64,000 nt of DNA from contig NZ_LR746496.1 of assembly GCF_902729405.1 (NCBI RefSeq), positions 2,728,001-2,792,000 of the forward strand, given 5' to 3'. A program made the translations under genes and the position numbers. The notes beneath the pieces were generated by a model, which was given only the letters and a program-made list of their open reading frames with translations, was not told where the DNA came from and did no database searches. How positions within the stretch are numbered: the first letter of the stretch is position 1; each line of letters begins with the position of its first letter. This document shows, in pieces, positions 1 through 64,000 of this stretch. The DNA comes from Acididesulfobacillus acetoxydans. Lineage in GTDB: Bacteria > Bacillota > Desulfitobacteriia > Desulfitobacteriales > Desulfitobacteriaceae.

Positions 1-83
1 CTCTGTTCCGCAGATGACCTTTGCAGATAGTCTTTAAAGCAAAGTTGTCTGTGTTTTAAATTACCACCTTCGGTAACTTTCAT
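1..83 (-). CDS. ltrA: Group II intron reverse transcriptase/maturase, N-terminal fragment
   Basis: The ATG at 83-81 follows an AAAGGAGGTG ribosome binding site and begins the same protein as the full-length maturase at 35169-36578. Only about 27 codons are inside the window and the reading frame is open to the edge. Function is inferred from identity with the complete copy, which carries the YADD reverse transcriptase motif and a maturase domain. Confidence 0.85.
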   Translation of the reverse strand, partial: MKVTEGGNLKHRQLCFKDYLQRSSAEQ

Positions 84-485
84 TGACCCACACCTCCTTT
101 GGTTCCGCCCTTCCGTCGGTGTCCGGGACACCTCTGTACTATGGCTTCTGCTGACTCCTCACGACAAATCTTGTTTCAACCGGGCTTCTTACTCCGTTTC
201 CACCCGTCCGTGAGGCCTCCCACGGTAAGACGATTCACTTTCATTCCATGTCCCCGCAACATTTACGCTGACGTGTCCGTGTAGCTTTTGGGCTTCAACT
301 TGTATGGCAGTCTTACCCCACATTTCGCGCCTAATATTGTTCGTGTTCCTCGGGGCGGAACTTTGCCGCCGGCTTCCTTCAGATTCCATCTCGCAATGGA
401 CACCCTTGCCTTGAGCTAATGGTTGGTCGCTACATACCCCCATAACGGACTTTCACCGTCAAGTTAATCGTCATGCGTGGCGCAC
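1..485 (-). mobile_element. Group II intron, 5' part (cut by window edge)
   Basis: This stretch is the reverse complement of 34767-35251, the first 485 bases of the complete intron elsewhere in the window, with no difference that I can see. On the minus strand it begins with the canonical group II 5' motif GTGCG at 485-481, and the intron continues beyond base 1. The 5' exon ends with a rho-independent terminator, the known target type of bacterial class C introns. Only domain I and the start of the intron-encoded protein are visible, so intactness of this copy cannot be judged. Confidence 0.9.
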
Positions 486-516
486 CAGAAAAGGCACCCG
501 AAATCCTCCGGGTGCC
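486..516 (-). terminator. Rho-independent terminator of the FMN riboswitch leader
   Basis: On the minus strand an 8-bp stem GGCACCCG/CGGGTGCC (509-516 with 493-500) is followed by TTTTCTG. It lies about 45 bases downstream of the FMN aptamer and is probably its expression platform. The group II intron starts directly after the T-run. Confidence 0.85.
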
Positions 517-557
517 GCAACGCAAGCAGGAAAACAAAGCCAACTGCTAAGCCGGCC

Positions 558-668
558 TTCCCTCTTCCCATCCAGACTGTAACTGTCGGCTCCGGAATCA
601 CACCGGATCTGCCAAAACGGCTCGCGGGCTTTACCGCCGGTAAGGATTTTCACCTATCCCCAGAGGAG
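558..668 (-). promoter_or_regulatory. FMN riboswitch (RFN element)
   Basis: The minus strand carries the conserved RFN core in order: GGGGATAGGTGAAAATCC, ACCGGCGGTAAAGCCCGCGA, GATCCGGTGTGATTCCGGA, GCCGACAGTTACAGTCTGGA and TGGGAAGAGG. The closing P1 stem is CCTCT (666-662) with AGAGG (565-561). The family senses FMN and normally controls riboflavin synthesis or uptake genes, so the target should lie to the left, outside the window. The intron at 1-485 now lies between this element and that gene. Confidence 0.95.
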
Positions 669-773
669 CAAAACACATATGCGGTTGATGGCTGAATGAT
701 TTGTGTTTGAAAGGTGTCGATGAAATCAGGCTCGTAACCGCTCGGTACTTGACTGAACATTCATGTCGGCTTT

Positions 774-802
774 ATCTTAGATCACTTTTGGTTTTTTGGC
801 AA
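774..802 (-). promoter_or_regulatory. Predicted sigma-A promoter of the FMN riboswitch leader
   Basis: On the minus strand TTGCCA (802-797) and TAAGAT (779-774) are separated by 17 bases. Transcription would start near 767 and run into the FMN aptamer about 100 bases downstream. Confidence 0.6.
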
Positions 803-877
803 GCCCCATGCTCAAGAGTCTTGGGTGTAGTGGCTATGGACTAAGGCTACACGCAGCTCAAAAGTCTCAAGATCTGC

Positions 878-1471
878 TCAAGAGTTCTGTTCCCCAGGTA
901 TCCCGCCCGCGGCAAGATCGGGATGGTCGGCAAAGAAGTCCTTTTGCAACATCCCCAGAAGAACCGCATCACGGTATTGTCCTAAAACGTAACGTGCCTC
1001 GCGCAGGCGGCCTTCAATCCGAAATCCCACTTTTTGATAAGCTTTCAGGGCCCGGACATTTCCGTCCCAAGTGTCAAGTTGCAAGCGATAAAAGTTCCAT
1101 TGACGAAAGAGATACTGGGCCAAGGTGAAGAGGGCGTCCGAACCATAGCCCCGGCTCCAGTAAGCTTTGTCCCCAATCGTAATGAATAAGGTGGCCGAAC
1201 GGGCAGGAATGTTCATCTGACGGAAACCGGTGTAGCCAATCATTTTTTTGTCATCCGTGAGGATGGCATAACGGTATTCGTCTTTCAACCCTGCCCCGGC
1301 CTCTCCGGATTGAAAAATGCGTTCGGCCAAGGCATCCTTGTTGAACATCGTAGAGAGTGGCCAAGCCGCGTTGGCCCAAAAGTTAACTTCCTGGTCATTG
1401 TACCAGGCCTGAAGCACTTCCAGATCCGTTTCCTCCAGCGGACGCAGGGACGTCTTTTTGCCTTGCAGCAT
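878..1471 (-). CDS. GNAT family N-acetyltransferase (RimJ/RimL-like)
   Basis: The 197-residue protein has the layout of the RimJ/RimL acetyltransferases, which transfer acetyl from acetyl-CoA to a protein N-terminus or small amine. The acetyl-CoA binding loop is seen as WSRGYGSDAL near residues 104-113, and the typical late motif GNVRALKAYQKVGF falls near 137-150. The start ATG follows a GGGGGTAAGG ribosome binding site. The last 20 or so residues are Gly/Pro-rich and probably disordered. The gene stands alone, between the FMN leader promoter and tRNA-Pro, and its substrate is unknown. Confidence 0.85.
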   Translation of the reverse strand: MLQGKKTSLRPLEETDLEVLQAWYNDQEVNFWANAAWPLSTMFNKDALAERIFQSGEAGAGLKDEYRYAILTDDKKMIGYTGFRQMNIPARSATLFITIGDKAYWSRGYGSDALFTLAQYLFRQWNFYRLQLDTWDGNVRALKAYQKVGFRIEGRLREARYVLGQYRDAVLLGMLQKDFFADHPDLAAGGIPGEQNS

Positions 1472-1696
1472 TTTGCCTTACCCCCAACAGGAAAATAACG
1501 TGGCGACTCGAAAAAGCCCTTTAATTTCTGACTCTCGGGCTCTTGCAGACGCCTGCCCCCCAAAAAAGAACATGCTCTGTTAGATAAAACCATAAAAGAG
1601 GGCCCATAAAGAGGTCAAGAGAAAGTCAAAAGAGGGTCATAACTTTAATATTGCCTGACTCACAGAAACTTGTCCAAACTCTGTCCAAACCTCAAA

Positions 1697-1726
1697 AATG
1701 ATAAAAATTAAAAGGGCTCAAGCCCC
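1697..1726 (-). terminator. Weak terminator after tRNA-Pro
   Basis: On the minus strand GGGC-TTGA-GCCC (within 1714-1725) is followed by TTTTAATTTTTAT. The stem is short, so this is a tentative end for the tRNA transcript. Confidence 0.5.
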
Positions 1727-1757
1727 GGCTGCAACTGCATTTGAGTGGTATTAGAGA

Positions 1758-1834
1758 TGGTCGGGGCGACAGGATTCGAACCTGCGGCCTCTTGGTCCCG
1801 AACCAAGCGCGCTACCAAACTGCGCCACGCCCCG
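1758..1834 (-). tRNA. tRNA-Pro (anticodon CGG)
   Basis: The minus-strand sequence folds as a cloverleaf with acceptor stem CGGGGCG/CGCCCCG. The anticodon stem CTTGG/CCAAG carries the 7-base loop TTCGGGA, giving anticodon CGG, and the T-arm contains GGTTCGAATCC. The 3' CCA is encoded (1760-1758) after discriminator A. The 77-base length includes CCA. Confidence 0.97.
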
Positions 1835-1852
1835 TCAAACCGAACGAGTATT

Positions 1853-1881
1853 ATATTACCAAAGCGGAACAAGGGTGTCAA
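1853..1881 (-). promoter_or_regulatory. Sigma-A promoter of tRNA-Pro
   Basis: On the minus strand a perfect TTGACA (1881-1876) and TAATAT (1858-1853) are 17 bases apart. The -10 box ends 18 bases before the tRNA 5' end. Confidence 0.85.
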
Positions 1882-2052
1882 GGCTTCTGCCCGTCCTTTA
1901 AGGGCTGAGCTGAATATTTCTTTAGGCTCCCCGAAGATTCCCTGAGCACCCTGCGGAGTGTTTAAGACCCTTGCGGCTCTTCGGGCGCCTCGCATCTTTT
2001 AGCAGTCTTTCGGCTATACTGTTTGGGCTTTTTTGGCTATACTGTAGGGGAT

Positions 2053-2168
2053 GGTCAAAAGCCAAGGCGAAAGATGCCGCAAATCCGGTCTGTGACCGTA
2101 AGCAAGATGCCAAGTCGCGATCAGCCCTGAGATGCGCGGGGCAACGGCAGAGGTTGGCTGAAGCGACC
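2053..2168 (+). promoter_or_regulatory. Structured RNA leader before degV, riboswitch-like, class unassigned
   Basis: A long-range stem closes this region: GGTC (2053-2056) with GACC (2165-2168) and AGCCAA (2060-2065) with TTGGCT (2154-2159). Inside lie small hairpins GGC/GCC and CGGTC-TGT-GACCG, the single-stranded string GCAAATCC, and GCCAAGTC further on. Some strings recall cobalamin riboswitch cores (GCAAATCC, CTGTGACCG, GCCAAGTC) but the conserved order is incomplete, so I do not assign a class. Two copies of GGCTATACTGT (2012-2022 and 2035-2045) lie just upstream. No terminator precedes degV. Confidence 0.4.
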
Positions 2169-2213
2169 GGTTAGGATCTATCGTGAATGCATTTACGGGG
2201 GAGAGGGAAACTT

Positions 2214-3065
2214 TTGCGGAAAACGGCTGTGGTGATGGATTCTACCGGCTATTTGACCCAGGATATTCTGGACAGGTTTCATATCCGGGTTGTTCCCCTC
2301 AAAGTGACAGTGGGGGAAGAAACCTTTACCGAAACAGAGATCGGCACGTTGGATTTCCTGGGTAAACTCCGGCAAATCTCCGGTTTCCCGACGACTTCCC
2401 AGCCTTCGGTCGGTGATTTCCTCACTGTATATGAGGATTTATTTGCCGCGGGGGCCGAGAGTATCGTCAGCCTGCATTTGTCGGAAGGCTTGAGCGGGAC
2501 GGTAGTGGCTGCCCGCATGGCCCGGGACCTCGCGTCAAAGCACGATGTGCACGTCGTTGACTCCGGAACCGGGGCCCTGGCTTTCGGTCTTTTGGCCTGG
2601 GCCGCGGCAGAGTGGGCTGAAGCGGGGGTCCCGGTGCGGCGGATCGTCGAACACCTGGAAGATTTGAAGACGCAAACCAGACTGTACTTTATCTTGGAGA
2701 CTCTGGAAAACCTGCGCCGGGGTGGCCGGATCGGAGGGGGAGCGGCAGTTGTGGGTACTTTGCTGCAGATCAAGCCGATCCTTTGCGTCAATAACAAGGG
2801 GCAAATAGACGTTTTTGCCAAGGTGCGCTCCCGGGCCAAAGCTTGGGGACGCGTCAAAGACGAACTGGCTAAAGATTTGGCCGGCGGCAGGCCTCATAGG
2901 ATCTGTGTCCAGCACGTGGGCAGTCCGGACTTGGGGGAAAAGACTGCTTCCGAATTGAGGCGGGAGTACCCGCAACAGGACATTCGGGTTTTCGGAGCCG
3001 GGCCGGTGATTGCTGCTCACGTCGGTCAGGGTGCTTTGGGCTTAGCCTATTTACCCTGGCCGTAG
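2214..3065 (+). CDS. DegV family fatty acid-binding protein
   Basis: The protein has the DegV fold signature: an N-terminal VVMDSTGYL strand-turn, TTSQPS near residue 60, LSEGLSGT, DSGTGALAFG and RRGGRIGG in the second domain. DegV/FakB proteins bind a fatty acid and present it to a FakA kinase for phosphorylation. I prefer the TTG at 2214, 6 bases after GGGGAGAGGG, giving 283 residues, which fits the family. An in-frame ATG at 2187 would add 9 residues but has a poor ribosome binding site. No fakA is seen here. The structured leader at 2053-2168 may control it. Confidence 0.85.
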   Translation: MRKTAVVMDSTGYLTQDILDRFHIRVVPLKVTVGEETFTETEIGTLDFLGKLRQISGFPTTSQPSVGDFLTVYEDLFAAGAESIVSLHLSEGLSGTVVAARMARDLASKHDVHVVDSGTGALAFGLLAWAAAEWAEAGVPVRRIVEHLEDLKTQTRLYFILETLENLRRGGRIGGGAAVVGTLLQIKPILCVNNKGQIDVFAKVRSRAKAWGRVKDELAKDLAGGRPHRICVQHVGSPDLGEKTASELRREYPQQDIRVFGAGPVIAAHVGQGALGLAYLPWP

Positions 3066-3090
3066 GATGGCCGCGGTTATAAGCATCACT

Positions 3091-3138
3091 TTTAAGTCAA
3101 GTTTAAGTTAAGTTAAGTCAAGTCAAGGTTAAGTCAAG
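3091..3138 (+). repeat. Short tandem TTAAGTCAAG-type repeats in an untranslated leader
   Basis: The bases between degV and the next gene are built from imperfect repeats of AAGTCAAG/AAGTTAAG and end in the ribosome binding site CAAGGAGG. Similar low-complexity leaders occur elsewhere in this window. Confidence 0.7.
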
Positions 3139-3150
3139 GAGGTTCTTTCT

Positions 3151-4143
3151 ATGTACAAATTGACCATGCCTTTGGATGTGGGTTCCCTTCATTTGACCAA
3201 CCGGCTCGTCATGCCGCCCATGGCCACGGCCAAGGCTGAGAAGGACGGGACGGCCGGCGGCAGTCTGATCGATTATTATGCGGAAAAGTCGCTGGGCGGC
3301 TATTTGGGACTTATTATCATAGAGCACAGTTACGTCAGCCCTTTGGGGCAAGCGAGTCTGGGGCAGTTGTCGGTGGCCGGAGAGAGAACGGTCCCCGGCT
3401 TGAGACGGCTGGCGCAGGAGATCCACCGGAACGGGCCGAAAACCGTGATGCAGATCAACCATGCGGGAAGCGCGACATCCGAGGAAGTCATTCGTGAGAC
3501 CCCGGTGGGGCCGTCGGCAGTAGCCAATCCACGCAAAGGCGGCTTGCCCCGGGAGTTGAATCATGAGGAAATTGCGCAGATAATCGAGAGTTTCGCGGAG
3601 GCGGCCCGCAGGGTGAAAGAGGCGGGTTTTGACGGAGTAGAGATTCACGCGGCTCACGGCTATCTTCTCAATCAGTTCTTCTCCCCTCTGACCAACCGAC
3701 GACTCGATGAATACGGCGGGGAACTGCGCAGCCGGCTGCGGCTTCACCTGGAAGTTCTGGAAGCGGTCAGGGGAGCGGTGGGTCCGGATTACCCGGTCCT
3801 GATGCGTTGGGGTGCGTCCGACTGTACCGAAGGCGGGGTAACGCTCAAAGAGAGTTGCCGGGCGGCCCGCTATTTGGCGGAGGCCGGGCTTGATATTCTG
3901 GACATCTCCGGAGGTATGTGCGGCTATAGTGTGCCGGGGCTGAACGCTCAAGGTTATTTCGCTCCTTGGGCGGCCGCGATTAAGCAAGCGGTTTCCCTGC
4001 CCGTCATTTTGACTGGGGGAATCACGGAGGCGATGGCTGCGGAACGGCTGCTTGAAGAGAATAAGGCGGATTTAATCGGCGTCGGCCGTGCCCTGTTAAA
4101 CGATTCCGCCTGGGCCGGCAAGGCAATGGAGAGCCTAATCTAG
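3151..4143 (+). CDS. NADH:flavin oxidoreductase, old yellow enzyme family
   Basis: The 330-residue protein is a single FMN-binding TIM barrel of the OYE/2,4-dienoyl-CoA reductase family. Visible motifs are NRLVMPPMAT near residue 17, QINHAG at 101-106 and GVEIHAAHGYLLNQFFSP at about 162-179, which carries FMN and substrate-binding residues. The last segment has the phosphate-binding GVGRALL. It lacks the C-terminal iron-sulfur and FAD/NAD domains of the larger dienoyl-CoA reductases, so it is the short form that reduces activated alkenes with NAD(P)H. The ATG follows AAGGAGG. The next gene starts directly after its stop codon, suggesting co-transcription. Confidence 0.9.
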   Translation: MYKLTMPLDVGSLHLTNRLVMPPMATAKAEKDGTAGGSLIDYYAEKSLGGYLGLIIIEHSYVSPLGQASLGQLSVAGERTVPGLRRLAQEIHRNGPKTVMQINHAGSATSEEVIRETPVGPSAVANPRKGGLPRELNHEEIAQIIESFAEAARRVKEAGFDGVEIHAAHGYLLNQFFSPLTNRRLDEYGGELRSRLRLHLEVLEAVRGAVGPDYPVLMRWGASDCTEGGVTLKESCRAARYLAEAGLDILDISGGMCGYSVPGLNAQGYFAPWAAAIKQAVSLPVILTGGITEAMAAERLLEENKADLIGVGRALLNDSAWAGKAMESLI

Positions 4144-5112
4144 ATGGCTGGAACTGTCCGCGGCCGTTTTGCGCCCACCCCGAGCGGGGAGATGCATTTG
4201 GGTAACGCCTGGACGGCTTTCCTGGCCTGGCTCCAAGTGAGACGGGCTCAGGGCAGACTCGTTTTGCGCATTGAAGACTTGGATCTTGAACGCACGCGTC
4301 CGGAGTTTTACAGGGGGATCATGGAAGACTTGCTCTGGCTCGGTTTGGATTGGGATGAAGGACCTTTTCCGGGTGAGCGGGAAGTGAGGGGGAGCTTCGG
4401 TCCGTATTACCAGAGCCAAAGGGAAGAGTTCTATAGGGCTGCCTTGGCGGAACTTCAAGCTCAGGGACTCGTTTATCCCTGTTTCTGCTCCCGAGCCGAC
4501 ATCCGGGCGGCATCACGGGCGCCCCACGGAGTGGAAGGCGTGTGGAGGTATCCGGGAACCTGCCGCCGTCTGTCCGAGGCTGAAGTTCAGAACAGGATTA
4601 GTCGGGGAGAGAAGTCTTCCTTGAGGTTTTACTGGCAGCCGCGCCGGGATCTTACTTACACTGACCTGGTCTACGGACTGAAGCATATGGACTTCGCGGC
4701 GGGGGATTTCATTCTGCGCCGAAGCGACGGCGTCCCTGCCTATCCCCTGGCAGTTGTGGCGGACGACATCGCCATGCAAATTACCCACATCGTGCGGGGC
4801 GCGGACTTGCTGGAGGCGACTTTCCAGCAGGTGGCCTTGTATGAGGCCTTGCACCGGCCTTTGCCTCGGTTCGTCCATGTTCCCATGGTCTATACTCCGG
4901 ACGGTAAACGCCTGGCCAAAAGCCAAGGAGGTGTCAGCCTCAAATCCTTGCGCGCCCGCGGGGTCAGACCCGAAGCTATCTTAGGGCTTTTTGCGTTTTG
5001 GGCTGGCTGGCTGCCCGGGCCGGAACCGGCGGCTGCCCGCGACCTGGTAAAGTTATTTAAGCTTTCTACCCTGCCAAAGGCGGGCGTCGTATGGAACCCG
5101 GAGGACTTATGA
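4144..5112 (+). CDS. gluQ: Glutamyl-Q tRNA(Asp) synthetase
   Basis: This 322-residue protein is a truncated class I glutamyl-tRNA synthetase with the catalytic domain only. GRFAPTPSGEMHLGN (residues 7-21) holds the HIGH-type motif and KRLAKSQGG near 257 is the KMSKS-type loop. CFC near 112 together with the YPGTC segment matches the zinc site of GluQRS. The family glutamylates queuosine at position 34 of tRNA-Asp. The anticodon-binding domain of true GluRS is missing, which supports this call. The ATG abuts the stop of the preceding flavoprotein. Confidence 0.9.
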   Translation: MAGTVRGRFAPTPSGEMHLGNAWTAFLAWLQVRRAQGRLVLRIEDLDLERTRPEFYRGIMEDLLWLGLDWDEGPFPGEREVRGSFGPYYQSQREEFYRAALAELQAQGLVYPCFCSRADIRAASRAPHGVEGVWRYPGTCRRLSEAEVQNRISRGEKSSLRFYWQPRRDLTYTDLVYGLKHMDFAAGDFILRRSDGVPAYPLAVVADDIAMQITHIVRGADLLEATFQQVALYEALHRPLPRFVHVPMVYTPDGKRLAKSQGGVSLKSLRARGVRPEAILGLFAFWAGWLPGPEPAAARDLVKLFKLSTLPKAGVVWNPEDL

Positions 5113-5230
5113 CAGCGTCCGCCGACCGTCCGCCATATGTTGGCCTCTGAAATATTTTACAAAAAAATATAGGAAACAAGGAGCCATAAGTATATACAAA
5201 AAATAGTCCAAATTGATTTTTATTTCACAA

Positions 5231-5262
5231 AGAAGGAAATTTCCTGGTCGGGAGCGAACATT
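5231..5262 (+). other. Conserved intergenic motif, copy 1
   Basis: The 399-base gap between gluQ and cooC is AT-rich and holds AGAAGGAAAT followed by GGTCGGGAGCGAA. A similar string recurs at 29135-29165 in front of the sigma-54 activator. Its role is unknown. Apart from this and the promoter at 5356-5383 I see nothing else in the gap. Confidence 0.45.
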
Positions 5263-5355
5263 CAAAGCGAGGAACAAACTTTTCACCGGCCAAAAAGAAC
5301 CGTTAAGCGCAAGAGAAAATTATTCTCAATGTTTTGGGAATGTTTGCAGGATTTA

Positions 5356-5383
5356 TTGATTCGTCGAAGAATAGTGGTAAAAT
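5356..5383 (+). promoter_or_regulatory. Predicted sigma-A promoter of the cooC-acs operon
   Basis: TTGATT (5356-5361) and TAAAAT (5378-5383) are 16 bases apart. The leader to cooC would be about 120 bases. Confidence 0.5.
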
Positions 5384-5511
5384 AGGTGATGTGATCTACA
5401 GATTCTATTTTTCCGTCCTGTATGAAAAGACACGTCAGCTAAAACAGCGGCGTAAACGGCTAAAGACAGCAGAGTGGAAAAGACAGCGGAGTAAGGAGGG
5501 ACCGACTCATC

Positions 5512-6273
5512 ATGAAGATTGCGGTTGCCGGCAAAGGCGGAGTGGGTAAAAGCACGCTGGCCGCGAATTTGGCGCGCTGGCTGGCCGGCAAAGGGGTCAA
5601 CGTTATGGCCGTCGATGCCGACCCGGATGCCAGTTTGGGAACGATCCTGGGGCTTGATGACGGGGTTCTGGCTGATTTGAAACCCATCGTGGATATGAAG
5701 GAGCTGGTCGAGGAACGCATGGGGGGCAGCGGTGCTTTCTATCCTCTGAACCCGAAGGTTGACGACATCCTCGACGATTACTCGATTCCGCTGGGTCAGA
5801 TCCGGTTTCTGCGCATGGGAAACATCAAAGGAGGAGGGACCTCCTGTTACTGTAAAGAGAATAGCTTTCTTCACGCCTTGATCAACTCCTTGATTTTGAC
5901 GGAGGAGGATACGGTCGTCTTGGACCTGGGGGCGGGAATTGAACAACTGACCCGGGGTACCGCCCAAGGGGTGGACGTCTTGGTGATTGTGACGGAGCCG
6001 AGCCGGGTGAGTGTCCAAACGGTGGAAGTGATTCGCAAGCTCGCTCTTGATCTCCAGATTCCCCGCATCGTGGTTGTCGGCAATAAAGTCCGCAATGATA
6101 AAGACGCAAGTTTTCTTAGAGACCACTTTTCCACAGAACTCATTGGCATGATCCCTTATAACGAAGAACTGTTGGAAATGTCGCTCAACACTGGCAATGA
6201 AGAGTTGCCCAAAGGGTCTCTAGGGGTAGAACTAGAAAGACTCTATCAGGAAATCACCGGGGAAGGGAGATGA
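5512..6273 (+). CDS. cooC: CO dehydrogenase nickel-insertion ATPase CooC/AcsF
   Basis: The 253-residue protein is a MinD/ParA-like ATPase with the deviant P-loop GKGGVGKST at residues 7-15 and the switch segment DADPDASLG at 36-44. The CYC motif at 112-114 matches the metal-binding cysteines of CooC dimers. The family hydrolyses ATP to load nickel into the C-cluster of CO dehydrogenase or the A-cluster of acetyl-CoA synthase. It precedes acsA by about 70 bases and starts the acs operon. The ATG follows AAGGAGG. Confidence 0.95.
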   Translation: MKIAVAGKGGVGKSTLAANLARWLAGKGVNVMAVDADPDASLGTILGLDDGVLADLKPIVDMKELVEERMGGSGAFYPLNPKVDDILDDYSIPLGQIRFLRMGNIKGGGTSCYCKENSFLHALINSLILTEEDTVVLDLGAGIEQLTRGTAQGVDVLVIVTEPSRVSVQTVEVIRKLALDLQIPRIVVVGNKVRNDKDASFLRDHFSTELIGMIPYNEELLEMSLNTGNEELPKGSLGVELERLYQEITGEGR

Positions 6274-6341
6274 GCCGCAAGGTTAACGTGTTGAGTTTTC
6301 CATAATTAGGCGAAGATTTTTTAGAAAGAGGAGGTAACAAT

Positions 6342-8360
6342 ATGCCAAGATATCGGGAATTGACACATACGGCCAGGCCGTCCGGCGCACCGCGTGTTTT
6401 TGAACCGAAAAACCCGCTCCGGACGACTGATCCGGGAGCGCTGGAAATGCTGAAAATTGCTCACGACAGCAATGTCGAGACGGTTTTTGACCGGGTTGTT
6501 GCGCAGCAGCCACAGTGCCAGTTCGGCTACAAAGGGGTCTGCTGCCGCATTTGCATCGCGGGACCCTGCCGGGTCAAGGCAGACGACGGACCGGCCAGCA
6601 AAGGCATTTGCGGAGCGACGGCTTATACGATTGTTTCCCGCAACCTGGTTCGCCTGATTGCCGGCGGCGCCGCGTCCCACTCGGAACATGCCCGGCATGT
6701 CTTGCATACAGTCCACGAATTAGTGGAGGGGAACGCTCCGGACTATCAAATTAAATCTCCGGCCAAGCTGCATAAGCTGGCTGAAAAACTGGGGATTGCC
6801 ACGCTCGACAGATCTGACATCGACATTCTGCGCGATGTGGCCGAATTAGGCTACGCGGATTTTGGCCGTTATCAGGAACGCCCCTTGGCTTTCCTGGACA
6901 GTTTCCTCACGGAAGGACGGCGCCGGAAATTCAAACACACCAATATCATGCCTCGGGCCATTGACGGGACGGTCACGGAGATGCTGGCCCAGACGGCTAT
7001 GGGCGTGGATGCCGACCCGGTCAATATCATTTTCGGCGGGTTGAAAACATCTCTGGCCGACCTGGCCGGTGAATATATCGGTACGACTCTGAGCGATGTT
7101 CTGTTCGGCACGCCGGAGCCTATCGTTTCCGAATCCAATCTGGGTGTAATCAATCCGAAAATGGTTAACATCGCCATGCACGGGCACAACCCGGTCTTGA
7201 GCGAAATGGTCGTGGCAGCTGCCCGCAAGATGACGGCGGAAGCCAAGCAAGTCGGCGCCGAAGGAATCAACGTCGTGGGCATTTGCTGTACCGGTAATGA
7301 ACTGCTCATGCGCCAGGGTGTCTATCTTGCCACATCTTCCGCTTCCCAGGAAATGGCGATCATGACTGGGGCTTTGGATGCAATGGTGGTTGACATCCAG
7401 TGTATTTACCCGGCCGTGCAGACGGTAGCCGAATGCTTCCACACCAAGATCATTACGACCGAAGCTATTATGAAGATTCCGTCGGCTCAGCACTTGGCCT
7501 TCAGTGCCGAGACTGCTGCGGAAGACGCCAGAAAGCTCGTCAATATTGCCATTGAAGCCTACAAACACAGGGACCCGAAGAAGATTTCCATTCCCAACGA
7601 ACGGCATAAACTGGTTGCCGGCTTCAGCATAGAAGCGCTGACCGACATTATGGCCAAAGTCAATCCCGACCGTCCCATGTCCGTCTTGACAGACGCGATT
7701 TTGAGCGGCCAACTTAAAGGCGTGGCTCTGATGGCCGGTTGTAATAACCTGAAACGCCCGCAAGACGAAGGGCATGTGACTGTCCTTAAGGAACTGGTCA
7801 AAAACGATGTCTTTGTCATTGCCACGGGCTGTTCGGCCGGCGCTTACGCTAAGTTCGGTCTGATGTCTCCTTTGGCCGTGGATGCCTATGCCGGTCCCGG
7901 GCTCAAGAGCTTCCTGAAAACGCTGGAGGAAGCCAATCCCCAGCTTACGACCGGCCTGCCGCTCGTATTTCATGTGGGTTCCTGTGTGGACAACAGCCGG
8001 GGCGCGGACTTGGCCTTTGCCATGGCTAACGAACTGGGTGTCGATGTTCCGAGAGTTCCCTTTGTGGCGTCCGCACCGGAAGCGATGCATGAAAAAGCGG
8101 TGGCCATCGGTACTTGGTGTGTGACTCTGGGCTTGCCGACCCATGTCGGCTCCATGCCGCCTGTGGAAGGAAGCGACTTGGTCTACGGAATTACGACTCA
8201 GATCGCCCATGACGTGTTCGGCGGCAACTTCATCTTTGAGATGGATCCGGCCGTGGGCGCCGCCAAAATGATCGACGCCTTGGAATACAGGGCCTGGAAA
8301 CTGCGCGTGCATCGCCAAGCAGCGGAGAAATACAATACACCGATGGCTCAAGGGTGGTAA
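6342..8360 (+). CDS. acsA: CO dehydrogenase catalytic subunit of CODH/ACS
   Basis: The 672-residue protein is a Ni-Fe CO dehydrogenase (CooS/AcsA), interconverting CO2 and CO with ferredoxin as partner. Cysteines at 59, 67, 68, 71, 76 and 90 match the ligands of the D- and B-clusters near the N-terminus. CCTGNE, GCNN, ATGCSAG and HVGSC in the second half match C-cluster ligands. Length is usual for the CODH/ACS type. It lies between cooC and acsB, so the CO made should pass by tunnel to the A-cluster. The ATG follows GAGGAGG. Confidence 0.97.
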   Translation: MPRYRELTHTARPSGAPRVFEPKNPLRTTDPGALEMLKIAHDSNVETVFDRVVAQQPQCQFGYKGVCCRICIAGPCRVKADDGPASKGICGATAYTIVSRNLVRLIAGGAASHSEHARHVLHTVHELVEGNAPDYQIKSPAKLHKLAEKLGIATLDRSDIDILRDVAELGYADFGRYQERPLAFLDSFLTEGRRRKFKHTNIMPRAIDGTVTEMLAQTAMGVDADPVNIIFGGLKTSLADLAGEYIGTTLSDVLFGTPEPIVSESNLGVINPKMVNIAMHGHNPVLSEMVVAAARKMTAEAKQVGAEGINVVGICCTGNELLMRQGVYLATSSASQEMAIMTGALDAMVVDIQCIYPAVQTVAECFHTKIITTEAIMKIPSAQHLAFSAETAAEDARKLVNIAIEAYKHRDPKKISIPNERHKLVAGFSIEALTDIMAKVNPDRPMSVLTDAILSGQLKGVALMAGCNNLKRPQDEGHVTVLKELVKNDVFVIATGCSAGAYAKFGLMSPLAVDAYAGPGLKSFLKTLEEANPQLTTGLPLVFHVGSCVDNSRGADLAFAMANELGVDVPRVPFVASAPEAMHEKAVAIGTWCVTLGLPTHVGSMPPVEGSDLVYGITTQIAHDVFGGNFIFEMDPAVGAAKMIDALEYRAWKLRVHRQAAEKYNTPMAQGW

Positions 8361-8378
8361 GAAAGGAGGAGTGGTATC

Positions 8379-10559
8379 ATGTCCATGGAACAAATCTATG
8401 AAGGCGCGATCAAGGATCCTGCCAAACAAGGCACGAAACTGTTGCGCCGGGCTTATGACGGAACCGTCATCGCCATGACTTATGCCGAGATTTTGCTTAA
8501 CAAAGCGATCAAGGAATATGGGGCTCAGCAGCAGATAGGATATCCCGACACGGCTTACCATCTTCCGGTCATCACCGCCCTCTCGGGAGAAAAGGTGACG
8601 ACTTTGGGAGAATTGGTCCCCATTCTTAATCGGATGCGCAACCAGGTACGCACGGAACGGTCCTTCGAAAATGCGCGTTTGTGGGGGGAATCTGTTCTCT
8701 ATGCGGCCGAGATTATAGAAACATTGCACTATCTTGAGGGGGACGAGCCGAAAGTTGAACCTTGGACCGGGTTCCTGGGCGATCCGGTGGTCCGTAAATA
8801 CGGGATCAAGATGGTGGACTGGACCATCCCCGGAGAAGCGGTTATTCTGGGACGGGCCAAAGATTCGAAAGCTGCCAAGAAACTGATTGACAACCTCATG
8901 GGCAAAGGCTTCATGCTCTTCCTCTGCGATGAAATCATCGAGCAGTTGCTGGAGGAAAACGCCAAGCTGGGGATCGACTATACAGCTTTCGCTCTGGGTA
9001 ACTTCACTCAGGTCATTCATGCCGTCAATTATGCTTTCCGTGCCGGTCTTGCTTTCGGCGGGATTCCCGCCGGCAAGCGCGAAGAACACCGCGACTATCA
9101 ACGCCGCCGTGTCCGGGCCTTTGTTCTCAGCTTAGGCGAACTTGACGATGTCAAACTGGCGGCCAGCATGGGAGCCATCTTCATGGGCTTCCCGGTTTTG
9201 ACGGACCAAGTGCTCGGCGAGGATATGCAAATCCCGGACTGGTATATATCCGAACCCGATTACGAAAAGCTGATTCCTCTGGCTATGGAGGTCCGCGGCA
9301 TCAAGCTGACGAGCGTCGAAGTGCCGATTCCCGTCAACTTTGGTCCCGCTTTCGAAGGTGAGACCATTCGCAAAGGAGATACCTACGTTGAATTCGGCGG
9401 CGGGCGCACCACGGCTTTTGAGTTAGTGCGCATGGTCGGCCCGGATGAAGTGAAGGACGGTCAGATTACGGTGATCGGGCCGGAACTCGACACGATTCCG
9501 GATGGAACGAAGCTGCCTTTGGGGATTATGGTGGATATTTACGGCCGTAAGATGCAGGCCGACTTTGAAGGGGTTCTGGAACGCCGCATCCACTATTTCA
9601 CCAACTATGGCGAAGGCATCTGGCACGTGGCTCAGCGTGACCTCTGCTGGGTTCGGATTTCCAAAGATGCCCGCGCCAAAGGTTTCCTGATGAAACACAT
9701 CGGGGAAATCCTGATGGCCAAGTTCCGGGAAGAGTTCCCGGCTATTGTCGACCGCGTTCAGGTGACGATCCTCACCGACCAGGCCCTGGTAGAAGAGAAT
9801 ATCGTCAAAGCGCGGGAACGCTATCGGGCCCGTGACGCGCGCATGAAAGCCCTCACGGACGAATCTGTGGAAGAATTCTATTCCTGTCTGCTCTGTCAGT
9901 CTTTTGCCCCCAATCATGTCTGTATCGTGACTCCGGAACGCGTCGGCCTCTGTGGTGCCGTGAGCTGGCTGGATGCGAAAGCGGCTTATGAAATCACTCC
10001 GACCGGACCCAATCAGCCGATTCCGAAAGGGGAAGCGATCGACGATGTGAAGGGGATGTGGCAGAGTTGTAACGACTATCTGCGTCCCGCCTCCAACAAT
10101 ACCCTGGAAGAGGTCAATTTGTACACCCTGATGGATAGACCCATGACCTCGTGCGGCTGTTTTGAAGCGATTATGGCCATTGTGCCGGAAGCCAACGGGA
10201 TCATGATCACCACACGCGAGCACAGCGGGATGACCCCTGTGGGCATGACTTTCTCCACGCTCGCCGGTATGGTTGGCGGCGGTTTACAGACCCCGGGCTT
10301 CATGGGAATCGGGCGCACCTATATCGTCAGCCGCAAGTTCATCCCCGCGGACGGCGGGATTGCCCGGATTGTCTGGATGCCCAAAGAATTGAAGGAATTC
10401 CTGAGAGAAGATTTTGTCCAGCGTGCGATTGATGCCGGCTTGGGCGAGGACTTCATCGACAAGATTGCCGACGAAACCGTGGGAACAACTGCCGAACAGA
10501 TCGTTCCTTTCCTTGAAGAAAAAGGACATCCTTGCTTCAGCCTCGATCCGCTGATGTAA
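8379..10559 (+). CDS. acsB: Acetyl-CoA synthase subunit (CODH/ACS alpha)
   Basis: The 726-residue protein condenses CO, a methyl group from the corrinoid protein and CoA into acetyl-CoA. The A-cluster ligands are visible near residue 504: CLLC, then a cysteine 9 residues on, another 10 residues on (GLCGA), and the pair CGC about 90 residues from the first. This is the spacing of the Moorella enzyme. The length shows the full bacterial form with the N-terminal CODH-docking domain rather than the short archaeal type. It follows acsA by 18 bases behind AAAGGAGGAG. Confidence 0.97.
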   Translation: MSMEQIYEGAIKDPAKQGTKLLRRAYDGTVIAMTYAEILLNKAIKEYGAQQQIGYPDTAYHLPVITALSGEKVTTLGELVPILNRMRNQVRTERSFENARLWGESVLYAAEIIETLHYLEGDEPKVEPWTGFLGDPVVRKYGIKMVDWTIPGEAVILGRAKDSKAAKKLIDNLMGKGFMLFLCDEIIEQLLEENAKLGIDYTAFALGNFTQVIHAVNYAFRAGLAFGGIPAGKREEHRDYQRRRVRAFVLSLGELDDVKLAASMGAIFMGFPVLTDQVLGEDMQIPDWYISEPDYEKLIPLAMEVRGIKLTSVEVPIPVNFGPAFEGETIRKGDTYVEFGGGRTTAFELVRMVGPDEVKDGQITVIGPELDTIPDGTKLPLGIMVDIYGRKMQADFEGVLERRIHYFTNYGEGIWHVAQRDLCWVRISKDARAKGFLMKHIGEILMAKFREEFPAIVDRVQVTILTDQALVEENIVKARERYRARDARMKALTDESVEEFYSCLLCQSFAPNHVCIVTPERVGLCGAVSWLDAKAAYEITPTGPNQPIPKGEAIDDVKGMWQSCNDYLRPASNNTLEEVNLYTLMDRPMTSCGCFEAIMAIVPEANGIMITTREHSGMTPVGMTFSTLAGMVGGGLQTPGFMGIGRTYIVSRKFIPADGGIARIVWMPKELKEFLREDFVQRAIDAGLGEDFIDKIADETVGTTAEQIVPFLEEKGHPCFSLDPLM

Positions 10560-10576
10560 AAGGTCTTGGGACATCT

Positions 10577-10606
10577 CCCTCAAGGCGCGGTAACGGGTCT
10601 TGAGGG
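10577..10606 (+). other. Intra-operon hairpin between acsB and acsC
   Basis: CCCTCAAG (10577-10584) pairs with CTTGAGGG (10599-10606). No T-run follows, so this is more likely an mRNA processing or stabilising hairpin than a terminator. The rest of this 217-base gap is GC-rich, with a second dyad around ACCGGCG/CGCCGGT near 10676-10699. Confidence 0.5.
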
Positions 10607-10776
10607 AAGATCCCGTTAAAATCCGCGGCGGCTTGTGTCTCCGGGGTTAGCGGCTTTATCGGCGACGGCGGCAGACCGGCGCCGGGCGCCCTTTCGCCGG
10701 TCCGGTTTGGCAAAACCGATACAAGGGCCGGTCCAGAGCGGAAAGATCGATCCGAGTTTTAGAAAGGGGTTAAAGT

Positions 10777-12108
10777 ATGGGTTTAACAGGTTTGGAAATC
10801 TACAAACAATTGCCTAAGAAAAATTGCGGAGAGTGCGGCACGCCCACCTGCCTGGCTTTTGCTATGGCCTTGGCGGCGGGCAAAGGTGCCTTGGACAGTT
10901 GTCCGTACGTGTCTGATGCGGCTCGTGATGCTTTGGCATCCGCTTCCGCTCCCCCTATTAAGTCGATCAAATTTGGCAACGGTTCCGTTCTCGGCGACGA
11001 AACGGTCCTTTTCCGGCATGACAAAACTTTCTACCACCCGACCACGGTCCTGGTTCAAGTGTCAGATACTTTAAATGATACTGACCTGGTCGCGAAGGTT
11101 GAGCAGATCAATGATTTGGAATTTGACCGCGTCGGCTTGCACTACGGTGTGGACGGAATAGCAGTTCTGGAGGAGTCAGGCGATCCGACCCGCTTCGCTC
11201 AAGCCGTTAAAGTTGTCGCCGATCATACGGAAAAATCTCTTTTGCTCCTAAGCGACAATGTGGCCGCCCTGCAGGCGGCTGCCCCCGCGGTTGCGGCCAA
11301 AAAACCCTTGCTGGGAAATGCCGCTGAAGGCAATTATGAGGCTGTGGTGGCCCTGGCCAAAGAACTGGCCTTGCCGGTGATCTTAAAAGCCAACGGGCTT
11401 GATGCTCTCAACGATCTGGTGGAAAAAGCACAAGCCTTGGGCTATAAGGAGTTTGTGCTTGATCCGGGTTCGCGCAAGCCGGTGGAAACGCTGGCTAATC
11501 TGACGCAGCTGCGCCGCTTGGCTATTAAGAAAAAGTACCGGCCCTTTGGTTACCCGGTGGTCGCCTTCACTTCCAAGAACGAACCCATGGACGAAATTGC
11601 GGAAGCTTCCATCTACGTGACGAAGTATGCCAGTGCGATTGTGCTCAAAGCCGACGAGAAAGGTTTCCTTCTCCCTCTCCTGACCCTGAGGGCGAACATT
11701 TATACCGATCCGCAGAAACCGATTCAGGTGGAACCTACCCTCCATTCGGTGGGGGATGTCAACCCAGAGTCTCCCGTTTATGTGACGACGAATTTCTCCT
11801 TGACTTATTACAGTGTCGAGGGTGAAGTGGAAGCCAGCAAGATCCCGAGCTATATTTTGCCGATTGATACGGACGGTACGTCGGTCCTGACTGCCTATGC
11901 CGCCGGCAAGTATGAACCGGAGAAAATTGCCGATGCGCTTTTGAACTCGGGAGTTGCCGATAAAGTCGGCCATAAGAACGTAATCATCCCGGGGTATGTG
12001 GCGGTAATTTCCGGCAAGCTGCAGGAGAAATCCGGCTGGAAAGTTATCGTCGGGCCGCGGGAATCAAGCGGCATCGTGTCGTTTGCCCGCTCTCTCAGCA
12101 ACGGCTGA
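10777..12108 (+). CDS. acsC: Corrinoid iron-sulfur protein large subunit
   Basis: The 443-residue protein is the gamma subunit of the CFeSP, which carries the methyl-cobamide between methyltransferase and acetyl-CoA synthase. Cysteines at 17, 20, 25 and 42 form the N-terminal [4Fe-4S] site used for reductive reactivation. The middle is the TIM-barrel part and the C-terminus (VIIPGYVAVISG and onward) is the B12-binding domain. The ATG follows AGAAAGGGG. Gene order acsC-acsV-acsD keeps the two CFeSP subunits around their activator. Confidence 0.95.
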   Translation: MGLTGLEIYKQLPKKNCGECGTPTCLAFAMALAAGKGALDSCPYVSDAARDALASASAPPIKSIKFGNGSVLGDETVLFRHDKTFYHPTTVLVQVSDTLNDTDLVAKVEQINDLEFDRVGLHYGVDGIAVLEESGDPTRFAQAVKVVADHTEKSLLLLSDNVAALQAAAPAVAAKKPLLGNAAEGNYEAVVALAKELALPVILKANGLDALNDLVEKAQALGYKEFVLDPGSRKPVETLANLTQLRRLAIKKKYRPFGYPVVAFTSKNEPMDEIAEASIYVTKYASAIVLKADEKGFLLPLLTLRANIYTDPQKPIQVEPTLHSVGDVNPESPVYVTTNFSLTYYSVEGEVEASKIPSYILPIDTDGTSVLTAYAAGKYEPEKIADALLNSGVADKVGHKNVIIPGYVAVISGKLQEKSGWKVIVGPRESSGIVSFARSLSNG

Positions 12109-12284
12109 GGCCCGGATCTTGCCATCACCGGGAGGGGCGGGGGAATATACTCTTTTTTGGCTTGAGACAAGGATAAAAGCCGAAGAAAAATAGGAGCTTA
12201 AGAAAAAGCTAAAGAAAAACCCGGGCCGAAGACAAAGAAGTGAGTCAGACTCACGGGGGATTAGAGAGCGAGGAAGTGACGACC

Positions 12285-14201
12285 ATGGCCGCATGTCAAG
12301 TGAAGTTTATGCCGGAAAGTCGCACCATTGAGGTGGAAGAGGGGACCTCTCTGGTTAAGGCCGCTTCTCAGGCCGGAATCTATATCAAGTCCGGCTGCGG
12401 GGCCAAAGGCAGCTGCGGAGCGTGCAGGGTCATCGTCCTGAGCGGGGAGCCGGAAGTGAGGGGTACGGGCAAGCTGACACCTGAGGATATTGCCCGGGGT
12501 GTTCGGCTCAGCTGTCAGACGTTTGTCCACGGGGATGTCACGGTAGAAGTTCCGCCGGAATCTCGTCTGCAAGAACACCAGGTTCTTATGGAGGACGTGC
12601 AAAAAGGCGGGCTTTTGCAGGAAACGGAACAGGACCTGCTGGATAAATTTAGTCTCCATCCTTTGGCAACCAAAGTCCGCGTCAAGCTGTCCGAGCCTAC
12701 CTTGACGGAAAACGCCAGCGACTGGGCCCGGCTGCAGTTAGAACTAAGGCGGATACTGGCGGCCGGCGTCAAAGGGGTGGATATTCCCTTGTCCGTGCTG
12801 CAGACACTGCCGGAAGCCTTGCGGCAGGCGCAGTGGGATGTGGCGGTGACGCTGACGGAGGGAGAGGACAAGTACACCGTCGTACGGGTTGAAAAAGGAA
12901 ACGACCGCCCGCCTTACGGACTGGCGATTGACATCGGGACCACTACGGTGGTCGTCTACTTGGTCGACCTGTCGAACGGACGGGTGATCGACAAACAGGG
13001 TACCTACAACAAACAGGCCAAATTCGGGGATGACGTTATCTCCCGGATCGTCTATGCGGTAGATGCCCCCGGAAATCTGCAGGAGATTCAGCGCGCGGTT
13101 ATCGATACCATTAACGGGCTGACGGAGCAAATCCTAAGCAGACAGAAGTTGGAGCCAGCCGACCTCGGCGCGGCCGTAGTTGCCGGCAATACAACCATGA
13201 CCCAACTGTTTCTCGGGGTGGACCCGCGTTATGTTCGCCTCGAACCCTATATTCCGACTATGAATGGGGTTCCCCCGCTTAAAGCCCAGGAGATCGGGCT
13301 GAAGATGGTGTCCGAAGGGTTGGTTCACTGTTTCCCGTCCGTAGCCAGTTATGTAGGAGGAGACATCGTCTCGGGTACCATGGTGACCGATATGGCCAAC
13401 GGTGAAGAAATCGTCCTCTTCATCGATATCGGCACCAACGGGGAAATCGTCCTGGGTAATCAGGATTGGCTTGTTTCCTGCGCTTGTTCGGCAGGTCCGT
13501 GTTTCGAGGGTGGAGGAATTTTGTTCGGCATGCGGGCCATGCCCGGGGCAATTGAAAGGGTGTATATCGATCCGGACAGTTTAGATGTCAGCTTCAAGGT
13601 TATCGGCAGGATTTTGCCGGTCGGGATCTGCGGTTCCGGGCTCGTAGACGCCTTGGCCAAACTGAGGGAGGCCGGGATTATCGACCGGGCGGGAAATTTT
13701 CAAATGGAACATCCCTCCCATTCAGAACGCTTACGCCTGACGCCTGACGACAAGGAATTCGTCCTGGCCTGGGCTCATCAGGCCGGCGGGGACAAAGACG
13801 TGGTCATTACGGAAAATGACGTCAAGAACCTGATCCGGGCCAAAGGAGCGATTTACGCGGGAATTCGCTCTTTGCTGACCATGGTAGCCGTGGATGTCGA
13901 CATGATCAGCCGTATTGTGATTGCCGGCGGGTTCGGTAATTATTTGAATGTGCACGACTCAGTGGAGATCGGACTTTTGCCGGATGTCCCGGCAGAGAGG
14001 TATGAGTTCATCGGCAATTCTTCCGTCAAAGGAGCCCGTTTGGCTTTGCTGTCACAGAATGCCTGGCACGAGGCGGCCGAATTGGGCAAGAAGATGACCT
14101 ATATTGAACTGTCCGTGGGAACCACTTTTATGGATGAGTTCGTATCGGCCCTCTTCCTGCCGCACACAGATCTATCGTTGTTTCCTTCTGTCGTTTCGTA
14201 G
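12285..14201 (+). CDS. acsV: Corrinoid protein reductive activator RACo
   Basis: This protein of about 638 residues reactivates Co(II) CFeSP to Co(I) with ATP. The N-terminal ferredoxin domain shows cysteines 38, 44, 47 and 77, the [2Fe-2S] pattern of RACo. The remainder is the ASKHA/DUF4445 ATPase part, with [13 protein letters not shown] near 225 and [13 protein letters not shown] near 380 as phosphate-binding loops. I choose the ATG at 12285 behind GAGGAAG rather than the upstream in-frame GTG at 12240. A perfect dyad GTGAGTC-A-GACTCAC lies at 12241-12255 in front of it. Confidence 0.93.
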
Positions 14202-14292
14202 CTCAGGGCATGGCAGCCGGTTTCGGGCCGGAAAATCAGTAATCAAGGGGATTTATTTCGTCGTCTTTTGCAACCAGAAAGGAGAGAAGTTC

Positions 14293-15267
14293 ATGCCTGT
14301 CACTTTAGTTAAGGAAAGGTTTCCCAGCAAGGTCGGTGAGGTCATTCTGGGAGCCACCTCGGAACAGGGAGGTACGCGCACTTCCACGGTCGTCGTGGGT
14401 GGCGACAACCTTTTACCTTTCTTGCATTTCGAAGGGAAGGTCGTAAACCGTCCGGTCATCGCCATGGAGGTCACAGACATCGTTCCGCCTTGGAATGAAG
14501 CCATAAAGGCTCAATTTGGCGACGTGCTGGACAATCCGGCGGCTTGGGCGCAAAAATGCGTGAACGAGTTCGGAGCCGACCTCATTTATTTGAAACTCAT
14601 CGGCGCCGATCCCGAAGGGTTTAACCGTAGCCCCGAAGACTGCGCGCGGGTGGTCAAGGAAGTCCTGGCAGCGGTCGGCGTCCCCCTGGTCGTGGTAGGA
14701 TGTGAAAACGCCGAGAAGGATAATGAGGTCCTGGCGGCGGTCGCCGAGGCGGGTGCCGGTGAAAATCTGCTCCTGGGCTTGGCGGAGCAGGATAATTACA
14801 AATCGATTACGGCGGCTGCCATGGTGCACAAGCACAATGTCATTGCCCGTTCGCCTCTTGATATCAATATCTGTAAACAGCTCAATATTCTGATCAACGA
14901 AATGGGGCTTCCCTTGAACCGGATCGTGATCGATCCTATGATCGGAGGTCTGGGTTTCGGGATTGAATATGCTTATTCCATTATGGAACGGGCGCGCTTG
15001 GGCGCTCTGGCCAATGATAAAATGCTTTCCATGCCCATGATTTGCACCGTCGGCTATGAGGCTAATCGTTCCAAGGAAGCCAATGCTTCGGCAGAGGAGT
15101 TTCCGGGGTGGGGCGATTTGGCGCAGCGCGGGGTTCTCTGGGAAACCCTGACGGCCACGGCTTTGCTTCAGGCCGGAGCCAGCATCCTGCTGATGCGGAA
15201 TCCTGAAGCCGTCAAACTGGTGCAGCGCAATATTGCCGACTTGGTCGACGCGGAAGTGGGAGCCTGA
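14293..15267 (+). CDS. acsD: Corrinoid iron-sulfur protein small subunit
   Basis: The 324-residue protein is the delta subunit of the CFeSP, a TIM barrel that pairs with AcsC to hold the cobamide. It shows the family features [10 protein letters not shown] near 58 and [15 protein letters not shown] near 215. The ATG at 14293 follows AAAGGAGAG; the frame is open further upstream but that part has no matching start signal. It sits directly upstream of acsE. Confidence 0.95.
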
Positions 15268-16110
<843 letters not shown>

Positions 16111-16165
16111 GCAGAGTACCCCTGTTTGTGCTCATTGAGTCAAGTGTGATCGGAGTCACAGGGAT

Positions 16166-16195
16166 AGTCCCCAGGGAATTTTCCTGGGGACTTTC
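16166..16195 (+). terminator. Rho-independent terminator after acsE
   Basis: A 10-bp stem AGTCCCCAGG/CCTGGGGACT with loop GAATTTT is followed by the short run TTTCTTCCC. It could attenuate rather than fully stop transcription, because the next gene is only 30 bases further and has no clear promoter. Confidence 0.7.
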
Positions 16196-16222
16196 TTCCC
16201 TTGGCGAGTTGGAGGTGAGACC

Positions 16223-17770
16223 ATGCCGGTTCCGCGGCCAAGTGAAGGTTCCGGTTCGTTTTTTGCCGTCAATTCCGCGGTTCTGGTTGTGGGCGACGGT
16301 CCCCCGGCAGAGGCGGCGGTTTCCGCTCTGCGGGCGCACCCGGTCTTCTGGGTCGGGGCGACGGCTGAACCCGGGCCCCACGTCATGGCTTATGCGGACG
16401 AGAGCGTAGCGGAAGTCCGCGGGCAGCGCGGCCGTTTTCGGGTACAGCTCGAGGGTAAGCAGGGGAAACTCTGGTTGGAATGCGGGAATGTGGTACTGGC
16501 ACCCAGTCTGCAACGCACTTTGGACCCGTCTTGGCATCTGCCGGAAAGCCGTTTGGCGGTATCTGTCTCCCGGGCAGCGCGGCTTGCGGTTGAAAGGGGA
16601 CCTGTAGTCTTTTTGCTGGGCGGCGGCGAGACTGAGGGGTACTTCTCTGCCCTGACAGCCCTGAGAGAGGCGGTGTGTCTGGCCGCGCGACAAGTGGAGG
16701 TCTATTTCTTCTTTGCCGATCTTGGGGTATCTTGGCCGGGGTTGGAGGAAGTCCACCAAGAAGCGCGCAGGCTGGGGGTCCGCTTCATTCGGATCAGTGA
16801 CACTTCGGCGTTCAGAGTCGCTGAGGAAGGCGGGTTTTTGCGCGTGCGTTACACGGATGCCTATCTGCCCGGGTCACCCGAGTTTTCCCTGACGGCAACC
16901 TACGTGTTTGCCGGGGAAGTCGGCCTGCCCGGTTCTGATTTTGCCGAGTTGGCTCGGACCTTCCGGATCGACCGCGATCGCTGGGGTTTTTTGCAAAGCG
17001 ACAATGTCCGTCTCTTTCCGGTCCGGACGAATCGTCCGGGTGTATATGTCTTGGGTGAGGCACGAGGACCGGCTTTTGCGGGCGAGGCGGGGCTGGACGC
17101 GGCGGCCATTGCCGGCGAAACAGCACCCTTTCTGGCGGGGGAGATCCTTGTGGCGGAACCGTGGCTGCGCGTCGATCCGGCCCGCTGCTCTTTTTGTCTG
17201 GAATGTGATCGGTATTGCCCAGCGGTCGCTCTCGAGGTGCACAGGGCGAGAAAAACCGTTGCAATCAATCCTTTGGCCTGCCTTGGCTGTGGGATATGTG
17301 CCGGGGTATGTCCGGAGCACGCCATCGCCTATCCCGGGCCCGAGACCAAAAGCGGGCGCCGGCAAGGCAAAACGATTGTGTTTGCCTGTGAAAAGTCCGG
17401 CTATCTGGCCGCTCAGTCCATCCCCCTCCCCGCGTGGGCGGCAACTTTGGAAATGATCCCGCTGCCTTGCGCCGGGAGGCTGGACGAAGGAATGGTCCTG
17501 AGGGCCTTGGCCCAGGGTGCGGTTCAGGTGATCGTATCGGCCTGCAGGGAGCAATGCTGTCACTATTCAAGCGGTGAACGGCTGGCCGAAGAAAAGGTGC
17601 GGGCTCTGAAAGAACATCTCGGAAGCATGGGGCTCAACCCCGGCAGAGTGACCTTAGTGCGGGCGTCAGCTAACGCCCCGCGTGAGTGGCTGGGGCTCGT
17701 CCGGGAAATTATCGCGGGTGATGGAACCGGCCCGGGGGAAACGGGAATGGAAAAGTGCGCCAAAACTTGA
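16223..17770 (+). CDS. HdrA/QmoB-like protein with 2[4Fe-4S] ferredoxin and MvhD domains
   Basis: The 515-residue protein joins three parts. Residues 1-310 look like a divergent HdrA/QmoB flavin-type domain in which the usual N-terminal GxGxxG is weak (VVGDGPPAE). Residues about 320-365 hold two ferredoxin clusters, CSFCLECDRYCP and CLGCGICAGVCP. Residues 385-500 form an MvhD-type domain with CREQCC. QmoB has this order of domains. The protein would pass electrons between a flavin partner and an unknown donor or acceptor. It lies 13 bases before an HdrA/QmoA-like gene, so the two probably form a complex serving the acs cluster. Substrate and partner are inference. Confidence 0.75.
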   Translation: MPVPRPSEGSGSFFAVNSAVLVVGDGPPAEAAVSALRAHPVFWVGATAEPGPHVMAYADESVAEVRGQRGRFRVQLEGKQGKLWLECGNVVLAPSLQRTLDPSWHLPESRLAVSVSRAARLAVERGPVVFLLGGGETEGYFSALTALREAVCLAARQVEVYFFFADLGVSWPGLEEVHQEARRLGVRFIRISDTSAFRVAEEGGFLRVRYTDAYLPGSPEFSLTATYVFAGEVGLPGSDFAELARTFRIDRDRWGFLQSDNVRLFPVRTNRPGVYVLGEARGPAFAGEAGLDAAAIAGETAPFLAGEILVAEPWLRVDPARCSFCLECDRYCPAVALEVHRARKTVAINPLACLGCGICAGVCPEHAIAYPGPETKSGRRQGKTIVFACEKSGYLAAQSIPLPAWAATLEMIPLPCAGRLDEGMVLRALAQGAVQVIVSACREQCCHYSSGERLAEEKVRALKEHLGSMGLNPGRVTLVRASANAPREWLGLVREIIAGDGTGPGETGMEKCAKT

Positions 17771-17782
17771 GGCGGTGAGAGC

Positions 17783-18826
17783 ATGAGCGACATCCTGGTT
17801 CTGGGTGCCGGCATAGCCGGAATGAGCGCTGCCTTGGACCTGGCCAATGCCGGGTTGGGAGTCTACCTGTTGGACAAGGAGAAGGAAATAGGGGGTAAAG
17901 CCGCGCACTATGCGTGCAAAGCCGGAAGCAACTGCCGGAAATGTTCGGCCTGCCTGGTTCCTTATATTAAATATCAGCTCGAGCGGCATCCGAATGTAAG
18001 AATTCTTCCCTTTAGCCTTTGTACCGATTTGCAGGGCGAACCCGGACATTTTCGGGCTTCGGTGCGGCTGCTCAACGAGAAGCGCCAAGATCTGGGAGCG
18101 GAAACTACGCTCGAGGTCCGGGCTCTGGTTGTAGCTACGGGATTTGATCTCTATGATCCCACACCCAAAGAGGAATTCGGCTATGGCAGGCACAGGAACG
18201 TAATCACGGCTTTGGAACTCGAACAGGCCTTATGGGGCTTTCCCGCTCTGAGTGCGGCTTTCGGAGAAAACCTGCGGCGCATAGGCTTTATTCAGTGTGT
18301 GGGCAGCCGGGACGCCCAGAACGGATATCCTTACTGCTCGCGAATATGCTGTGGCTACAGCGCCAGGCAGGCCCTGAAATTGGAATCCGATTTGCCGGGG
18401 GCGGATATTACTCTCTTCTACCAGGACAGGCAGACTTTCGGCAAGGGACCGGGTTTCTTCCGGCGGGAGCTCGGCTCCCACACCCACATCCGTCCGGTCC
18501 GCGGCCTGCCGGCTAAGATCTTCCGTTACCCGCGCGATGAGTTGACCGTGCGCTATACGGATATCGAACAAGGACAGGTACGGGAGGAAGGGTTCGATTT
18601 GGTTGTGCTCTGTCCCGCGGTTATACCCGCCCGCAGTGGTCCGGATACATTCCCGGCACTGGGTCTCGAGCGCGATCAAAATGGGTTTTACTTGGAAAGA
18701 GATGTCGGTGTAAGTTCCCGCAAGGGAATCTTCCTGGCGGGAACGTGCCAGGGCCCCAAAGACATCCCCCAGTCGATCGCTCACGCCAAAGCCGCCGTCG
18801 GTCGGATTCTGCGCTACTTGGCTTGA
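17783..18826 (+). CDS. HdrA/QmoA-like FAD oxidoreductase subunit
   Basis: The 347-residue protein starts with the FAD fold LVLGAGIAGM (G8, G10, G13). Cysteines 45, 51, 54 and 57 follow, the HdrA/QmoA cluster pattern, and CVGSRD plus CSRICC occur later. Its size matches QmoA rather than the about 650-residue HdrA of methanogens. With the preceding QmoB-like protein it forms a two-subunit flavin/FeS module. No HdrB, HdrC, QmoC or hydrogenase gene is adjacent, so the terminal partner is unknown. A terminator follows at 18826-18858. Confidence 0.8.
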   Translation: MSDILVLGAGIAGMSAALDLANAGLGVYLLDKEKEIGGKAAHYACKAGSNCRKCSACLVPYIKYQLERHPNVRILPFSLCTDLQGEPGHFRASVRLLNEKRQDLGAETTLEVRALVVATGFDLYDPTPKEEFGYGRHRNVITALELEQALWGFPALSAAFGENLRRIGFIQCVGSRDAQNGYPYCSRICCGYSARQALKLESDLPGADITLFYQDRQTFGKGPGFFRRELGSHTHIRPVRGLPAKIFRYPRDELTVRYTDIEQGQVREEGFDLVVLCPAVIPARSGPDTFPALGLERDQNGFYLERDVGVSSRKGIFLAGTCQGPKDIPQSIAHAKAAVGRILRYLA

Positions 18827-18858
18827 CCGGCCTTCTTCAGTGAAAGAGGGCCGGTTTT
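18826..18858 (+). terminator. Terminator at the end of the acs-hdr unit
   Basis: The stem ACCGGCC/GGCCGGT (18826-18832 with 18849-18855) is followed by TTTTGCTTT. It begins on the last base of the preceding stop codon. Confidence 0.75.
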
Positions 18859-18993
18859 GCTTTCCCATCTCGGGCCGGAAGTCCCTTTTTCGGTGCACCC
18901 GGAAAGAATCTGGGGAGCGAAGGCCGCCGGCCCTTCTACGCTGGGCACGACGAGCATAATGTTCCTTAAGGAATATTCTGGAGGTGGACAAAC

Positions 18994-20886
18994 TTGGAAA
19001 CCTATTTTTCGGGCAATGTCCGGGTTCAGGAATTGACAGACCTGATCGTCGAGAAGCTTTTTACGGTCTGCCTGCTCTCAGGGAAAGACGCAGCGGATGA
19101 ATTCGTCAAAGGCAGGGCGGCGGTGGAGAAACTCGGGCAAATTCTGCTCGACTTGAGGTCTCTTTCTCAGGCCGCCCTCGTGGACGGCCTTATTCAACTG
19201 GTTGAGCAGAGGTTCCCTGATCGGAGAGTGACGAATAATTTTCCGTCCATGCGTTCTACCTTGGAGGACATGGTCCGGGAAGGAGTCGCTAATCTGAGCG
19301 CTTTCTTCCCGGCGATGCCCGCAACCGACAGTTCAGTCAAACAAGAGCTTGCGGGCGAGGGTGGTACGAAAGTCGTCTTGCCGGGGGGGAAAACCCCCGC
19401 AACTCGCGCGACTCCAGTCACGTCCGCGGAACCGCAAATGCCGGTGCGCTCCGCCCACTGGAGTCTTTCGCAGCAACCGGGCAGCGCGGTCGTTCGGGTG
19501 GAAAAAAGTATGATTACAGGCAACATGATCGGGGGATCTGCGGGACAGCCGCCTAAGAAAGACGAGGCCGCCGGAGAACCGCTAAAGAAAGATAAGGCTC
19601 TGCCTGCGTCCGAAGCAAACCCGACTAAGGAGACCGAGGACAAAGGCTCCTCCGCGGGGCAATTTTCGGCTCCCACTTTCGTGCTTGATCTCCACCCGGC
19701 CATGACAACTCCTGCCGCGGCCAGAGTCTGGCCCCCGTTGCTTCAAGGCGTGCGAACGGCCGCAAGTGACGACGGAAAGACAGCGGCGACTAAAATCGAA
19801 CCCCCGGTCATCCTGGAATCCGTGTCATCTGAGGTCAGGGAGGGTATAGCCAAAGCCGAGTCCAAGCCCGCCGAGGTCAGGGAGAGTATAGCCAAAGCCG
19901 AACCGAAGTCCGCCGAGGTCAGGGAGAGTATAGCCAAAGTCGAGCCCAAGCCCGCCGAGGTCAGGGAGAGTATAGCCAAAGCCGAACCCAAGCCCGCCGA
20001 GGTCAGGGAGAGTATAGCCAAAGTCGAGCCCAAGCCCGCCGAGGTCAGGGAGAGTATAGCCAAAGCCGAACCGAAGCCCGCCGAGGTCAGGGAGAGTATA
20101 GCCAAAGCCGAACCGAAGCCCGCCGAGGTCAGGGAGAGTATAGCCAAAGCCGAACCCAAGCCCGCCGAGGTCAGGGAGAGTATAGCCAAAGCCGAACCGA
20201 AGCCCGCCGAGGTCAGGGAGAGTATAGCCAAAGCCGAACCGAAGTCCGCCGAGGTCAGGGAGAGTATAGCCAAAGCCGAACCGAAGTCCGCCGAGGTCAG
20301 GGAGAGTATAGCCAAAGTTGAGCCGAAACCTCCAAAGGTCAAGGAAAGTGTCGTCAAAGTCGTGGCGAAGGCACTCGAATTCAAGGAGAGCGTGGCTAAA
20401 AGCAAACTCAAACCTCCCGAGGCCAAGGTGAGTGCGGTTAAGGCCGAGGCAGGTTCCCCGGAATCGGCAGGCAGAGAGGGTAAGGCCAAAGCCTCGTTCG
20501 GCAGGGAGCCGGTGCCGGCAGATGTCGGTAGGGAGCCTCTGTCCACAGAAAAGGAAACGGTAAAGTCCGCGGCACCGGGGCCGAACCGTGGGCTCCCGCG
20601 CCAGTCCCCTTTGCCGCCGGAAGCCATACGGCTGGGAGCGGTTCTCAAATACCTCTTTTCCGGCCAAGGAATCCGTTGGGATATTTCATTGGCCAACTGC
20701 CCCTTTCTGGCACAGGTGGCCGACCTCCTGGTATATGTGGCAGACGGCCAAGAATTGCACCCCTCGATCCCCCTCTTAAAAAAGGAGGGCTGGAGGATAG
20801 TGGTATTTTCGCGGGAGGACATTTCTTTTCCTCGGCGAATGGAACGAATGATCCGGATGGCTACGCGACGGGCAAGTTCCCAGTGA
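18994..20886 (+). CDS. Repeat-rich protein of unknown function next to degS
   Basis: I do not recognise this 630-residue protein. Residues 1-105 form a predicted helical domain without motifs. About 110-279 is Ala/Pro/Thr-rich linker. Residues 280-489 hold fifteen 14-residue units of the type EVRESIAKAEPKPA, twelve nearly identical. Residues 530-630 form a second conserved-looking domain rich in hydrophobics (LGAVLKYLFSGQGIRWDI). The highly charged repeat suggests an extended helical or PPII spacer between two small domains. There is no signal peptide or membrane segment. The TTG start follows GGAGGTGG. It lies 180 bases upstream of degS in the same direction, so a link with that signalling pair is possible. 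Confidence 0.7.
   Translation: METYFSGNVRVQELTDLIVEKLFTVCLLSGKDAADEFVKGRAAVEKLGQILLDLRSLSQAALVDGLIQLVEQRFPDRRVTNNFPSMRSTLEDMVREGVANLSAFFPAMPATDSSVKQELAGEGGTKVVLPGGKTPATRATPVTSAEPQMPVRSAHWSLSQQPGSAVVRVEKSMITGNMIGGSAGQPPKKDEAAGEPLKKDKALPASEANPTKETEDKGSSAGQFSAPTFVLDLHPAMTTPAAARVWPPLLQGVRTAASDDGKTAATKIEPPVILESVSSEVREGIAKAESKPAEVRESIAKAEPKSAEVRESIAKVEPKPAEVRESIAKAEPKPAEVRESIAKVEPKPAEVRESIAKAEPKPAEVRESIAKAEPKPAEVRESIAKAEPKPAEVRESIAKAEPKPAEVRESIAKAEPKSAEVRESIAKAEPKSAEVRESIAKVEPKPPKVKESVVKVVAKALEFKESVAKSKLKPPEAKVSAVKAEAGSPESAGREGKAKASFGREPVPADVGREPLSTEKETVKSAAPGPNRGLPRQSPLPPEAIRLGAVLKYLFSGQGIRWDISLANCPFLAQVADLLVYVADGQELHPSIPLLKKEGWRIVVFSREDISFPRRMERMIRMATRRASSQ
19831..20460 (+). repeat. 42-bp tandem repeat (15 units, 12 near-identical)
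   Basis: Twelve 42-bp units from 19831 to 20334 differ at only a few positions, mostly GCC/GTC, CCC/CCG and CCC/TCC swaps. Three decayed units continue to 20460. The unit length is a multiple of three, so gain or loss of units keeps the frame. The low divergence suggests recent expansion or ongoing homogenisation. Confidence 0.97.
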
Positions 20887-21066
20887 TTCGTTTGGATAGC
20901 AAAACGACAGAAAGGCAGGTTAAGGGGTAGGAAAATAGCAGGCCGGTGTCGAATACAAACAGTTAGAAGTTGGCGTCGTGGAAATTTATTACCCGCATGC
21001 CGGCGTGAGTCGCGCATTGTTCAGGTGTGAATCGTAACCAGCGACGGGAAATGGAGAGGGACTGTT

Positions 21067-22203
21067 GTGGCCGACCGGCTGAATGAAATATTGAAAAACA
21101 CCATGAACGCTATTGAAACCGGCAAAGAAGAGATTTTTTACATTTCCGAGATGACCCGTACGGAGATACTGCGCCTAAGTCAGGAATTGTCTCAACTCCG
21201 TCTCGACCTTGGGCAGACGATCATCGATGTCGATAAACAATACCGGGAAGAACGGCGGGCCCGGCAAAAATTAATGGAGGTCAACCGCGATTATAAGGGA
21301 CACTCCGAGGAGGAAATGATCAAGGCGTATGAAAACGCCAAGAACTGCCAGGTCAAACTCCAACTCTTGCAGGCGAAAGAGGTTCAATTACGCACTCGCA
21401 GAGATGAAATAGAACGTTCCTTGAAACAGATGGGGCAAACGATAGAACGGGCGGAAAACCTGATGGCTCAGGTAAACATGGCCATTAGCCTATTGCAGGG
21501 CGGTATTTCGGAGTTGTCCATCCCGCTGACGGCAGAGCAAAAACAGGAGATCGGCGTGCGCATCATTAAGGCACAAGAAGAAGAAAGACGGCGTGTGGCC
21601 AGAGAGATTCACGACGGGCCGGCCCAGACTCTGGCCAATATTGTTTTGCGGCTGGAAATCACGGATAAGCTGTTGGATATTGACGCGGACAGGGCTCGGG
21701 CCGAGATCAAAGATCTAAAGCGTCTTGTTCGCTCTAACCTACAGGATATCCGTCGCATCATTTTTGACCTGCGTCCCCTGGATCTGGAGGATCTTGGCCT
21801 AGTGGCGGCGATGGAAAAGTACCTGGAAAATTTCGAAGCCAAATGCGATGTGCACGTGGAACTGCGGATAGAAGGAGAGGCGGTCCGTCTGCCCTCCGCT
21901 CTGGAATTGGCCTTGTTTCGTTTAATTGAGGAATGCCTGAACAACGTTGCCAAGCATTCGCGCTCAGTGCGGGCCCGGCTGGAAATACGGTTCGGACCGG
22001 AATGGATCAATATTCGCATCATAGACTACGGTCAGGGGTTTGACGTAACGGAGATATTTGACAAACCCGGAGAACATTTCGGTCTCATCGGGATTAAGGA
22101 ACGGGTTGATTTGTTTTCCGGACGCTTTTCCCTCCGGTCCTCCCCCGGAAAAGGGACAACCGTTGAATTTGGTTTTCGTTCGGAGGGAGGGGCTTTTCTA
22201 TGA
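21067..22203 (+). CDS. degS: Sensor histidine kinase DegS-like
   Basis: The 378-residue cytoplasmic protein has a long N-terminal coiled coil (about 25-150). A HisKA_3 dimerisation segment follows with phospho-acceptor histidine in AREIHDGPAQT near 180, and an HATPase_c domain to the end (NVAKHS, IDYGQGFD, GLIGIKERV). There is no membrane segment, as in Bacillus DegS. It starts with GTG and overlaps degU by four bases (ATGA). The input signal is not visible; the coiled coil is the usual DegS sensor. Confidence 0.92.
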   Translation: MADRLNEILKNTMNAIETGKEEIFYISEMTRTEILRLSQELSQLRLDLGQTIIDVDKQYREERRARQKLMEVNRDYKGHSEEEMIKAYENAKNCQVKLQLLQAKEVQLRTRRDEIERSLKQMGQTIERAENLMAQVNMAISLLQGGISELSIPLTAEQKQEIGVRIIKAQEEERRRVAREIHDGPAQTLANIVLRLEITDKLLDIDADRARAEIKDLKRLVRSNLQDIRRIIFDLRPLDLEDLGLVAAMEKYLENFEAKCDVHVELRIEGEAVRLPSALELALFRLIEECLNNVAKHSRSVRARLEIRFGPEWINIRIIDYGQGFDVTEIFDKPGEHFGLIGIKERVDLFSGRFSLRSSPGKGTTVEFGFRSEGGAFL

Positions 22204-22838
22204 TTCGGGTTGTTGTTGCCGACGATCACCCGCTGTTGAGGGAAGGACTGCGCCGGATATTGGAGCTTGAGGGTGGAATAAAGGTTGTGGATGAAGCCGG
22301 GGATGGGCAGGGGGCCATCAACTTGGCTCGCACCGTTCCTTTTGATATTCTTCTGATGGACCTGAATATGCCCGGGGTCAACGGTTTGGAAGCGTGCCGG
22401 ATCATTAGAAGGGATCAACCGCAGATCGGTATCCTGGTCTTGACAGTGGACGATTCTGATGAGAAAATCTTAGAAGTATTGCAGTTGGGTGTAGCGGGTT
22501 ATCTGTTGAAAGATGTCGATTCCCACACCTTGGTAGAATCTATCCGCAAGGTGTATACGGGGGAGCCGATTCTGTCTCCTACGGTGACGGGCAAGCTTCT
22601 GGGCCGGCTTTCCCAGACCGGTCACCATCCAACCACCTGCGGCTTAACTGACCGGGAATTGCAGATTTTGACGTATGTGGTAGGTGGCTCTTCCAACCGG
22701 GAAATCGGAGGGGCTCTCTTTATCAGTGAAAAAACAGTGAAAAACCACCTGTCAAGCATCTTTCGCAAGCTCAACGTTGAAGACCGCACTCAGGCTGCCC
22801 TCAAGGCCGTAAAGATCAAACTGGTCAAATTGGAGTGA
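22200..22838 (+). CDS. degU: Response regulator DegU-like (NarL/FixJ family)
   Basis: The 212-residue protein has a receiver domain with acidic pair D8-D9, phospho-acceptor D54 in LLMDLNMPG and a conserved lysine in YLLKD. A LuxR-type helix-turn-helix follows at about 148-205 (LTDRELQIL, SEKTVKNHLSSIFRKL). It is translationally coupled to degS. In Bacilli this pair controls exoenzymes, motility and competence; here the targets are unknown. Confidence 0.92.
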   Translation: MIRVVVADDHPLLREGLRRILELEGGIKVVDEAGDGQGAINLARTVPFDILLMDLNMPGVNGLEACRIIRRDQPQIGILVLTVDDSDEKILEVLQLGVAGYLLKDVDSHTLVESIRKVYTGEPILSPTVTGKLLGRLSQTGHHPTTCGLTDRELQILTYVVGGSSNREIGGALFISEKTVKNHLSSIFRKLNVEDRTQAALKAVKIKLVKLE

Positions 22839-22846
22839 ATGCTTAA

Positions 22847-24553
22847 ATGAAAATTTCCTTTTTGGGTGCGGCACAAGTCGTTACCGGGTCTTCTTACTTG
22901 GTGGAGTCGGGCGATTTCCGCTTGCTGGTCGACTGCGGTATGTTTCAAGGTCCAAAAAGGCTTAAGGAGCTGAACTATCGGGAGTTCCCTTTTGATCCGG
23001 CCGGGATCGACGCAGTGGTCTTGACCCATGCCCATACGGACCACTCGGGCCTGATTCCCAAACTCGTGAAGAAAGGATATTCCGGACCCATCTGGTCCAC
23101 GCCGGAAACAGCGAAACTCTGTTCAATCATGCTGCCGGACAGCGGTCATATTCAAGAGATGGAGATCGAGCGCAAGAACCGCAAACGCACCAGGGCGGGC
23201 CTTCCGCCTCTGGAAGCCATTTATACGGCGGAAGATGCCAGACGCGTCCTGTCGCAGTTTAAAACTTTGAATTACGGCGAGAAAATGAACCTCTCGCCGA
23301 CGCTGGCCTTCCACTTCCGTGATGCCGGTCATATTTTGGGTTCCGCCCATGTCGTTCTGGACGTCACTGAAGACGATTGCCGGAAAACCTTTGTTTTTTC
23401 CGGAGATATCGGCAATATCGATCAGCCGTATATCGAAAATCCGAGCCTTCTCTCTTCCGGGCAGGTAGTTCTGATGGAAACGACCTACGGAGACCGCTTG
23501 CATCACGACTCCGCTCAGCGTTTGGAACAGTTGGCGGGAGTTATCCGGGATGCCCACCAAGCCGGGGGAAACCTTGTCATCCCGGCCTTTGCCATTGAGC
23601 GCACCCAGGATCTCCTCTACTACATAAGCAGGCTCCAGGACACGGGCAGAATTCCGGTTCTCCCGATTTATATAGACAGTCCTTTGGCCATCGCCGCGAC
23701 CCAGATTTTCCAGACTGAGATCAAACACTTTGACCGGGAGACCCAGGAATTGATAGCCAAAGGCGAAAATCCGCTGGCGATGCCCAATGTTCATTTCAGT
23801 CAAACGGCTGAAGACTCGATAGCGCTGAACGACATTCAGGGGGCCATTCTCATTGCCGCCAGCGGCATGGCCGATGCCGGGCGGATTAAACACCACCTTA
23901 AACATAATCTATGGCGTGCCAATGCCACGGTTCTCTTTGTCGGCTACCAGGCCGAAGGAACGCTGGGGCGATTACTCCTGGACGGTGCCAGCCTGGTTAC
24001 TATTCACGGCGAAAAAGTGGCTGTGCACGCCAGGATTCGCTCTGTCGACGGTCTGTCCGCGCATGCCGATCAGAACGAACTCCTGACTTGGTTGTCGGCA
24101 CTTGAGGCCACAGCCGAGAATATCATCTTGGTACACGGTGAACCTGCGGTTCAAGCCGCTTTTGCGGCCAAAGTGCTCGGGCGCTTTGGCAAGAACGCGC
24201 TCATCCCTGAGTTGGGGGAAACCTTCGAATTTTCGTCCGGAGAAGTCATTCGCCGCGCACCCGCGCAGCCTTGGCTGACGATTCCGGCGGAGAGCGGGGT
24301 GCGGCCGGAAAAAGCTTCCGCTGCCGGCGGTACTTTGCCGCCGTCACCTTTGCCGCCGCTGCCGGAACCCGGCGGTTCGACAGACCGGCGCGGCTCCAGG
24401 GCCCAAGTGAACCGGGCTTATATCCGCCTGCGCCATCAGTTGAAACACCTGGTGGACGAAGGACAAAGGCAGCGTAATTTCGACCAGGTCGCCCGCACCT
24501 TGGAGACCATGACCCGCTGGCTGGAAAGCTTGCGCAATCCCCGCCGCCGGTAG
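22847..24553 (+). CDS. MBL-fold/beta-CASP RNA-type metallo-hydrolase
   Basis: The 568-residue protein begins with a metallo-beta-lactamase domain, with zinc ligands HAHTDH at 61-66 and further ligands in [10 protein letters not shown] and SGDIG. A beta-CASP domain follows, then an RMMBL segment ([10 protein letters not shown] and VHGEP). This is the YSH1/CPSF73-like bacterial group, related to but distinct from RNase J. The last 100 residues are Pro-rich followed by a basic helix and may contact RNA. It starts 8 bases after degU and is probably co-transcribed. Confidence 0.88.
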
Positions 24554-24590
24554 GCGTAAAACCTGGGTACGGCCGTTCGACAGGAAGCGT

Positions 24591-25181
24591 CTAGATCATT
24601 GAGTATTCGGCAGTCTGACGCCTGAGCCCCGCCAGGAAACGGAGAACTTCCTCACGCCTTTTGACTGCCAGCCGCCGTCCCGCTTTGGTGGCCACCTTGC
24701 CCGGCAGTGCTTCGGCAAAAGTGCGCGCCCTTTGAATAGCGTCTTCGGGGGTTTTGAGCAACTCATCTTGTCCAACCAGGCAAAAGAGCCGCATGATGCC
24801 GATGTTGCCGAGATTGTCCAAAATGTTGGCGTCTCTCAAATAGACCGCCTCATCGCTGCGCCCGGGTTCCGAATAATACATGTGAGACTCGATCGCGTCC
24901 AGAACCTTGGGCAGTTTGCCCGGCGAAAACATCTGTTTCTGCAGGATATTTGAGGCCAGCCCTTTGGAGCGCAGCGAGTGGTCGACGTTGGGCAGGGCAT
25001 AAGCGGGGTATTTGCCGAGATCATGCAAGATGGCAGAGGTATAGAGTATTTCATCATCAAGCGCTAGATTCTGTGCCAGTTCTTTGGCCAAGTTGTAGAC
25101 GCGCTGACAATGTTTGAGCCCCAGGGAGGGATGCACGTTCGCCTGTTCAACTAATTGAACGAGTTCCTGATAATCAGCCAT
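24591..25181 (-). CDS. HD domain-containing hydrolase
   Basis: The 196-residue protein shows the HD signature: H24, then HD at 53-54 in SAILHDLGKYPAY, and further His and Asp residues in IESHMYYSE and DANILDNLG. HD proteins of this size are metal-dependent phosphohydrolases acting on nucleotides. The substrate cannot be told. It is convergent with the MBL gene and divergent from dnaD. The ATG follows ACAGGAGGTA on the minus strand. Confidence 0.85.
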   Translation of the reverse strand: MADYQELVQLVEQANVHPSLGLKHCQRVYNLAKELAQNLALDDEILYTSAILHDLGKYPAYALPNVDHSLRSKGLASNILQKQMFSPGKLPKVLDAIESHMYYSEPGRSDEAVYLRDANILDNLGNIGIMRLFCLVGQDELLKTPEDAIQRARTFAEALPGKVATKAGRRLAVKRREEVLRFLAGLRRQTAEYSMI

Positions 25182-25428
25182 TTCCGTATACCTCCTGTTT
25201 TACTCACCTTATCGTGCTCACCATCGCCCAAGTCCGCGCGTTGGCTCTGCAGTGAGCTCATCTGTTTAGGAATACGGCATTCGGGGACGGAATTCCTGCC
25301 AGGATATGGAAAACAATTCGCCCCTAATCGCCCTGTTGCGCGAATTGTCTGCTCCAATGGCCTGTGTCGAACAGGAAACTGTTTTATTACAGAAATTATC
25401 CCCTAGAGGGTTAACTGGGAGTGAGAGC

Positions 25429-26208
25429 ATGAGTAAGATCGATGTTTATGGGAGCTTTGCGCAGGCTCTCTTCTTTTCCGGTCCGGTAGCCGTTCCCAAA
25501 TACCTCCTGCTTCATTATGCCGCCTTGGGCTTGACAGATCAGCAAATGGTTCTCTTGATTCACATCTTAAGTGAGATGGGAACCAATCCCTACCCGCAAG
25601 CCTCTGTGCTGGCTCAACGCATGCAGGCGGGAACAGAAGAGATCGAGGAGATGATAGGACGCTTGGTGGAGCGGGGATTACTGGCGATCGAAAAAAGTTG
25701 GAATGCCGAAGAAAGAAAATGGTCTTATTCTTACAGCATTCTCGGCCTGATTGACAAGCTGGCCGAACAGTGGGCGCTTGAGGGGGTCAAGCAATTTACC
25801 TCCAACCGCTCGCCCAAGGCACCGAGTGTGCCGGCGACGGAAGCCGTCGCGCCGGTCAATGATCCGACGGCGGATAAATTGATTTCCCTTTTCGAACAAG
25901 AGCTGGGACGCGAACTGACAGTTTTCGAGTGTCAGCATATTGAAGCTTGGCTGTCTGCGCACTATTCTGGCGAGCTTATTGTCGAGGCTCTGCGGCGCGG
26001 AGTGGCCGCCGGAATTCGCAGCTTTCGCTACTTGGATTCCATTTTACGCGAATGGGAAAAGAAAGGTCTGCACACCAAAGCGGAAGTAGAAGCAGATGAC
26101 CGCTATTTTCAAGCCCGTCAGGAAAAGAAAGCACCCGGCCGCAAAAGGGCGAAGAAGGTGCAAGATGGCAAAACCGATAAAGACAAATATGAGGATTTTT
26201 ATCTTTGA
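25429..26208 (+). CDS. dnaD: DnaD domain replication initiation protein
   Basis: The 259-residue protein has a winged-helix N-terminal domain (about 15-115) and the C-terminal DnaD/DnaB2 domain (about 150-230, with FEQELGRELTVFE and YLDSILREWEKKG). It ends in a lysine-rich tail. In low-GC Gram-positives DnaD helps load the replicative helicase. I use the ATG at 25429 behind GGGAGTGAG; the frame is open upstream but lacks a ribosome binding site. The helicase loader follows after 248 bases. Confidence 0.92.
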   Translation: MSKIDVYGSFAQALFFSGPVAVPKYLLLHYAALGLTDQQMVLLIHILSEMGTNPYPQASVLAQRMQAGTEEIEEMIGRLVERGLLAIEKSWNAEERKWSYSYSILGLIDKLAEQWALEGVKQFTSNRSPKAPSVPATEAVAPVNDPTADKLISLFEQELGRELTVFECQHIEAWLSAHYSGELIVEALRRGVAAGIRSFRYLDSILREWEKKGLHTKAEVEADDRYFQARQEKKAPGRKRAKKVQDGKTDKDKYEDFYL

Positions 26209-26456
26209 GACTTTCCGCCATTGACGATAAGGCAGCAACCCGAAAAGGAGTGATTAAAGACCGGTTTCCCGCAGTAACCACCCGTCAGGCACCGAGACTG
26301 AGGTCTGGGCGGCCGAGCCGGGCGGTACTGCTTCCCGGGTGGTCGCCGGGAACAGACGCACGCGCCGGCCGCCTGAGCCTCGCCTGTAGCAAGGAAAACG
26401 GTTAAACAAGTCCGCAAGACAGGGTGGGTAACGGCGGTCATTTGGAGTGAGGACGT

Positions 26457-27323
26457 TTGGGAAACCGGGCCATCGGCTTGAAAAGTCTGAAAGAGATCCT
26501 TGCGAACAATCTTCCGTCCGGGCCGGCGGAGGCGCCTGTCCCAAGGAAAGAAAGAGAAAAAGCGGCGGAGGCCGGTTCCCCGGTGCCTGAACAGGCGCCG
26601 GAGTGTCCGATTTGCTTGGACAGGGGGATTGTCTTTGACGGTGAGACAGCGCATCCCTGTTCTTGTATGTTGCGAAAGAGCTTGGCTAACAGATTCCGCC
26701 ATGCCAGAATTTCCCGCAATTTGCGGATGTGCCGGTTTGAAAACTTCAACCTGAATTATTACCGCTCATCTGGGGACCAGGGTTACTTGGAAAATGCCCG
26801 CAAAGCTCTGGCGGCCGCCCAAGAGTTGGTGGAACGATCCCTGTGCAGCCCTTATGGCCTTGGACTTTTGCTGACGGGATCGGTGGGCTCGGGCAAGACT
26901 TTCTTGGCTGCCGCCATTGCCAATGCCTTGACAGAACAGGGGCAGCAGGTGCTCTTTCTGGTGGTTCCGGATTTGTTGGATGAGCTGAGAGCTACCTATG
27001 ACAAGCGAACTGAAACGACGGAATTCGATTTGCTCGATACGGCCCGGGAAATTCCTTTTCTCATTCTTGACGATCTGGGGGCCCATAATTATACGGACTG
27101 GACGCGCAACCGGATTTATTCCATCCTTAATTTCCGCATGAATGAACAGCTGCCCACCGTCATGACCACGAACCTGTCCTTACAGGAGTTGGAGGACTAT
27201 TTGGGAGAGCGAACCACATCCCGGCTCGTGCAAATGTCCAGGGTTTTCCGTCTCACATCTGAACAAGATATTCGTTTGCGTCAATATCAGGAGAGAGAGG
27301 ACAGGCGTTCACCGCGAAAATAA
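26457..27323 (+). CDS. ATP-binding helicase loader DnaI/DnaC-like
   Basis: The 288-residue protein has an N-terminal zinc-binding segment with cysteines 50, 53, 68 and 70. An AAA+ ATPase domain follows with Walker A GSVGSGKT near 139-146, Walker B LILDDLGA and sensor 1 VMTTNLS. This layout is that of DnaI/DnaC helicase loaders. It pairs with dnaD just upstream. The start is TTG after TTTGGAGTGAGG. The 248-base gap to dnaD is GC-rich and shows no convincing gene or promoter. Confidence 0.9.
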   Translation: MGNRAIGLKSLKEILANNLPSGPAEAPVPRKEREKAAEAGSPVPEQAPECPICLDRGIVFDGETAHPCSCMLRKSLANRFRHARISRNLRMCRFENFNLNYYRSSGDQGYLENARKALAAAQELVERSLCSPYGLGLLLTGSVGSGKTFLAAAIANALTEQGQQVLFLVVPDLLDELRATYDKRTETTEFDLLDTAREIPFLILDDLGAHNYTDWTRNRIYSILNFRMNEQLPTVMTTNLSLQELEDYLGERTTSRLVQMSRVFRLTSEQDIRLRQYQEREDRRSPRK

Positions 27324-27338
27324 AAATCGGGATTTTTC

Positions 27339-27381
27339 AAAATCCTATGCATGTCCCGGCAAGACATGCATAGGATTTTTT
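27339..27381 (+). terminator. Strong terminator after the helicase loader
   Basis: A perfect 17-bp stem (27339-27355 with 27363-27379) with loop CCGGCAA ends in a T-run and is preceded by an A-run, so it can work on both strands. Confidence 0.9.
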
Positions 27382-27417
27382 AGGGGGAAATTCCCAATTA
27401 TGTGGAGGTGAACGGGG

Positions 27418-27981
27418 TTGGCAAAGATAGTGGCGCTTAATCGGAAGCACTTGACCTTACTGCTCGGTGTTGTTCTCGTTTTCTTGGTGGGTATGGCCGC
27501 CGTAAAGCTTTGGCAGAAGAATGATGCTCCCGTCGCGAAGACGGTGGCGCCGGAGGTCAAAATGGTGAGCGTCGGTGTGGACCCTGCCGGGCCGACCAAA
27601 GACGTGACCTACGGCAGTGTGACATTGAAAGGGAGCCAAATCATTCCGGCCAAAGTTTTCGACCTTACCGTCACTCTGCAAAACGTAACAGACCGGAAAA
27701 TGACCAACGTTCCGGTCGAAATGGAAATGAACCTTTTGGGAAACGACCGGCAGAAGGTCAAGCAAATGGCCAATGTGCCGAGTCTTGATCCGGGCGGTAC
27801 CGTCAAAGTTATTTTCCACCAGATCCACGCTCTGGGCGATGCCATGGGGGTAAACCCCACGGCCGGTCTGCATGAAATTACAATTGAGGTCAAAGCCAAT
27901 CCTGCGGGCGGCGTCAATGAAGACACCGAAGCCCATTTTCAATTCAATGTGGATTCTACTGTCAAAACACAGGCTAAATAG
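27418..27981 (+). CDS. Membrane-anchored exported protein, function unknown
   Basis: The 187-residue protein has a basic N-terminus, one hydrophobic segment at about 11-30 and an extracellular beta-rich domain (about 55-180). The pattern of alternating hydrophobics, DLTVTLQNVTDRKMTNVPVE and HEITIEVKAN resembles CARDB-like Ig-fold adhesion or scaffold domains. No catalytic motif is visible. The TTG start follows TGGAGGTGAACGGGG. It is a single-gene unit between two terminators. Confidence 0.65.
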   Translation: MAKIVALNRKHLTLLLGVVLVFLVGMAAVKLWQKNDAPVAKTVAPEVKMVSVGVDPAGPTKDVTYGSVTLKGSQIIPAKVFDLTVTLQNVTDRKMTNVPVEMEMNLLGNDRQKVKQMANVPSLDPGGTVKVIFHQIHALGDAMGVNPTAGLHEITIEVKANPAGGVNEDTEAHFQFNVDSTVKTQAK

Positions 27982-28104
27982 CGAAAGCCACCCTGAGAAG
28001 CGGCACGGGGGAAAGACAGACGCAAAGACAGCGGAGAGAGTGCGGGTGCAAGCGACGCCTCGCGCGGCAAACGGCGAAAGCCGCGGGGTGAGCCGGGACC
28101 TGGG

Positions 28105-28137
28105 AGCGGTGTCCTCTGAAGAGGGGTACCGCTTTTT
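28105..28137 (+). terminator. Terminator in a GC-rich structured region
   Basis: AGCGGT-N2-CCTC-TGAA-GAGG-N3-ACCGCT is followed by TTTTT. It ends a GC-rich stretch from 27982 containing CGGC-GAAA-GCCG and a larger dyad AGTGCGGG/CCCGCACT around 28038-28166. Confidence 0.75.
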
Positions 28138-28178
28138 CGCGTAAGTGGGGGCAAAGCCCGCACTTTCTCTCTGCCGAG

Positions 28179-28207
28179 TTTTCTTTCGGGCTGGGTGCGG
28201 GTATAAT
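28179..28207 (+). promoter_or_regulatory. Sigma-A promoter of the PHP gene
   Basis: TTTTCT (28179-28184) and a perfect TATAAT (28202-28207) are 17 bases apart, with the ribosome binding site GGAGGTG starting 8 bases later, so the leader is very short. Confidence 0.7.
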
Positions 28208-28229
28208 AGCATTTGGAGGTGTAAAAGTC

Positions 28230-28967
28230 ATGAATAAGGTCATGAATATTGAAGTGGACTTACATACGCATACCGTGGCCAGCGGACACGCTTATTGTAC
28301 GATTTCCGAAAACGCGCTGGCCGCCTCCAAACGCGGTCTCAAGCTGCTGGGGATGACGGATCACGGACCGAGCATGCCGGGCGCGCCGACCCTTTATCAT
28401 TTCGGCAACCTTTCCGCACTTCCGCAGGAATTACATGGGGTGCGAATTCTGGGAGGGGTCGAAGCGAACATTACGAGCAGGGAAGGGGAGTTGGACATTC
28501 CCCTGCGCTATCTGGCAAAACTTGAGGTGGTTCTGGTTGGGTTGCACGTCTATTGTTATCCGGGTGGTACTGTCGAGCAAAATACTTCGGCTTATCTGAA
28601 AGCCATGAAAAACCCTTACACCGATATGATGGTTCATCCGGGGCGGCCGGAATTCGAATTGGATCTCGAACGGGTCGCTCACGCCTCCGCCGAATTAGGG
28701 ATTCCGGTCGAAATTAACAATAGCTCCCTCCGCGCCGATAAGAAAGGGGCTTGGGAAAATTGCCGCCGCTTTGCTCGCTTTATGGCAAAATACGGCGGCC
28801 CTGTCATTTTAGGCAGTGACGCGCATTTCAGTGATCGGGTCGGGGAATTTGGCTTTGCCCTGGAACTGGTCACGGAAGCCGCCATACGAGAGGAACAAGT
28901 GCTCAACACTTCTGTCTCTAAAGTTTTGGATTATCTGCGGCTGCGGCGGCAACAGCGAACGCCGTGA
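28230..28967 (+). CDS. PHP domain phosphatase (YcdX-like)
   Basis: The 245-residue protein is a PHP-fold metal phosphoesterase. Metal ligands are seen in DLHTHT (10-15), TDHGPSMPG near 48, GVEANI near 75, VHPGRP and GSDAHFSD near 196. The arrangement matches the YcdX/YcsE-like phosphatase group rather than DNA polymerase or histidinol phosphatase PHP domains. The substrate is unknown. It has its own promoter and an ATG after TTGGAGGTG. Confidence 0.88.
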   Translation: MNKVMNIEVDLHTHTVASGHAYCTISENALAASKRGLKLLGMTDHGPSMPGAPTLYHFGNLSALPQELHGVRILGGVEANITSREGELDIPLRYLAKLEVVLVGLHVYCYPGGTVEQNTSAYLKAMKNPYTDMMVHPGRPEFELDLERVAHASAELGIPVEINNSSLRADKKGAWENCRRFARFMAKYGGPVILGSDAHFSDRVGEFGFALELVTEAAIREEQVLNTSVSKVLDYLRLRRQQRTP

Positions 28968-29134
28968 CAGGGCGCGCCCAAGCGGGCGTCCCGGCCCAAG
29001 CCGGAGGAGTAAGCAGCGTGCTCCCCTAAGATACGTTTCGTACTCACCAAAGCACGATCTCACGATGCATGGTCTGGCAAGCCGTGGCGTGAAAAAATAT
29101 TTTTCGGGTATTTCTTTATAGAAGATAGAAAACA

Positions 29135-29345
29135 AGCAGGAAATCCTGTTTCCGGGGCGAATATCTTAGTAAATTCTAAAAAGAGAACGCACAACGGAGG
29201 GCTTGGCCTATGTCCATATTCTTTTTAGAAAAGGCCCCGGGATGTTTCAGCGGGGAACCCCCCGGGATCTTTTAGGGGGCGGCACAACGCCCCGGGCACT
29301 CGCTTCCTTGATACGTCCCCCGGGGCGGCGAGTGGTGCGCGTGTT
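29135..29345 (+). other. Leader with conserved motif copy 2 and repeated CCCCGGG boxes
   Basis: The 406-base gap before the sigma-54 activator has no gene that I can support. It contains AGCAGGAAAT followed by TTTCCGGGGCGAA at 29135-29160, similar to 5231-5262. Four CCCCGGG-type boxes follow between about 29235 and 29335, in alternating complementary arrangement that can form several mutually exclusive stems. This may be a structured leader or a binding array. Confidence 0.4.
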
Positions 29346-29373
29346 TTTTTTCAGTAAGGAGGTGTCCGGAAAG

Positions 29374-31065
29374 GTGGGCCTCGTAAAAATTGGAATCGTG
29401 GGCGGAGGAAAAGGGGGTAGTTCTCTTTATAAAACTTTGAAAGATATTGAGCAGGTGGAAATATCCATGGTCTGCGATATTTTACCGAATGCTCCGGCCT
29501 TGATCTTGGCCAGACAGGACGGGGTGGCGACCAGTCTGTCGCTGGAAGAACTGTGTGCCGTTCCGGGCTTGAGCTTGATTATCGAGGCTACCGGAAAAGA
29601 AGAAGTACGGCAGCGGATTAATCTGCACAAGGACCGGCATACGGCCCTGCTGGAGGCGGTAGGGGCCAACCTGATGATGCATATCATCGAGGAAAAAGAG
29701 CAACTCTCGGAAATGAAACGGTTGAAAGGAGAATTGGATGCGATTCTGAATTCCGTTCAGGAGGCCATAGAATTTGCCACCAGCGACGGAACGATCCGTT
29801 TCGTCAACCCGTCCTTCAGTCGGGTAACCGGAGTTTCCTCCAAAGAGCGCATCGGCCAGAACATCTTCGAGGCCTCGCCTAACGGCGCTCTGGCCCGCGC
29901 TTTAAGGACACATGAGCCTATTTTTGCCCATCGCTCGCGGGTCGGAGGGTCGGATGTGGAGGTCGTCTCCAATGCCTCGCCCATCGTTGTCGACGGGCGC
30001 CTGGAAGGCGCTGTCGTCGTTTTTCAGCCCTTGACCGATATCTACAAACTGATGGAGCAGCTTCAGGCTTCCAACCAAGTTATCGACGAGCTGAAAACGA
30101 GAATTAACCAAATCACGACCAGTATGTACACTTTTGATGATATTCTCGGCAGCCACCCGGAGTTCGAGAAGGCTTTGGATTTGGCGGCCAAAGCGGCCAA
30201 GAGCGACTCGACCGTCCTCATCTCGGGTGAAAGCGGGACCGGCAAAGAACTCTTTGCCCACGCCATTCACGCGGCCAGTCAACGCCGGGATAAACCGTTT
30301 GTCAAGGTCAACTGTGCGGCCATTCCCGAAACCCTCTTGGAGAGCGAGTTTTTCGGGCATGAAAAAGGCGCTTTTACCGGGGCTCTTAAAACAAAATTGG
30401 GGAAGATGGAGCTGGCCAACGGAGGGACGATTTTCCTGGACGAAATAGGGGACATGAACTTGCACCTGCAGGCTAAACTGTTGCGCGTGCTCCAGGATAT
30501 GGAGTTTGAGCGAGTCGGCGGTACGCAGACCATTAAAGTGGACGTGCGAATTATCGCGGCGACCAATCGCATGCTGAAGGAGATGGTAAAGAAGGGCGAT
30601 TTTCGCGAGGACTTATATTACCGTCTAAATGTGGTCGAATTGCGCCTGCCCCCCCTGCGCAAGCACAAAGACGACATTCCGGCCTATGTCCATTCCCTGG
30701 TGCTCAAGTTCAACCGCAAATTCGGGAAGAAGGTCAGCGGTTTAACGGCTCAGGCCGAACAGCTGCTGCTCAATTATGACTGGCCCGGCAATGTGAGAGA
30801 ACTGCAGAACGTAATTGAGCGGGCCATGGTGACGGTCGAAGAAGACATTATTACCCGCAAACACCTGCTCAACCTGGTGGAGCCGCCCGCCGCGGGCGAA
30901 TCAGCACCTTTGGGAGAACTGATGCCGTTGGAGGAAATGGAGAAACGGATGGTCCGCTTGGCCGTCCAACGCTACGGCGATTCGGTGGAGGGAAAGAAGA
31001 AAGCCGCCCAAACCCTCAATATTTCCCTCGCCACCTTGTACAACAAACTGAAAATAATTACCTGA
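29374..31065 (+). CDS. Sigma-54-dependent activator with N-terminal Rossmann and PAS domains
   Basis: I place the start at GTG 29374 behind TAAGGAGGTG, giving 563 residues. Residues 4-115 form a Rossmann-like domain with GIVGGGKGG at 7-15, resembling NAD-binding oxidoreductase domains. A PAS domain follows (about 125-225), then the AAA+ domain with Walker A GESGTGKE near 286 and the sigma-54 contact loop GAFTGA near 332. A Fis-type helix-turn-helix ends the protein (KKKAAQTLNISLATLYNKL). Such enhancer-binding proteins open sigma-54 promoters, and a perfect -24/-12 site lies 358 bases downstream in front of sdhC. The Rossmann domain suggests sensing of NAD(H) or a similar cofactor, which is inference. 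Confidence 0.9.
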   Translation: MGLVKIGIVGGGKGGSSLYKTLKDIEQVEISMVCDILPNAPALILARQDGVATSLSLEELCAVPGLSLIIEATGKEEVRQRINLHKDRHTALLEAVGANLMMHIIEEKEQLSEMKRLKGELDAILNSVQEAIEFATSDGTIRFVNPSFSRVTGVSSKERIGQNIFEASPNGALARALRTHEPIFAHRSRVGGSDVEVVSNASPIVVDGRLEGAVVVFQPLTDIYKLMEQLQASNQVIDELKTRINQITTSMYTFDDILGSHPEFEKALDLAAKAAKSDSTVLISGESGTGKELFAHAIHAASQRRDKPFVKVNCAAIPETLLESEFFGHEKGAFTGALKTKLGKMELANGGTIFLDEIGDMNLHLQAKLLRVLQDMEFERVGGTQTIKVDVRIIAATNRMLKEMVKKGDFREDLYYRLNVVELRLPPLRKHKDDIPAYVHSLVLKFNRKFGKKVSGLTAQAEQLLLNYDWPGNVRELQNVIERAMVTVEEDIITRKHLLNLVEPPAAGESAPLGELMPLEEMEKRMVRLAVQRYGDSVEGKKKAAQTLNISLATLYNKLKIIT

Positions 31066-31095
31066 GAAAGGAAAAGGTGAGCGCCTATAAGGCTT

Positions 31096-31255
31096 GATCG
31101 TAAAATGACTTAAAATGAAAATGACTTAAAATGAAAATGACTTAAAATAAAGATAAAAACTAAAGAAAAAAGTAGAGATAAATAAATAAAAAAGTAGAGA
31201 TAAATAAAGAACAAAATAGGAAAAATAGAGAAAAAGTAAAGACAAAAAAGAAACT
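31096..31255 (+). repeat. A-rich low-complexity tandem repeats
   Basis: This stretch begins with repeats of AAAATGACTTAAAATGA and continues as degenerate AAAGTAGAGATAAATAA units. It separates the activator gene from the sdh regulatory region. No promoter is evident within it. Confidence 0.8.
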
Positions 31256-31300
31256 AAATAAAAACAGTCAGGGAGGTAGTTTTCTATAAAATAGAAAGAT

Positions 31301-31376
31301 CTTGTCTGGATTCTAGAAAGACGATAAGAGATGACAAGAACAGTCGCTTAGTTGATTTCACACGATCGGGGACAAG
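31301..31376 (+). promoter_or_regulatory. Possible upstream activating sites for the sdh sigma-54 promoter
   Basis: The hexamer CTTGTC/GACAAG occurs three times: CTTGTC at 31301-31306, GACAAG at 31333-31338 and GACAAG at 31371-31376. The first two form an inverted pair extended to ATCTTGTC/GACAAGAA. They lie 47 to 122 bases upstream of the -24 element, a usual range for enhancer-binding proteins. Binding by the neighbouring activator is inference. Confidence 0.4.
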
Positions 31377-31422
31377 CGGGTAACTTCGGGCGTTTTCTGA
31401 ATATAGACAAATCAGTTTCTCT

Positions 31423-31438
31423 TGGCACACTAATTGCT
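31423..31438 (+). promoter_or_regulatory. Sigma-54 promoter (-24/-12) of sdhCAB
   Basis: TGGCAC-N5-TTGCT is an exact match to the sigma-54 consensus. It lies 42 bases upstream of the sdhC start codon, next to the gene for a sigma-54 activator. Confidence 0.88.
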
Positions 31439-31480
31439 AGAATAGCGCCGTATACCCAGAAAAAGAAAGGAGAGGTTATT

Positions 31481-32092
31481 TTGAGTACTGTGCAGAGCCA
31501 GAGTCCCTATCATTTTCTCATTCGCCGCGTTCATTCATTGTTGGGTCTGTTGCCCATCGGAGTTTTTCTTACGTTTCACCTGCTTCTCAATCTCACGGCC
31601 CGGAGCGGGCCGGCCGCTTATGACCGTGTTATTGAAACGATGAGGCATTTTCCCGGGATTATCGTCGTCGAGTTGGTGGTCATTTTTATTCCGATCACTT
31701 TGCATGCGGTTTACGGGGCTTGGGTTGTCTACACCGGGCAAAGCAATGTCTTGCGCTACGGTTACGCCAGGAACTGGTTTTACATTCTGCAAAGGATATC
31801 CGGGCTTTATACGGTTATTTTTATACTGGTCCACGTTTCCGCCCTCCGTTTCGGTCAAGCGAATTTTGCCGCCCTGCAGCATTTCGTGGCAAACCCCTGG
31901 GGCCTGGCTTTTTATGCCGTGGGTATAGTGCTGGCGGTGTTCCACTTCATGAACGGACTCTGGGCTTTTGCCATTACTTGGGGATTGACGATCGGCCCCC
32001 GTTCACAAAAGATTTGGTCGTACGTTTGCGGTTTCTTGTTTGTCGTTATGTCAGTAGTCGGTTTAGCGGACCTAAGTGCTTTTCTGAGATGA
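31481..32092 (+). CDS. sdhC: Succinate dehydrogenase/fumarate reductase cytochrome b558 subunit
   Basis: The 203-residue membrane protein is the di-heme anchor of the Bacillus-type enzyme. Five hydrophobic segments are visible and conserved histidines lie in them (RRVHSLLGL, FLTFHLLLN, TLHAVYGA, ILVHVSAL, VFHFMNGLW) as heme ligands. It links SdhA/SdhB to menaquinone. The TTG start at 31481 follows AAAGGAGAGG; the longer open frame upstream runs through the sigma-54 promoter and is not coding. First gene of sdhCAB. Confidence 0.93.
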   Translation: MSTVQSQSPYHFLIRRVHSLLGLLPIGVFLTFHLLLNLTARSGPAAYDRVIETMRHFPGIIVVELVVIFIPITLHAVYGAWVVYTGQSNVLRYGYARNWFYILQRISGLYTVIFILVHVSALRFGQANFAALQHFVANPWGLAFYAVGIVLAVFHFMNGLWAFAITWGLTIGPRSQKIWSYVCGFLFVVMSVVGLADLSAFLR

Positions 32093-32176
32093 GATTCCGA
32101 GAGAAGATTCCGAGATTGAGATTCCGAGATGAGATTCTGAAATGAGATTCTGAAATGAGATTCTGAAATGAGATTG
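32087..32176 (+). repeat. Tandem GAGATTCTGAAAT repeats between sdhC and sdhA
   Basis: Three perfect 13-bp units TGAGATTCTGAAA are preceded by diverged GAGATTCCGAGAT units. The array begins at the sdhC stop and ends about 20 bases before the sdhA ribosome binding site. Confidence 0.9.
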
Positions 32177-32207
32177 GAAATGAGGCAGGATAGAAAGGAG
32201 AATGGCA

Positions 32208-33941
32208 ATGAGCAAGGTTATCATCGTCGGCGGTGGCTTGGCGGGCTTAATGGCGGCGATAAAAATAGCGGAAGAGGGCTCCTCGGTCGACTTGTTTTCT
32301 TTGGTCCCCGTAAAGAGATCTCACTCCGTCTGCGCCCAAGGAGGCATCAACGGAGCGGTCAACACCAAAGGAGAGGGAGATTCGCCCTGGGAGCATTTTG
32401 ATGATACGGTTTACGGCGGGGATTTTCTGGCTAACCAGCCGCCGGTCAAGGCGATGTGTGAGGCGGCACCGAACATTATTCATTTGATGGACCGCATGGG
32501 CGTTATGTTCAACCGGACCCCCGAAGGACTTTTGGACTTCCGGCGTTTTGGCGGCACAAAGCGGCACCGGACGGCTTTTGCCGGAGCAACGACCGGGCAG
32601 CAGCTCCTCTATGCCTTGGACGAGCAAGTTCGCCGCTATGAAGTGGAAGGGTTGGTCAAGAAACACGAGTTTTGGGAATTCCTTGCCGCAGTGATTGACG
32701 ACGGCATCTGCCGGGGGATCGTCGCCCAGAATCTGCGCGACATGAGCATCGAGGCCTTTGCCGCCGACGCGGTGATTATCGCCACCGGCGGCAACGGCAT
32801 GATCTTCGGCAAGAGTACAAATTCGACGATTAATACGGGCTCTGCCGCTTCTCTGCTCTATCAGCAGGGAGTCAAATATGCCAACGGGGAGTTCATTCAA
32901 ATTCACCCCACGGCCATTCCGGGTGAGGATAAACTTCGTCTGATGTCAGAGTCGGCCCGCGGCGAAGGCGGGCGGATTTGGACGTATAAGGACGGCAAAC
33001 CGTGGTATTTCCTAGAGGAGATGTACCCGGCTTACGGAAACCTGGTTCCGCGCGATATCGCGACCAGAGCCATCTATCATGTGGTTTTTGACCAAGGTCT
33101 GGGCGTGAACGGTGAGAATATGGTTTATTTGGATCTTTCGCATAAGGATCCCCATGAACTGGAAGTCAAATTGGGTGGGATTCTCGAGATTTACGAGAAG
33201 TTTGTCGGGGACGACCCGAAAAAAGTTCCTATGCGCATTTTCCCGGCCGTTCACTATTCGATGGGAGGCCTCTGGGTCGACTATGACCAGATGACCAATA
33301 TTCCCGGCCTTTTTGCGGCCGGGGAATGTGAATACCAGTATCATGGGGCCAACCGCCTGGGGGCGAATTCCCTTGTATCCGCCATTTATGCCGGTATGGT
33401 CTCCGGACCGAAGAGTCTGGAATATGTGAGTAAGAATAAAATCAAAACGCCAAGCGCGGATGAACCGGCTTTTCAAAAGGAGAAGAAACGCCAAGAGGAG
33501 AAATGGGCCCGGATCCTGAACATGCACGGTCATGAAAACCCCTATCTCCTGCACAAAGAACTGGGCGAACTGATGACTGAGAATGTGACGGTGGTGCGTT
33601 ACAATGACAAGTTAGAGGAAACGGATCGCCGCTTGCAGGAAATGATGAAACGCTGGCAGAATATCGGGGCCGATGATCCGGTGGTTTGGAGTTCACAGAT
33701 AGCTCCTTTCACCCGGCAGCTCTGGAATATGATGGAGTTGGCCAGGGTGATTACTTTAGGGGCCTTGCGCCGCAATGAGAGCCGGGGAGCCCACTACAAA
33801 CCGGACTATCCGGAACGCGACGACGCGAACTGGCTGAAGACGACGCTCGCGACTTGGACGCCCAAGGGGCCGGAGTTCAGTTATGAACCGGTTGACGTTT
33901 CCTTGATTCCGCCGCGGGCGCGCCACTACGATGTGGATTAA
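32208..33941 (+). CDS. sdhA: Succinate dehydrogenase/fumarate reductase flavoprotein subunit
   Basis: The protein of about 577 residues carries the FAD fold VIIVGGGLAGL at the N-terminus. The histidine of RSHSVCAQGG near residue 39 binds FAD covalently. HPTAIPG and SESARGEGG hold active-site residues, and GANRLGANSL occurs in the FAD domain. It matches the Bacillus-type (SQR/QFR type B) group. I prefer ATG 32208 because AAGGAG is 7 bases upstream of it; ATG 32202 is too close. It follows sdhC after a repeat-filled gap of about 110 bases. Confidence 0.95.
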   Translation: MSKVIIVGGGLAGLMAAIKIAEEGSSVDLFSLVPVKRSHSVCAQGGINGAVNTKGEGDSPWEHFDDTVYGGDFLANQPPVKAMCEAAPNIIHLMDRMGVMFNRTPEGLLDFRRFGGTKRHRTAFAGATTGQQLLYALDEQVRRYEVEGLVKKHEFWEFLAAVIDDGICRGIVAQNLRDMSIEAFAADAVIIATGGNGMIFGKSTNSTINTGSAASLLYQQGVKYANGEFIQIHPTAIPGEDKLRLMSESARGEGGRIWTYKDGKPWYFLEEMYPAYGNLVPRDIATRAIYHVVFDQGLGVNGENMVYLDLSHKDPHELEVKLGGILEIYEKFVGDDPKKVPMRIFPAVHYSMGGLWVDYDQMTNIPGLFAAGECEYQYHGANRLGANSLVSAIYAGMVSGPKSLEYVSKNKIKTPSADEPAFQKEKKRQEEKWARILNMHGHENPYLLHKELGELMTENVTVVRYNDKLEETDRRLQEMMKRWQNIGADDPVVWSSQIAPFTRQLWNMMELARVITLGALRRNESRGAHYKPDYPERDDANWLKTTLATWTPKGPEFSYEPVDVSLIPPRARHYDVD

Positions 33942-33958
33942 GAGGGGGAGGGATAGAG

Positions 33959-34711
33959 ATGGCTGAGAATAAAGAAATCCGCTTGAAAATTCGTCGCCAG
34001 GACGGGCCGGGTAAGCCGTCCCGCTGGGAGGAATTCACCATAGAGTATCACCCGAAAATGAATGTCATCTCCTGTCTGATGGAGATTCAGAAGAACCCGG
34101 TGACAGCGGACGGCAAGAAAACGACAGCCGTCGTCTGGGAGTGCAATTGCCTGGAAGAGGTTTGCGGAGCCTGCAGCATGAACATCAACGGACAGGCGCG
34201 GCAAGCTTGCTCAGCTTTGATCGACCAGCTCGAACAGCCGATCGTATTGGAACCCCTGACCAAGTTTCCGCTCGTCCGGGATCTCATGGTTGACCGCCAG
34301 ATCATGTTCGATAACCTGAAGAAAGTGCATGCCTGGATTCCGATTGACGGTACCTATGATTTGGGGCCGGGACCGCGCATGGCTGAAATAAAACGCCAAT
34401 GGGCCTACGAACTTTCCAAATGTATGACCTGCGGCTGCTGTATGGAGGCCTGCCCGCAAGTCAATTCCCGCTCTAAATTCATCGGCCCGGCCGCTATTTC
34501 GCAAGTCCGTCTCTTTAATGCTCATCCGACGGGAGAGATGAACAAACATGAACGCTTGGCCGCTCTGCTCGACGACGGGGGAATCACGGACTGCGGCAAT
34601 GCCCAGAACTGTGTGCGGGCTTGCCCCAAAAATATTCCGCTCACGACCAGCATAGCCGATTTGAACAGGGAGACCAACAAATTTGCCCTGAATCGTTGGT
34701 TGCGCAAGTAA
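33959..34711 (+). CDS. sdhB: Succinate dehydrogenase/fumarate reductase iron-sulfur subunit
   Basis: The 250-residue protein shows the [2Fe-2S] site CNCLEEVCGAC with a later cysteine (QAC) in the N-terminal half. In the C-terminal half CMTCGCCMEACP and CGNAQNCVRACPKN supply the [4Fe-4S] and [3Fe-4S] clusters. It wires electrons between SdhA and the SdhC hemes. It starts 18 bases after sdhA and ends the operon at a strong terminator. Confidence 0.95.
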   Translation: MAENKEIRLKIRRQDGPGKPSRWEEFTIEYHPKMNVISCLMEIQKNPVTADGKKTTAVVWECNCLEEVCGACSMNINGQARQACSALIDQLEQPIVLEPLTKFPLVRDLMVDRQIMFDNLKKVHAWIPIDGTYDLGPGPRMAEIKRQWAYELSKCMTCGCCMEACPQVNSRSKFIGPAAISQVRLFNAHPTGEMNKHERLAALLDDGGITDCGNAQNCVRACPKNIPLTTSIADLNRETNKFALNRWLRK

Positions 34712-34737
34712 TTTGGCCTATTGTGACGTTAATCCCG

Positions 34738-34766
34738 GGGGAGGTGTCATACCTCCCCTTTTCTTG
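34738..34766 (+). terminator. Terminator of sdhCAB and group II intron target
   Basis: GGGGAGGT-GTCAT-ACCTCCCC is followed by TTTTCTTG, and the intron 5' end comes immediately after. The T-run layout matches the terminator at the left intron copy (TTTTCTG). Confidence 0.92.
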
Positions 34767-36669
34767 GTGCGCCACGCATGACGATTAACTTGACGGTGAA
34801 AGTCCGTTATGGGGGTATGTAGCGACCAACCATTAGCTCAAGGCAAGGGTGTCCATTGCGAGATGGAATCTGAAGGAAGCCGGCGGCAAAGTTCCGCCCC
34901 GAGGAACACGAACAATATTAGGCGCGAAATGTGGGGTAAGACTGCCATACAAGTTGAAGCCCAAAAGCTACACGGACACGTCAGCGTAAATGTTGCGGGG
35001 ACATGGAATGAAAGTGAATCGTCTTACCGTGGGAGGCCTCACGGACGGGTGGAAACGGAGTAAGAAGCCCGGTTGAAACAAGATTTGTCGTGAGGAGTCA
35101 GCAGAAGCCATAGTACAGAGGTGTCCCGGACACCGACGGAAGGGCGGAACCAAAGGAGGTGTGGGTCAATGAAAGTTACCGAAGGTGGTAATTTAAAACA
35201 CAGACAACTTTGCTTTAAAGACTATCTGCAAAGGTCATCTGCGGAACAGAGAGAGTATGCAGAAGTGTGCGTGCCACCCAGGATGACCAAAACCGACAAC
35301 ACCAACACAGACGAGCAGACAGAGAAACTGCTAGAGGAAATTCTCAGCGCCGAGAACCTTAATCGAGCCTACTACAGAGTGAAGGGGAACAAAGGCGCGG
35401 GTGGAATCGACGGTATGCAGGTGGACGAACTTCTACCCTACCTGAAAGGACACAAGGATGAACTTTTGCAAGCCCTCTGGGACGGGAAATACCGTCCGAA
35501 ACCCGTACGGAGGGTAGAAATACCCAAAGAGAACGGGAAAATGAGAAAGCTGGGAATCCCTACCGTCGTGGACAGACTGATCCAACAGGCCATAACCCAG
35601 GTCCTTTCGCCAATCTTCGAAAGGCAATTCTCAGACAACAGCTATGGGTTCCGACCTCAACGAAGCGCTCACGACGCGCTAAGAGCATGTCAAAGGCATA
35701 TCACAGAAGGCTTTGTCTACGTCGTGGACATGGACTTGGAGAAATACTTTGACACGGTCAACCAAAGCAAACTCATCCAAATCCTCTCAGACACCATCAA
35801 AGATGGACGAGTCATATCCCTAATCCATAAATTCCTCAGAGCAGGGATTATGGTGGACGGACTATTTGAAGAAAGTCCGGAAGGCGTACCCCAAGGGGGG
35901 CCCCTTAGTCCCTTACTTGGAAACGTCATGCTAAACGTTTGTGACCACGAGCTAGAAAAGCGTGGGCATCGCTTCGTACGCTACGCGGATGACATGATGA
36001 TTTTCTGCAAAAGCGAGAAAGCGGCCCGGCGAACGCTAGACCATATTGTTCCTTATATCGAAGGGAAACTATTCCTCAGAGTCAATAAGGAGAAAACAAG
36101 CGTGGCACACGTGAGGAAAGTCAAGTATCTGGGATACGGCTTCTACATCCACAAAGGAAGAGGACGACTGAGAATCCACCCGAAAAGCATCCTGAAGCTA
36201 AAGGACAAGATCCGGAAAGTCACCGGACGGAGCAACGGGATGGGAATCGAGGAGAGAAAGGCAAAACTCAATTACATCATCCGAGGATGGACCAATTACT
36301 TTAAACTGGCAGACGCCAAAGCGTTACTCGGAAAGATGGACGAATGGCTACGAAGTCGAATTCGGATGGTCACATGGAAACGATGGAAGAGAGTACGCAC
36401 ACGATACGCGAACTTGCAGAAGCTTGGCATCAAGAAGGAGCAAGCATGGATGTGGGCAAACACAAGAAAGGGCTATTGGCGAGTAGCCCATAGCCACATT
36501 TTGACAATGTCCTTATCCAACAAACGCATCGAACGCGCAGGATACCCCAGTTTTAGTCAATGCTACTCTGCCAAATAACGTGTAAACTTTGGAGGCGCCG
36601 TATACCGAACGGTACGTACGGTGCTGTGGGAGGTCGGCTGGCCAATTAATGACCAGCCTCCTACCCGAT
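34767..36669 (+). mobile_element. Complete group II intron (class C type)
   Basis: The element starts with GTGCG and encodes a reverse transcriptase/maturase. After the ORF come a domain V-like hairpin with GCCGT and GTACGGTGC (about 36597-36630) and a domain VI-like stem GGAGGTCGGCTGG/CCAGCCTCC (about 36632-36660). It ends near 36669 in CCTACCCGAT. Insertion directly downstream of a terminator stem and lack of an endonuclease domain fit class C introns. The first 485 bases match the left-edge copy. The 3' boundary is set from the typical ending and could be off by a few bases. Confidence 0.9.
35169..36578 (+). CDS. ltrA: Group II intron reverse transcriptase/maturase
   Basis: The 469-residue protein has the reverse transcriptase blocks in order. 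GNKGAGGIDGMQVDEL is near 80, VVDMDLEKYFDTV near 190, PQGGPLSPLLGNVMLN near 245 and the catalytic RYADDMMIF near 270. The GIIM maturase domain (IRGWTNYF and onward) ends the protein. No HNH endonuclease domain is present, so mobility likely uses DNA replication forks or terminator-associated single strands. The start at 35169 is set by AAAGGAGGTG. The frame is intact. Confidence 0.95.
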   Translation: MKVTEGGNLKHRQLCFKDYLQRSSAEQREYAEVCVPPRMTKTDNTNTDEQTEKLLEEILSAENLNRAYYRVKGNKGAGGIDGMQVDELLPYLKGHKDELLQALWDGKYRPKPVRRVEIPKENGKMRKLGIPTVVDRLIQQAITQVLSPIFERQFSDNSYGFRPQRSAHDALRACQRHITEGFVYVVDMDLEKYFDTVNQSKLIQILSDTIKDGRVISLIHKFLRAGIMVDGLFEESPEGVPQGGPLSPLLGNVMLNVCDHELEKRGHRFVRYADDMMIFCKSEKAARRTLDHIVPYIEGKLFLRVNKEKTSVAHVRKVKYLGYGFYIHKGRGRLRIHPKSILKLKDKIRKVTGRSNGMGIEERKAKLNYIIRGWTNYFKLADAKALLGKMDEWLRSRIRMVTWKRWKRVRTRYANLQKLGIKKEQAWMWANTRKGYWRVAHSHILTMSLSNKRIERAGYPSFSQCYSAK

Positions 36670-36692
36670 TTGAACCCTCATTTGTAAAGATT

Positions 36693-36721
36693 TTGTTTTT
36701 AGGCGCAGATTATAGTAAACT
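36693..36721 (+). promoter_or_regulatory. Predicted sigma-A promoter after the intron
   Basis: TTGTTT (36693-36698) and TAAACT (36716-36721) are 17 bases apart and lie in the 3' exon, so the next two genes do not depend on transcription through the intron. Confidence 0.55.
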
Positions 36722-36763
36722 AGGCTAGGTGGACAAACTAGATCCAGACTTTGAAAAAAGGAC

Positions 36764-37411
36764 GTGCGTGCGTTGATTGCGAAACGGTCTGTCAAGAAGC
36801 GGCTCGTACGGGAACAGATTGCCGCTGATGTGATTATCTTTTGTCTGGGGACCTTGTTGGTGTCCGTTCTGGCCATCCGTTTTCTGGATGTCAAGATCGT
36901 GAACATCAAAGAAGCGGACAGGAATCTCTATACCATTGTCACGGAGCGGGGTTCCATCAATGTCGTGCCTGCCGAGATTCTGCGCATAGAACAAACTTTT
37001 ACGAAGACGGCTTTGACAGGTCATCCGGTGGAACTGGACAAAATCTACACCGACAAAGGTTTTATCTATGTCTCTTCCCAGGATTCTTTCGCACCTTTGG
37101 GCCGAAAACTGATTAACCGGGTGGACTTTGAAGGGCTTCCGGTCTGGCAACGGCCCGATACGTCCCTTCAGTCCGTTCAGCCGTATGCCTATGCCATCGG
37201 CACGCCGGCCGGGCAAATACCCTGGGTGTTTTTTTTCCTTACCCTCCAGTATTGGTCCATGTCCGTCGGCGGTATCGCTTTGGCGGTGCTGATTTTCCCG
37301 TTGCGCTGGGAGGGCTCGGAGCCAGCCTCGGCCCGGGGCCCGGCCCAAGCGGAACCGGAATTTCTGGCACCGGCCCAGGAAGAAAAAAAGGTGGGCGCCA
37401 TTGCCAAATAG
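36764..37411 (+). CDS. Membrane protein of unknown function
   Basis: I do not recognise this 215-residue protein. It has two predicted membrane segments, at about 22-41 (VIIFCLGTLLVSVLAIRFL) and 152-175 (WVFFFLTLQYWSMSVGGIAL). Between them lies an external domain of about 105 residues without catalytic motifs. The tail is Pro/Ala/Glu-rich and cytoplasmic. The topology, two helices around an extracytoplasmic loop, is typical of a small sensor or anchor. The start is GTG after AAAAGGAC. It is followed after 56 bases by an ANTAR regulator, and the pair may work together. Confidence 0.6.
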   Translation: MRALIAKRSVKKRLVREQIAADVIIFCLGTLLVSVLAIRFLDVKIVNIKEADRNLYTIVTERGSINVVPAEILRIEQTFTKTALTGHPVELDKIYTDKGFIYVSSQDSFAPLGRKLINRVDFEGLPVWQRPDTSLQSVQPYAYAIGTPAGQIPWVFFFLTLQYWSMSVGGIALAVLIFPLRWEGSEPASARGPAQAEPEFLAPAQEEKKVGAIAK

Positions 37412-37467
37412 CCTCCGGCAGACGGCCGGGAAATAAGAGAAGTGTTTGAAGATAAGGCCGGTGAGAG

Positions 37468-38046
37468 ATGAAGCGCACCATCGTAGCAATTAACGATCCT
37501 GCCATGATACAGGAGATCAAATCTCTTTTGGCTTTGGTGGATTATCAGGGACTGGCTTTCACGGGGAACGGTATGGAGGCCCTGCGGCTTTTGCACCGTT
37601 TTGAACCGGACCTCATGATTATAGGGCGCAACCTGTCGGGCTTGAACTCCTCCGACCTATTGCAGACGCTCCTCTCCCTGCATCTTTGTCCGACCATGGT
37701 CGTGCTGGATGCGGATGAACATACTCTCCTGGCTCAGGTGGTGAAAGCGGGACCCCATCAGGTTGTTTTTTACCCCTTGCGGGCTGTGGACTTCGGAGCC
37801 GCCGTCCTCTTGGCGGAGGAGCGGTTTAAACAGGAGAGAGAGAGTGCCGATCGAGTTCGGCATTTGGAGGACGAGCTGAAAGCCAGGAAATTAATCTATC
37901 AGGCTCTGCTCCGTTTGATCCAGGCGCTGGGTTGGGATGAGGAAAAAGCTTATACGCTCTTGCGCAGCGAAGCGATGGCCCAACGCCGCAGTATTCGTTC
38001 CCTGGCCCTTGACATTATCAAGGGGAACTGGTTTCCGGACGCATGA
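37468..38046 (+). CDS. Receiver-like protein with ANTAR RNA-binding domain
   Basis: The 192-residue protein has an N-terminal response-regulator-like fold (about 3-115), a coiled coil (115-140) and a C-terminal ANTAR domain (about 145-190). ANTAR proteins bind paired hairpins in leader RNAs and prevent termination. The position where the phospho-acceptor Asp should be reads MIIGRNLSG, so phosphorylation at the usual site looks impossible. The acidic pair is also missing (AINDPAM). It may be controlled by ligand or by its membrane-protein neighbour, which is inference. The ATG follows CCGGTGAGAG. Confidence 0.78.
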   Translation: MKRTIVAINDPAMIQEIKSLLALVDYQGLAFTGNGMEALRLLHRFEPDLMIIGRNLSGLNSSDLLQTLLSLHLCPTMVVLDADEHTLLAQVVKAGPHQVVFYPLRAVDFGAAVLLAEERFKQERESADRVRHLEDELKARKLIYQALLRLIQALGWDEEKAYTLLRSEAMAQRRSIRSLALDIIKGNWFPDA

Positions 38047-38141
38047 GGGGTGCCGGAGGCGAGGCCGGACATGAGACGGAGAGGTTTCAGACCGGCGAGT
38101 CAGGGACTTTAGAGAGAGCTGAGTCAGAGGCAGACAAGTTT

Positions 38142-38246
38142 GAGACCAGTAAGTTGAGACCAGTAAGTTGGGACAGACAAGTTTGAGACAGACAAGTTTG
38201 AGACAGACAAGTTTGAGACAGACAAGTTTGAGACAGACAAGTTTGA
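38142..38246 (+). repeat. 15-bp tandem repeat upstream of osmC-like gene
   Basis: Five identical 15-bp units GACAGACAAGTTTGA fill 38172-38246, preceded by two related units GAGACCAGTAAGTTG. The array ends about 24 bases before the ribosome binding site AAAGGAGA. An in-frame ORF through it is an artefact of the repeat. Confidence 0.95.
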
Positions 38247-38284
38247 GGTCGGGACGAAAGCAGACACGAGAAAGGAGAACTGCC

Positions 38285-38701
38285 ATGGACGTTAAAGTTA
38301 AGCACATAAAGGGCATGCATTTTCAAGCGGAGGGTAATTCAAAAACGCTCACCCATCTCGATACGAGTACGGTGGCCGGTGGCAGCGGGATGGGCGCGAG
38401 CCCTATGGAGATGGTTCTCATGGCGACGGCCGGTTGCAGCGGCATGGACGTCGTTTCGATTCTGGGCAAAATGAGGCTGAAATACACTCGTTTCGAGATT
38501 ACCGTTCATGGGGACCGGGCCGAGGAACACCCGCGCGTCTTTACCGATGTCGAATTGGTCTATAAGTTTTGGGGTGAAGAATTGCCTCAGGACAAGCTGG
38601 AACGGGCTGTTACCCTTTCTTTAAACAAATATTGCAGTGTGGCAAATATGATCGACAAAGCGGCAAATCTGACCTATCGCATCGAAGTGAACCCGGGCTA
38701 A
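38285..38701 (+). CDS. OsmC/Ohr family protein
   Basis: The 138-residue protein has the OsmC fold with the two conserved redox cysteines, in TAGCSGMDVVSIL and in KYCSVANM. OsmC/Ohr proteins reduce organic hydroperoxides with thiols. The sequence is closer to the YhfA-like group than to true Ohr, so the exact substrate is open. The ATG at 38285 follows AAAGGAGAACTGCC. A repeat array forms its leader. Confidence 0.85.
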   Translation: MDVKVKHIKGMHFQAEGNSKTLTHLDTSTVAGGSGMGASPMEMVLMATAGCSGMDVVSILGKMRLKYTRFEITVHGDRAEEHPRVFTDVELVYKFWGEELPQDKLERAVTLSLNKYCSVANMIDKAANLTYRIEVNPG

Positions 38702-38898
38702 GGCAAGCGTTTCGGAACACAGTTTGAGAGCGGGGGCAGGTTTCGTTAGATCATTGCTTTCTTTATTCGCATCTTTCCGGTCTCCGCCAGAAGTTTTGCC
38801 CGGGATTCAGGGCGCTCGGCTTGCTTGGTGGTCCAATTGCTGTTTGGGAACAAAAGCGGATGAGGTTGTGAAGAAGAGGCTAAAAGACGAAAACTCTG

Positions 38899-38927
38899 TT
38901 GCTTGATGAGGGCGGCTTTGTTATACT
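38899..38927 (+). promoter_or_regulatory. Sigma-A promoter of the phosphodiester glycosidase unit
   Basis: TTGCTT (38899-38904) and TATACT (38922-38927) are 17 bases apart. The rest of the 338-base gap after the OsmC gene shows nothing else that I can name. Confidence 0.65.
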
Positions 38928-39039
38928 GAATCTGTCCAATTTGGAAGATATGTCAACAGTGTCAACGGGCATTTTGTTTCTTGGTCGCACGTAGCAAAGA
39001 ATGCGGCCATATTTTTTGTACAGGAGGGCAGTGCCTGAA

Positions 39040-40017
39040 ATGAAGCATAGAATAAGATTCAGCTGGAAGAAGTTTGCGGGTTTTATAGGCTTTAATATCG
39101 TTTTCGCTGCCTTGTTGGCTCCCTTTATTGTCTTTTACGGTCCTTTTGAGGCCTTGAAAGTCATGGCCGTAGGCTCTATCAACACCTCGCGCCATCCCCA
39201 GGTGGTGAGAGCTTTTCTTTCTACGGCCCAAATCGATCAGATCATGCATGAGTATGAGGATGCGCTCGGGGTCAATACCGAGTCACATGTTGCTGTGGAA
39301 AAGGTGACCACGGATCCGGCGAGCGGCATTGAAATCCAGAACATTCAAGGTCATTCCTTCAAAGGGAAGGTGATGTTGATCAAGAATCCGAAACGAGTCA
39401 AAGTGGCTGTAACTGATCAGCTGGGGGTGACGGGGGAACGGGTTACGGATTTTGTCAAGCAGACCGGCGCTATTGCCGGAATTAACGCCGGCGGTTTTAA
39501 CGATCCCAATGGCAAAGGAAACGGCGCTTTTCCGGAGGGTTTAACTGTTCACGACGGCAAACTCGTCTACAATAGCGCCGGAAATGCCACCGTGCACGAA
39601 CTCATCGGTCTTGACAGCTCGGGTAAACTTTTCATCGGCCCGATGTCGGCCTCGGAACTGGCGGCCAAGCACATCCAAGAAGCGGTGACTTTTTTCGGCC
39701 CAACCCTGATTGAAAACGGGAAACCTGTCGTCGTCGGAGACGGGGGTATCGGGATTGCCCCCAGGACCGGAATCGGTCAAACAGCGGACGGGACGATTAT
39801 TTTTGTCGTCATCGACGGGCGCCAGCCGACTTGGAGTTGGGGGGCCACCGCGCGTGACCTCATGAACGTTTTCTTGGAGTACCATGCGGTGAATGCGGTC
39901 AATCTTGACGGCGGTTCTTCCACAGAAATGGTTTATCAAGGGAAAATCATCAATCGGCTCTGGGATATTTTCGGAGAGCGCTACATCCCCACCGCTTTTG
40001 TCGTCATGCCGAAATAG
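39040..40017 (+). CDS. Exported phosphodiester glycosidase (NAGPA domain)
   Basis: The 325-residue protein has one N-terminal membrane segment (about 11-33) and a long extracytoplasmic part. That part carries the NAGPA/DUF2233 fold: INAGGFNDPNGKG near 148, VVIDGRQPTWSWGAT near 250 and the hallmark AVNLDGGSSTEMVY near 288. The family cleaves phosphodiester-linked sugars and is often found with exopolysaccharide or wall polymer genes. I use ATG 39040; a GTG at 39031 lies very close to AGGAGG. The next gene starts 15 bases later and encodes another exported protein. Confidence 0.88.
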   Translation: MKHRIRFSWKKFAGFIGFNIVFAALLAPFIVFYGPFEALKVMAVGSINTSRHPQVVRAFLSTAQIDQIMHEYEDALGVNTESHVAVEKVTTDPASGIEIQNIQGHSFKGKVMLIKNPKRVKVAVTDQLGVTGERVTDFVKQTGAIAGINAGGFNDPNGKGNGAFPEGLTVHDGKLVYNSAGNATVHELIGLDSSGKLFIGPMSASELAAKHIQEAVTFFGPTLIENGKPVVVGDGGIGIAPRTGIGQTADGTIIFVVIDGRQPTWSWGATARDLMNVFLEYHAVNAVNLDGGSSTEMVYQGKIINRLWDIFGERYIPTAFVVMPK

Positions 40018-40032
40018 AGAGGGCCGGAGAGG

Positions 40033-41394
40033 ATGAAAAGAATGAAAAGAAAATGGCGGACGCTGGGTGTATGGGTAGTTATTTCCCTCATCCTCCAGTT
40101 CAGTGCTTATGCATTTGTTAACAAAAAAGTCCAGGCCGTTTTGGCCCCGCGGCCTGTCAAGCCGCCCATTACGGAAACCCTGACCGCGGACATCCCGGGT
40201 ACACATTTGCAAGACATCCAGCTTTCATATGCCAAGGATTATGTCGCTTATAAGGAGAATGGGGTGCTAAAGGTCTACAATTTGAAACTGAAGAAAGTGG
40301 TGTTTGAGAAACCACCCGCTGCCGGCAGCGGCAAAAATATGGGCGTTCTTGCCTATGAATGGCTGCCTGACCGCAACACCCTGATCTATTTCTACGCCCG
40401 CAAGAATCCCCATCCGGTCACTTATACCGTGATCCAGCCTCCGTCGCAACCCGCGCAGCCGAGCCCGGAGGCCCCGGTCAAGGAGCCCTCCCCGACGGCT
40501 CAGGCATCTTCGGGTAAGGCGGGCCGGACGCTCCCCAAGACCGAAGATCTGAATCAACAAAGCAAGAACAGCGAAGCCAAAGCCAAGTCTGTCACACCGA
40601 AGACCCATACGGCGAACCAAGCCGCGCCTCCCGCTCCGAAGCCCATTGTGAAGAAGCATTACAACCCCCAGCTGACCGATGTCTACACGCTAACCCTGCC
40701 GGAGAGCACGGATAAGACCACCGAACCGGATGACCGCTTTAACGAAACTCTGGATTCAAAATGGTTCCCTGCCGGCGGACAGATTATGCAAATGGACTTT
40801 TCCACCTTCACGAATCTGATTTACGTACTGATCAAAGACGGCTCTACGAACGTACTTCTGCGCATCGACGTAATGAAAGAATTGCAGCACTTAAATGAGC
40901 CCGGGGAAAACATTTCGAATATGACGGTCTCGGGCCGTTATGGCACCCTCTATATTGACACCACCGTCGGGGGCAGGAAGGAAATCGTCGCGCTCGACGC
41001 GGTTCACGGTTGGCAAAGGACCTTGATCAGCCGAAATCCCGATTACGTGCTTCTCGGCGACAAGTCGGGTATCCTCTATATCGGGGATGTTAAGGACGGC
41101 AACATCGTCAAGATCCTGACTATGACTGAAACAGGCAGTGAGAAAACCCTGCCTCAATTAACCACCGAGTGGACCGGCACCATACCCTTCCGGCAGGCCA
41201 GGGTGCAAATGGGCGCACACAATGAGGTCATCATTTATAACGCAGGCAAAGCCTATATCGTCGACAAAGGCCGGCTGAAATCCGTCAATCTGCAGGGGAG
41301 CGACAACTACATCTCACCGGACGGGGCGGAGCTCGTGCAGATGACGGAGGAAGGAAACATGACTCATTTCGAACTGAAACCCTGGTCGGCCTGA
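40033..41394 (+). CDS. Exported protein with possible beta-propeller, function unknown
   Basis: The 453-residue protein has a basic start and one membrane segment at about 13-32. A short extracytoplasmic domain, a Pro/Ala/Lys-rich linker (about 135-210) and a long C-terminal part follow. The C-terminal part has repeated beta-strand patterns (NLIYVLIKDG, GTLYIDTTVGG, GILYIGDVKDG, NEVIIYNAGK), which suggests a propeller. No catalytic motif is seen. It is co-transcribed with the phosphodiester glycosidase and may be its partner at the envelope. Confidence 0.6.
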   Translation: MKRMKRKWRTLGVWVVISLILQFSAYAFVNKKVQAVLAPRPVKPPITETLTADIPGTHLQDIQLSYAKDYVAYKENGVLKVYNLKLKKVVFEKPPAAGSGKNMGVLAYEWLPDRNTLIYFYARKNPHPVTYTVIQPPSQPAQPSPEAPVKEPSPTAQASSGKAGRTLPKTEDLNQQSKNSEAKAKSVTPKTHTANQAAPPAPKPIVKKHYNPQLTDVYTLTLPESTDKTTEPDDRFNETLDSKWFPAGGQIMQMDFSTFTNLIYVLIKDGSTNVLLRIDVMKELQHLNEPGENISNMTVSGRYGTLYIDTTVGGRKEIVALDAVHGWQRTLISRNPDYVLLGDKSGILYIGDVKDGNIVKILTMTETGSEKTLPQLTTEWTGTIPFRQARVQMGAHNEVIIYNAGKAYIVDKGRLKSVNLQGSDNYISPDGAELVQMTEEGNMTHFELKPWSA

Positions 41395-41494
41395 GAGGGT
41401 TCGGGAGGCAGGGAGGAAGAGATTCCGCGCTTTTTTCTGCGCTTTAACGAGGTGGGAGGTACGGGGGGAAAGACTCCGCGCTTCAGCCGAAAAA

Positions 41495-41523
41495 GGCCGG
41501 ATGATTAACATCCGGCCCTTTTC
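41495..41523 (+). terminator. Bidirectional terminator between convergent genes
   Basis: GGCCGGATG-ATTAA-CATCCGGCC is followed by CTTTTCG on the plus strand and preceded by AAAAA, which gives a T-run on the minus strand. It separates the plus-strand exported protein from the minus-strand NlpC/P60 gene. Confidence 0.88.
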
Positions 41524-41644
41524 GCGGTTTGCCCGGGAGAGATTCACTTCTGCTTTTTCCTGATCAGCGTGGCCTGGATACAGGTTCTTAAAATCCCTGA
41601 CCTTAGCCGCTAGAATCCCCGGCTTCAGCCACGGGGAAGAAACC

Positions 41645-42400
41645 CTAAAGGACCCGGCGGGCCCCCTTGTAGGCATGCCACCAGTAAGGGCTGAAGGGGT
41701 AGACCGTAACCCCCTTGTGAGTAGTCGCGCTGATAAATTGTCCTTTGCCGAGGTAGATGCCGACATGATCGACGACGCCGCCGGAGAAAGAGAAGAAGAC
41801 CAAGTCGCCCGCTTGCAGGTCCGAGGCGGAGACGGGGGAACCGATTTGAGCCTGGTCCCGGCTCACGCGCGGCAGCTCGACCCCTTGAGAAGCATAGACA
41901 TATTGGGTAAAACCGGAACAATCAAAGCCGGACGGCGAAGTTCCGCCCCAGACATAGGGTGTTCCGATGAATTTTTTTGCTTCGGTCACTATGCCTTGGA
42001 TTTTGGCGGAACGCTGTGAGGCGGAGCCTGCCTGAAGTTTGTCTAAGGCACTTTGAGTAAGAGGACCCGCCATCCCGTCCGCCTGCAGATGGTCATTATG
42101 CTGGAAAGACTTGACGGCGGCTAGAGTTTTGGGTCCGAAGATTCCGTCCAGCGGACCGACCGCGTATCCCAAATGGCTCAGTTCGGTTTGCAAGACCCTG
42201 ACATCATTGCCTCTGGAGCCCATTTCCATCAAGGGCGCGGCCTGAGCCGAAGAAGCAAAAGCCATACTGCCCAGGACCACCAGTCCGGCGATGATCAGGG
42301 CCTTCCCGGGTGAGGACCATTCCCCTCGGCTGCTTCTATTCTCGCTCTGTCCCTGAGTCTGAACCGTAAAAGCCTGGCTTCGGTTTGTCCAATTTTGCAT
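41645..42400 (-). CDS. Peptidoglycan hydrolase with PG_binding_1 and NlpC/P60 domains
   Basis: The 251-residue protein has a long N-region with a signal or anchor segment at about 35-53 (ending SSAQAA). A peptidoglycan-binding type 1 domain follows (about 60-118, VRVLQTELSHLGY, FGPKTLAAVKSFQ) and then an NlpC/P60 domain (about 130-251). The catalytic Cys is in GFDCSGFTQYVY, with His in VDHVGIYLG and ATTHKGV. Such enzymes cut stem-peptide bonds, usually D-Glu to diaminopimelate. It is transcribed alone toward the terminator at 41495-41523. Confidence 0.93.
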   Translation of the reverse strand: MQNWTNRSQAFTVQTQGQSENRSSRGEWSSPGKALIIAGLVVLGSMAFASSAQAAPLMEMGSRGNDVRVLQTELSHLGYAVGPLDGIFGPKTLAAVKSFQHNDHLQADGMAGPLTQSALDKLQAGSASQRSAKIQGIVTEAKKFIGTPYVWGGTSPSGFDCSGFTQYVYASQGVELPRVSRDQAQIGSPVSASDLQAGDLVFFSFSGGVVDHVGIYLGKGQFISATTHKGVTVYPFSPYWWHAYKGARRVL

Positions 42401-42434
42401 TTTCTTCTCCTCTCAAATTCGATATTTCAGATCC

Positions 42435-42503
42435 TGGCTCTTGGTGTGCCCATTCTTTCGAGGGTATGGGTCGTCACGGAAACGAAAGGACAGGGACGAG
42501 CCA
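42435..42503 (-). other. Possible hairpin leader of the NlpC/P60 gene
   Basis: On the minus strand TGGCTC (42503-42498) can pair with GAGCCA (42440-42435), and CCCAT (42470-42466) with ATGGG (42453-42449). It lies 35 bases before the start codon. I match it to no known riboswitch. The remainder of the 442-base gap holds only the UPF0182 terminator. Confidence 0.35.
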
Positions 42504-42587
42504 TGTGTCTATAGTAACATCTGAAAACTTAGGATAAAAGGAGAAGTTGTTGGATCATCCGCCAGTTATATCCTGGCATTTTCCGCC

Positions 42588-42622
42588 CAGCCAAAAGAAC
42601 CGCGCCCCTGAGGGCGCGGTTC
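42588..42622 (-). terminator. Terminator after the UPF0182 gene
   Basis: A perfect 11-bp stem GAACCGCGCCC/GGGCGCGGTTC with loop of 4 is followed on the minus strand by TTTTGGC. It lies about 220 bases beyond the stop codon. Confidence 0.8.
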
Positions 42623-42842
42623 CGGGCGGGAGCGGGGTTCCCTCCTGCGAGGGTGACGTCCCCTTGTGGCGCTGAATCTTATACTCTGCGGACATGAGCG
42701 GGGGGTCCCTCTTGGTCAGGCGAGGGCGAACGCAACTTCTTCGGAAGATTTTTTAAGAACACGAAGACCTTTTGGTCCTTGCTTCTGACGGCCAGGGCAG
42801 GAAATCGGAACGCTTTGGGGGAGTGGAACCGGGGGCGAACGC

Positions 42843-45704
42843 TCAAGAAGGCCTGGGGGGCGTGGAGGAAGTCGGGTGGGAGAGGGAAGAAGTCGAGGAG
42901 GGAACCGAAGAAGTCGAGGAGGCAGTCGCTGAAGTTGCGGGAGAAGCCGCGGAGGAAGCGGAGGAAGAGACCGGCGGCGTTTGCAGGGCCTTCAGCCGGC
43001 TTTCCAAGTTGTCGAGCAGAGTGCGCAGTTGGTCAATCTGGCTGAGGATAGAGTTGATATCTGTGCCCGACGGCGTGGATGGAGAGACAACGGACGGGGA
43101 CGGAGGCGGAGCGGTACTTTGGCCGGGGGTGGTCGGCTGCGGCGCTGAAGAACCGAAAACCTGCGTGAGGGCCGAACCCAGAGTGTCTGCCATCACCAGG
43201 GAATTGTTGTAGGCGAGAATGACCCTCTTCATCTCCGGAATGCTTCCCCCCTTGTCAGATTCCAGATAAATGGGCTCAACGTAGAGGAAGTTTCCGCCGA
43301 TGGGAATGACCAGCAGGTTGCCGCGGATGACGCGGGAACCCTTTTGGTCCCAGAGAGACAGTTGCTTGGAGATGTTGGGGTCTTGGTCAATCTGTGATTC
43401 GATCTGGAGCGGTCCGTTGATATCGATATTCTTCGGCAACTCATAAAGGAGCAGGTGTCCGTAATGCGTACCATCCATGCGCGCGGCCAGCCAAGCCACC
43501 ATGTTGTTGCGGGTGTTGTTCGCACTCGAGGCGGGGGTGAAGGGGAGCATGAGAATGAATTCCGGCTTGCTGGCGCCGGGCAGTTTCATGATTGTGTAGT
43601 AAGGTTTGACATATTGTGCTTTAGAGGTGTAAAGTTCCTTGGCGATGTCCCAGGCATCTTCTTTATTATAGAAGACTGAAACATCCGTCATATGAAAGTT
43701 TCTCAGCATATTGCTCTGAACCGTGAAGAGGGTTTCGGGGTAGCGAAGGTGGGCGACCAACGATTTGGGCATCTGACTGAGGTCTTTGAAAACCCCGGGA
43801 AAAATCTTGCGATAGGTTTCGAGGACGGGGTCGTGGGGATCCATGGCGTAAAAATCCACCGTCCCGTCGTAAGCGTCGACCACAACTTTGACGGAATTGC
43901 GAATATAGTTAAAGTCCTGGCCGGGATATTGGGAAGAGTAAGGCAGAGAATCAGAAGTCGTGTAAGCGTCGATGATCCACTTGAGGCGGCCATGGTCAAT
44001 CACGATATAGGGATCTTGGTCGTAAGTCAGGAAGGGAGCCAGCTTCTCCACCCGATCCATGATGTTGCGATGGAGGAGGATGCGGCTGTGCGCTGTGATT
44101 TCCCCGGCCAGATAAAAGCGAAGGGTTCCCTCATGCAAAGAGAGCATGAGTTTGTTGAGAGGTGTGAAAGGAATCCCCGTCTTGCCCTGATAGGTGTTCT
44201 CTACGTTGGCACTGCCGTAGGGGTAATCGAATTCCTTGGTGGTCGTGTCGACGACGACCCAATGGTTGGTCTGTTGTCCGTAGTAAATCCGGGGTTGGGT
44301 CAAGCGCAGAGCGGCGTAAGGTGTCACGGGCGGAACATCTTTAATGGCATAGGAGGGTAGGCCGTCCGAGGTCACGGCGTTGGCGAAAGAAGCCGCCACA
44401 CCGTAACCGTGCGTATATTTGAAACGCGTGTTGACAAAGGTCTGGGCTTTGGGATCAAGGTCGGAGACGGAAAGTTCGCGCGGCGCGATCATGAGCTGTC
44501 TGTACTCGCCGTTAACCGTGTAGCGGTCTACATCAATGGCGGGAAATTTATAGTAGAGGCGGATGCCTTGCTGCTGGGCATAGGTTTGCAGCAAGGGCCT
44601 GGAATCATTGAGGCGGATGTTATTCAAGGTGGCTTGGTCGGCTTTGAGGACGGTCGGGGTGATCGGGGTCGTGGCGGGGTAGTTCTCCTCCTTAATCTTA
44701 TCGAGACCATAGCCATAACGAGTCAGGGAAATTTCGTGCTGAATGTAAGGAGCTTCCATTTGCAGTTCATTCGGAATGACGACCAGGTTCTGGATCAGGG
44801 TGGGGTAAAATCCATAGAGCAAGATATTGAGCAGAAAAACAGTAATCACAGGCAGACTCAACAAGCGGACATCTTTGAACAGCAAGGTCAGGGCGGCGGC
44901 GGCAAAGCCGATAAGGGCAAGAACCAAAAGGATCCTCAGAGCGGGAAGGCTGGCGTTCAGATCGGCATAGCCCGCGCCTACGACATGCCCGTGTCTGGAA
45001 TAGAGCAGTTGAAAGGTGTCCAGATAATAGCCGAAAGCCTTGAGAAGAAAGAGAATAGCGCACAGCAAGGCCAGATGTTTACGTGCGGCCGGGCTGACAG
45101 TGATGGCCCCGGGGTGCCACAGTTTCAAAGAATGGAAACGCAGGACTCCCGTAACCATGTAAAAGAGAGCCGTGAAGAAAGTCAAGAGGAAGAGGGGCCC
45201 GAAAAAGATGTTGTAAACCGTCCGCAAAAAAGGAAGCCGGAAGAAATAGAAGCTCAGATCCCGGCCAAAGATGGGATCGGTTTTGCCGAAGGGGGTGGCC
45301 TTCATAAAACTGAGAACCTCCAGCCAGCCGGTAAAACCCGCGACGAAACTCACGGCAAAACTGATCAAGGCGGCGAGAAGGACAAGCCAAAGAGTGACGT
45401 GTCGCTGGTTCAGGCTGAATGCCGGTTCGTTCATGTTTTGGACCAGGCGGAAACGCCGCCTCAGCCTTTCATTGATGAAAGTGACGATGGCATGGCGAAT
45501 CGAGAGCAGAGTTCCGGCAATGAAGAGAAACAGGATCGTACCGTTGACGATCTGAATCAGCCATTTGCTGAGGAGCGGCGTCCAGAAAAGCTGGGGATAG
45601 CCCAAATCCTTAAACCAGAGCCAATCCTCGTAGAGCCCGCTGAGTGCCGTGAGTATGATCCCGAGAAGAATGAGAGCTAAAAGCAGTTTGCCGAGCCGGC
45701 GCAA
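42843..45704 (-). CDS. UPF0182 family large membrane protein
   Basis: This protein of about 953 residues belongs to the UPF0182/COG1615 family. It has about seven N-terminal membrane segments (residues 10-300, with WLWFKDLGYPQLFWT after the first) and a very large extracytoplasmic part with family strings such as YGYGL, HGYGV and PGQDFNYIRNSVKVVVDAYDG. The last 60 residues are Ser/Pro/Thr-rich. The function of the family is unknown. I prefer TTG 45704, 7 bases after GAAGGGGG, over TTG 45731. It is a single-gene unit, divergent from trxB. Confidence 0.88.
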   Translation of the reverse strand: MRRLGKLLLALILLGIILTALSGLYEDWLWFKDLGYPQLFWTPLLSKWLIQIVNGTILFLFIAGTLLSIRHAIVTFINERLRRRFRLVQNMNEPAFSLNQRHVTLWLVLLAALISFAVSFVAGFTGWLEVLSFMKATPFGKTDPIFGRDLSFYFFRLPFLRTVYNIFFGPLFLLTFFTALFYMVTGVLRFHSLKLWHPGAITVSPAARKHLALLCAILFLLKAFGYYLDTFQLLYSRHGHVVGAGYADLNASLPALRILLVLALIGFAAAALTLLFKDVRLLSLPVITVFLLNILLYGFYPTLIQNLVVIPNELQMEAPYIQHEISLTRYGYGLDKIKEENYPATTPITPTVLKADQATLNNIRLNDSRPLLQTYAQQQGIRLYYKFPAIDVDRYTVNGEYRQLMIAPRELSVSDLDPKAQTFVNTRFKYTHGYGVAASFANAVTSDGLPSYAIKDVPPVTPYAALRLTQPRIYYGQQTNHWVVVDTTTKEFDYPYGSANVENTYQGKTGIPFTPLNKLMLSLHEGTLRFYLAGEITAHSRILLHRNIMDRVEKLAPFLTYDQDPYIVIDHGRLKWIIDAYTTSDSLPYSSQYPGQDFNYIRNSVKVVVDAYDGTVDFYAMDPHDPVLETYRKIFPGVFKDLSQMPKSLVAHLRYPETLFTVQSNMLRNFHMTDVSVFYNKEDAWDIAKELYTSKAQYVKPYYTIMKLPGASKPEFILMLPFTPASSANNTRNNMVAWLAARMDGTHYGHLLLYELPKNIDINGPLQIESQIDQDPNISKQLSLWDQKGSRVIRGNLLVIPIGGNFLYVEPIYLESDKGGSIPEMKRVILAYNNSLVMADTLGSALTQVFGSSAPQPTTPGQSTAPPPSPSVVSPSTPSGTDINSILSQIDQLRTLLDNLESRLKALQTPPVSSSASSAASPATSATASSTSSVPSSTSSLSHPTSSTPPRPS

Positions 45705-45886
45705 CGTGATTCCCCCTTCAGTTTTTCGCAATCAGTGGCCTTTTTGCATCTGTATTTGAGACTTAAGTGAAATTGTGCGGCACACCTTGCCGACTGCCCG
45801 GTCGCAGGCGGGAGCACTGACTTTCTTATATTCTGCCCCGAAAGGGAAAATACCTTCATGTTTTTCCCGCCTGCCGGGAAAAATAG

Positions 45887-45928
45887 TTTTGTATTCTCTG
45901 GGGTTATGGTATACTAATGCCATAATCC
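45887..45928 (+). promoter_or_regulatory. trxB promoter with an overlapping operator-like dyad
   Basis: TTTTGT (45887-45892) and TATACT (45910-45915) are 17 bases apart. The -10 box sits inside a dyad GGGTTATGG-N10-CCATAATCC (45901-45928). A second dyad ATACCC/GGGTAT lies directly downstream, around 45933-45949. The position over the core promoter suggests a repressor site; the regulator is unknown. Confidence 0.5.
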
Positions 45929-45972
45929 CGGGATACCCTTTGGGGGTATTATGTTTTTGGGGGTGTTGATAA

Positions 45973-46887
45973 ATGTTTGATCTCCTTATTATCGGAGCAG
46001 GTCCGGCAGGGTTGACAGCGGGGATTTACGCGGCCAGGGGCGGGCTTAAAACCGGAATTCTTGAATTGGGAATGCCGGGCGGGCAGGCCGCTTCCACGGA
46101 GAAGATTGAGAATTATCCGGGCTTTCCCGAGGGCATCGGCGGCTATGAGCTCATGAACGCCTTTCATCAACAGGCCTTGGCTTTTAAAGCGGACTTCATC
46201 TTTGAAGAAGTACAAAAGCTGGATTTGGAGGGCCCAGTCAAACGTGTAATTACGGATGTGCAAAGCCATGAGGCGAAGGCTGTGATCATTGCCGCCGGTT
46301 CCAAGCCGCGTTCTTTGGGAGTTCCGGGAGAAGATGTTTTCCGCGGCCGGGGCGTTTCTTACTGTGCGACTTGTGACGGGGCCTTCTTCCGCGATAAACG
46401 GGTCGTTGTCGTGGGAGGCGGGGACGCGGCTTTGGAAGAAGGGGCGTACCTGACCAAATTTGCCGCCGAGGTCGTGATCGTGCACCGGAGACAAGGGTTC
46501 CGCGCGGCCCAGATCGCGGTGGACCGGGCCAGGGAAAATAAGAAAATCCGTTTTCTCCTGGACAGCGTGGTGGAAGAGATCAAAGGCGGAGACAAGGTGG
46601 AAGGAGTCAGGATCAAGAATGTGGTCAGCGGGGAAAGGCAGGACCTGCCCGCCGATGGGGTTTTCATCTACGCGGGTACCGAGCCGAACGCCCAGTTCGC
46701 CCATGACGGGCTGACCGCGGATGGACGGGGCTATATCGTCACCGACGCATTGCTGCGCACCAATATTCCCGGTGTCTTCGCCGCCGGCGATATCCGGACC
46801 ACACCGCTGCGCCAGGTGGCGACGGCGGTCGGCGATGGGGCTCTGGCTGCCGTTCAAGTTGAGAAATACTTGACGGAGCAGGAATAG
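45973..46887 (+). CDS. trxB: Thioredoxin-disulfide reductase
   Basis: The 304-residue protein has the FAD motif IIGAGPAGL (7-14), the redox pair CATC at 131-134 and the pyridine nucleotide motif VVVGGGDAALEE. VIVHRRQGFRA is the typical NADPH-type signature, and AAGDI is the second FAD site. It reduces thioredoxin with NADPH. No trxA is adjacent. The gene is flanked by its own promoter and a strong terminator. Confidence 0.95.
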   Translation: MFDLLIIGAGPAGLTAGIYAARGGLKTGILELGMPGGQAASTEKIENYPGFPEGIGGYELMNAFHQQALAFKADFIFEEVQKLDLEGPVKRVITDVQSHEAKAVIIAAGSKPRSLGVPGEDVFRGRGVSYCATCDGAFFRDKRVVVVGGGDAALEEGAYLTKFAAEVVIVHRRQGFRAAQIAVDRARENKKIRFLLDSVVEEIKGGDKVEGVRIKNVVSGERQDLPADGVFIYAGTEPNAQFAHDGLTADGRGYIVTDALLRTNIPGVFAAGDIRTTPLRQVATAVGDGALAAVQVEKYLTEQE

Positions 46888-46897
46888 GTTCACGGCA

Positions 46898-46933
46898 CAG
46901 GGGGCAAGAGCACTTTCGCCCTCTGTTTTTTTT
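46898..46933 (+). terminator. Terminator of trxB
   Basis: CAGGGGGC (46898-46905) pairs with GCCCTCTG (46918-46925) with one G-T pair and is followed by eight T. Confidence 0.9.
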
Positions 46934-47063
46934 GGGCTATTGCCAACCATTAAAGATTTCTTGTTTTTTTTCAGGGGTTGTACTATCATGTACATGTGTG
47001 GAAAAATGTCCGCGATCGGCAGTGGGGTATAGTGTATCATAAAGCAATAGGGGAGGGATCAAT

Positions 47064-47897
47064 TTGCACTTCGTGGTATGTTTGAAACAGGTTCCGGACA
47101 CTTCGGAGGTTCGGATCGACCCGAATACGAACACCCTCATGCGCGAGGGCGTTCCTTCAATTATTAATCCGTATGATGCCCACGCCCTGGAAGAGGCCAT
47201 CCGCCTCAGGGACAAAATGGGAGGCAAGGTGACCATTGTCAGCATGGGGCCGCCTCAAGCCAAGGAGGCCCTGCGCAAGGCCATGTCTTTCGGAGCTGAC
47301 CGGGCGATTCTGCTGACCGACAGGGGGTTTGCCGGTTCGGACTCTCTGGCCACCGCTTATATCCTGACGGTGGCCATCCAGAAGATTCATGCGGAAGAAC
47401 CCATTGACATTGTCTTTACAGGCAAAGAAGCGATCGACGGGGATACGGCGCAGACCGGACCGGGAATTGCCCAACGGCTCGGTTTTCCGCAGCTGACTTA
47501 CGGGATCAGGGTTCGTGAGATTGACAATACTTCCGTGACCGTGGAGCGGAAAACGGAGGGAGGCCGGGAAGTGGCCAAGGCCTTGCTGCCCGCGTTGATC
47601 ACGGTGGAGAAGGAAATGAATGAACTTCGCTACGCGACGCTGCCTGACATGATGAAGGCCGCCGTCTACGAGCCGGAAATGTGGGATGCCAAGTCCCTGC
47701 CTTATGATACGGCAGAAATGGGGTTAAAAGGCTCGCCCACCAGCGTCTCCAGGATTTTCCCGCCTCCGGGTCGCAGCGGCGGGGAGCGCATCGACGCCAC
47801 GACGGATCCCAAAGGCGCAGTGGCCAACCTGGTTGAAAAAGTGTTTCAAGAGAATATTATTATGGTTCATCCCGCAGTGAAGGGAGGCAGGGCTTAA
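47064..47897 (+). CDS. etfB: Electron transfer flavoprotein beta subunit (FixA type)
   Basis: The 277-residue protein has the EtfB signature, with MHFVVCLKQVPDTSEVRID at the start, INPYDAHALEEA near 34 and FTGKEAIDGDTAQTGPG near 118 (nucleotide-binding loop). In bifurcating EtfAB this subunit binds the FAD that reacts with NADH. The TTG start follows GGGGAGGGA. The stop overlaps the etfA start (TAATG). First gene of etfB-etfA-fixC-fixX. Confidence 0.93.
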   Translation: MHFVVCLKQVPDTSEVRIDPNTNTLMREGVPSIINPYDAHALEEAIRLRDKMGGKVTIVSMGPPQAKEALRKAMSFGADRAILLTDRGFAGSDSLATAYILTVAIQKIHAEEPIDIVFTGKEAIDGDTAQTGPGIAQRLGFPQLTYGIRVREIDNTSVTVERKTEGGREVAKALLPALITVEKEMNELRYATLPDMMKAAVYEPEMWDAKSLPYDTAEMGLKGSPTSVSRIFPPPGRSGGERIDATTDPKGAVANLVEKVFQENIIMVHPAVKGGRA

Positions 47898-49216
47898 TGT
47901 CTGTTGTTGTTGACAAGACAAAATGCATCGGGTGCGGAGCCTGTGTGGTCGAGTGCCCGGTTGAAGCTTTGGACCTGGTGGATGGGACTGCCACGGTCGA
48001 CCCGGCAAAATGTAAAGAAACCGGGAGCTGTGTTACGGTCTGTCCGGCCAATGCCCTGAGCTTGGAGGCTAAAGCCGCCGCTCCGGCCGCCAAGAAAGCG
48101 GATGCCGGTGCAGCCAAAGAGTTTAATGCCAAAGAACCCCTGCCCAAAGCGGTCCAAGACTATGCTAAGACGAATGCGGCCAAATCCGCGCCGGTGGCCG
48201 GGGGAGACGTTTGGAGCGGCGTCTGGATCATTGTCGAATACAACCACGGCAGAATCGCCCCGGTTTCCTGGGAACTCTTGGGCGAAGGCCGTAAACTGGC
48301 TGATGTCATAGGCTGTGAGTTGTGCGCCGTCATCACCGGCTATCAGGTCGATCACGTCATTAGGGAGGCCTTTGCCTACGGGGCGGAAAAAGTCTATGTC
48401 ATTGACGACCCGGTTTTGGAGAATTTCCGCACGGAACCTTATGCCGAAGCGATCACAGGTCTGGTACGAAAATATCAGCCGGAAATCATACTTATGGGTG
48501 CCACCGCTATCGGCCGGGATGTCTTTCCCGCCGTGGCCACCCGTTTGAGAACCGGATTGACGGCCGACTGCACCGTGCTCGGTATTGATCCCGAGACCAA
48601 GCTTCTCCAGCAAACCCGCCCGGCCTTCGGCGGCAACATTATGGCCACGATTCTCTGCCGCAGCCGGAGGCCGCAGATGTCGACGGTCCGCCCCCGGGTG
48701 ATGGCTATGCCGGCCAGAGTGGAAGGGCGCAGCGGAGAAATAGTCCGCGAACAGCAATCTATGACGGAAGACGAGATCCGGACGAAAGTCCTGGAGTTTA
48801 TTCCCGGAGACGCCAAAAGCATCTTCTTGGACAAGGCCGAGATCATTGTTGCCGTCGGCCTGGGAATCGCTTCCCAGAAAAACCTGCCCCTGGTGGAAGA
48901 ACTGGCGGACAGCCTGGGTGCGACTTTGGCCTGTACCCGCGGTGTCGTGGAAGCAGGTTGGATGTCACATGATCATCAGGTGGGACAAACCGGGGTGACC
49001 GTCCGTCCGAAGGTTTATATAGCCATCGGCATATCCGGTGCGATCCAGCACCTGGTCGGCATGGAGACTTCCGACTACATCATTGCCGTTAACAATGATC
49101 CGGAGGCGGGAATTTTCCGGGTGGCCAATTACGGTATCCTAGGGGACCTATTCCAAGTGGTTCCGCTGCTAACGGCCGAATTTAAGAAGCGCCTTCAGCA
49201 CGGCGTGGCAAATTAA
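47897..49216 (+). CDS. etfA: Electron transfer flavoprotein alpha subunit with N-terminal ferredoxin
   Basis: The 439-residue protein starts with a two-cluster ferredoxin domain (residues 8-60, CIGCGACVVECP and CKETGSCVTVCP) and an Ala/Lys linker. The EtfA body follows, and the FAD-binding domain II lies in the last third (TRGVVEAGW, QVGQTGVTVRP, AIGISGAIQH, NNDPEAGIF). The ferredoxin fusion resembles that of bifurcating caffeyl-CoA reductase EtfA (CarE) and suggests direct ferredoxin traffic. It is coupled to etfB and followed by a FixC-type quinone oxidoreductase. Confidence 0.93.
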   Translation: MSVVVDKTKCIGCGACVVECPVEALDLVDGTATVDPAKCKETGSCVTVCPANALSLEAKAAAPAAKKADAGAAKEFNAKEPLPKAVQDYAKTNAAKSAPVAGGDVWSGVWIIVEYNHGRIAPVSWELLGEGRKLADVIGCELCAVITGYQVDHVIREAFAYGAEKVYVIDDPVLENFRTEPYAEAITGLVRKYQPEIILMGATAIGRDVFPAVATRLRTGLTADCTVLGIDPETKLLQQTRPAFGGNIMATILCRSRRPQMSTVRPRVMAMPARVEGRSGEIVREQQSMTEDEIRTKVLEFIPGDAKSIFLDKAEIIVAVGLGIASQKNLPLVEELADSLGATLACTRGVVEAGWMSHDHQVGQTGVTVRPKVYIAIGISGAIQHLVGMETSDYIIAVNNDPEAGIFRVANYGILGDLFQVVPLLTAEFKKRLQHGVAN

Positions 49217-49228
49217 GGAGGGGCAAAC

Positions 49229-50524
49229 ATGGAAAACTTTGATGTGATCGTCGTCGGCGGCGGTCCGGCCGGCCTGTCTGCCGCGCTCAGTGCTGCCAAG
49301 GCGGGCATGAAGACGGTGGTTATCGAGCGCGGGGATTATCCGGGTACCAAAAACGTCATGGGCGGAGTGCTTTACACCAAGGCTACGGAAGCCGTCGTGC
49401 CGGATTTTTGGCAAAGCGCTCCCTTAGAGCGGCCGGTGATCGAGCAGCGCTATGGCTTCCTCAGCGGGGACGAGACGATTCTGGCCGGATATCGCGATCC
49501 CGTTTGGGCTCAGGCTCCCTATAACGCCCACACGGTTTTGCGCGTGAAGTTTGACCGCTGGTTGGCCCAACAGGCGGAAAAAGCCGGCGTGATGATTATT
49601 ACGGAAACGGTCGTCGAGGATCTTCTTTACAAAGGGGACAATGTCGTAGGCGTGCGCACCGGTCGTGCCGAAGGAGATTTGGGCGCGAAAGTGGTTATTC
49701 TGGCCGAGGGAGTGAACGCTTTTATCGCCAAAAAAGCCGGCCTGGCTCCGCAGATGCGACCGGATACAGTGGCCGTGGCGGTTAAAGAAATCATCCAATT
49801 GCCGCAAGAGAAGCTGGAAGACCGTTTCTGCCTGGAACCCGGGCAGGGAGCGACCATCGAGCTGTTTGGGGATTCCACTCAGGGCATGATGGGTACGGCT
49901 TTCATCTATACCAACAAGGATTCCCTCTCTATCGGGGTCGGTGCTTTGCTGGAACCCTTGATTCGCACGAAGTGGACGCCCAATGATCTGCTTGAGGCCC
50001 TGAAGGCCAAACCTTACGTCAAACGCTTAATTCAAGGAGGAGAGACGAAAGAGTATCTGGCTCACCTCATTCCGGAAGGCGGCTATAACGCCATGCCAAA
50101 ATTGCACCGCCAGGGGGTTTTGGTCGTCGGCGACACAGCCATGTTGGTCAACGGACTCAACCGTGAGGGCTCCAACCTGGCCATGACATCCGGTAAAATG
50201 GCGGGCGAAGTGGCGGCTCAGTGCATCCAGTCCGGGGATTTGAGCGACCAGGGAATGAGTCTTTATGAGCAGCGGATGCGGGACAGTTTCGTGGTGAAGG
50301 ATCTTTATAAGTTCCGGCGCCTCGGCCGTTTCTTCGAGACGCATCCGCATTTCCTCAAGGTCTACCCCGAAATCGCGGCCAATGCCATGCACCTCTACTT
50401 CACTGCGGATGAGACATCCAAGAAGGAACGTCAAAAACAAATCATGAAGATGGTTTTCGAAAAGCGGGCCAAGGGCGGACTCGTTTCGGACGTCTTCGGA
50501 GCGTGGAGGGCGATTCTCAAATGA
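49229..50524 (+). CDS. fixC: FAD-dependent ETF:quinone oxidoreductase FixC
   Basis: The 431-residue protein has the FAD fold DVIVVGGGPAGLSAA at the N-terminus, GGVLYTKA near 50 and the later FAD segment VVGDTAMLVNGLNREGSNLAM near 315. It matches FixC, which with FixABX passes electrons from NADH to ferredoxin/flavodoxin and quinone. A hydrophobic quinone-binding region replaces membrane spans in this family. The ATG follows AAGGAGGGG. It overlaps fixX by four bases (ATGA). Confidence 0.93.
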   Translation: MENFDVIVVGGGPAGLSAALSAAKAGMKTVVIERGDYPGTKNVMGGVLYTKATEAVVPDFWQSAPLERPVIEQRYGFLSGDETILAGYRDPVWAQAPYNAHTVLRVKFDRWLAQQAEKAGVMIITETVVEDLLYKGDNVVGVRTGRAEGDLGAKVVILAEGVNAFIAKKAGLAPQMRPDTVAVAVKEIIQLPQEKLEDRFCLEPGQGATIELFGDSTQGMMGTAFIYTNKDSLSIGVGALLEPLIRTKWTPNDLLEALKAKPYVKRLIQGGETKEYLAHLIPEGGYNAMPKLHRQGVLVVGDTAMLVNGLNREGSNLAMTSGKMAGEVAAQCIQSGDLSDQGMSLYEQRMRDSFVVKDLYKFRRLGRFFETHPHFLKVYPEIAANAMHLYFTADETSKKERQKQIMKMVFEKRAKGGLVSDVFGAWRAILK

Positions 50525-50799
50525 AATTAGACGACAAATTATACTTGGTCCGTTTCAATACGGATACCCTAAACCACATCAAGATTGCGGATGCTGCGGT
50601 TTGCCTGAAATGTCAGGACAAACCCTGTACCAGGATCTGTCCCGCCCACGTTTATGATTGGGATGACGAAGAGAAGCGTATTTCCGTGGGCTATGAGGGT
50701 TGCCTGGAGTGCGGGACCTGCCGGGTAGGGTGCCCTTACGGCAACATTCTCTGGGGCTATCCGCGCGGCGGCTTCGGAGTCTCTTGGAAAAACGGCTGA
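50521..50799 (+). CDS. fixX: Ferredoxin-like protein FixX
   Basis: The 92-residue protein carries CLKCQDKPCTRICP and CLECGTCRVGCP, the FixX ferredoxin pattern. The start is ATG 50521, overlapping the fixC stop. FixX partners FixC in moving electrons to quinone. With FixAB it completes the four-subunit complex. A decayed insertion element lies between it and the next terminator. Confidence 0.95.
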   Translation: MKLDDKLYLVRFNTDTLNHIKIADAAVCLKCQDKPCTRICPAHVYDWDDEEKRISVGYEGCLECGTCRVGCPYGNILWGYPRGGFGVSWKNG

Positions 50800-50929
50800 G
50801 TCGGTCTGTGGACAGCGGAGCCGGTGCCTGCCGGCTCTGCTGCTTCGTTTCTTCCCGCGGGGAGATTAACGATCTCCGGAGAACGCTCCCGGCCGCAGTC
50901 GGGACTTTGTAACTGCGAGAGCTTTTTAA

Positions 50930-51320
50930 CATGGCTTGCGAGAAGTCCCCCGTCCTCTATAGGCGGGGGATGAATCGCTATATGGACATTCACAAAAAAG
51001 CGTATAGTATTTGGCAAATTGTTCTGGTATAAATTGTTCTGGTATAATATAATCAGTCGTATATAGAGTAGAGGGCTGATTTCTAGTGAGTGCTAAACTC
51101 ATCTTAGAGCGTGGACTTAGCGCCATGGCCCAAACATAGATTTTCTGTAGGGCGGGAACCGCCCGAAGTTACGCCTGTGGAAATTGCGTAAGACCTAATC
51201 CAGCACTCAGAAACCTTGAGTGCTGGACGAGGGCAACGATTGATGAAACAGGAAGCCAACGCCCAAGTGTTCGCCGAGAAGCCCCCGCTTCTTAGCGAAA
51301 CGTAAGCGGGGGTAGTTCAC
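50930..51320 (+). mobile_element. Decayed IS605-type element keeping both ends
   Basis: The left end has an imperfect palindrome with CCCCCG/CGGGGG (50947-50952 with 50964-50969). The right end has CCCCCGCTT/AAGCGGGGG (51282-51290 with 51304-51312) followed by TAGTTCAC, the usual right end of IS605/TnpB elements. Between them no tnpA and only a tnpB tail remain. Two tandem copies of AATTGTTCTGGTATA and a promoter-like TTGTTC-N18-TATAAT (51019-51048) point toward the right end. The left boundary, near TTTTTAAC at 50923-50930, is approximate. Confidence 0.78.
51077..51191 (+). pseudogene. tnpB C-terminal remnant
   Basis: The frame ending at TAA 51189-51191 reads VGREPPEVTPVEIA, the common C-terminus of TnpB proteins in Firmicutes. 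Just upstream in a different frame is SAKLILERGLSAMAQT, which matches the segment after the last catalytic Asp of TnpB. A frameshift and the loss of all upstream sequence make the gene non-functional. Confidence 0.8.
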
Positions 51321-51336
51321 TCTCTGAATAGGGTCT
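51147..51336 (+). ncRNA. Omega-RNA-like right end of the IS605-type element
   Basis: In TnpB elements the guide (omega) RNA overlaps the tnpB 3' end and runs to the right end, with the guide taken from flanking DNA. Here the hairpins GGGCGG/CCGCCC, CCAGCACTC/GAGTGCTGG (51200-51208 with 51218-51226) and the CCCCCGCTT stem, the string TGATGAAACAGGAAGCC and the end GTTCAC are all kept. The guide would start at 51321 (TCTCTGAATAGGGTCT). Expression is not shown; the call rests on the resemblance to the family. Confidence 0.55.
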
Positions 51337-51349
51337 GCCCGGATTTTCA

Positions 51350-51384
51350 GGCCGGCTTCTGTTTTGACAGGAGCCGGCCCTTTC
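51350..51384 (+). terminator. Terminator, probably of the fix operon
   Basis: GGCCGGCT (51350-51357) pairs with AGCCGGCC (51372-51379), with an inner TGT/ACA, and is followed by CTTTCGC. The insertion element lies between fixX and this terminator. Confidence 0.75.
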
Positions 51385-51494
51385 GCTAGAATGAGAGGAG
51401 GACGTTCAGAAGATAAGAGAGGGACAGGCAGCCGGTGGGGCGCCGATATTCATGAAGAGAAGTACAAGAGACAGATGGCAGAGGGAAGAATGAG

Positions 51495-52346
51495 ATGGCA
51501 AACAAAAATAACTCGGAAAACCAAAATGACCCGGAAAACGCGGGGAGCGAAGGAAAGGAAGAAAGGTTGAGGCAGTACCTGGCTGGGCTGGGCCGGGTCC
51601 TCATCGCCTATTCCGGCGGGGTGGACTCGACCTATCTGATGGCAGTGGCTAAAGAGGTCCTGGCGGACGGGGCCCGGGCTGTCTTGGTCACGGGGGCCAT
51701 GCAGGCGGAACGCGAAAGAAGCGAGGCGCTGAACCTCGCTAAGCGGTTGGGTTTCCCCCTTAACGTACTCGAGATCGATGTCCTTTCCTCGGCAGAATTC
51801 GCTGCCAATCCCCCGGAGCGGTGCTATCATTGCAAGAAAGAGATTTTCGGCCGCATCTTGGCTTTCGCTCGGCAACTAAGCCTGCCCTCGGTTCTTGACG
51901 GTACGAATTTCTCCGATCAGAGCGACTTTCGTCCCGGACGACGGGCTTTAAGCGAGCTGGGTGTGCTCAGCCCCTTACTGGAAGTGGACTTGACCAAAGG
52001 GGAAATCCGTGAACTGTCCCGGCGGCGCGGTCTGCCGACCTGGAATAAGCCGGCCATGGCTTGTCTGGCCACCCGCGTCCCTTACGGGGTGCCGCTTGAG
52101 GATCATGTGCTCAGGACGGTGGAACGGGCGGAGGAGGTCCTGCTCAAGCACGGTTTTGAGGAGTGCAGAGTGAGGGTGCACGGCGATTTGGCCCGCATCG
52201 AAATCCCGCCGAGCCGGTTTGAGGGTTTCTTGGCGGAGTACCGGTCTCTGGCGGCTCTCCTGCAGGATCTGGGCTTCCGCTTTGTCACGCTCGATCTGAT
52301 GGGGCTGCGCTCAGGCAGCCTAAACCCGCCGGGAGGGGTGGCATGA
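51495..52346 (+). CDS. larE: ATP-dependent sacrificial sulfur transferase LarE
   Basis: The 283-residue protein has the PP-loop SGGVDST at 40-46. Cysteines lie in RCYHCKKEIF near 110 and in MACLATRVPYG near 190. The three-cysteine pattern fits LarE proteins that use a [4Fe-4S] cluster rather than a single sacrificial cysteine. LarE adds sulfur to the pyridinium precursor of the nickel-pincer nucleotide cofactor. The first 20 residues are Asn/Glu-rich and probably disordered. It overlaps larB by four bases. Confidence 0.92.
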   Translation: MANKNNSENQNDPENAGSEGKEERLRQYLAGLGRVLIAYSGGVDSTYLMAVAKEVLADGARAVLVTGAMQAERERSEALNLAKRLGFPLNVLEIDVLSSAEFAANPPERCYHCKKEIFGRILAFARQLSLPSVLDGTNFSDQSDFRPGRRALSELGVLSPLLEVDLTKGEIRELSRRRGLPTWNKPAMACLATRVPYGVPLEDHVLRTVERAEEVLLKHGFEECRVRVHGDLARIEIPPSRFEGFLAEYRSLAALLQDLGFRFVTLDLMGLRSGSLNPPGGVA

Positions 52347-53110
52347 ACGAGGAGAGCATCCGCGAGCTCCTGGCCGGGGTCCAAAGCGGTGTCACTCCGG
52401 TTGAAGAGGCTTTGAGTGCCCTGAAAAAGCTGCCTTACGAAGATTTAGGCTTTGCCAGGCTCGATCATCACCGGGCTTTACGTACGGGCCAAGGGGAGGT
52501 CGTATTTTGTCAAGGCAAGCAGACGGAGCAAATCCTGGCCATCCTTGAACACCTGGGAGCCCATGGTGTCAATGTTTTGGCGACGCGTTTGCTTCCCGAA
52601 AAGGCGGAGACGGTTCTTGCCCGCCTGCCGCGGGCTCAATATGATTCTTTGGCCCATTGTCTCTGGCTGCGGCCGTTCCCCGAGTCCGCCCGTTCCAGCG
52701 GCAGGATTCTCGTCATGACGGCCGGCACCGCAGATTTGCCTGTTGCGCAAGAAGCGGTGATCACTGCCCGTTTTATGGGGCATGGTGTGCAAACTCTGTT
52801 CGATGTGGGCGTGGCCGGGCTGCACCGCTTGCTGGATCAACAAAAGCTCATGGAAAGCAGTGATGTGATCATCGTGGTGGCAGGCATGGAAGGAGCCCTG
52901 GCCAGTGTGGTGGCCGGGCTGGTGGCCCAGCCCGTGATTGCCGTTCCGACCAGCGTCGGCTACGGGGCGCATTTTCAGGGGCTGGCAGCCCTTCTCAGCA
53001 TGTTGAACAGTTGTGCGTCCGGTATCGGAGTGGTCAATATCGACAATGGCTTTGGGGCAGCTTCCTTGGCTTCGGCGATTGTGCGCAGAATACACGGAGC
53101 ACAGCGATAG
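52343..53110 (+). CDS. larB: Nickel-pincer cofactor biosynthesis carboxylase LarB
   Basis: The 255-residue protein has a C-terminal PurE-like domain (about 120-250, VMTAGTADLPVAQEA, VVAGMEGALASVVAGL, PTSVGYG) preceded by a LarB-specific N-domain. LarB carboxylates and hydrolyses nicotinic acid adenine dinucleotide at the start of nickel-pincer synthesis. It is translationally coupled to larE and 12 bases before larC. Confidence 0.93.
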   Translation: MNEESIRELLAGVQSGVTPVEEALSALKKLPYEDLGFARLDHHRALRTGQGEVVFCQGKQTEQILAILEHLGAHGVNVLATRLLPEKAETVLARLPRAQYDSLAHCLWLRPFPESARSSGRILVMTAGTADLPVAQEAVITARFMGHGVQTLFDVGVAGLHRLLDQQKLMESSDVIIVVAGMEGALASVVAGLVAQPVIAVPTSVGYGAHFQGLAALLSMLNSCASGIGVVNIDNGFGAASLASAIVRRIHGAQR

Positions 53111-53122
53111 GAGGTTCACGGT

Positions 53123-53848
53123 TTGCGTATTTTGTATTGGGATGCTTTTGCCGGGATCAGCGGCGATATGGCTTTGGGCTCATTGATCGCCTTAGGTGCC
53201 GACCCGGCTGCGATCACGGAGAGCTTGCGTTCTACGGGGCTGCACGAATTCGAGCTCGCGGTGGACCTGCGCCGGGTGCAGGGAATCCAAGCCACAGATG
53301 TGGACGTGAGAATCGAACAGGGTTCCGAAGCTCAAGGGCCGCCTCACCGGGGAATCAAGGAGATCGGGCAAATGATCGCGGGAGGGGGGCTGACGGAGAC
53401 AGCCAGGGAGAACGCACTGAAGGTGTTCGGGGTTTTGGCCCGGGCGGAGGCCAAGGTGCACGGAACAACCGTTGAGGAAGTGCACTTTCACGAGGTGGGA
53501 GCCGTGGATTCGCTGGTAGATATCGTGGGGACGGTTGTCGCCCTGGATCTGTTGAATATCCAAAGAATCCGGGTTTCCGTTCTGCCCTGGTCCCGCGGTT
53601 TTGTCCGCTGCGCCCACGGAACCCTGCCGGTGCCCGCACCCGCTGCCTTGGAAATTCTGGCAGGGTTCCGCTTCCGGGAGTCCGGGGTTGAGGGCGAACT
53701 TGTCACGCCCACCGGCGCCGCCTTGCTGGCCGCGCTGGCCGAGCAAGGAGAGTTTCCGGAGATGGCTGTGGCAAAAGTGGGTTACGGCAGCGGTAAGAAT
53801 AATTACGGTCTCCCTAGCCTCCTTAGGGCCGTCCAAGGGGAAATTTAA
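53123..53848 (+). CDS. larC: LarC N-terminal half only
   Basis: The 241-residue protein matches the N-terminal domain of the nickel insertase LarC (YWDAFAGISGDMALG, the HFHEVGAVDSLVDIVG motif, GELVTPTGAALL). Full LarC is about 400 residues, often made from larC1 and larC2 by frameshift. Here the frame stops after KVGYGSGKNNYG...AVQGEI, and no C-terminal domain is found in any frame before the next gene. It may be a larC1 whose partner lies elsewhere, or a truncation. larA is not present. The start is TTG after AGGAGG. Confidence 0.85.
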   Translation: MRILYWDAFAGISGDMALGSLIALGADPAAITESLRSTGLHEFELAVDLRRVQGIQATDVDVRIEQGSEAQGPPHRGIKEIGQMIAGGGLTETARENALKVFGVLARAEAKVHGTTVEEVHFHEVGAVDSLVDIVGTVVALDLLNIQRIRVSVLPWSRGFVRCAHGTLPVPAPAALEILAGFRFRESGVEGELVTPTGAALLAALAEQGEFPEMAVAKVGYGSGKNNYGLPSLLRAVQGEI

Positions 53849-53963
53849 GAAAATATCTCCAAGTACAGGCACTAGATTCCATAAAACCCATACTTTTATA
53901 TTAGAAAAGAGATTCTCAGGGACATTCTCGGAGACATTCGATTGACTTAAAAGTATAGGGGGA

Positions 53964-54464
53964 ATGGAAATGTTCTTTGGCAAACGTCAGGCCTATGCCG
54001 CTCAAATGCCTATGCAAGCTCAAATGCCTATGCAAGCCCCGATGGCCATGCAAACCCAGATGCCTATGCAAGCCCCGATGATGGGTATGGCAGGCCCCGC
54101 CGGCATGCCAGGTATGGAAGGAATGCCCGAGGTATCCGGTTACGCCCATCCGGGCATGTATAGTGAGACCGGTGTCGGCGGCTACGAAGGGATGGCCGCT
54201 CCGGGCATGGCCGAAAGCGTCAGAGCTACCACCACAGAATACGATATGCCCGGCTGCCCTCCGGTTCACTTCGGACACACCGAAATCGAAATGGAACGTG
54301 AGCCCTATTATCAGGCCCATGTGCACATCGTACGCAAAGGAGAAACAGTCTACAAAATTGCCCGCCGTTACGGACTGGATTGGCGGGAACTGGCCGGATA
54401 CAACCATTTGGGCAATCCCAACTTGATTTATCCCGGGGAGCGGCTCTTGATCCCCAGGTGGTAA
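53964..54464 (+). CDS. LysM protein with Met/Gln-rich repeats
   Basis: The 166-residue protein begins with repeats of QMPMQA (about residues 14-40), then Met/Gly/Pro-rich sequence to about 75 and an acidic linker. It ends in a LysM domain (about 118-165, HIVRKGETVYKIARRYGLDW, LIYPGERLLIP). LysM binds peptidoglycan or spore cortex. There is no signal peptide, and with the low-complexity start it resembles spore coat or cortex proteins such as SafA-type, which is inference. The leader has repeated GACATTC units. Confidence 0.7.
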   Translation: MEMFFGKRQAYAAQMPMQAQMPMQAPMAMQTQMPMQAPMMGMAGPAGMPGMEGMPEVSGYAHPGMYSETGVGGYEGMAAPGMAESVRATTTEYDMPGCPPVHFGHTEIEMEREPYYQAHVHIVRKGETVYKIARRYGLDWRELAGYNHLGNPNLIYPGERLLIPRW

Positions 54465-54582
54465 GGATCCCGGTGCGACTTTCATGAAGTCAGGTTTGGA
54501 AACATCCCCGGAGATACGTCGGAGAGGAGTGCCGGGTCGGGTTGAATGCCCGCCCGGCCTTTGGCTCGGGAAAGGAGAGGCG

Positions 54583-55611
54583 ATGTTCGAGTACTTTTTA
54601 TCTGTCCTGGGGCAAAATGGTTGGAAAATCGAGTTCACGGCGGAAAAATGGGTAATCGCCCTGGATGAAAGCGGACATAGGGGGTTGGCTTTACTCAGGT
54701 ATCCGGCGGATTACCGGGAAGAGATCGGTTTTGCCCCGCCGAAAAGCGCTTACGCCGGCATACGGTACTGGCAGGCGATTGTCTTTTGTTCGGCCGGAGT
54801 CGATTCCCAAATGCTGAAAAAAGTGCCCGCGGGGACACAATTTTGGTTCTGGGACCTCGCTCAGGGAAATGTCTTCCCGTTTCCGGCGCCGCGGGACCGG
54901 GGTATGGTCGCCTGGTTCCGACAGATTGCTGAGGGCACTTACGCGGAACCGCCTTTTGGCCGGGAGTCCGCTAAGCGCACTTTCCTGGGCTTACATAGTT
55001 CGGCTTCCCCCGAGGCAAAATTTGTCCCTGTGGTGACCTACGCCCTGATCGCCGCCATAATCGCCGTTTTTGCCCTTATGACCTGGGCCGGAGGTTCTAC
55101 TCATATGGCGGTCTTGGTGGCTTTCGGAGCGAAAGTGGACAGCCTGATCCGAGAGGGGCAAATCTGGCGTTTGCTAACTGCGAATTTCATTCATATTGGA
55201 TTCTTTCATCTTGCCTTCAACCTGTATGCCCTTTGGGTTATCGGACCTTTTGCCGAAAAGCTGTTCGGACATTGGGTTTACTTGTTAATCTACCTTCTCA
55301 GCGGCATAGGGGGAAATCTCAGCAGCTATCTCTTTTCCCCGGCCGTTTCGGCCGGAGCGTCGGCGGCCATTTTCGGCCTGCTGGGGGCGCTGCTCTTCTA
55401 CAGTTGGCGTCGTCCGCAGCTTTGGCGCTCCGGTTTGGGGATCAATCTCATCGTCATTATCGCGGTTAATTTGATTCTGGGCATAATCCAACCGGAGATT
55501 GACAATTTCGCCCATCTGGGGGGACTTATGTCCGGCTTGATCCTGGCCGCTCTCTCGCATACCTTCTTGTCGGTAAGAGGCGCCGGGTCTGCCAATAACC
55601 ACCGGCCGTAA
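54583..55611 (+). CDS. Rhomboid family intramembrane serine protease
   Basis: The 342-residue protein has a soluble N-terminal domain (1-145) and a six-helix rhomboid domain. WRLLTANFIHIGFFHLAFN is the usual loop, the catalytic serine lies in GASAAIFGLLGA near 258 and the catalytic histidine in FAHLGGLMSGL near 310. The N-domain resembles that of Bacillus GluP/YqgP in position but lacks recognisable motifs; no TPR repeats follow. The ATG at 54583 is set by AAAGGAGAGG. Confidence 0.9.
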   Translation: MFEYFLSVLGQNGWKIEFTAEKWVIALDESGHRGLALLRYPADYREEIGFAPPKSAYAGIRYWQAIVFCSAGVDSQMLKKVPAGTQFWFWDLAQGNVFPFPAPRDRGMVAWFRQIAEGTYAEPPFGRESAKRTFLGLHSSASPEAKFVPVVTYALIAAIIAVFALMTWAGGSTHMAVLVAFGAKVDSLIREGQIWRLLTANFIHIGFFHLAFNLYALWVIGPFAEKLFGHWVYLLIYLLSGIGGNLSSYLFSPAVSAGASAAIFGLLGALLFYSWRRPQLWRSGLGINLIVIIAVNLILGIIQPEIDNFAHLGGLMSGLILAALSHTFLSVRGAGSANNHRP

Positions 55612-55782
55612 GCACCAGCGTATCTTTCTTTCCATTTCTAGAAAAAACTACAAAGGCTTTAGGCCGCAAGCTGCGAATTCTTTTCTCTTTGCCGGAAAGA
55701 ATAGAGGCAGAGTCCATGATTTCTCAGCAAGGTGGTTTATAACAATTGCCATCGATAGTTGGGAAAGCATGGGCTTCAATTA

Positions 55783-55791
55783 TGCTATAAT
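55783..55791 (+). promoter_or_regulatory. Extended -10 promoter of the PBP gene
   Basis: TGC-TATAAT is a perfect extended -10 (TGN-TATAAT), about 30 bases before the start codon. No good -35 box is seen. Confidence 0.6.
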
Positions 55792-55821
55792 GGAGAGAGT
55801 CCCGAAGGAAGGGGTGTTTAT

Positions 55822-57840
55822 TTGTCCAGACGTCACGAGGATCATTACTTTTCCAGGGAGAAATGGGTCTATATCCCCCTGACTCTGGTCATGGTTTTGG
55901 TGATTGGCAGGCTGTTCCTGTTCCAGGTTGTTCAGGCTGCAGAACTCCAGGCTAAGGGACTGATTCGGCGCACGGTTGACCAGAGCCTGCTGCCGGCGAG
56001 AGGAAAGATCTTTGATTCCGCGGGGCATGTCCTGGCACAAAGTATGCCCGTCAAAGGAGTCAGTGCCGACCCAAAGCAATTAGCCGGAATGATTGACAAA
56101 AAGCAGTACACCAAGATGTCTGTACAGGAGATCGCCGGTAGGCTGGCCGGGATTCTGGGGCAGAACACTCAGTCAATCCTGACCCAGTTAGAGAAGACAA
56201 ACCTGCAATGGGTGAGCTTGGCTCACCAAGTTAATATTCAGAAGGCGGAAGAAATTGCCCGGCTGAAAATTCCGGGCATCACCTTCAGCGACGAAGAGGA
56301 ACGGGTCTATCCCATGGGTTCCGTCGCCGCTTCAGCTCTGGGCATCGTCGATATGGCGGGACATGGGGTGGAAGGGATAGAGGCCTATTATGACAAAGAT
56401 CTTTATGGAACCCCGGGGTTCTCTTCTACCGAAACGGACACCGGCCGCCAATCCGTCGTGGACGCTTCCAGCGTCAATGATCCGCCCATACCCGGGGATA
56501 ACCTGACTTTGACCTTGGACCCCACGATTCAGTATCTGATCGATCAAAACCTGGATATCTTAGAAGCGCAAACCAAGGCCAAAAACGTGACCATTATCGC
56601 CATGGACCCCAAGACAGGAAAGATTCTGGGCCTGGATACGCGGCCCAGTTTTGACCCCAATCACTACACAAGCACCACGCCGGAGCAGCGAAAAGACCGG
56701 GCCATCAGCAAGATCTACGAACCGGGCTCCACTTTTAAGATCGTTACCGGCTCGGCGGCCCTGGAGGAAGGCACCATTACGCCGAACTCGAAATTCAATG
56801 ATCCGGGCTACCTGAACGTGGACGGGCGCGTCATTAAGAATTGGGATTCCAGCACTCAACCGCTGGGCAAGGCGACTTTCACCCAGGGTATGGAACGCTC
56901 TTCCAATGTGGTCCTGGCCCAAGTCGGGTTGAAACTGGGCATGAGTTCTTTTTACAAATATCTCAGAGCTTTCGGCTTCGGTCAGAAGACCGGGGTGGAC
57001 ATCGCGGGAGAGGAGAGCGGGCTTCTCGTGCCGCAGGATAAGGCAGGTCCCGTGGAGTTGGCCACTATGTCTTTCGGGCAGGCCAATATGGTGACTCCAA
57101 TCCAACTCCTGACGGCGATTTGTGCCGTAGCCAACGGGGGTACACTTTATAAGCCTTACATTGTGGACAAGATCACAACCCCGGACGGGCAGGTCGTCAG
57201 CCGGAACAAACCGGCGGTCGTGCGGCGGGTCATTTCACAGGAAACGGCGACCGAAATGACGCAGGTGTTGGAGAACGTAGTCCGCAAAGGGACAGGCTAT
57301 CTGGCGGCCATTCCCGGCATCAATGTGGCGGCAAAAACGGGGACGGCCCAGAAAGTGGACCCAAAGACCGGGCGCTATTCGAACAAAGACTATATCGCTT
57401 CTTTTGCGGCCTACGCGCCGGCGGAAAATCCTAAGATTGCGCTGCTGATCGTGATCGACAGCCCCCGGGGGCCCGTTCACGACGGGGGTCCGCTCGGCGG
57501 CCCCCGCGCCCAAGCGATTCTCGAAGGGGCTTTGCGGCATTTTGGCGTACCGGTGGCGCAAAATACCCAGAGTACGGTCACCCTGCCGGGGAATACTCCG
57601 GTTCGCCCCTCGCCGAAACCGGTGGTGCCGCAGGGTACCCCTGCAGTGGGAGAGACGGTCGTTCCCGATTTGACGGGATTGACTATGCGCCAGGCGGGAG
57701 AAACCCTGGGTAAGGCCGAGCTTCACTTTAATTTTCAGGGTGTCGGTTTGGTCGTCCGGCAGAGCCCGGCGCCGGGGAAGGTTGTGCCTAAGGGCACCCG
57801 AGTCGAAGTAAAATTTGCCGTCCTGGGGCAGTCCCCTTAG
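55822..57840 (+). CDS. Class B penicillin-binding protein with PASTA domain (SpoVD/FtsI-like)
   Basis: The 672-residue protein has a short cytoplasmic start, one membrane helix (about 14-34), a PBP dimerisation domain (about 55-225) and a transpeptidase domain. The transpeptidase motifs are STFK near 302, SSN near 359 and KTG near 505. A single PASTA domain ends the protein (about 610-670). It cross-links peptidoglycan in division or spore cortex synthesis. No ftsL or mur genes are nearby, unlike the usual spoVD locus, so the division/spore role is open. The TTG start follows GGAAGGGG. Confidence 0.9.
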   Translation: MSRRHEDHYFSREKWVYIPLTLVMVLVIGRLFLFQVVQAAELQAKGLIRRTVDQSLLPARGKIFDSAGHVLAQSMPVKGVSADPKQLAGMIDKKQYTKMSVQEIAGRLAGILGQNTQSILTQLEKTNLQWVSLAHQVNIQKAEEIARLKIPGITFSDEEERVYPMGSVAASALGIVDMAGHGVEGIEAYYDKDLYGTPGFSSTETDTGRQSVVDASSVNDPPIPGDNLTLTLDPTIQYLIDQNLDILEAQTKAKNVTIIAMDPKTGKILGLDTRPSFDPNHYTSTTPEQRKDRAISKIYEPGSTFKIVTGSAALEEGTITPNSKFNDPGYLNVDGRVIKNWDSSTQPLGKATFTQGMERSSNVVLAQVGLKLGMSSFYKYLRAFGFGQKTGVDIAGEESGLLVPQDKAGPVELATMSFGQANMVTPIQLLTAICAVANGGTLYKPYIVDKITTPDGQVVSRNKPAVVRRVISQETATEMTQVLENVVRKGTGYLAAIPGINVAAKTGTAQKVDPKTGRYSNKDYIASFAAYAPAENPKIALLIVIDSPRGPVHDGGPLGGPRAQAILEGALRHFGVPVAQNTQSTVTLPGNTPVRPSPKPVVPQGTPAVGETVVPDLTGLTMRQAGETLGKAELHFNFQGVGLVVRQSPAPGKVVPKGTRVEVKFAVLGQSP

Positions 57841-57960
57841 GGACGCTTGACCGGGTCAAGGCCATGTTCCATTCGTCGGTCAGCGGATGACCGGGATGAA
57901 ACGCGGCCATAAACATCCTCGCGGATGACGATCCACATTCCGGGTGAAGGGGTGACAGAC

Positions 57961-59019
57961 ATGGCAGACACACAGATGGAGCGTACTGAAAACTTTCTGC
58001 GGGTACTCTCCGAGGGCAGCGGGGTCTCCGGTTACGAGTCAAGCTTGGCTCCGTTCCTGGAAAAGGAATTTTCCGCCTGGGCAGACCGGGTCTACACGGA
58101 TAAGTTTGGAAATTTATACGCCGGCAAAGATGGGAAGAGCGGAAAATATACCGTGATGCTGGCGGCGCACATGGATGAGGTTGGTTTGGTGGTCACGCAA
58201 GTAGACGAACGGGGTTTTGTCCGCTTCACTGATGTCGCGGGGATTGACGCGCGAACCCTCTTGGGGCAGGAAGTCGTGATCCACGGCGGGAGAGAGGTCG
58301 CTGGAGTTATCGGTTCGATGCCCCCTCACTTGCTTCGCGCGACTGAGGTCGGTCAAGCCCTGAGAATGGAGAACCTGGGTGTGGATGTCGCCCTGCCAGC
58401 TGAGGCGGCACGCGCGCTCATTCAGGTGGGAGATATCATTACGATCAAGCGCCGTGTCCGGAAACTGCTCAATCAGGTTCTGGCCGGAAAGGCCTTCGAC
58501 GACCGGGCCGGTGTAGCCGTTATGGCCGTATGCCTGGAAGAGTTGTCAGAACGGAATTTTCAACCCAACGTCGTGGCTGTGGCAACCGCCCAGGAGGAAG
58601 TGGGTTTACGGGGAGCCTTGACCGCTGCCTTTTCCCTGCATCCGGATCTTGGCATAGCCATTGACGTGACCCACGCGGCCGGGCCGGATAGCCCCGCCGC
58701 CTTGGAATTGGGCAAAGGACCGGCTATCGCCCTGGGGGCCAATATCCATCCCGCCATCTACCGGCAACTGGTGGAGACGGCCCGGAGCGCCCGCCTGCCC
58801 TATCAGGTGGAACCCATCCCGGGCACTTCGGGTACGGATGCTTGGACGATGCAGGTCAGCCGGGAGGGGATTCCCACGGGGTTGCTCTCTGTTCCCCTGC
58901 GTTACATGCATACCTCAGTCGAAACCCTGGACCTTCAGGATGTGGTTTTGACGGGAAAGCTCCTGGCAGAGTTCATCGCCGATTTGCCCGAAGAAGGGGA
59001 GGAACTTTTATGCTTTTGA
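57961..59019 (+). CDS. M42 family metallopeptidase, copy 1
   Basis: The 352-residue protein shows the M42 di-metal ligands. They are AAHMDEVGL near 71, the DDRAG region near 182, the catalytic glutamates in QEEVGLRGA near 215, Asp in AIDVTHA near 238 and a late His in RYMHTSVE near 319. M42 enzymes form dodecameric aminopeptidases that trim peptides. The ATG follows GAAGGGGTGAC. It overlaps the next M42 gene by 10 bases. Confidence 0.92.
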   Translation: MADTQMERTENFLRVLSEGSGVSGYESSLAPFLEKEFSAWADRVYTDKFGNLYAGKDGKSGKYTVMLAAHMDEVGLVVTQVDERGFVRFTDVAGIDARTLLGQEVVIHGGREVAGVIGSMPPHLLRATEVGQALRMENLGVDVALPAEAARALIQVGDIITIKRRVRKLLNQVLAGKAFDDRAGVAVMAVCLEELSERNFQPNVVAVATAQEEVGLRGALTAAFSLHPDLGIAIDVTHAAGPDSPAALELGKGPAIALGANIHPAIYRQLVETARSARLPYQVEPIPGTSGTDAWTMQVSREGIPTGLLSVPLRYMHTSVETLDLQDVVLTGKLLAEFIADLPEEGEELLCF

Positions 59020-60026
59020 AAGCCCTGAGTGAACTCAACGGTGCGTCGGGAGAGGAGAAACCGGTGAGAGACTATTTGCGGCAAGTACTCGAACCTTTTG
59101 CGGACAAGGTGGTCGTGGATACGCTGGGCAACCTCATCGTGCGTAAAAAGGGCCGGGTGCCGGGTCCCCTGGTGATGTTGGCGGCTCACATGGATGAAGT
59201 CGCCTTAATGATTACGGGAATCACCCCGGAGGGCTTGCTGAAATTTCAGCCGGTGGGAGGTATGGATCCGAGAATTCTCCCGGCGAAAACGGTAAAAATC
59301 GGTCCGGAGCAGCTCGCGGGAGTCATAGGTTTAAAAGCGATTCACCTGACCAAGGTTCTGGAACGGCAAAAGGCGCCGGATTTTGACAAACTCTGCATCG
59401 ATATCGGGGCCAAATCGAAAGAGCAAGCGGAAAGCGTCGTCCGGCTGGGGGATTATGCTTATTTTGACACGGAGTTTGAAATGCTTGGCGAAGGGTATTT
59501 TAAAGGGAAGGCTCTGGACGACCGCATAGGCTGTGCCGTTCTGGCTGAGGTTCTGCAAAGGGACTACGACCTGCCCTTGGCCGGGGTTTTTACGGTCCAG
59601 GAAGAAGTAGGCTTACGCGGGGCCAAAGTGGCGGCTTTCCGGTTGGAACCCGACTTTGCCATCGTGGTGGAAGGAACGGTTTCCGCCGATATGCCTGAGG
59701 TCAAAGACAAGGATTGGGTCACGCAGTTGGGTCGGGGACCTGCCTGTTCTCTCATGGATAAGGCAACCCTTTATGCCCCCCGGCTGGTGCGCAAGACGGA
59801 GGAGATAGCCCGCCGCCGGGGAATTCCGCTTCAATTCCGCCGGGGAAGCAGCGGCGGCAATGACGCCGGTGTCATTCATCTCAGCCAAAAAGGGGTTCCC
59901 ACGCTCGCACTCAGCGTACCTTGCCGCTACATTCATTCTTGGGCCTCGATTGCGGCGGAGGCTGATTTTAAGGCGACAGTCGAGTTGGTGGATGCCCTGC
60001 TTAGGGAAGGAGTGAAAGAAATTTGA
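59010..60026 (+). CDS. M42 family metallopeptidase, copy 2
   Basis: The 338-residue paralogue has AAHMDEVAL near 60, KALDDRIG near 170, QEEVGLRGA near 202 and the late YIHSWAS. Compared with copy 1 the segments between metal ligands differ strongly, pointing to different substrate preference or to a hetero-oligomer. The ATG lies inside copy 1 behind GAGGAAC. Confidence 0.92.
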   Translation: MLLKALSELNGASGEEKPVRDYLRQVLEPFADKVVVDTLGNLIVRKKGRVPGPLVMLAAHMDEVALMITGITPEGLLKFQPVGGMDPRILPAKTVKIGPEQLAGVIGLKAIHLTKVLERQKAPDFDKLCIDIGAKSKEQAESVVRLGDYAYFDTEFEMLGEGYFKGKALDDRIGCAVLAEVLQRDYDLPLAGVFTVQEEVGLRGAKVAAFRLEPDFAIVVEGTVSADMPEVKDKDWVTQLGRGPACSLMDKATLYAPRLVRKTEEIARRRGIPLQFRRGSSGGNDAGVIHLSQKGVPTLALSVPCRYIHSWASIAAEADFKATVELVDALLREGVKEI

Positions 60027-61054
60027 CTATGACAAAGCAAACGGTCTCCCCGGGAGAAAACCCGTTGGATTATGCTCTTTTGAAACGGCTTTGCCAGGCT
60101 TTCGGACCTTCCGGTTCGGAGGAGGAGGTGTCCTCCCTAATCAGAGAAGCGGTGAGCCCGTATTGCGACCGGCTTGAAACGGACAGCATGGGCAATCTCT
60201 TGGCACTGCGCCACGGAAACGGCAAGAAGATTATGGTCGCCGCTCATATGGACGAAATCGGGCTCATGGTGACCCATATTGATGAAAAGGGTTTCTTGCG
60301 TTTTACTGCCGTGGGAGCCGTGCGGATTTTTGATTTACCCTATCGCCGCGTCAGATTGAAGAACGGGCGGGGGGGAACGATAGGTCTGGAGAAGCTTGAA
60401 AAGATCTCAGACATCGCTCTTTCCAAGCTCTACATTGACATCGGCGTCTCTTCGCGTGCTCAGGCTGAGGAAAACGTGAGAGTCGGGGACATGCTGGTTT
60501 TTGTCGGGGATTATGAGGAACTCGGCTCCCGCGTTATGTCAAAGGCGCTGGACGACCGAATCGGTTGCTTTGTGGCCATTGAGGCTCTTAAACGGACAAA
60601 ATCCGAACAAGAACTTGCCTTCGCCTTTACGGTGCAGGAGGAATTGGGAGCGAGGGGAGCTCGTGTGGCGGCCTTTGCCCTCTCCCCAGACCTGGGCTTG
60701 GCTGTGGACGCGACGAGCACCGGCGACACCCCTGAAGCTCCCCGGATGGACGTGCGCTTGGGGGCCGGGGTGGGCATCAAGGTCCTCGATCACTCTTTGG
60801 TGACACCGCCTCGGATAAAACGCTGGATGGCGGCCACCGCCGAGAACCGTGGGATCGACTATCAATGGGAAGTGCTGGAAAAGGGAGGCACGGACTCGGG
60901 TGCGATTCATCTGACCAAGGGCGGAATTCCGGCCGGAACCGTCTCTATTCCCATGAGGCGGGTTCATTCTCCCTCCGAAATGGTGGATCGTCACGATGTG
61001 GAAGCGGCTGTGGCCCTTTTGTCCGCACTGTTGGAAGAAAACGACGGAATATAG
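60023..61054 (+). CDS. M42 family metallopeptidase, copy 3
   Basis: The 343-residue third paralogue has AAHMDEIGL near 73, KALDDRIG near 174, QEELGARGA near 205 and RRVHSPSE near 313. The predicted catalytic Glu and the metal ligands are present, so it should be active. It starts with TTG overlapping the copy 2 stop (TTGA); ATG 60029 is the alternative. The three genes form one coupled unit. Confidence 0.92.
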   Translation: MTMTKQTVSPGENPLDYALLKRLCQAFGPSGSEEEVSSLIREAVSPYCDRLETDSMGNLLALRHGNGKKIMVAAHMDEIGLMVTHIDEKGFLRFTAVGAVRIFDLPYRRVRLKNGRGGTIGLEKLEKISDIALSKLYIDIGVSSRAQAEENVRVGDMLVFVGDYEELGSRVMSKALDDRIGCFVAIEALKRTKSEQELAFAFTVQEELGARGARVAAFALSPDLGLAVDATSTGDTPEAPRMDVRLGAGVGIKVLDHSLVTPPRIKRWMAATAENRGIDYQWEVLEKGGTDSGAIHLTKGGIPAGTVSIPMRRVHSPSEMVDRHDVEAAVALLSALLEENDGI

Positions 61055-61105
61055 GCGCCGCCGCAAATTGTGAGTCCGAGAGCCTTAGCAGGGAGTGGCG
61101 GAACG

Positions 61106-63154
61106 GTGCAGAAAGAAACCCGCAAAAAACGAACCGGCAGAAAGCGGACGAGTATGCTTTTGCTCGTGCTTCTCTGCCTGCCGGCACTGGTTCTGTTTGA
61201 GGTACGGCCTCTGGCCGCGGATGTGACGGGTTCGGCGAAAATGCCGGTGATTGTGCTGGCAGGGGGCGAAAACTATCCCCCTTTTGAATATCTGGACCGT
61301 AGCGGGCAATACCGCGGCTTTGATGTTGATTTGTTGAAAGCCGTGTCCTGGGCCGAGGGTTTCGACTTGGTGATAAAACCCATGCCCGTCAGCCAGGCCA
61401 GAGAGGCGCTGGCAAAGAAACAGATCGATGGTATCTTGGGCCTCAACGAGAGTACGACTGACAAGGGCCGGTTTGCCTTCTCGGCACCGTACCTAACCAT
61501 GTCCCAGGTCTTGTTTGTCAGGCAGGACAATCACTACCTCAATAACTTGTCAGACCTGGTCAACGCCCGGGTGGCCGTACAAGAGGGAGATATCGCCAAT
61601 GAACTCCTGGCCTCTGTTCACCCTCTCACCATCGTCGGGGTCAAAAGTCAGCAGGATGCTTTTACCTTGTTACTGGATGGCAAAGTGGATGCGGTGGTGG
61701 CCAATGAGCTTACCGGCCTTTGTTATCTCCAGCAAATCCACAAGGAAAATGATCTTAAGATCGTCGGCGATCCACTGATGACCAATCCCTATGGAGTTGC
61801 TCTCAGGCAGGGAGATTCCGCTCTGCTGCCCAAAATCGACCGTGGCCTGGCCGAACTCCGCCGCAACGGAACCTATGCCCAAATTTACGCCCGCTGGTTT
61901 GGCCGCTCTCTAACCCGATCCGGCCTCCCGCCGGGGGTTTTGACGATTATCGTGTCCGGCTTTCTCGCCTTGGCCCTGGCGATGATTGGCTTTATCGTCT
62001 GGAACCGTTCTCTCGCCAAAATGGTTCAGATCCGAACCGCGGATTTGGCCCAGGTGAATGATCGCCTGGCCCAGCTCAACAGCGAAATCATTCAAGCCCA
62101 TGATTTCAAGGAAGTTATTTTAAACAGCGTTTTCAGCGGGATAATTACGCTGGACCTCAAGGGCGACATTCTCGCCATTAATCGGGCCGCGGCCCGGATT
62201 CTGGGGTTGCCGCAGGAGGAGTTCCTGGGCCAACCCCTCTTGGCGATTTCCCCTTTTGATAAACTGTTGGAAGCGGGCGCGTTTGGCCAAGATCCGGTCT
62301 CCGGAGACTGGGAAGAGACTGTTAACCTTTGGGGCCGGCTGCGGCGTCTCAAACTGAGCCTGTCCTCCCTGGAACCCGGAGACCATGCCAAAAGCGGCTT
62401 TGTTCTCGTCATTGCGGATATCACAGACGAATGGAATATGCGCCAGCACCTGCAGCATCAGGATAAACTGGAAGCATTGGGGCAGATCGCGGCCGGCATT
62501 GCCCACGAAATCCGCAATCCCTTGACTTCGATTAAAGGTTTCATCCAACTCTTGCCGACCAAATTTCAAGACGAACATTTCCGCCAAAGTCTTGTGGCCT
62601 GTCTGCCGGATGAAGTGAACCGCTTGGAAGGCATCGTGTCAGAAATGCTCGATCTGGCGCGAAAGAAGACGATTGTGAGGCAGGTTTGGCCCCTGAGCGA
62701 AACGGTAGGGCGTGTGGTCACCCTGGTGGAAAAGTCACCCGAAGCGCGTCAGATTGCCTTTGAAATTGACATTCCCGGGGATTTGACCGTCTACGCGGAT
62801 CGGCAGCAGATGCGGCAGGTTCTCCTCAATCTCCTGCTGAACGCGGTGGCAGCCGTTAATTCCTGTCCGGCCGCCGAGGGCAGGCAAGGAAGAGTGTGGA
62901 TTCGGGCCCGGCAAGCGGACCAACAAGTTTTCCTGACTCTTGAGGATAACGGTTCGGGGATTCCGCGCGAACTCATCAATAAGGTATTCGACCCGTTCTT
63001 TACCACCAAACCCAATGGGACAGGCTTGGGTCTGGCAACAGTCCATCAATACGTGACGGAGAACAACGGTGAGATCGAAATAGAAAGCTGCCCGGGGCAG
63101 GGAACCGTGATCTCGATTTCGCTGCCCGGGCAGGATGGGGCGGACTTAAGCTGA
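61106..63154 (+). CDS. Hybrid sensor histidine kinase with periplasmic solute-binding domain
   Basis: The protein of about 682 residues has a signal/anchor helix (about 17-35) and an SBP_bac_3 domain outside (about 45-268, [21 protein letters not shown]). A membrane helix follows (about 280-302), then a coiled coil, a PAS domain (about 335-440), HisKA with the phospho-histidine in [14 protein letters not shown] near 468, and HATPase_c ([15 protein letters not shown]). It should sense an amino acid or related solute. No response regulator is adjacent. GTG 61106 follows GGGAGTGGCGGAAC; GTG 61070 is an alternative. Confidence 0.9.
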
Positions 63155-63275
63155 AGCGGGCCCATGCCCCTTTTGCCTTTCATCTTAGCCGCCATTCGGA
63201 TGGTACAATCTTGAAATAGCCCGAAGCGCGGAAAGCGCGGGAATCATCAGAAATATGAGAATCCTTGCCAGGGAC

Positions 63276-63303
63276 TTGACTAAAGCCAAATTTAGAGTAT
63301 ACT
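63276..63303 (+). promoter_or_regulatory. Sigma-A promoter of tRNA-Lys
   Basis: TTGACT (63276-63281) and TATACT (63298-63303) are 16 bases apart, 26 bases before the tRNA 5' end. Confidence 0.82.
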
Positions 63304-63329
63304 AATTAATGTTCGCTCGCAAATGACAA

Positions 63330-63405
63330 GCGCCACTAGCTCAGCTGGTAGAGCATCCGACTCTTAATCGGCAGGTCCACGGTTCGATCCCGTGGTGGCG
63401 CACCA
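63330..63405 (+). tRNA. tRNA-Lys (anticodon CTT)
   Basis: The cloverleaf has acceptor stem GCGCCAC/GTGGCGC, anticodon loop CTCTTAA giving anticodon CTT, and T-loop GGTTCGATCCC. The CCA end is encoded at 63403-63405. It is transcribed alone and followed by a terminator. Confidence 0.97.
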
Positions 63406-63417
63406 AAGAAACCCGTT

Positions 63418-63441
63418 CCCTGCAAGGCTTGCAGGGTTTTT
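63418..63441 (+). terminator. Terminator of tRNA-Lys
   Basis: CCCTGCAA-GGC-TTGCAGGG is followed by TTTTTAATTTT. The stem is perfect. Confidence 0.9.
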
Positions 63442-63443
63442 AA

Positions 63444-63485
63444 TTTTATGCAGGGATTGCATAAAAGGGACATTTGGGGACATTT
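63444..63485 (+). repeat. Inverted and direct repeats downstream of tRNA-Lys
   Basis: TTTTATGCA (63444-63452) is inverted at TGCATAAAA (63458-63466), directly followed by two copies of GGGACATTT (63467-63485). Such repeats next to a tRNA and a toxin-antitoxin pair may mark an integration site. No integrase is inside the window. Confidence 0.5.
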
Positions 63486-63514
63486 CAATACCCAACTCCG
63501 CAAATGATTTACAA

Positions 63515-63841
63515 TTATTTGTTTAAGATGGTCTTGTCATCACCTTGCCGACAATCTTGTATATCATCCACAAACACTTGATTGCCAATGATCTGATAAA
63601 CGATCCGATACCTTTTGTTTGATAGTATATAGCGGTATTTGCCAACTGGAAGATAGGGACGGTCATACATAGGATAACGGAACGGATCGGTTCGGAGATT
63701 CCAAATATCTTTAAGCAACGCATCCAAAAGCCCGTTTGCTGCGTTAATGCTGAGACGTGCTAAAAACTCAAAGTGGTCATACATTCTATCCTTGGCGTCG
63801 GGTGCGATAACTACCGGATATACCCTTTCGTTACGCTCCAT
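63515..63841 (-). CDS. RelE/ParE family toxin
   Basis: The 108-residue protein has the ParE/RelE fold: a helical start (APDAKDRMYDHFEFLA), FRYPMYDRPYL and the strand YRYILSNKRYRIVYQIIGNQVFVDDI with conserved Arg/Tyr residues. Toxins of this type cut ribosome-bound mRNA or inhibit gyrase. Its start overlaps the end of a small upstream ORF on the same strand, the layout of antitoxin-toxin pairs. Confidence 0.85.
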   Translation of the reverse strand: MERNERVYPVVIAPDAKDRMYDHFEFLARLSINAANGLLDALLKDIWNLRTDPFRYPMYDRPYLPVGKYRYILSNKRYRIVYQIIGNQVFVDDIQDCRQGDDKTILNK

Positions 63842-63995
63842 GCTCCGCTCCCTTGGCGATTGCTTCCCTCATGTTCCGTTCGAACTCATCAACCGTACAT
63901 CCTTGAGTTCCAAGCAAACGGGAATACTCCGTCGCAAACAAACGCTCGGCTGTCGCCAAATCATCCTCGCGCCGGTTGAATGTTTCCATATCCAT
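63831..63995 (-). CDS. Probable small antitoxin for the RelE/ParE toxin
   Basis: On the minus strand the ATG at 63995 opens a 54-residue acidic, helical peptide (MDMETFNRREDDLATAERLF at the start, ending KGAEHGA). Its stop lies 11 bases inside the toxin gene. The size, charge and overlap fit an antitoxin that neutralises the downstream toxin. The frame is open toward the window edge, so a start upstream of the window is also possible. Confidence 0.6.
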   Translation of the reverse strand: MDMETFNRREDDLATAERLFATEYSRLLGTQGCTVDEFERNMREAIAKGAEHGA

Positions 63996-64000
63996 GATAA

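Follow-up and report, generated by a model that had tools for sequence, protein, structure and literature searches.

A flavin-iron-sulfur protein pair of methylenetetrahydrofolate reductase loci, encoded behind the acs genes of Acididesulfobacillus acetoxydans without metV-metF

The closest described system is the Type IV (Hdr-type) methylenetetrahydrofolate reductase (MTHFR), HdrCBA-MvhD-MetVF, of Moorella thermoacetica and Sporomusa ovata, and in the portions of these reports available to us the electron partner of MetVF-type MTHFR is still debated (PMC8760232; PMC9430772). In Thermacetogenium phaeum, hdrA and an MvhD-like gene flank metVF after acsE while hdrBC lie elsewhere, and methyl-THF oxidation does not depend on NAD and, assayed with benzyl viologen, is most active in the membrane fraction (PMC6895022, in part); a similar cluster is described in the available text on Ca. 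Contubernalis (PMC10608574). A. acetoxydans INE oxidises acetate by a reversed acetyl-CoA pathway. The enzymes of the acetyl-CoA pathway are found in its proteome, according to the available part of PMC8982180.

The locus reported here shares an HdrA-type flavin subunit and MvhD with Type IV MTHFR as excerpted in those sources, and loci of its family also share MetVF beside HdrA-type flavoproteins; it differs in lacking HdrBC, in the replacement of HdrA by two proteins (P1 and P2) that form clades of their own and, in this genome, in the absence of metV-metF from the cluster. The gene order tabulated for T. phaeum fits P1-metV-metF-P2 with no hdrBC at the locus, a likeness of description and not of sequence; the excerpted text assigns that cluster to an HdrABC complex whose HdrB and HdrC are encoded away from it and does not set it apart as a separate family, and the cluster has metVF whereas the locus in this genome does not.

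The gene pair downstream of acsE

In the window (the whole stretch of 64,000 nucleotides that was analysed), acsA-B-C-V-D-E directly precede P1 and P2, two plus-strand reading frames spaced by 12 nt, each with a Shine-Dalgarno-like stretch ahead of it (by eye).

15298..16110, plus strand: acsE, methyl-THF:corrinoid/FeS protein methyltransferase, the last upstream acs gene (NCBIfam NF005719, 338 bits)
16166..16192, plus strand: intercistronic hairpin AGTCCCCAGG...CCTGGGGACT between acsE and P1
16223-17770, plus strand: P1, 515 aa, HdrA-type flavin-like domain, then 2[4Fe-4S], then MvhD
16274..17137, plus strand: P1 flavin-like (TrxR/HdrA fold) domain with degenerate nucleotide motif, residues about 18-305, from alignment and AlphaFold model
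17168..17329, plus strand: P1 2[4Fe-4S] domain, residues 316-369
17375..17710, plus strand: P1 MvhD/FlpD domain, residues 385-496
17783-18826, plus strand: P2, 347 aa, small HdrA/QmoA-like flavoprotein
17915..17953, plus strand: P2 motif C45-x5-C51-x2-C54-x2-C57
18296..18352, plus strand: P2 HdrA-type cysteines C172, C185, C189 and C190, flavin-domain [4Fe-4S] by homology
18825..18856, plus strand: terminator-like stem of 13 pairs, overlapping the P2 stop codon

Reading frames, profiles and fold agree with the preliminary description, which saw a flavin-like/2[4Fe-4S]/MvhD protein and a QmoA-sized partner after acsE. The AlphaFold model of P1 (mean pLDDT 79.6) has an HdrA/TrxR fold across residues about 15-310, with structural matches to 7bke_A (Z 21.5) and 5odc_A (Z 20.6), and positions 404-756 of the NCBIfam HdrA2 profile match residues 146-488; P2 matches the Pyr_redox_2 and HdrA2 profiles and, over its full length, the Hyphomicrobium HdrA-like protein 6tjr_A. 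The N-terminal nucleotide motif of P1, already described as degenerate, reads GDGPPA, with no acidic residue ending strand 2; GxGxxG...E is kept in several P1 relatives in the alignment. Of 34 P1 rows, own P1 counted, 33 have all eight cysteines of the 2[4Fe-4S] domain, the exception being a fusion (G037) that lacks this domain. The MvhD cysteines C389, C416, C441 and C446 are kept in 32 of the 34 rows, while two rows have gaps there; four rows have MvhD encoded by a gene of its own, which was appended for the alignment. In P2, the C45/C51/C54/C57 motif, conserved in 29/29 P2 rows and probably an extra Fe-S site, is incomplete in the four QmoA, three HdrA and two sHdrA-like rows compared, QmoA and HdrA retaining two of the four cysteines. 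C172, C185, C189 and C190 are kept in 29, 29, 28 and 29 of the 29 rows, respectively.

The pair may be co-transcribed with the acs genes, although a 112-nt gap holding a strong hairpin separates acsE from P1. The exact core pattern of this hairpin occurs once in the genome, and all six other members of the order that were compared have a hairpin in the same gap (unchanged in G001, with altered letters in five). An Rfam search of 15000-19200 gave a sole match, with E 0.8, under the gathering score and away from the hairpin, and a promoter/terminator scan of the region showed no enrichment (5 found, shuffle mean 7.7). Blastx of the window with the genome's own proteins (1e-5, weaker overlapping matches filtered out) returned no match for HdrB, HdrC, MvhG, MvhA or QmoC/HdrD-like proteins and no MvhD outside P1, as expected from the earlier statement that the locus has no HdrBC, QmoC or hydrogenase. 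The window also has an AprA-like stretch (22% identity) 13 kb from the pair, at 32211-33827. The same acs locus occurs without P1/P2 in six of six relatives examined; the neighbouring HK-RR-MBL was rejected as not pair-specific because it is also present in 6/6 relatives without P1/P2.

Synteny and phylogenetic position

P1 relatives at about 26-44% identity recur with P2 nearby across many genera, so the pairing is not a chance one. In the phylum survey, metV and metF adjoin P1 in 37 of 40 neighbourhoods, which are not a random sample because they were picked, out of 116 matching genomes, by score and match layout; the three outside the count are L238 (HdrA-MvhD), L240 and L241 (both HdrA-MvhD-MetVF). 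P1 and P2 were assigned in these loci by best blastx match, against a reference set that also held HdrA, Qmo and MvhD. The commonest order elsewhere in the phylum is acsE-P1-metV-metF-P2: acsE (at least 59% identity) is adjacent in 25 of the 37 metVF-P1 loci, and at least part of P2 can be seen in 36, the remaining locus being truncated at a contig end. In a set of 26 loci, 13 were assigned P1 (L073-L083, L085, L086) and the rest best matched HdrA-type references. In three of the 13, L083, L085 and L086, whose records are titled Deltaproteobacteria/Desulfobacteraceae, the order is metV-metF-P2-P1. P2 and P1 are fused into a single polypeptide in UBA6811 (L081, 933 aa); a second such fusion, in Ca. 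Acetocimmeria (L082, 805 aa), has no MvhD part. Some forms may include HdrBC, since HdrC-type genes follow metF in 7/37 P1 loci (L212, L213, L219, L221, L226, L236, L237), where they mostly open a further Hdr cluster; HdrC/D-like genes also follow P1 in L080 and L086. No third partner gene common to all was seen in 12 flanking stretches of 11 loci. P1 and P2 occur widely as a pair, in the majority of the relatives examined together with MTHFR genes, and the earlier suggestion of a link to methylene-THF reduction finds strong support in this synteny.

The Qmo-like naming of the pair does not hold. Similarity to QmoAB is that of two HdrA-type flavoproteins, one with C-terminal Fe-S and MvhD, and P1 has the QmoB domain order flavin-2[4Fe-4S]-MvhD. 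However, in a tree of 48 hand-chosen rows (five of odd composition, P1_own among them), the 15 P1 and 13 P2 rows, drawn from order members and the 26-locus set, form separate clades (100/99 each), both outside QmoA+QmoB (100/100), and the genome has its true qmoAB at another locus (G000:C1, about 509-513 kb). P1/P2 further differ from QmoAB in the P2 four-cysteine motif and in their neighbourhood: acs genes lie upstream, with no HdrB/C or QmoC-like match and no adjoining aprAB or sat. The window's P1 also lacks the N-terminal HdrA-type domain present in G039/G041. P2 resembles sHdrA and the Hyphomicrobium HdrA-like protein (6tjr) in size and fold, but the genome's sHdrA-like protein stands apart from it in the tree, and the sHdr-like locus of this genome, unlike loci of the P1/P2 family, is without P1 or metVF.

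Loss of metVF and the unlinked fusion

In this genome metV-metF are missing from the P1-P2 interval. Counting this one, five genomes from three genera (the others being G001, G003, G009 and G015) have the pair right behind acsE and no metVF there. In a Desulfosporosinus MAG (G003), P1 is followed immediately by the final 41 nt of metF, including its stop codon, and this remnant is identical to metF of G011, a genome of the same genus that kept metVF: metVF were deleted beside P1 in G003, and the junction is the deletion scar. We infer that metVF were lost in the genus of A. acetoxydans too. At its own P1-P2 junction, a 19-nt stretch running from TTGA up to the P2 ATG agrees with the G011 metF stop and spacer at 17/19 positions, a match too short to be claimed as a metF scar. 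P1 and P2 remain under purifying selection, with dN/dS of 0.157 and 0.096, respectively, vs 0.087 for AcsC (one genome pair of the genus, simple counting method); all five orphan genomes have also retained every listed cysteine, in P1 eight of the ferredoxin domain and four of MvhD, in P2 eight.

Sought elsewhere in the genome, metF and metV were found as one unlinked MetF-MetV fusion (G000:C1:566,702-568,327), which contains the genome's one MTHFR match and one DUF5981 match and is the only methylene-THF reductase found. P1/P2 would most likely serve this fusion. A fusion of this kind (76%) stands directly after acsE in G056. Against this assignment, the fusion of this genome is without the N-terminal half of MetV, which may be the docking place of P1. 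Nor does the fusion need the pair, since four of the six relatives without P1/P2 at the acs locus carry the presumed fusion (a single DUF5981 match each in G004, G007, G012 and G027, in frames of 530-572 aa, taken as the fusion).

Proposed role and alternatives

We propose, with a probability of about 0.6, that P1 and P2 are an electron-transfer module of MetVF-type MTHFR, best read as Hdr-type and usually without HdrBC. The cysteines that define such a module, the C-x5-C-x2-C-x2-C of P2 and, in P1, eight cysteines of the ferredoxin domain and four of MvhD, are present here. In the oxidative direction, which an acetate-oxidising sulfate reducer uses, methyl-THF would donate electrons to the MetF flavin, from which they would pass to the Fe-S cysteines of the MetV-type domain, then to P1 ([2Fe-2S] of MvhD and 2[4Fe-4S]), on to the flavin and Fe-S of P2, and from there to an acceptor that is either of low potential or linked to the membrane; the reductive direction would run the same path backwards. 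P1/P2 would form a physical complex with the reductase along this path. Structure prediction did not help in packing the pair: the AlphaFold prediction for the naturally fused P2-P1 protein (L081) had a pTM of 0.46 and supports no P1-P2 interface. More tentatively, P1/P2 could be a separate, widespread type of MTHFR partner that became free-standing in several related genera after repeated deletion of the reductase genes, and whose partner in trans would now be either the MetF-MetV fusion or, directly, the CODH/ACS side of the pathway.

Alternatively, the pair may have been repurposed after metVF loss for another transfer in the acs cluster, for example between CODH/ferredoxin and an acceptor in respiration, or for reducing the corrinoid protein. 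Retention directly after acsE in the five orphan genomes, purifying selection and the lack of the pair in relatives with apparently the same fusion are consistent with this possibility, which we consider unlikely given that AcsV is present, presumably the usual corrinoid reactivator (after its NCBIfam name), and that the orphan loci share no partner gene beyond acs neighbours that pair-less relatives also have. Somewhat less likely still is an electron-bifurcating or confurcating module of the kind suggested for Moorella, in which methyl-THF would be coupled to NAD(H) together with ferredoxin or a different carrier. E356 and K409 of HdrA serve as bifurcation markers in the available text of PMC9430772: the equivalent of E356 is E147 in P2, a glutamate kept in 28/29 rows, but at the K409 position the window's P2 has an arginine (R195; R 13, K 12, H 3 and E 1 across the 29 rows), so that it fails the two-residue marker even though lysine occurs in 12 relatives; moreover, ferredoxin involvement is unconfirmed for Moorella in the parts of PMC6895022 and PMC8760232 available. 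For the flavin of this P2, a relay function is more likely than bifurcation.

It is improbable that the pair is a decaying relic of the metVF deletion: metVF were indeed lost beside it in G003, and P1 has a degenerate nucleotide motif and is less constrained than P2, but the dN/dS values are low for both, the reading frames are open and every one of the cysteines is kept in the orphan genomes. A second QmoAB serving APS reductase can be set aside, despite the QmoB-like domain order and sulfate reduction by A. acetoxydans (PMC8982180, in part), as the tree contradicts it, qmoAB sits elsewhere and the pair associates with metVF and acs.

The electron partner of MetVF-type MTHFR decides energy conservation at this step of the Wood-Ljungdahl pathway, and also how acetate oxidisers run the pathway in reverse. 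A conserved two-protein module, HdrBC-free in most of the loci seen, offers a smaller and easier object of study than the six-subunit complex of Moorella, and the partner becomes easier to test because the pair is kept under selection though the reductase genes are gone. With an orphan pair in a cultured, fully sequenced acetate oxidiser, the role of the module without dedicated reductase genes becomes a question that can be asked.

P1 and P2 are HdrA-related and separate from Qmo

16223-17770: P1, HdrA-type flavin-like, 2[4Fe-4S] and MvhD protein, ORF of 515 aa
17783-18826: P2, HdrA/QmoA-like flavoprotein, ORF of 347 aa

The window covers 2728001-2792000 of C1, the single contig (4,520,225 bases) of the genome. 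The genes acsA, acsB, acsC, acsV, acsD and acsE lie upstream of P1 and P2, which are spaced by 12 nt. P1 carries an HdrA-type C-half, 2[4Fe-4S] and MvhD, and P2 an HdrA-type flavin domain. The AlphaFold model of P1 (mean pLDDT 79.6, pTM 0.69; alignment of 11 rows) best matches HdrA (7bke_A, Z 21.5 over 291 residues), above thioredoxin-reductase-like and related chains (Z 15 to 17). Its nucleotide motif reads GDGPPA and strand 2 lacks the acidic residue; several P1 relatives retain GxGxxG and the acid. The P1 of Peptococcaceae bacterium CEB3 matches the window's at 90%. ORFs, domains, model and motif thus confirm the preliminary description of a QmoB-type domain order (flavin-like, 2[4Fe-4S], MvhD) with a degenerate flavin motif, followed by a QmoA-sized partner, after acsE.

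The Qmo name attached to that description does not hold. In a tree built from 48 flavin-domain rows over 353 columns, P1 (15 rows) and P2 (13 rows) each form one clade (100/99 for both), apart from QmoA (6 rows) and QmoB (4 rows), which group together (100/100). P2 has its own cysteine motif, C45-x5-C51-x2-C54-x2-C57, carried by 29/29 P2 rows and complete in none of the 4 QmoA, 3 HdrA and 2 sHdrA-like rows compared. At ~509-518 kb, the genome encodes, in order, qmoA, qmoB, an HdrD-like gene, etfB, etfA and a 701-aa cysteine-rich membrane-type protein. In the accessible text of PMC8982180, Acididesulfobacillus acetoxydans INE has a 4.52 Mb chromosome with CEB3 closest, QmoAB is DEACI_0456-0457 and HdrF1 0461, and acetate is oxidised via the reversed acetyl-CoA pathway.

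Distinct from the qmo locus of this genome, an AprB/AprA-looking pair (115 aa with 2Fe4S and 583 aa FAD_binding_2; L012 6184-12653, ~4.377-4.384 Mb) is accompanied by HdrA-like, MvhD and further Fe-S genes. An sHdr-like cluster (HdrB, HdrC, HdrC, 364-aa HdrA-like, HdrB; L141 5816-10508, ~3.148-3.153 Mb) occurs in this sulfate-reducing host. One in-frame TGA, a selenocysteine candidate, is present in an MvhD domain (L010 near 9325; C1:1927325-1927696), and one TGA also lies within many HdrA matches of relatives. At 45988-49189 of the window, EtfB- and EtfA-like genes follow a stretch 30% identical to HdrA.

Linkage to metVF and the orphan state

Among 61 near-relative genomes (own plus 60), full-length P1 occurs beyond the window in G001, G003, G009, G011, G015, G039 and G041, and in fused form in G037. 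In this fused form (L051 6847-8904), the flavin-like half of P1 is joined to P2 and the Fe-S and MvhD parts are missing; G037 also has a separate HdrCBA-MvhD-MetVF cluster (L138). The order P1-metV-metF-P2 is found in G011 and G039, and the contig of G041 ends after metV. Across the phylum, 116 of 398 genomes searched with alignment A1 matched at 1e-30 or better, many being ordinary HdrA by hit length. In 40 neighbourhoods from these, picked by score and hit layout rather than at random, metV and metF lie beside P1 in 37; the other three are HdrA-MvhD (L238) and HdrA-MvhD-MetVF clusters (L240, L241). Of the 37, 36 show P2 in whole or in part (the last is cut by a contig end), 25 have an adjacent acsE (59% identity or higher), and in 7 metF is followed by an HdrC-type gene. 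Outside Bacillota, the order is metV-metF-P2-P1 in L083, L085 and L086 (titled Deltaproteobacteria or Desulfobacteraceae); P1 is followed by an HdrC/HdrD-like gene in L080 and L086. P2 and P1 form a single protein in L081 and, with the MvhD part absent, in L082, and MvhD is a separate gene in at least 4 loci.

P1 adjoins P2 without metVF in the present genome, G001 of the same genus, G003, G009 and G015. In G003, P1 runs directly into the final 41 nt of metF, identical to those of G011 of the same genus (both MAGs), and then P2, so that a deletion there removed metV and all but the end of metF. As metVF persists in G011, this deletion is, if inheritance was vertical, independent of the loss in the window's genus. 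In one comparison of two genomes of the latter, the dN/dS of P1 (0.157) and P2 (0.096) compares with values of 0.087 (AcsC), 0.021 (AcsE), 0.111 (histidine kinase) and 0.296 (repeat protein), indicating that the pair is kept. T. phaeum is reported to have metVF after acsE, accompanied by hdrA and an MvhD-like gene, with hdrBC elsewhere (PMC6895022, accessible text), and Ca. Contubernalis is similarly arranged (PMC10608574, likewise); PMC8760232, in its accessible part, lists MTHFR types I-IV. In the accessible text of the open-access literature searched, we found no account of P1/P2 as a family distinct from HdrA, or of the pair lacking metVF.

Neighbouring genes and a candidate reductase

16166-16192: strong hairpin in the acsE-P1 gap
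C1:566,702-568,327: MetF-MetV fusion, 541 aa, unlinked to P1/P2, MTHFR and DUF5981 matches

The exact core pattern of the hairpin occurs once in the genome, and a hairpin lies in the same gap in 6/6 other order members compared, identical in G001 and with letters changed and pairing retained in the other five. By eye, hairpins also follow acsE in relatives without P1/P2, several with a T run behind. A possible role of the hairpin is control of acs relative to P1/P2 transcript levels. At 18994-20886, conserved N- and C-terminal parts of a 630-aa protein flank a long array of tandem repeats, with units such as AEPKPAEVRESIAK; in the order members examined, its relatives come after acsE or P2. 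In L202 and L203, P2 is followed by a 218-aa protein that resembles the 630-aa protein by eye. Whether P1/P2 are present or absent, relatives have the histidine kinase, response regulator and metallo-beta-lactamase-type protein of 21067-24553 beside the acs cluster, which suggests a dedicated sensor system.

The genome's one MTHFR match and one DUF5981 match both fall within the fusion, which keeps the C-terminal MetV cysteines and lacks the N-terminal half of MetV. A relative (76%) lies directly after acsE in G056, tying such fusions to the same pathway. In G004, G007, G012, G014, G025 and G027, the genes after acsE are those of the repeat protein, kinase and regulator, and P1/P2 are absent at that locus in all six; in each of G004, G007, G012 and G027, DUF5981 matches just once, within a 530-572-aa frame which we take to be the same fusion. 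An obligatory bond between P1/P2 and the fusion is therefore disfavoured.

Proposed electron path

Electrons would pass from MetF through a MetV-type cluster to P1, P2 and an acceptor, with MvhD handing them to the HdrA flavin, as expected by homology with Hdr complexes. Bifurcating HdrA flavins are marked by the pair E356 and K409 (PMC9430772, accessible text); the equivalents in the window's P2 are E147 and R195, and over 29 P2 rows the K409-equivalent site is R in 13, K in 12, H in 3 and E in 1. Since R195 replaces the marker lysine, a relay role is favoured for the P2 flavin in A. acetoxydans; members with lysine may differ. As for the acceptor, the accessible text of PMC6895022 states that methyl-THF oxidation (-200 mV) cannot transfer electrons directly to NAD (-320 mV), and that in T. 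phaeum it is NAD-independent and, with benzyl viologen, highest in the membrane fraction. By analogy, a membrane-linked acceptor for P1/P2 electrons is thus plausible.

What the first reader, a model, noticed from the sequence alone, without database searches (positions are those of the whole stretch)
50930..51336. IS605-type remnant lacking transposase but keeping an omega-RNA-like right end
tnpA and nearly all of tnpB are gone, but the tnpB tail, the guide-RNA scaffold hairpins and the right-end boundary are kept. A promoter-like sequence points toward them. An orphan omega RNA could be used in trans by TnpB from other copies, or could be exapted as a regulatory RNA.
Basis: partly seen in the sequence, partly recalled or inferred. 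Interest (0 to 1): 0.68.

Follow-up and report, generated by a model that had tools for sequence, protein, structure and literature searches.

The report
Transposase-less IS605 mini-element with guide-RNA scaffold
A 391-base jumping element has lost both of its genes but kept its two ends and a complete guide-RNA scaffold; it has copied itself to several places in this bacterium, almost certainly using a transposase made elsewhere, but no complete partner nuclease for its RNA is left in this genome.

Summary
Window 50930-51320 (391 bp) is a complete, non-autonomous IS200/IS605 element: target motif TTTAA, left-end hairpin, extended -10 promoter, last 58 nt of tnpB, omegaRNA scaffold and right-end hairpin ending TTCAC. 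The scaffold is real: 95% of cells are paired over 21 related sequences, and 10 of 20 pairs change on both sides. It is not a dead remnant. Five loci in the genome share the same deletion junction, and four are complete and identical over the last 261 bp. A congeneric genome keeps one of these insertion sites empty, which fixes the boundaries. The likely mover is one intact TnpA (134 aa), encoded by a copy that has lost its own right end. No complete cognate TnpB exists in this genome: one copy is frameshifted, the others truncated. A relative (Desulfosporosinus MAG) has an intact tnpA-tnpB pair. So 'orphan omegaRNA on a mobile mini-element' is supported; 'used in trans by TnpB from other copies' is not supported here, though plausible in relatives. 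The window's guide has no other genomic match with two or fewer mismatches. The element fits PATEs; a Halanaerobium PATE also keeps the last 58 nt of tnpB plus the whole right end. A new member of a known kind.

The parts
50925..50929 (+). TTTAA target site / transposon-associated motif (TAM), outside the element
   Evidence: Precedes all copies with a left end. Removing the element at TTTAA| gives exactly the uninterrupted layout of the same-genus genome for copies 2868213 and 857857.
50930..51320 (+). Complete non-autonomous IS200/IS605 element (391 bp; PATE/MITE-like)
   Evidence: Boundaries from the copy alignment and empty sites; five loci with the same internal deletion.
50938..50978 (+). 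Left-end subterminal imperfect hairpin
   Evidence: DNA fold -13.9 kcal/mol, z -5.0, 0 of 200 shuffles as good; conserved in all left-end copies.
51016..51045 (+). Two copies of a 15-bp minisatellite AAATTGTTCTGGTAT; the number differs between element copies
   Evidence: Direct repeat; the array is expanded in copy 857857 and missing in copy 310206.
51040..51048 (+). Extended -10 promoter element TGGTATAAT (weak -35 TTGTTC at 51019-51024, spacing 18)
   Evidence: the same TGGTATAAT precedes tnpA in the tnpA-bearing copy. Promoter activity is inferred.
51081..51082 (.). Internal deletion junction joining the left-end leader to the tnpB tail
   Evidence: Compared with the tnpA+tnpB copy L018; identical in five loci.
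51082..51139 (+). Last 58 nt of tnpB (LVSAKLILERGLSAMAQT*); the deletion removes everything up to and including most of the codon of the last catalytic Asp
51145..51256 (+). omegaRNA (reRNA) scaffold core, 4 covarying helices, plus an extra 10-bp apical stem CCAGCACTCA/TGAGTGCTGG
   Evidence: Covariance model and pair counts.
51278..51318 (+). Right-end subterminal hairpin
   Evidence: DNA fold z -2.5; conserved in copies and relatives.
51316..51320 (+). TTCAC right-end tip / cleavage site
   Evidence: Copies diverge right after it; empty sites.
51321..51336 (+). Would-be guide (16 nt of flanking DNA, TCTCTGAATAGGGTCT)
   Evidence: Position follows from the reRNA architecture of ISDra2 (PMC8612924). 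No other genomic match with two or fewer mismatches over an 18-nt query; three 3-mismatch matches lack TTTAA.

Best explanation
Window 50930-51320 is a non-autonomous, internally deleted IS200/IS605 element (a PATE/MITE). A full tnpA-tnpB element lost about 1.5 kb between the tnpA promoter and the last 58 nt of tnpB. The result keeps the two hairpin ends that TnpA recognises and places the omegaRNA scaffold directly behind the old tnpA promoter. TnpA supplied in trans excises it as a single-stranded circle and inserts it 3' of TTTAA without target duplication; at present the likely source is the single intact 134-aa TnpA at 2344999-2345400. It is probably transcribed as an orphan omegaRNA that takes its guide from the flank at 51321 onward. 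In this genome that RNA has no complete cognate TnpB, so the scaffold is most likely a passive passenger kept since the recent deletion and amplification. Shown: anatomy, boundaries, copy number, shared junction, covarying scaffold, one intact TnpA gene, absence of a complete cognate TnpB. Inferred: transcription, TnpA activity in trans, passivity of the RNA.
For: Five loci with different flanks and the same deletion junction, four of them complete and identical over 261 bp. Empty sites in the same-genus genome at two copies, one of them of this deletion type, with exact boundaries; the window insertion is also absent there (intergenic spacer too short to hold it). Covariation of the scaffold. 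Intact Y1_Tnp protein at L018 (Pfam 8.6e-40) in a copy that has no right end. TnpB copies: frameshifted (L018), N-terminally truncated without the HTH domain (L019), fragments. Full tnpA-tnpB element with a 372-aa TnpB in a Desulfosporosinus MAG. Published PATEs with the same make-up (PMC7290912 section 3.8; PMC3119063).
Against: No expression or transposition data. The TnpA may be inactive, or may not recognise these ends: its own left-end hairpin is altered. The scaffold is 100% identical in four copies while the left end has a few changes, which could hint at constraint, but the numbers are far too small to tell.
Confidence: 0.8

Rival explanations
1. Cooperative orphan guide: the mini-element's omegaRNA is kept by selection because TnpB supplied in trans (from autonomous relatives, now or recently) uses it to cut empty donor sites and restore the mini-element, so it is an RNA-only homing element.
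For: The scaffold is complete and perfectly paired in the variable stem, where the tnpB-bearing copies L019/L024 carry mismatches. The deletion stops just before the scaffold and leaves a promoter in front of it. A Halanaerobium PATE keeps the same 58 nt of tnpB and the whole right end. In the Desulfosporosinus MAG an intact TnpB coexists with TnpB-less copies.
Against: No complete cognate TnpB in this genome. Copies are too young for a test of constraint. A 52-bp ends-only IS605 form without any scaffold is recorded at several sites in Haloquadratum (PMC3119063), so the RNA is probably not needed for spread.
Confidence: 0.12
2. Exapted regulatory RNA acting on the fixX/larE region or elsewhere.
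For: Promoter-like sequence pointing at a structured RNA; it lies between two genes on the same strand.
Against: Recent insertion, absent in the same-genus genome at this place; four complete copies with different flanks; the window guide has no other genomic match with two or fewer mismatches; larE has its own promoter-like site downstream of the insertion.
Confidence: 0.03
3. Plain decayed fragment, immobile since its deletion.
For: Most other matches in the genome are decayed fragments.
Against: Same junction at five loci with different flanks; empty site for one copy of the same type.
Confidence: 0.04

Closest known systems
PATE of Halanaerobium hydrogeniformans (PMC7290912, section 3.8)
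   Same: IS605 ends with no tnpA, the last 58 nt of tnpB and the whole right end; stated to be of a kind often moved in trans.
   Different: One copy of about 271 nt with only 28 nt of left end; here 391 bp, with a promoter-bearing left end, and the deletion form itself is amplified.
Homogeneous PATEs of Haloquadratum walsbyi (PMC3119063)
   Same: IS605-derived, near-terminal palindromes, no target duplication, amplified without own transposase.
   Different: Archaeal; the described core deletions were repeat-mediated and left fused ends only (down to 52 bp); here no junction repeat was seen and the omegaRNA region is kept.
ISDra2 TnpB reRNA/omegaRNA (PMC8612924; structures 8bf8, 8exa, 8h1j)
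   Same: Guide RNA from the tnpB 3' end plus right end, guide from the flank, TAM equals the insertion target (TTGAT there, TTTAA here); closest natural solved TnpB to the family's protein.
   Different: There the RNA is encoded with its own intact tnpB; here it is orphaned.
tnpA-tnpB element of Desulfosporosinus sp. MAG (L060, JAIMKP010000011.1)
   Same: Same family: TnpA 95% and TnpB 91% identical, same scaffold and right end.
   Different: Autonomous-looking, both genes intact; lacks the 20-nt extension of the apical stem.

Membership tests
IS200/IS605 non-autonomous element (PATE) | Subterminal imperfect palindromes, no terminal inverted repeats | tested here: met
   Hairpins 50938-50978 and 51278-51318.
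IS200/IS605 non-autonomous element (PATE) | Insertion 3' of a fixed short motif without target duplication | tested here: met
   TTTAA before copies; empty sites match TTTAA|flank with no duplication.
IS200/IS605 non-autonomous element (PATE) | Too short to encode a transposase; related to a full IS605-type element | tested here: met
   391 bp; tnpA-tnpB relatives L018 and L060.
IS200/IS605 non-autonomous element (PATE) | Spread of the deleted form itself | tested here: met
   Five loci with the same junction, four complete.
IS200/IS605 non-autonomous element (PATE) | Mobilisation in trans by a Y1 transposase | not testable with these tools
   An intact TnpA gene exists; activity is not testable in silico.
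TnpB omegaRNA (reRNA) | Structured RNA covering tnpB 3' end and right end, conserved by covariation | tested here: met
TnpB omegaRNA (reRNA) | Located beside a functional tnpB | tested here: not met
   Only 58 nt of tnpB are left; no complete cognate TnpB in the genome.
TnpB omegaRNA (reRNA) | Transcribed, processed and bound by TnpB | not testable with these tools
   Needs small-RNA sequencing or pull-down.
Exapted regulatory RNA | Conserved at one locus across related genomes, or a second genomic target | tested here: not met
   Absent from the congeneric genome at this place; no other match with two or fewer mismatches.

The most novel reading that the evidence does not exclude
The mini-element is an RNA-only partner in IS605 maintenance: selection keeps its promoter and omegaRNA scaffold so that TnpB made by another element (in relatives, or in this lineage until recently) can use its guide to cut emptied sites and recover the mini-element, a non-autonomous element that parasitises both the transposase and the guide-RNA nuclease.
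Probability: 0.12. Interest if true: 0.68.

Novelty: new member of a known kind. Interest (0 to 1): 0.36.

Why it matters
Short IS605 derivatives are usually described as ends only. This family keeps a complete, promoter-proximal guide-RNA gene and has spread, which makes it a compact natural test of whether TnpB guides can act in trans for a non-autonomous element. It also shows a genome where TnpA function and transposable ends have separated: the only intact transposase of the family sits in a copy without a right end, and no complete nuclease remains.

Tried and rejected
Rfam at gathering thresholds finds nothing at this place; Rfam coverage of this omegaRNA was not checked. The plasmid collection gave one weak 60-bp match. 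A first alignment of copies mixed strands and was redone. TTTAAC was first taken as the target motif; empty sites and the reading frame of the gene split by copy 2868213 show TTTAA. A pairing between the tnpB tail (GTGGACT) and the right-end tip (AGTTCAC) seen in the single-sequence fold is not kept in relatives by inspection and was dropped. The consensus promoter scan missed the likely promoter because its -35 is weak. The other TnpB genes of the genome were considered as partners: none of the eight loci checked has this scaffold beside it. Constraint on the scaffold among the young copies: 0 differences in 239 nt against at most 1 in 86 nt of left end, no statistical power. Guides of the other copies were not searched genome-wide.

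Full report
What is there. The window lies in a 4.52-Mb single-contig genome at 2728001-2792000. Its nearest named relatives in the searches are Desulfosporosinus-type Firmicutes. Between fixX (ends 50799) and a larE-like gene (starts 51495) there is a complete short IS200/IS605 element, 50930-51320, 391 bp, preceded by TTTAA. From left to right it has a left-end hairpin, a leader with two 15-bp repeats ending in an extended -10 box, a deletion junction at 51081/51082, the last 58 nt of tnpB, a structured omegaRNA region, and a right-end hairpin with tip TTCAC.

Not chance. The RNA fold of 51060-51330 has z = -5.5; the left-end DNA hairpin has z = -5.0 and the right-end z = -2.5. A covariance model of the core found hits in 8 of 83 genomes of the class. 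In the 21 distinct sequences of alignment A5, 95% of cells pair, 10 of 20 pairs change on both sides, and the covariation score is 0.50, against 0.07-0.14 when partners are slid. The alignment was fitted to the model, so it leans towards the structure, but the two-sided changes in helices 1 and 3 (G-C to C-G, A-U to U-A, G-C to A-U) are visible in the rows themselves.

Mobile, not a remnant. The same deletion junction occurs at five loci with different flanks: the window, 2793705, 2460238, 857857 and 310206. The first four have both ends and are identical over 261 bp; the fifth has lost its right end. The same-genus genome G001 has uninterrupted sequence at two insertion sites. The copy at 857857 (same type as the window) corresponds to TTTTTTGAAACCTC in G001, the same length as the joined TTTTTTAA|AACCTC. 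The tnpB-bearing copy at 2868213 corresponds to TTTAACCCC. These fix the boundaries and the target TTTAA. At the window locus, G001 has only a short spacer between the fixX end and the downstream hairpin, too short to hold the element.

The machinery. One intact TnpA of this family (134 aa, Y1_Tnp, 8.6e-40) lies at 2344999-2345400, in a copy whose right end is gone and whose tnpB is frameshifted before the third catalytic Asp. A second copy keeps both ends but has lost tnpA and the N-terminal part of TnpB, including the HTH domain. Two more tnpB fragments exist. So no complete cognate TnpB remains. The genome has other TnpB genes, but the model finds no such scaffold beside the eight loci checked. 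The likely ancestor is represented by L060 (Desulfosporosinus MAG), with 134-aa TnpA and 372-aa TnpB, all motifs present.

How it works. Shown by sequence: ends, target, copies, scaffold, one transposase gene. From established knowledge of IS200/IS605 (ISDra2, PMC8612924): TnpA recognises the end hairpins, cuts at the target motif, circularises and re-inserts a single strand without duplication; TnpB uses an RNA made of the tnpB 3' end, the right end and about 16 nt of flank, with the insertion motif as TAM. Inferred: the mini-element is moved in trans by TnpA, and its leader promoter makes an orphan omegaRNA whose guide (51321 onward) matches only its own emptied site. The window guide has no other genomic match with two or fewer mismatches over 18 nt; three matches with 3 mismatches lack TTTAA. 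Without TnpB this RNA should be idle.

Comparison. The element meets the features of a PATE that could be tested. A Halanaerobium PATE has the same make-up down to the last 58 nt of tnpB (PMC7290912). I record the coincidence but cannot say whether it reflects a functional boundary. Of 24 scaffold matches in the class, four lie beside a near-full-length open TnpB-like frame (L067, L072, L073, L075); in L073 the catalytic residues are replaced. The frameshifted 348-aa frame of L086 is not counted, and a few others lie at contig edges. TnpB-less scaffolds are therefore common. A Haloquadratum IS605 form that has lost everything but the ends is found at several sites (PMC3119063), which suggests that the RNA is not required for mobility.

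Verdict. A true observation, with the interpretation corrected from remnant to recently active mini-element. It is a new member of a known kind. The trans-guide idea is testable in relatives, but in this genome it lacks its protein partner.

Noticed in passing
L073 / L123 (G048:C128:1041-2174 -) and L124 (G048:C58:9956-11089 +): Two open TnpB-like genes (about 378 aa, 92% identical). In L073 all three RuvC catalytic residues are replaced (GLHLG, CVRGEEL, QRARNAA) while zinc-finger cysteines are kept, and an omegaRNA-core match lies downstream: candidate nuclease-dead, TldR-like RNA-guided repressors. Absent from the other 24 family genomes searched.
   Followed up: partly
L018 rc 58-110 (G000:C1 about 2345490-2345545): The left-end hairpin of the tnpA-bearing copy has become a perfect palindrome (GCGATTCATCCCCC...GGGGGATGAATCGC), as if one arm had been copied from the other.
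   Followed up: no
51016-51045 and the same place in other copies: A 15-bp minisatellite that repeats a -10-like TGGTATAA box varies in number between element copies (missing in copy 310206, two in the window, expanded in copy 857857).
   Followed up: partly
G000 2793705 and 310206 insertion sites: Two copies share the left flank TTCCGGACTTTTTAA although the rest of the flanks differ.
   Followed up: no
window 51349-51380: Strong stem GGCCGGCT...AGCCGGCC upstream of larE, with a compensatory change in the same-genus genome (GGTCGGCT...AGCCGACC): likely terminator or leader structure just after the would-be guide.
   Followed up: no
window 107-400 (-) and 34852-35145 (+): Two group II intron copies with equal scores on opposite strands.
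   Followed up: no
window 556-671 (-): FMN riboswitch.
   Followed up: no
G000:C1:2868213-2869366: The tnpB-bearing copy interrupts a gene for an Fe-S (CCGGGG-type) protein; the same-genus genome has the site uninterrupted.
   Followed up: partly
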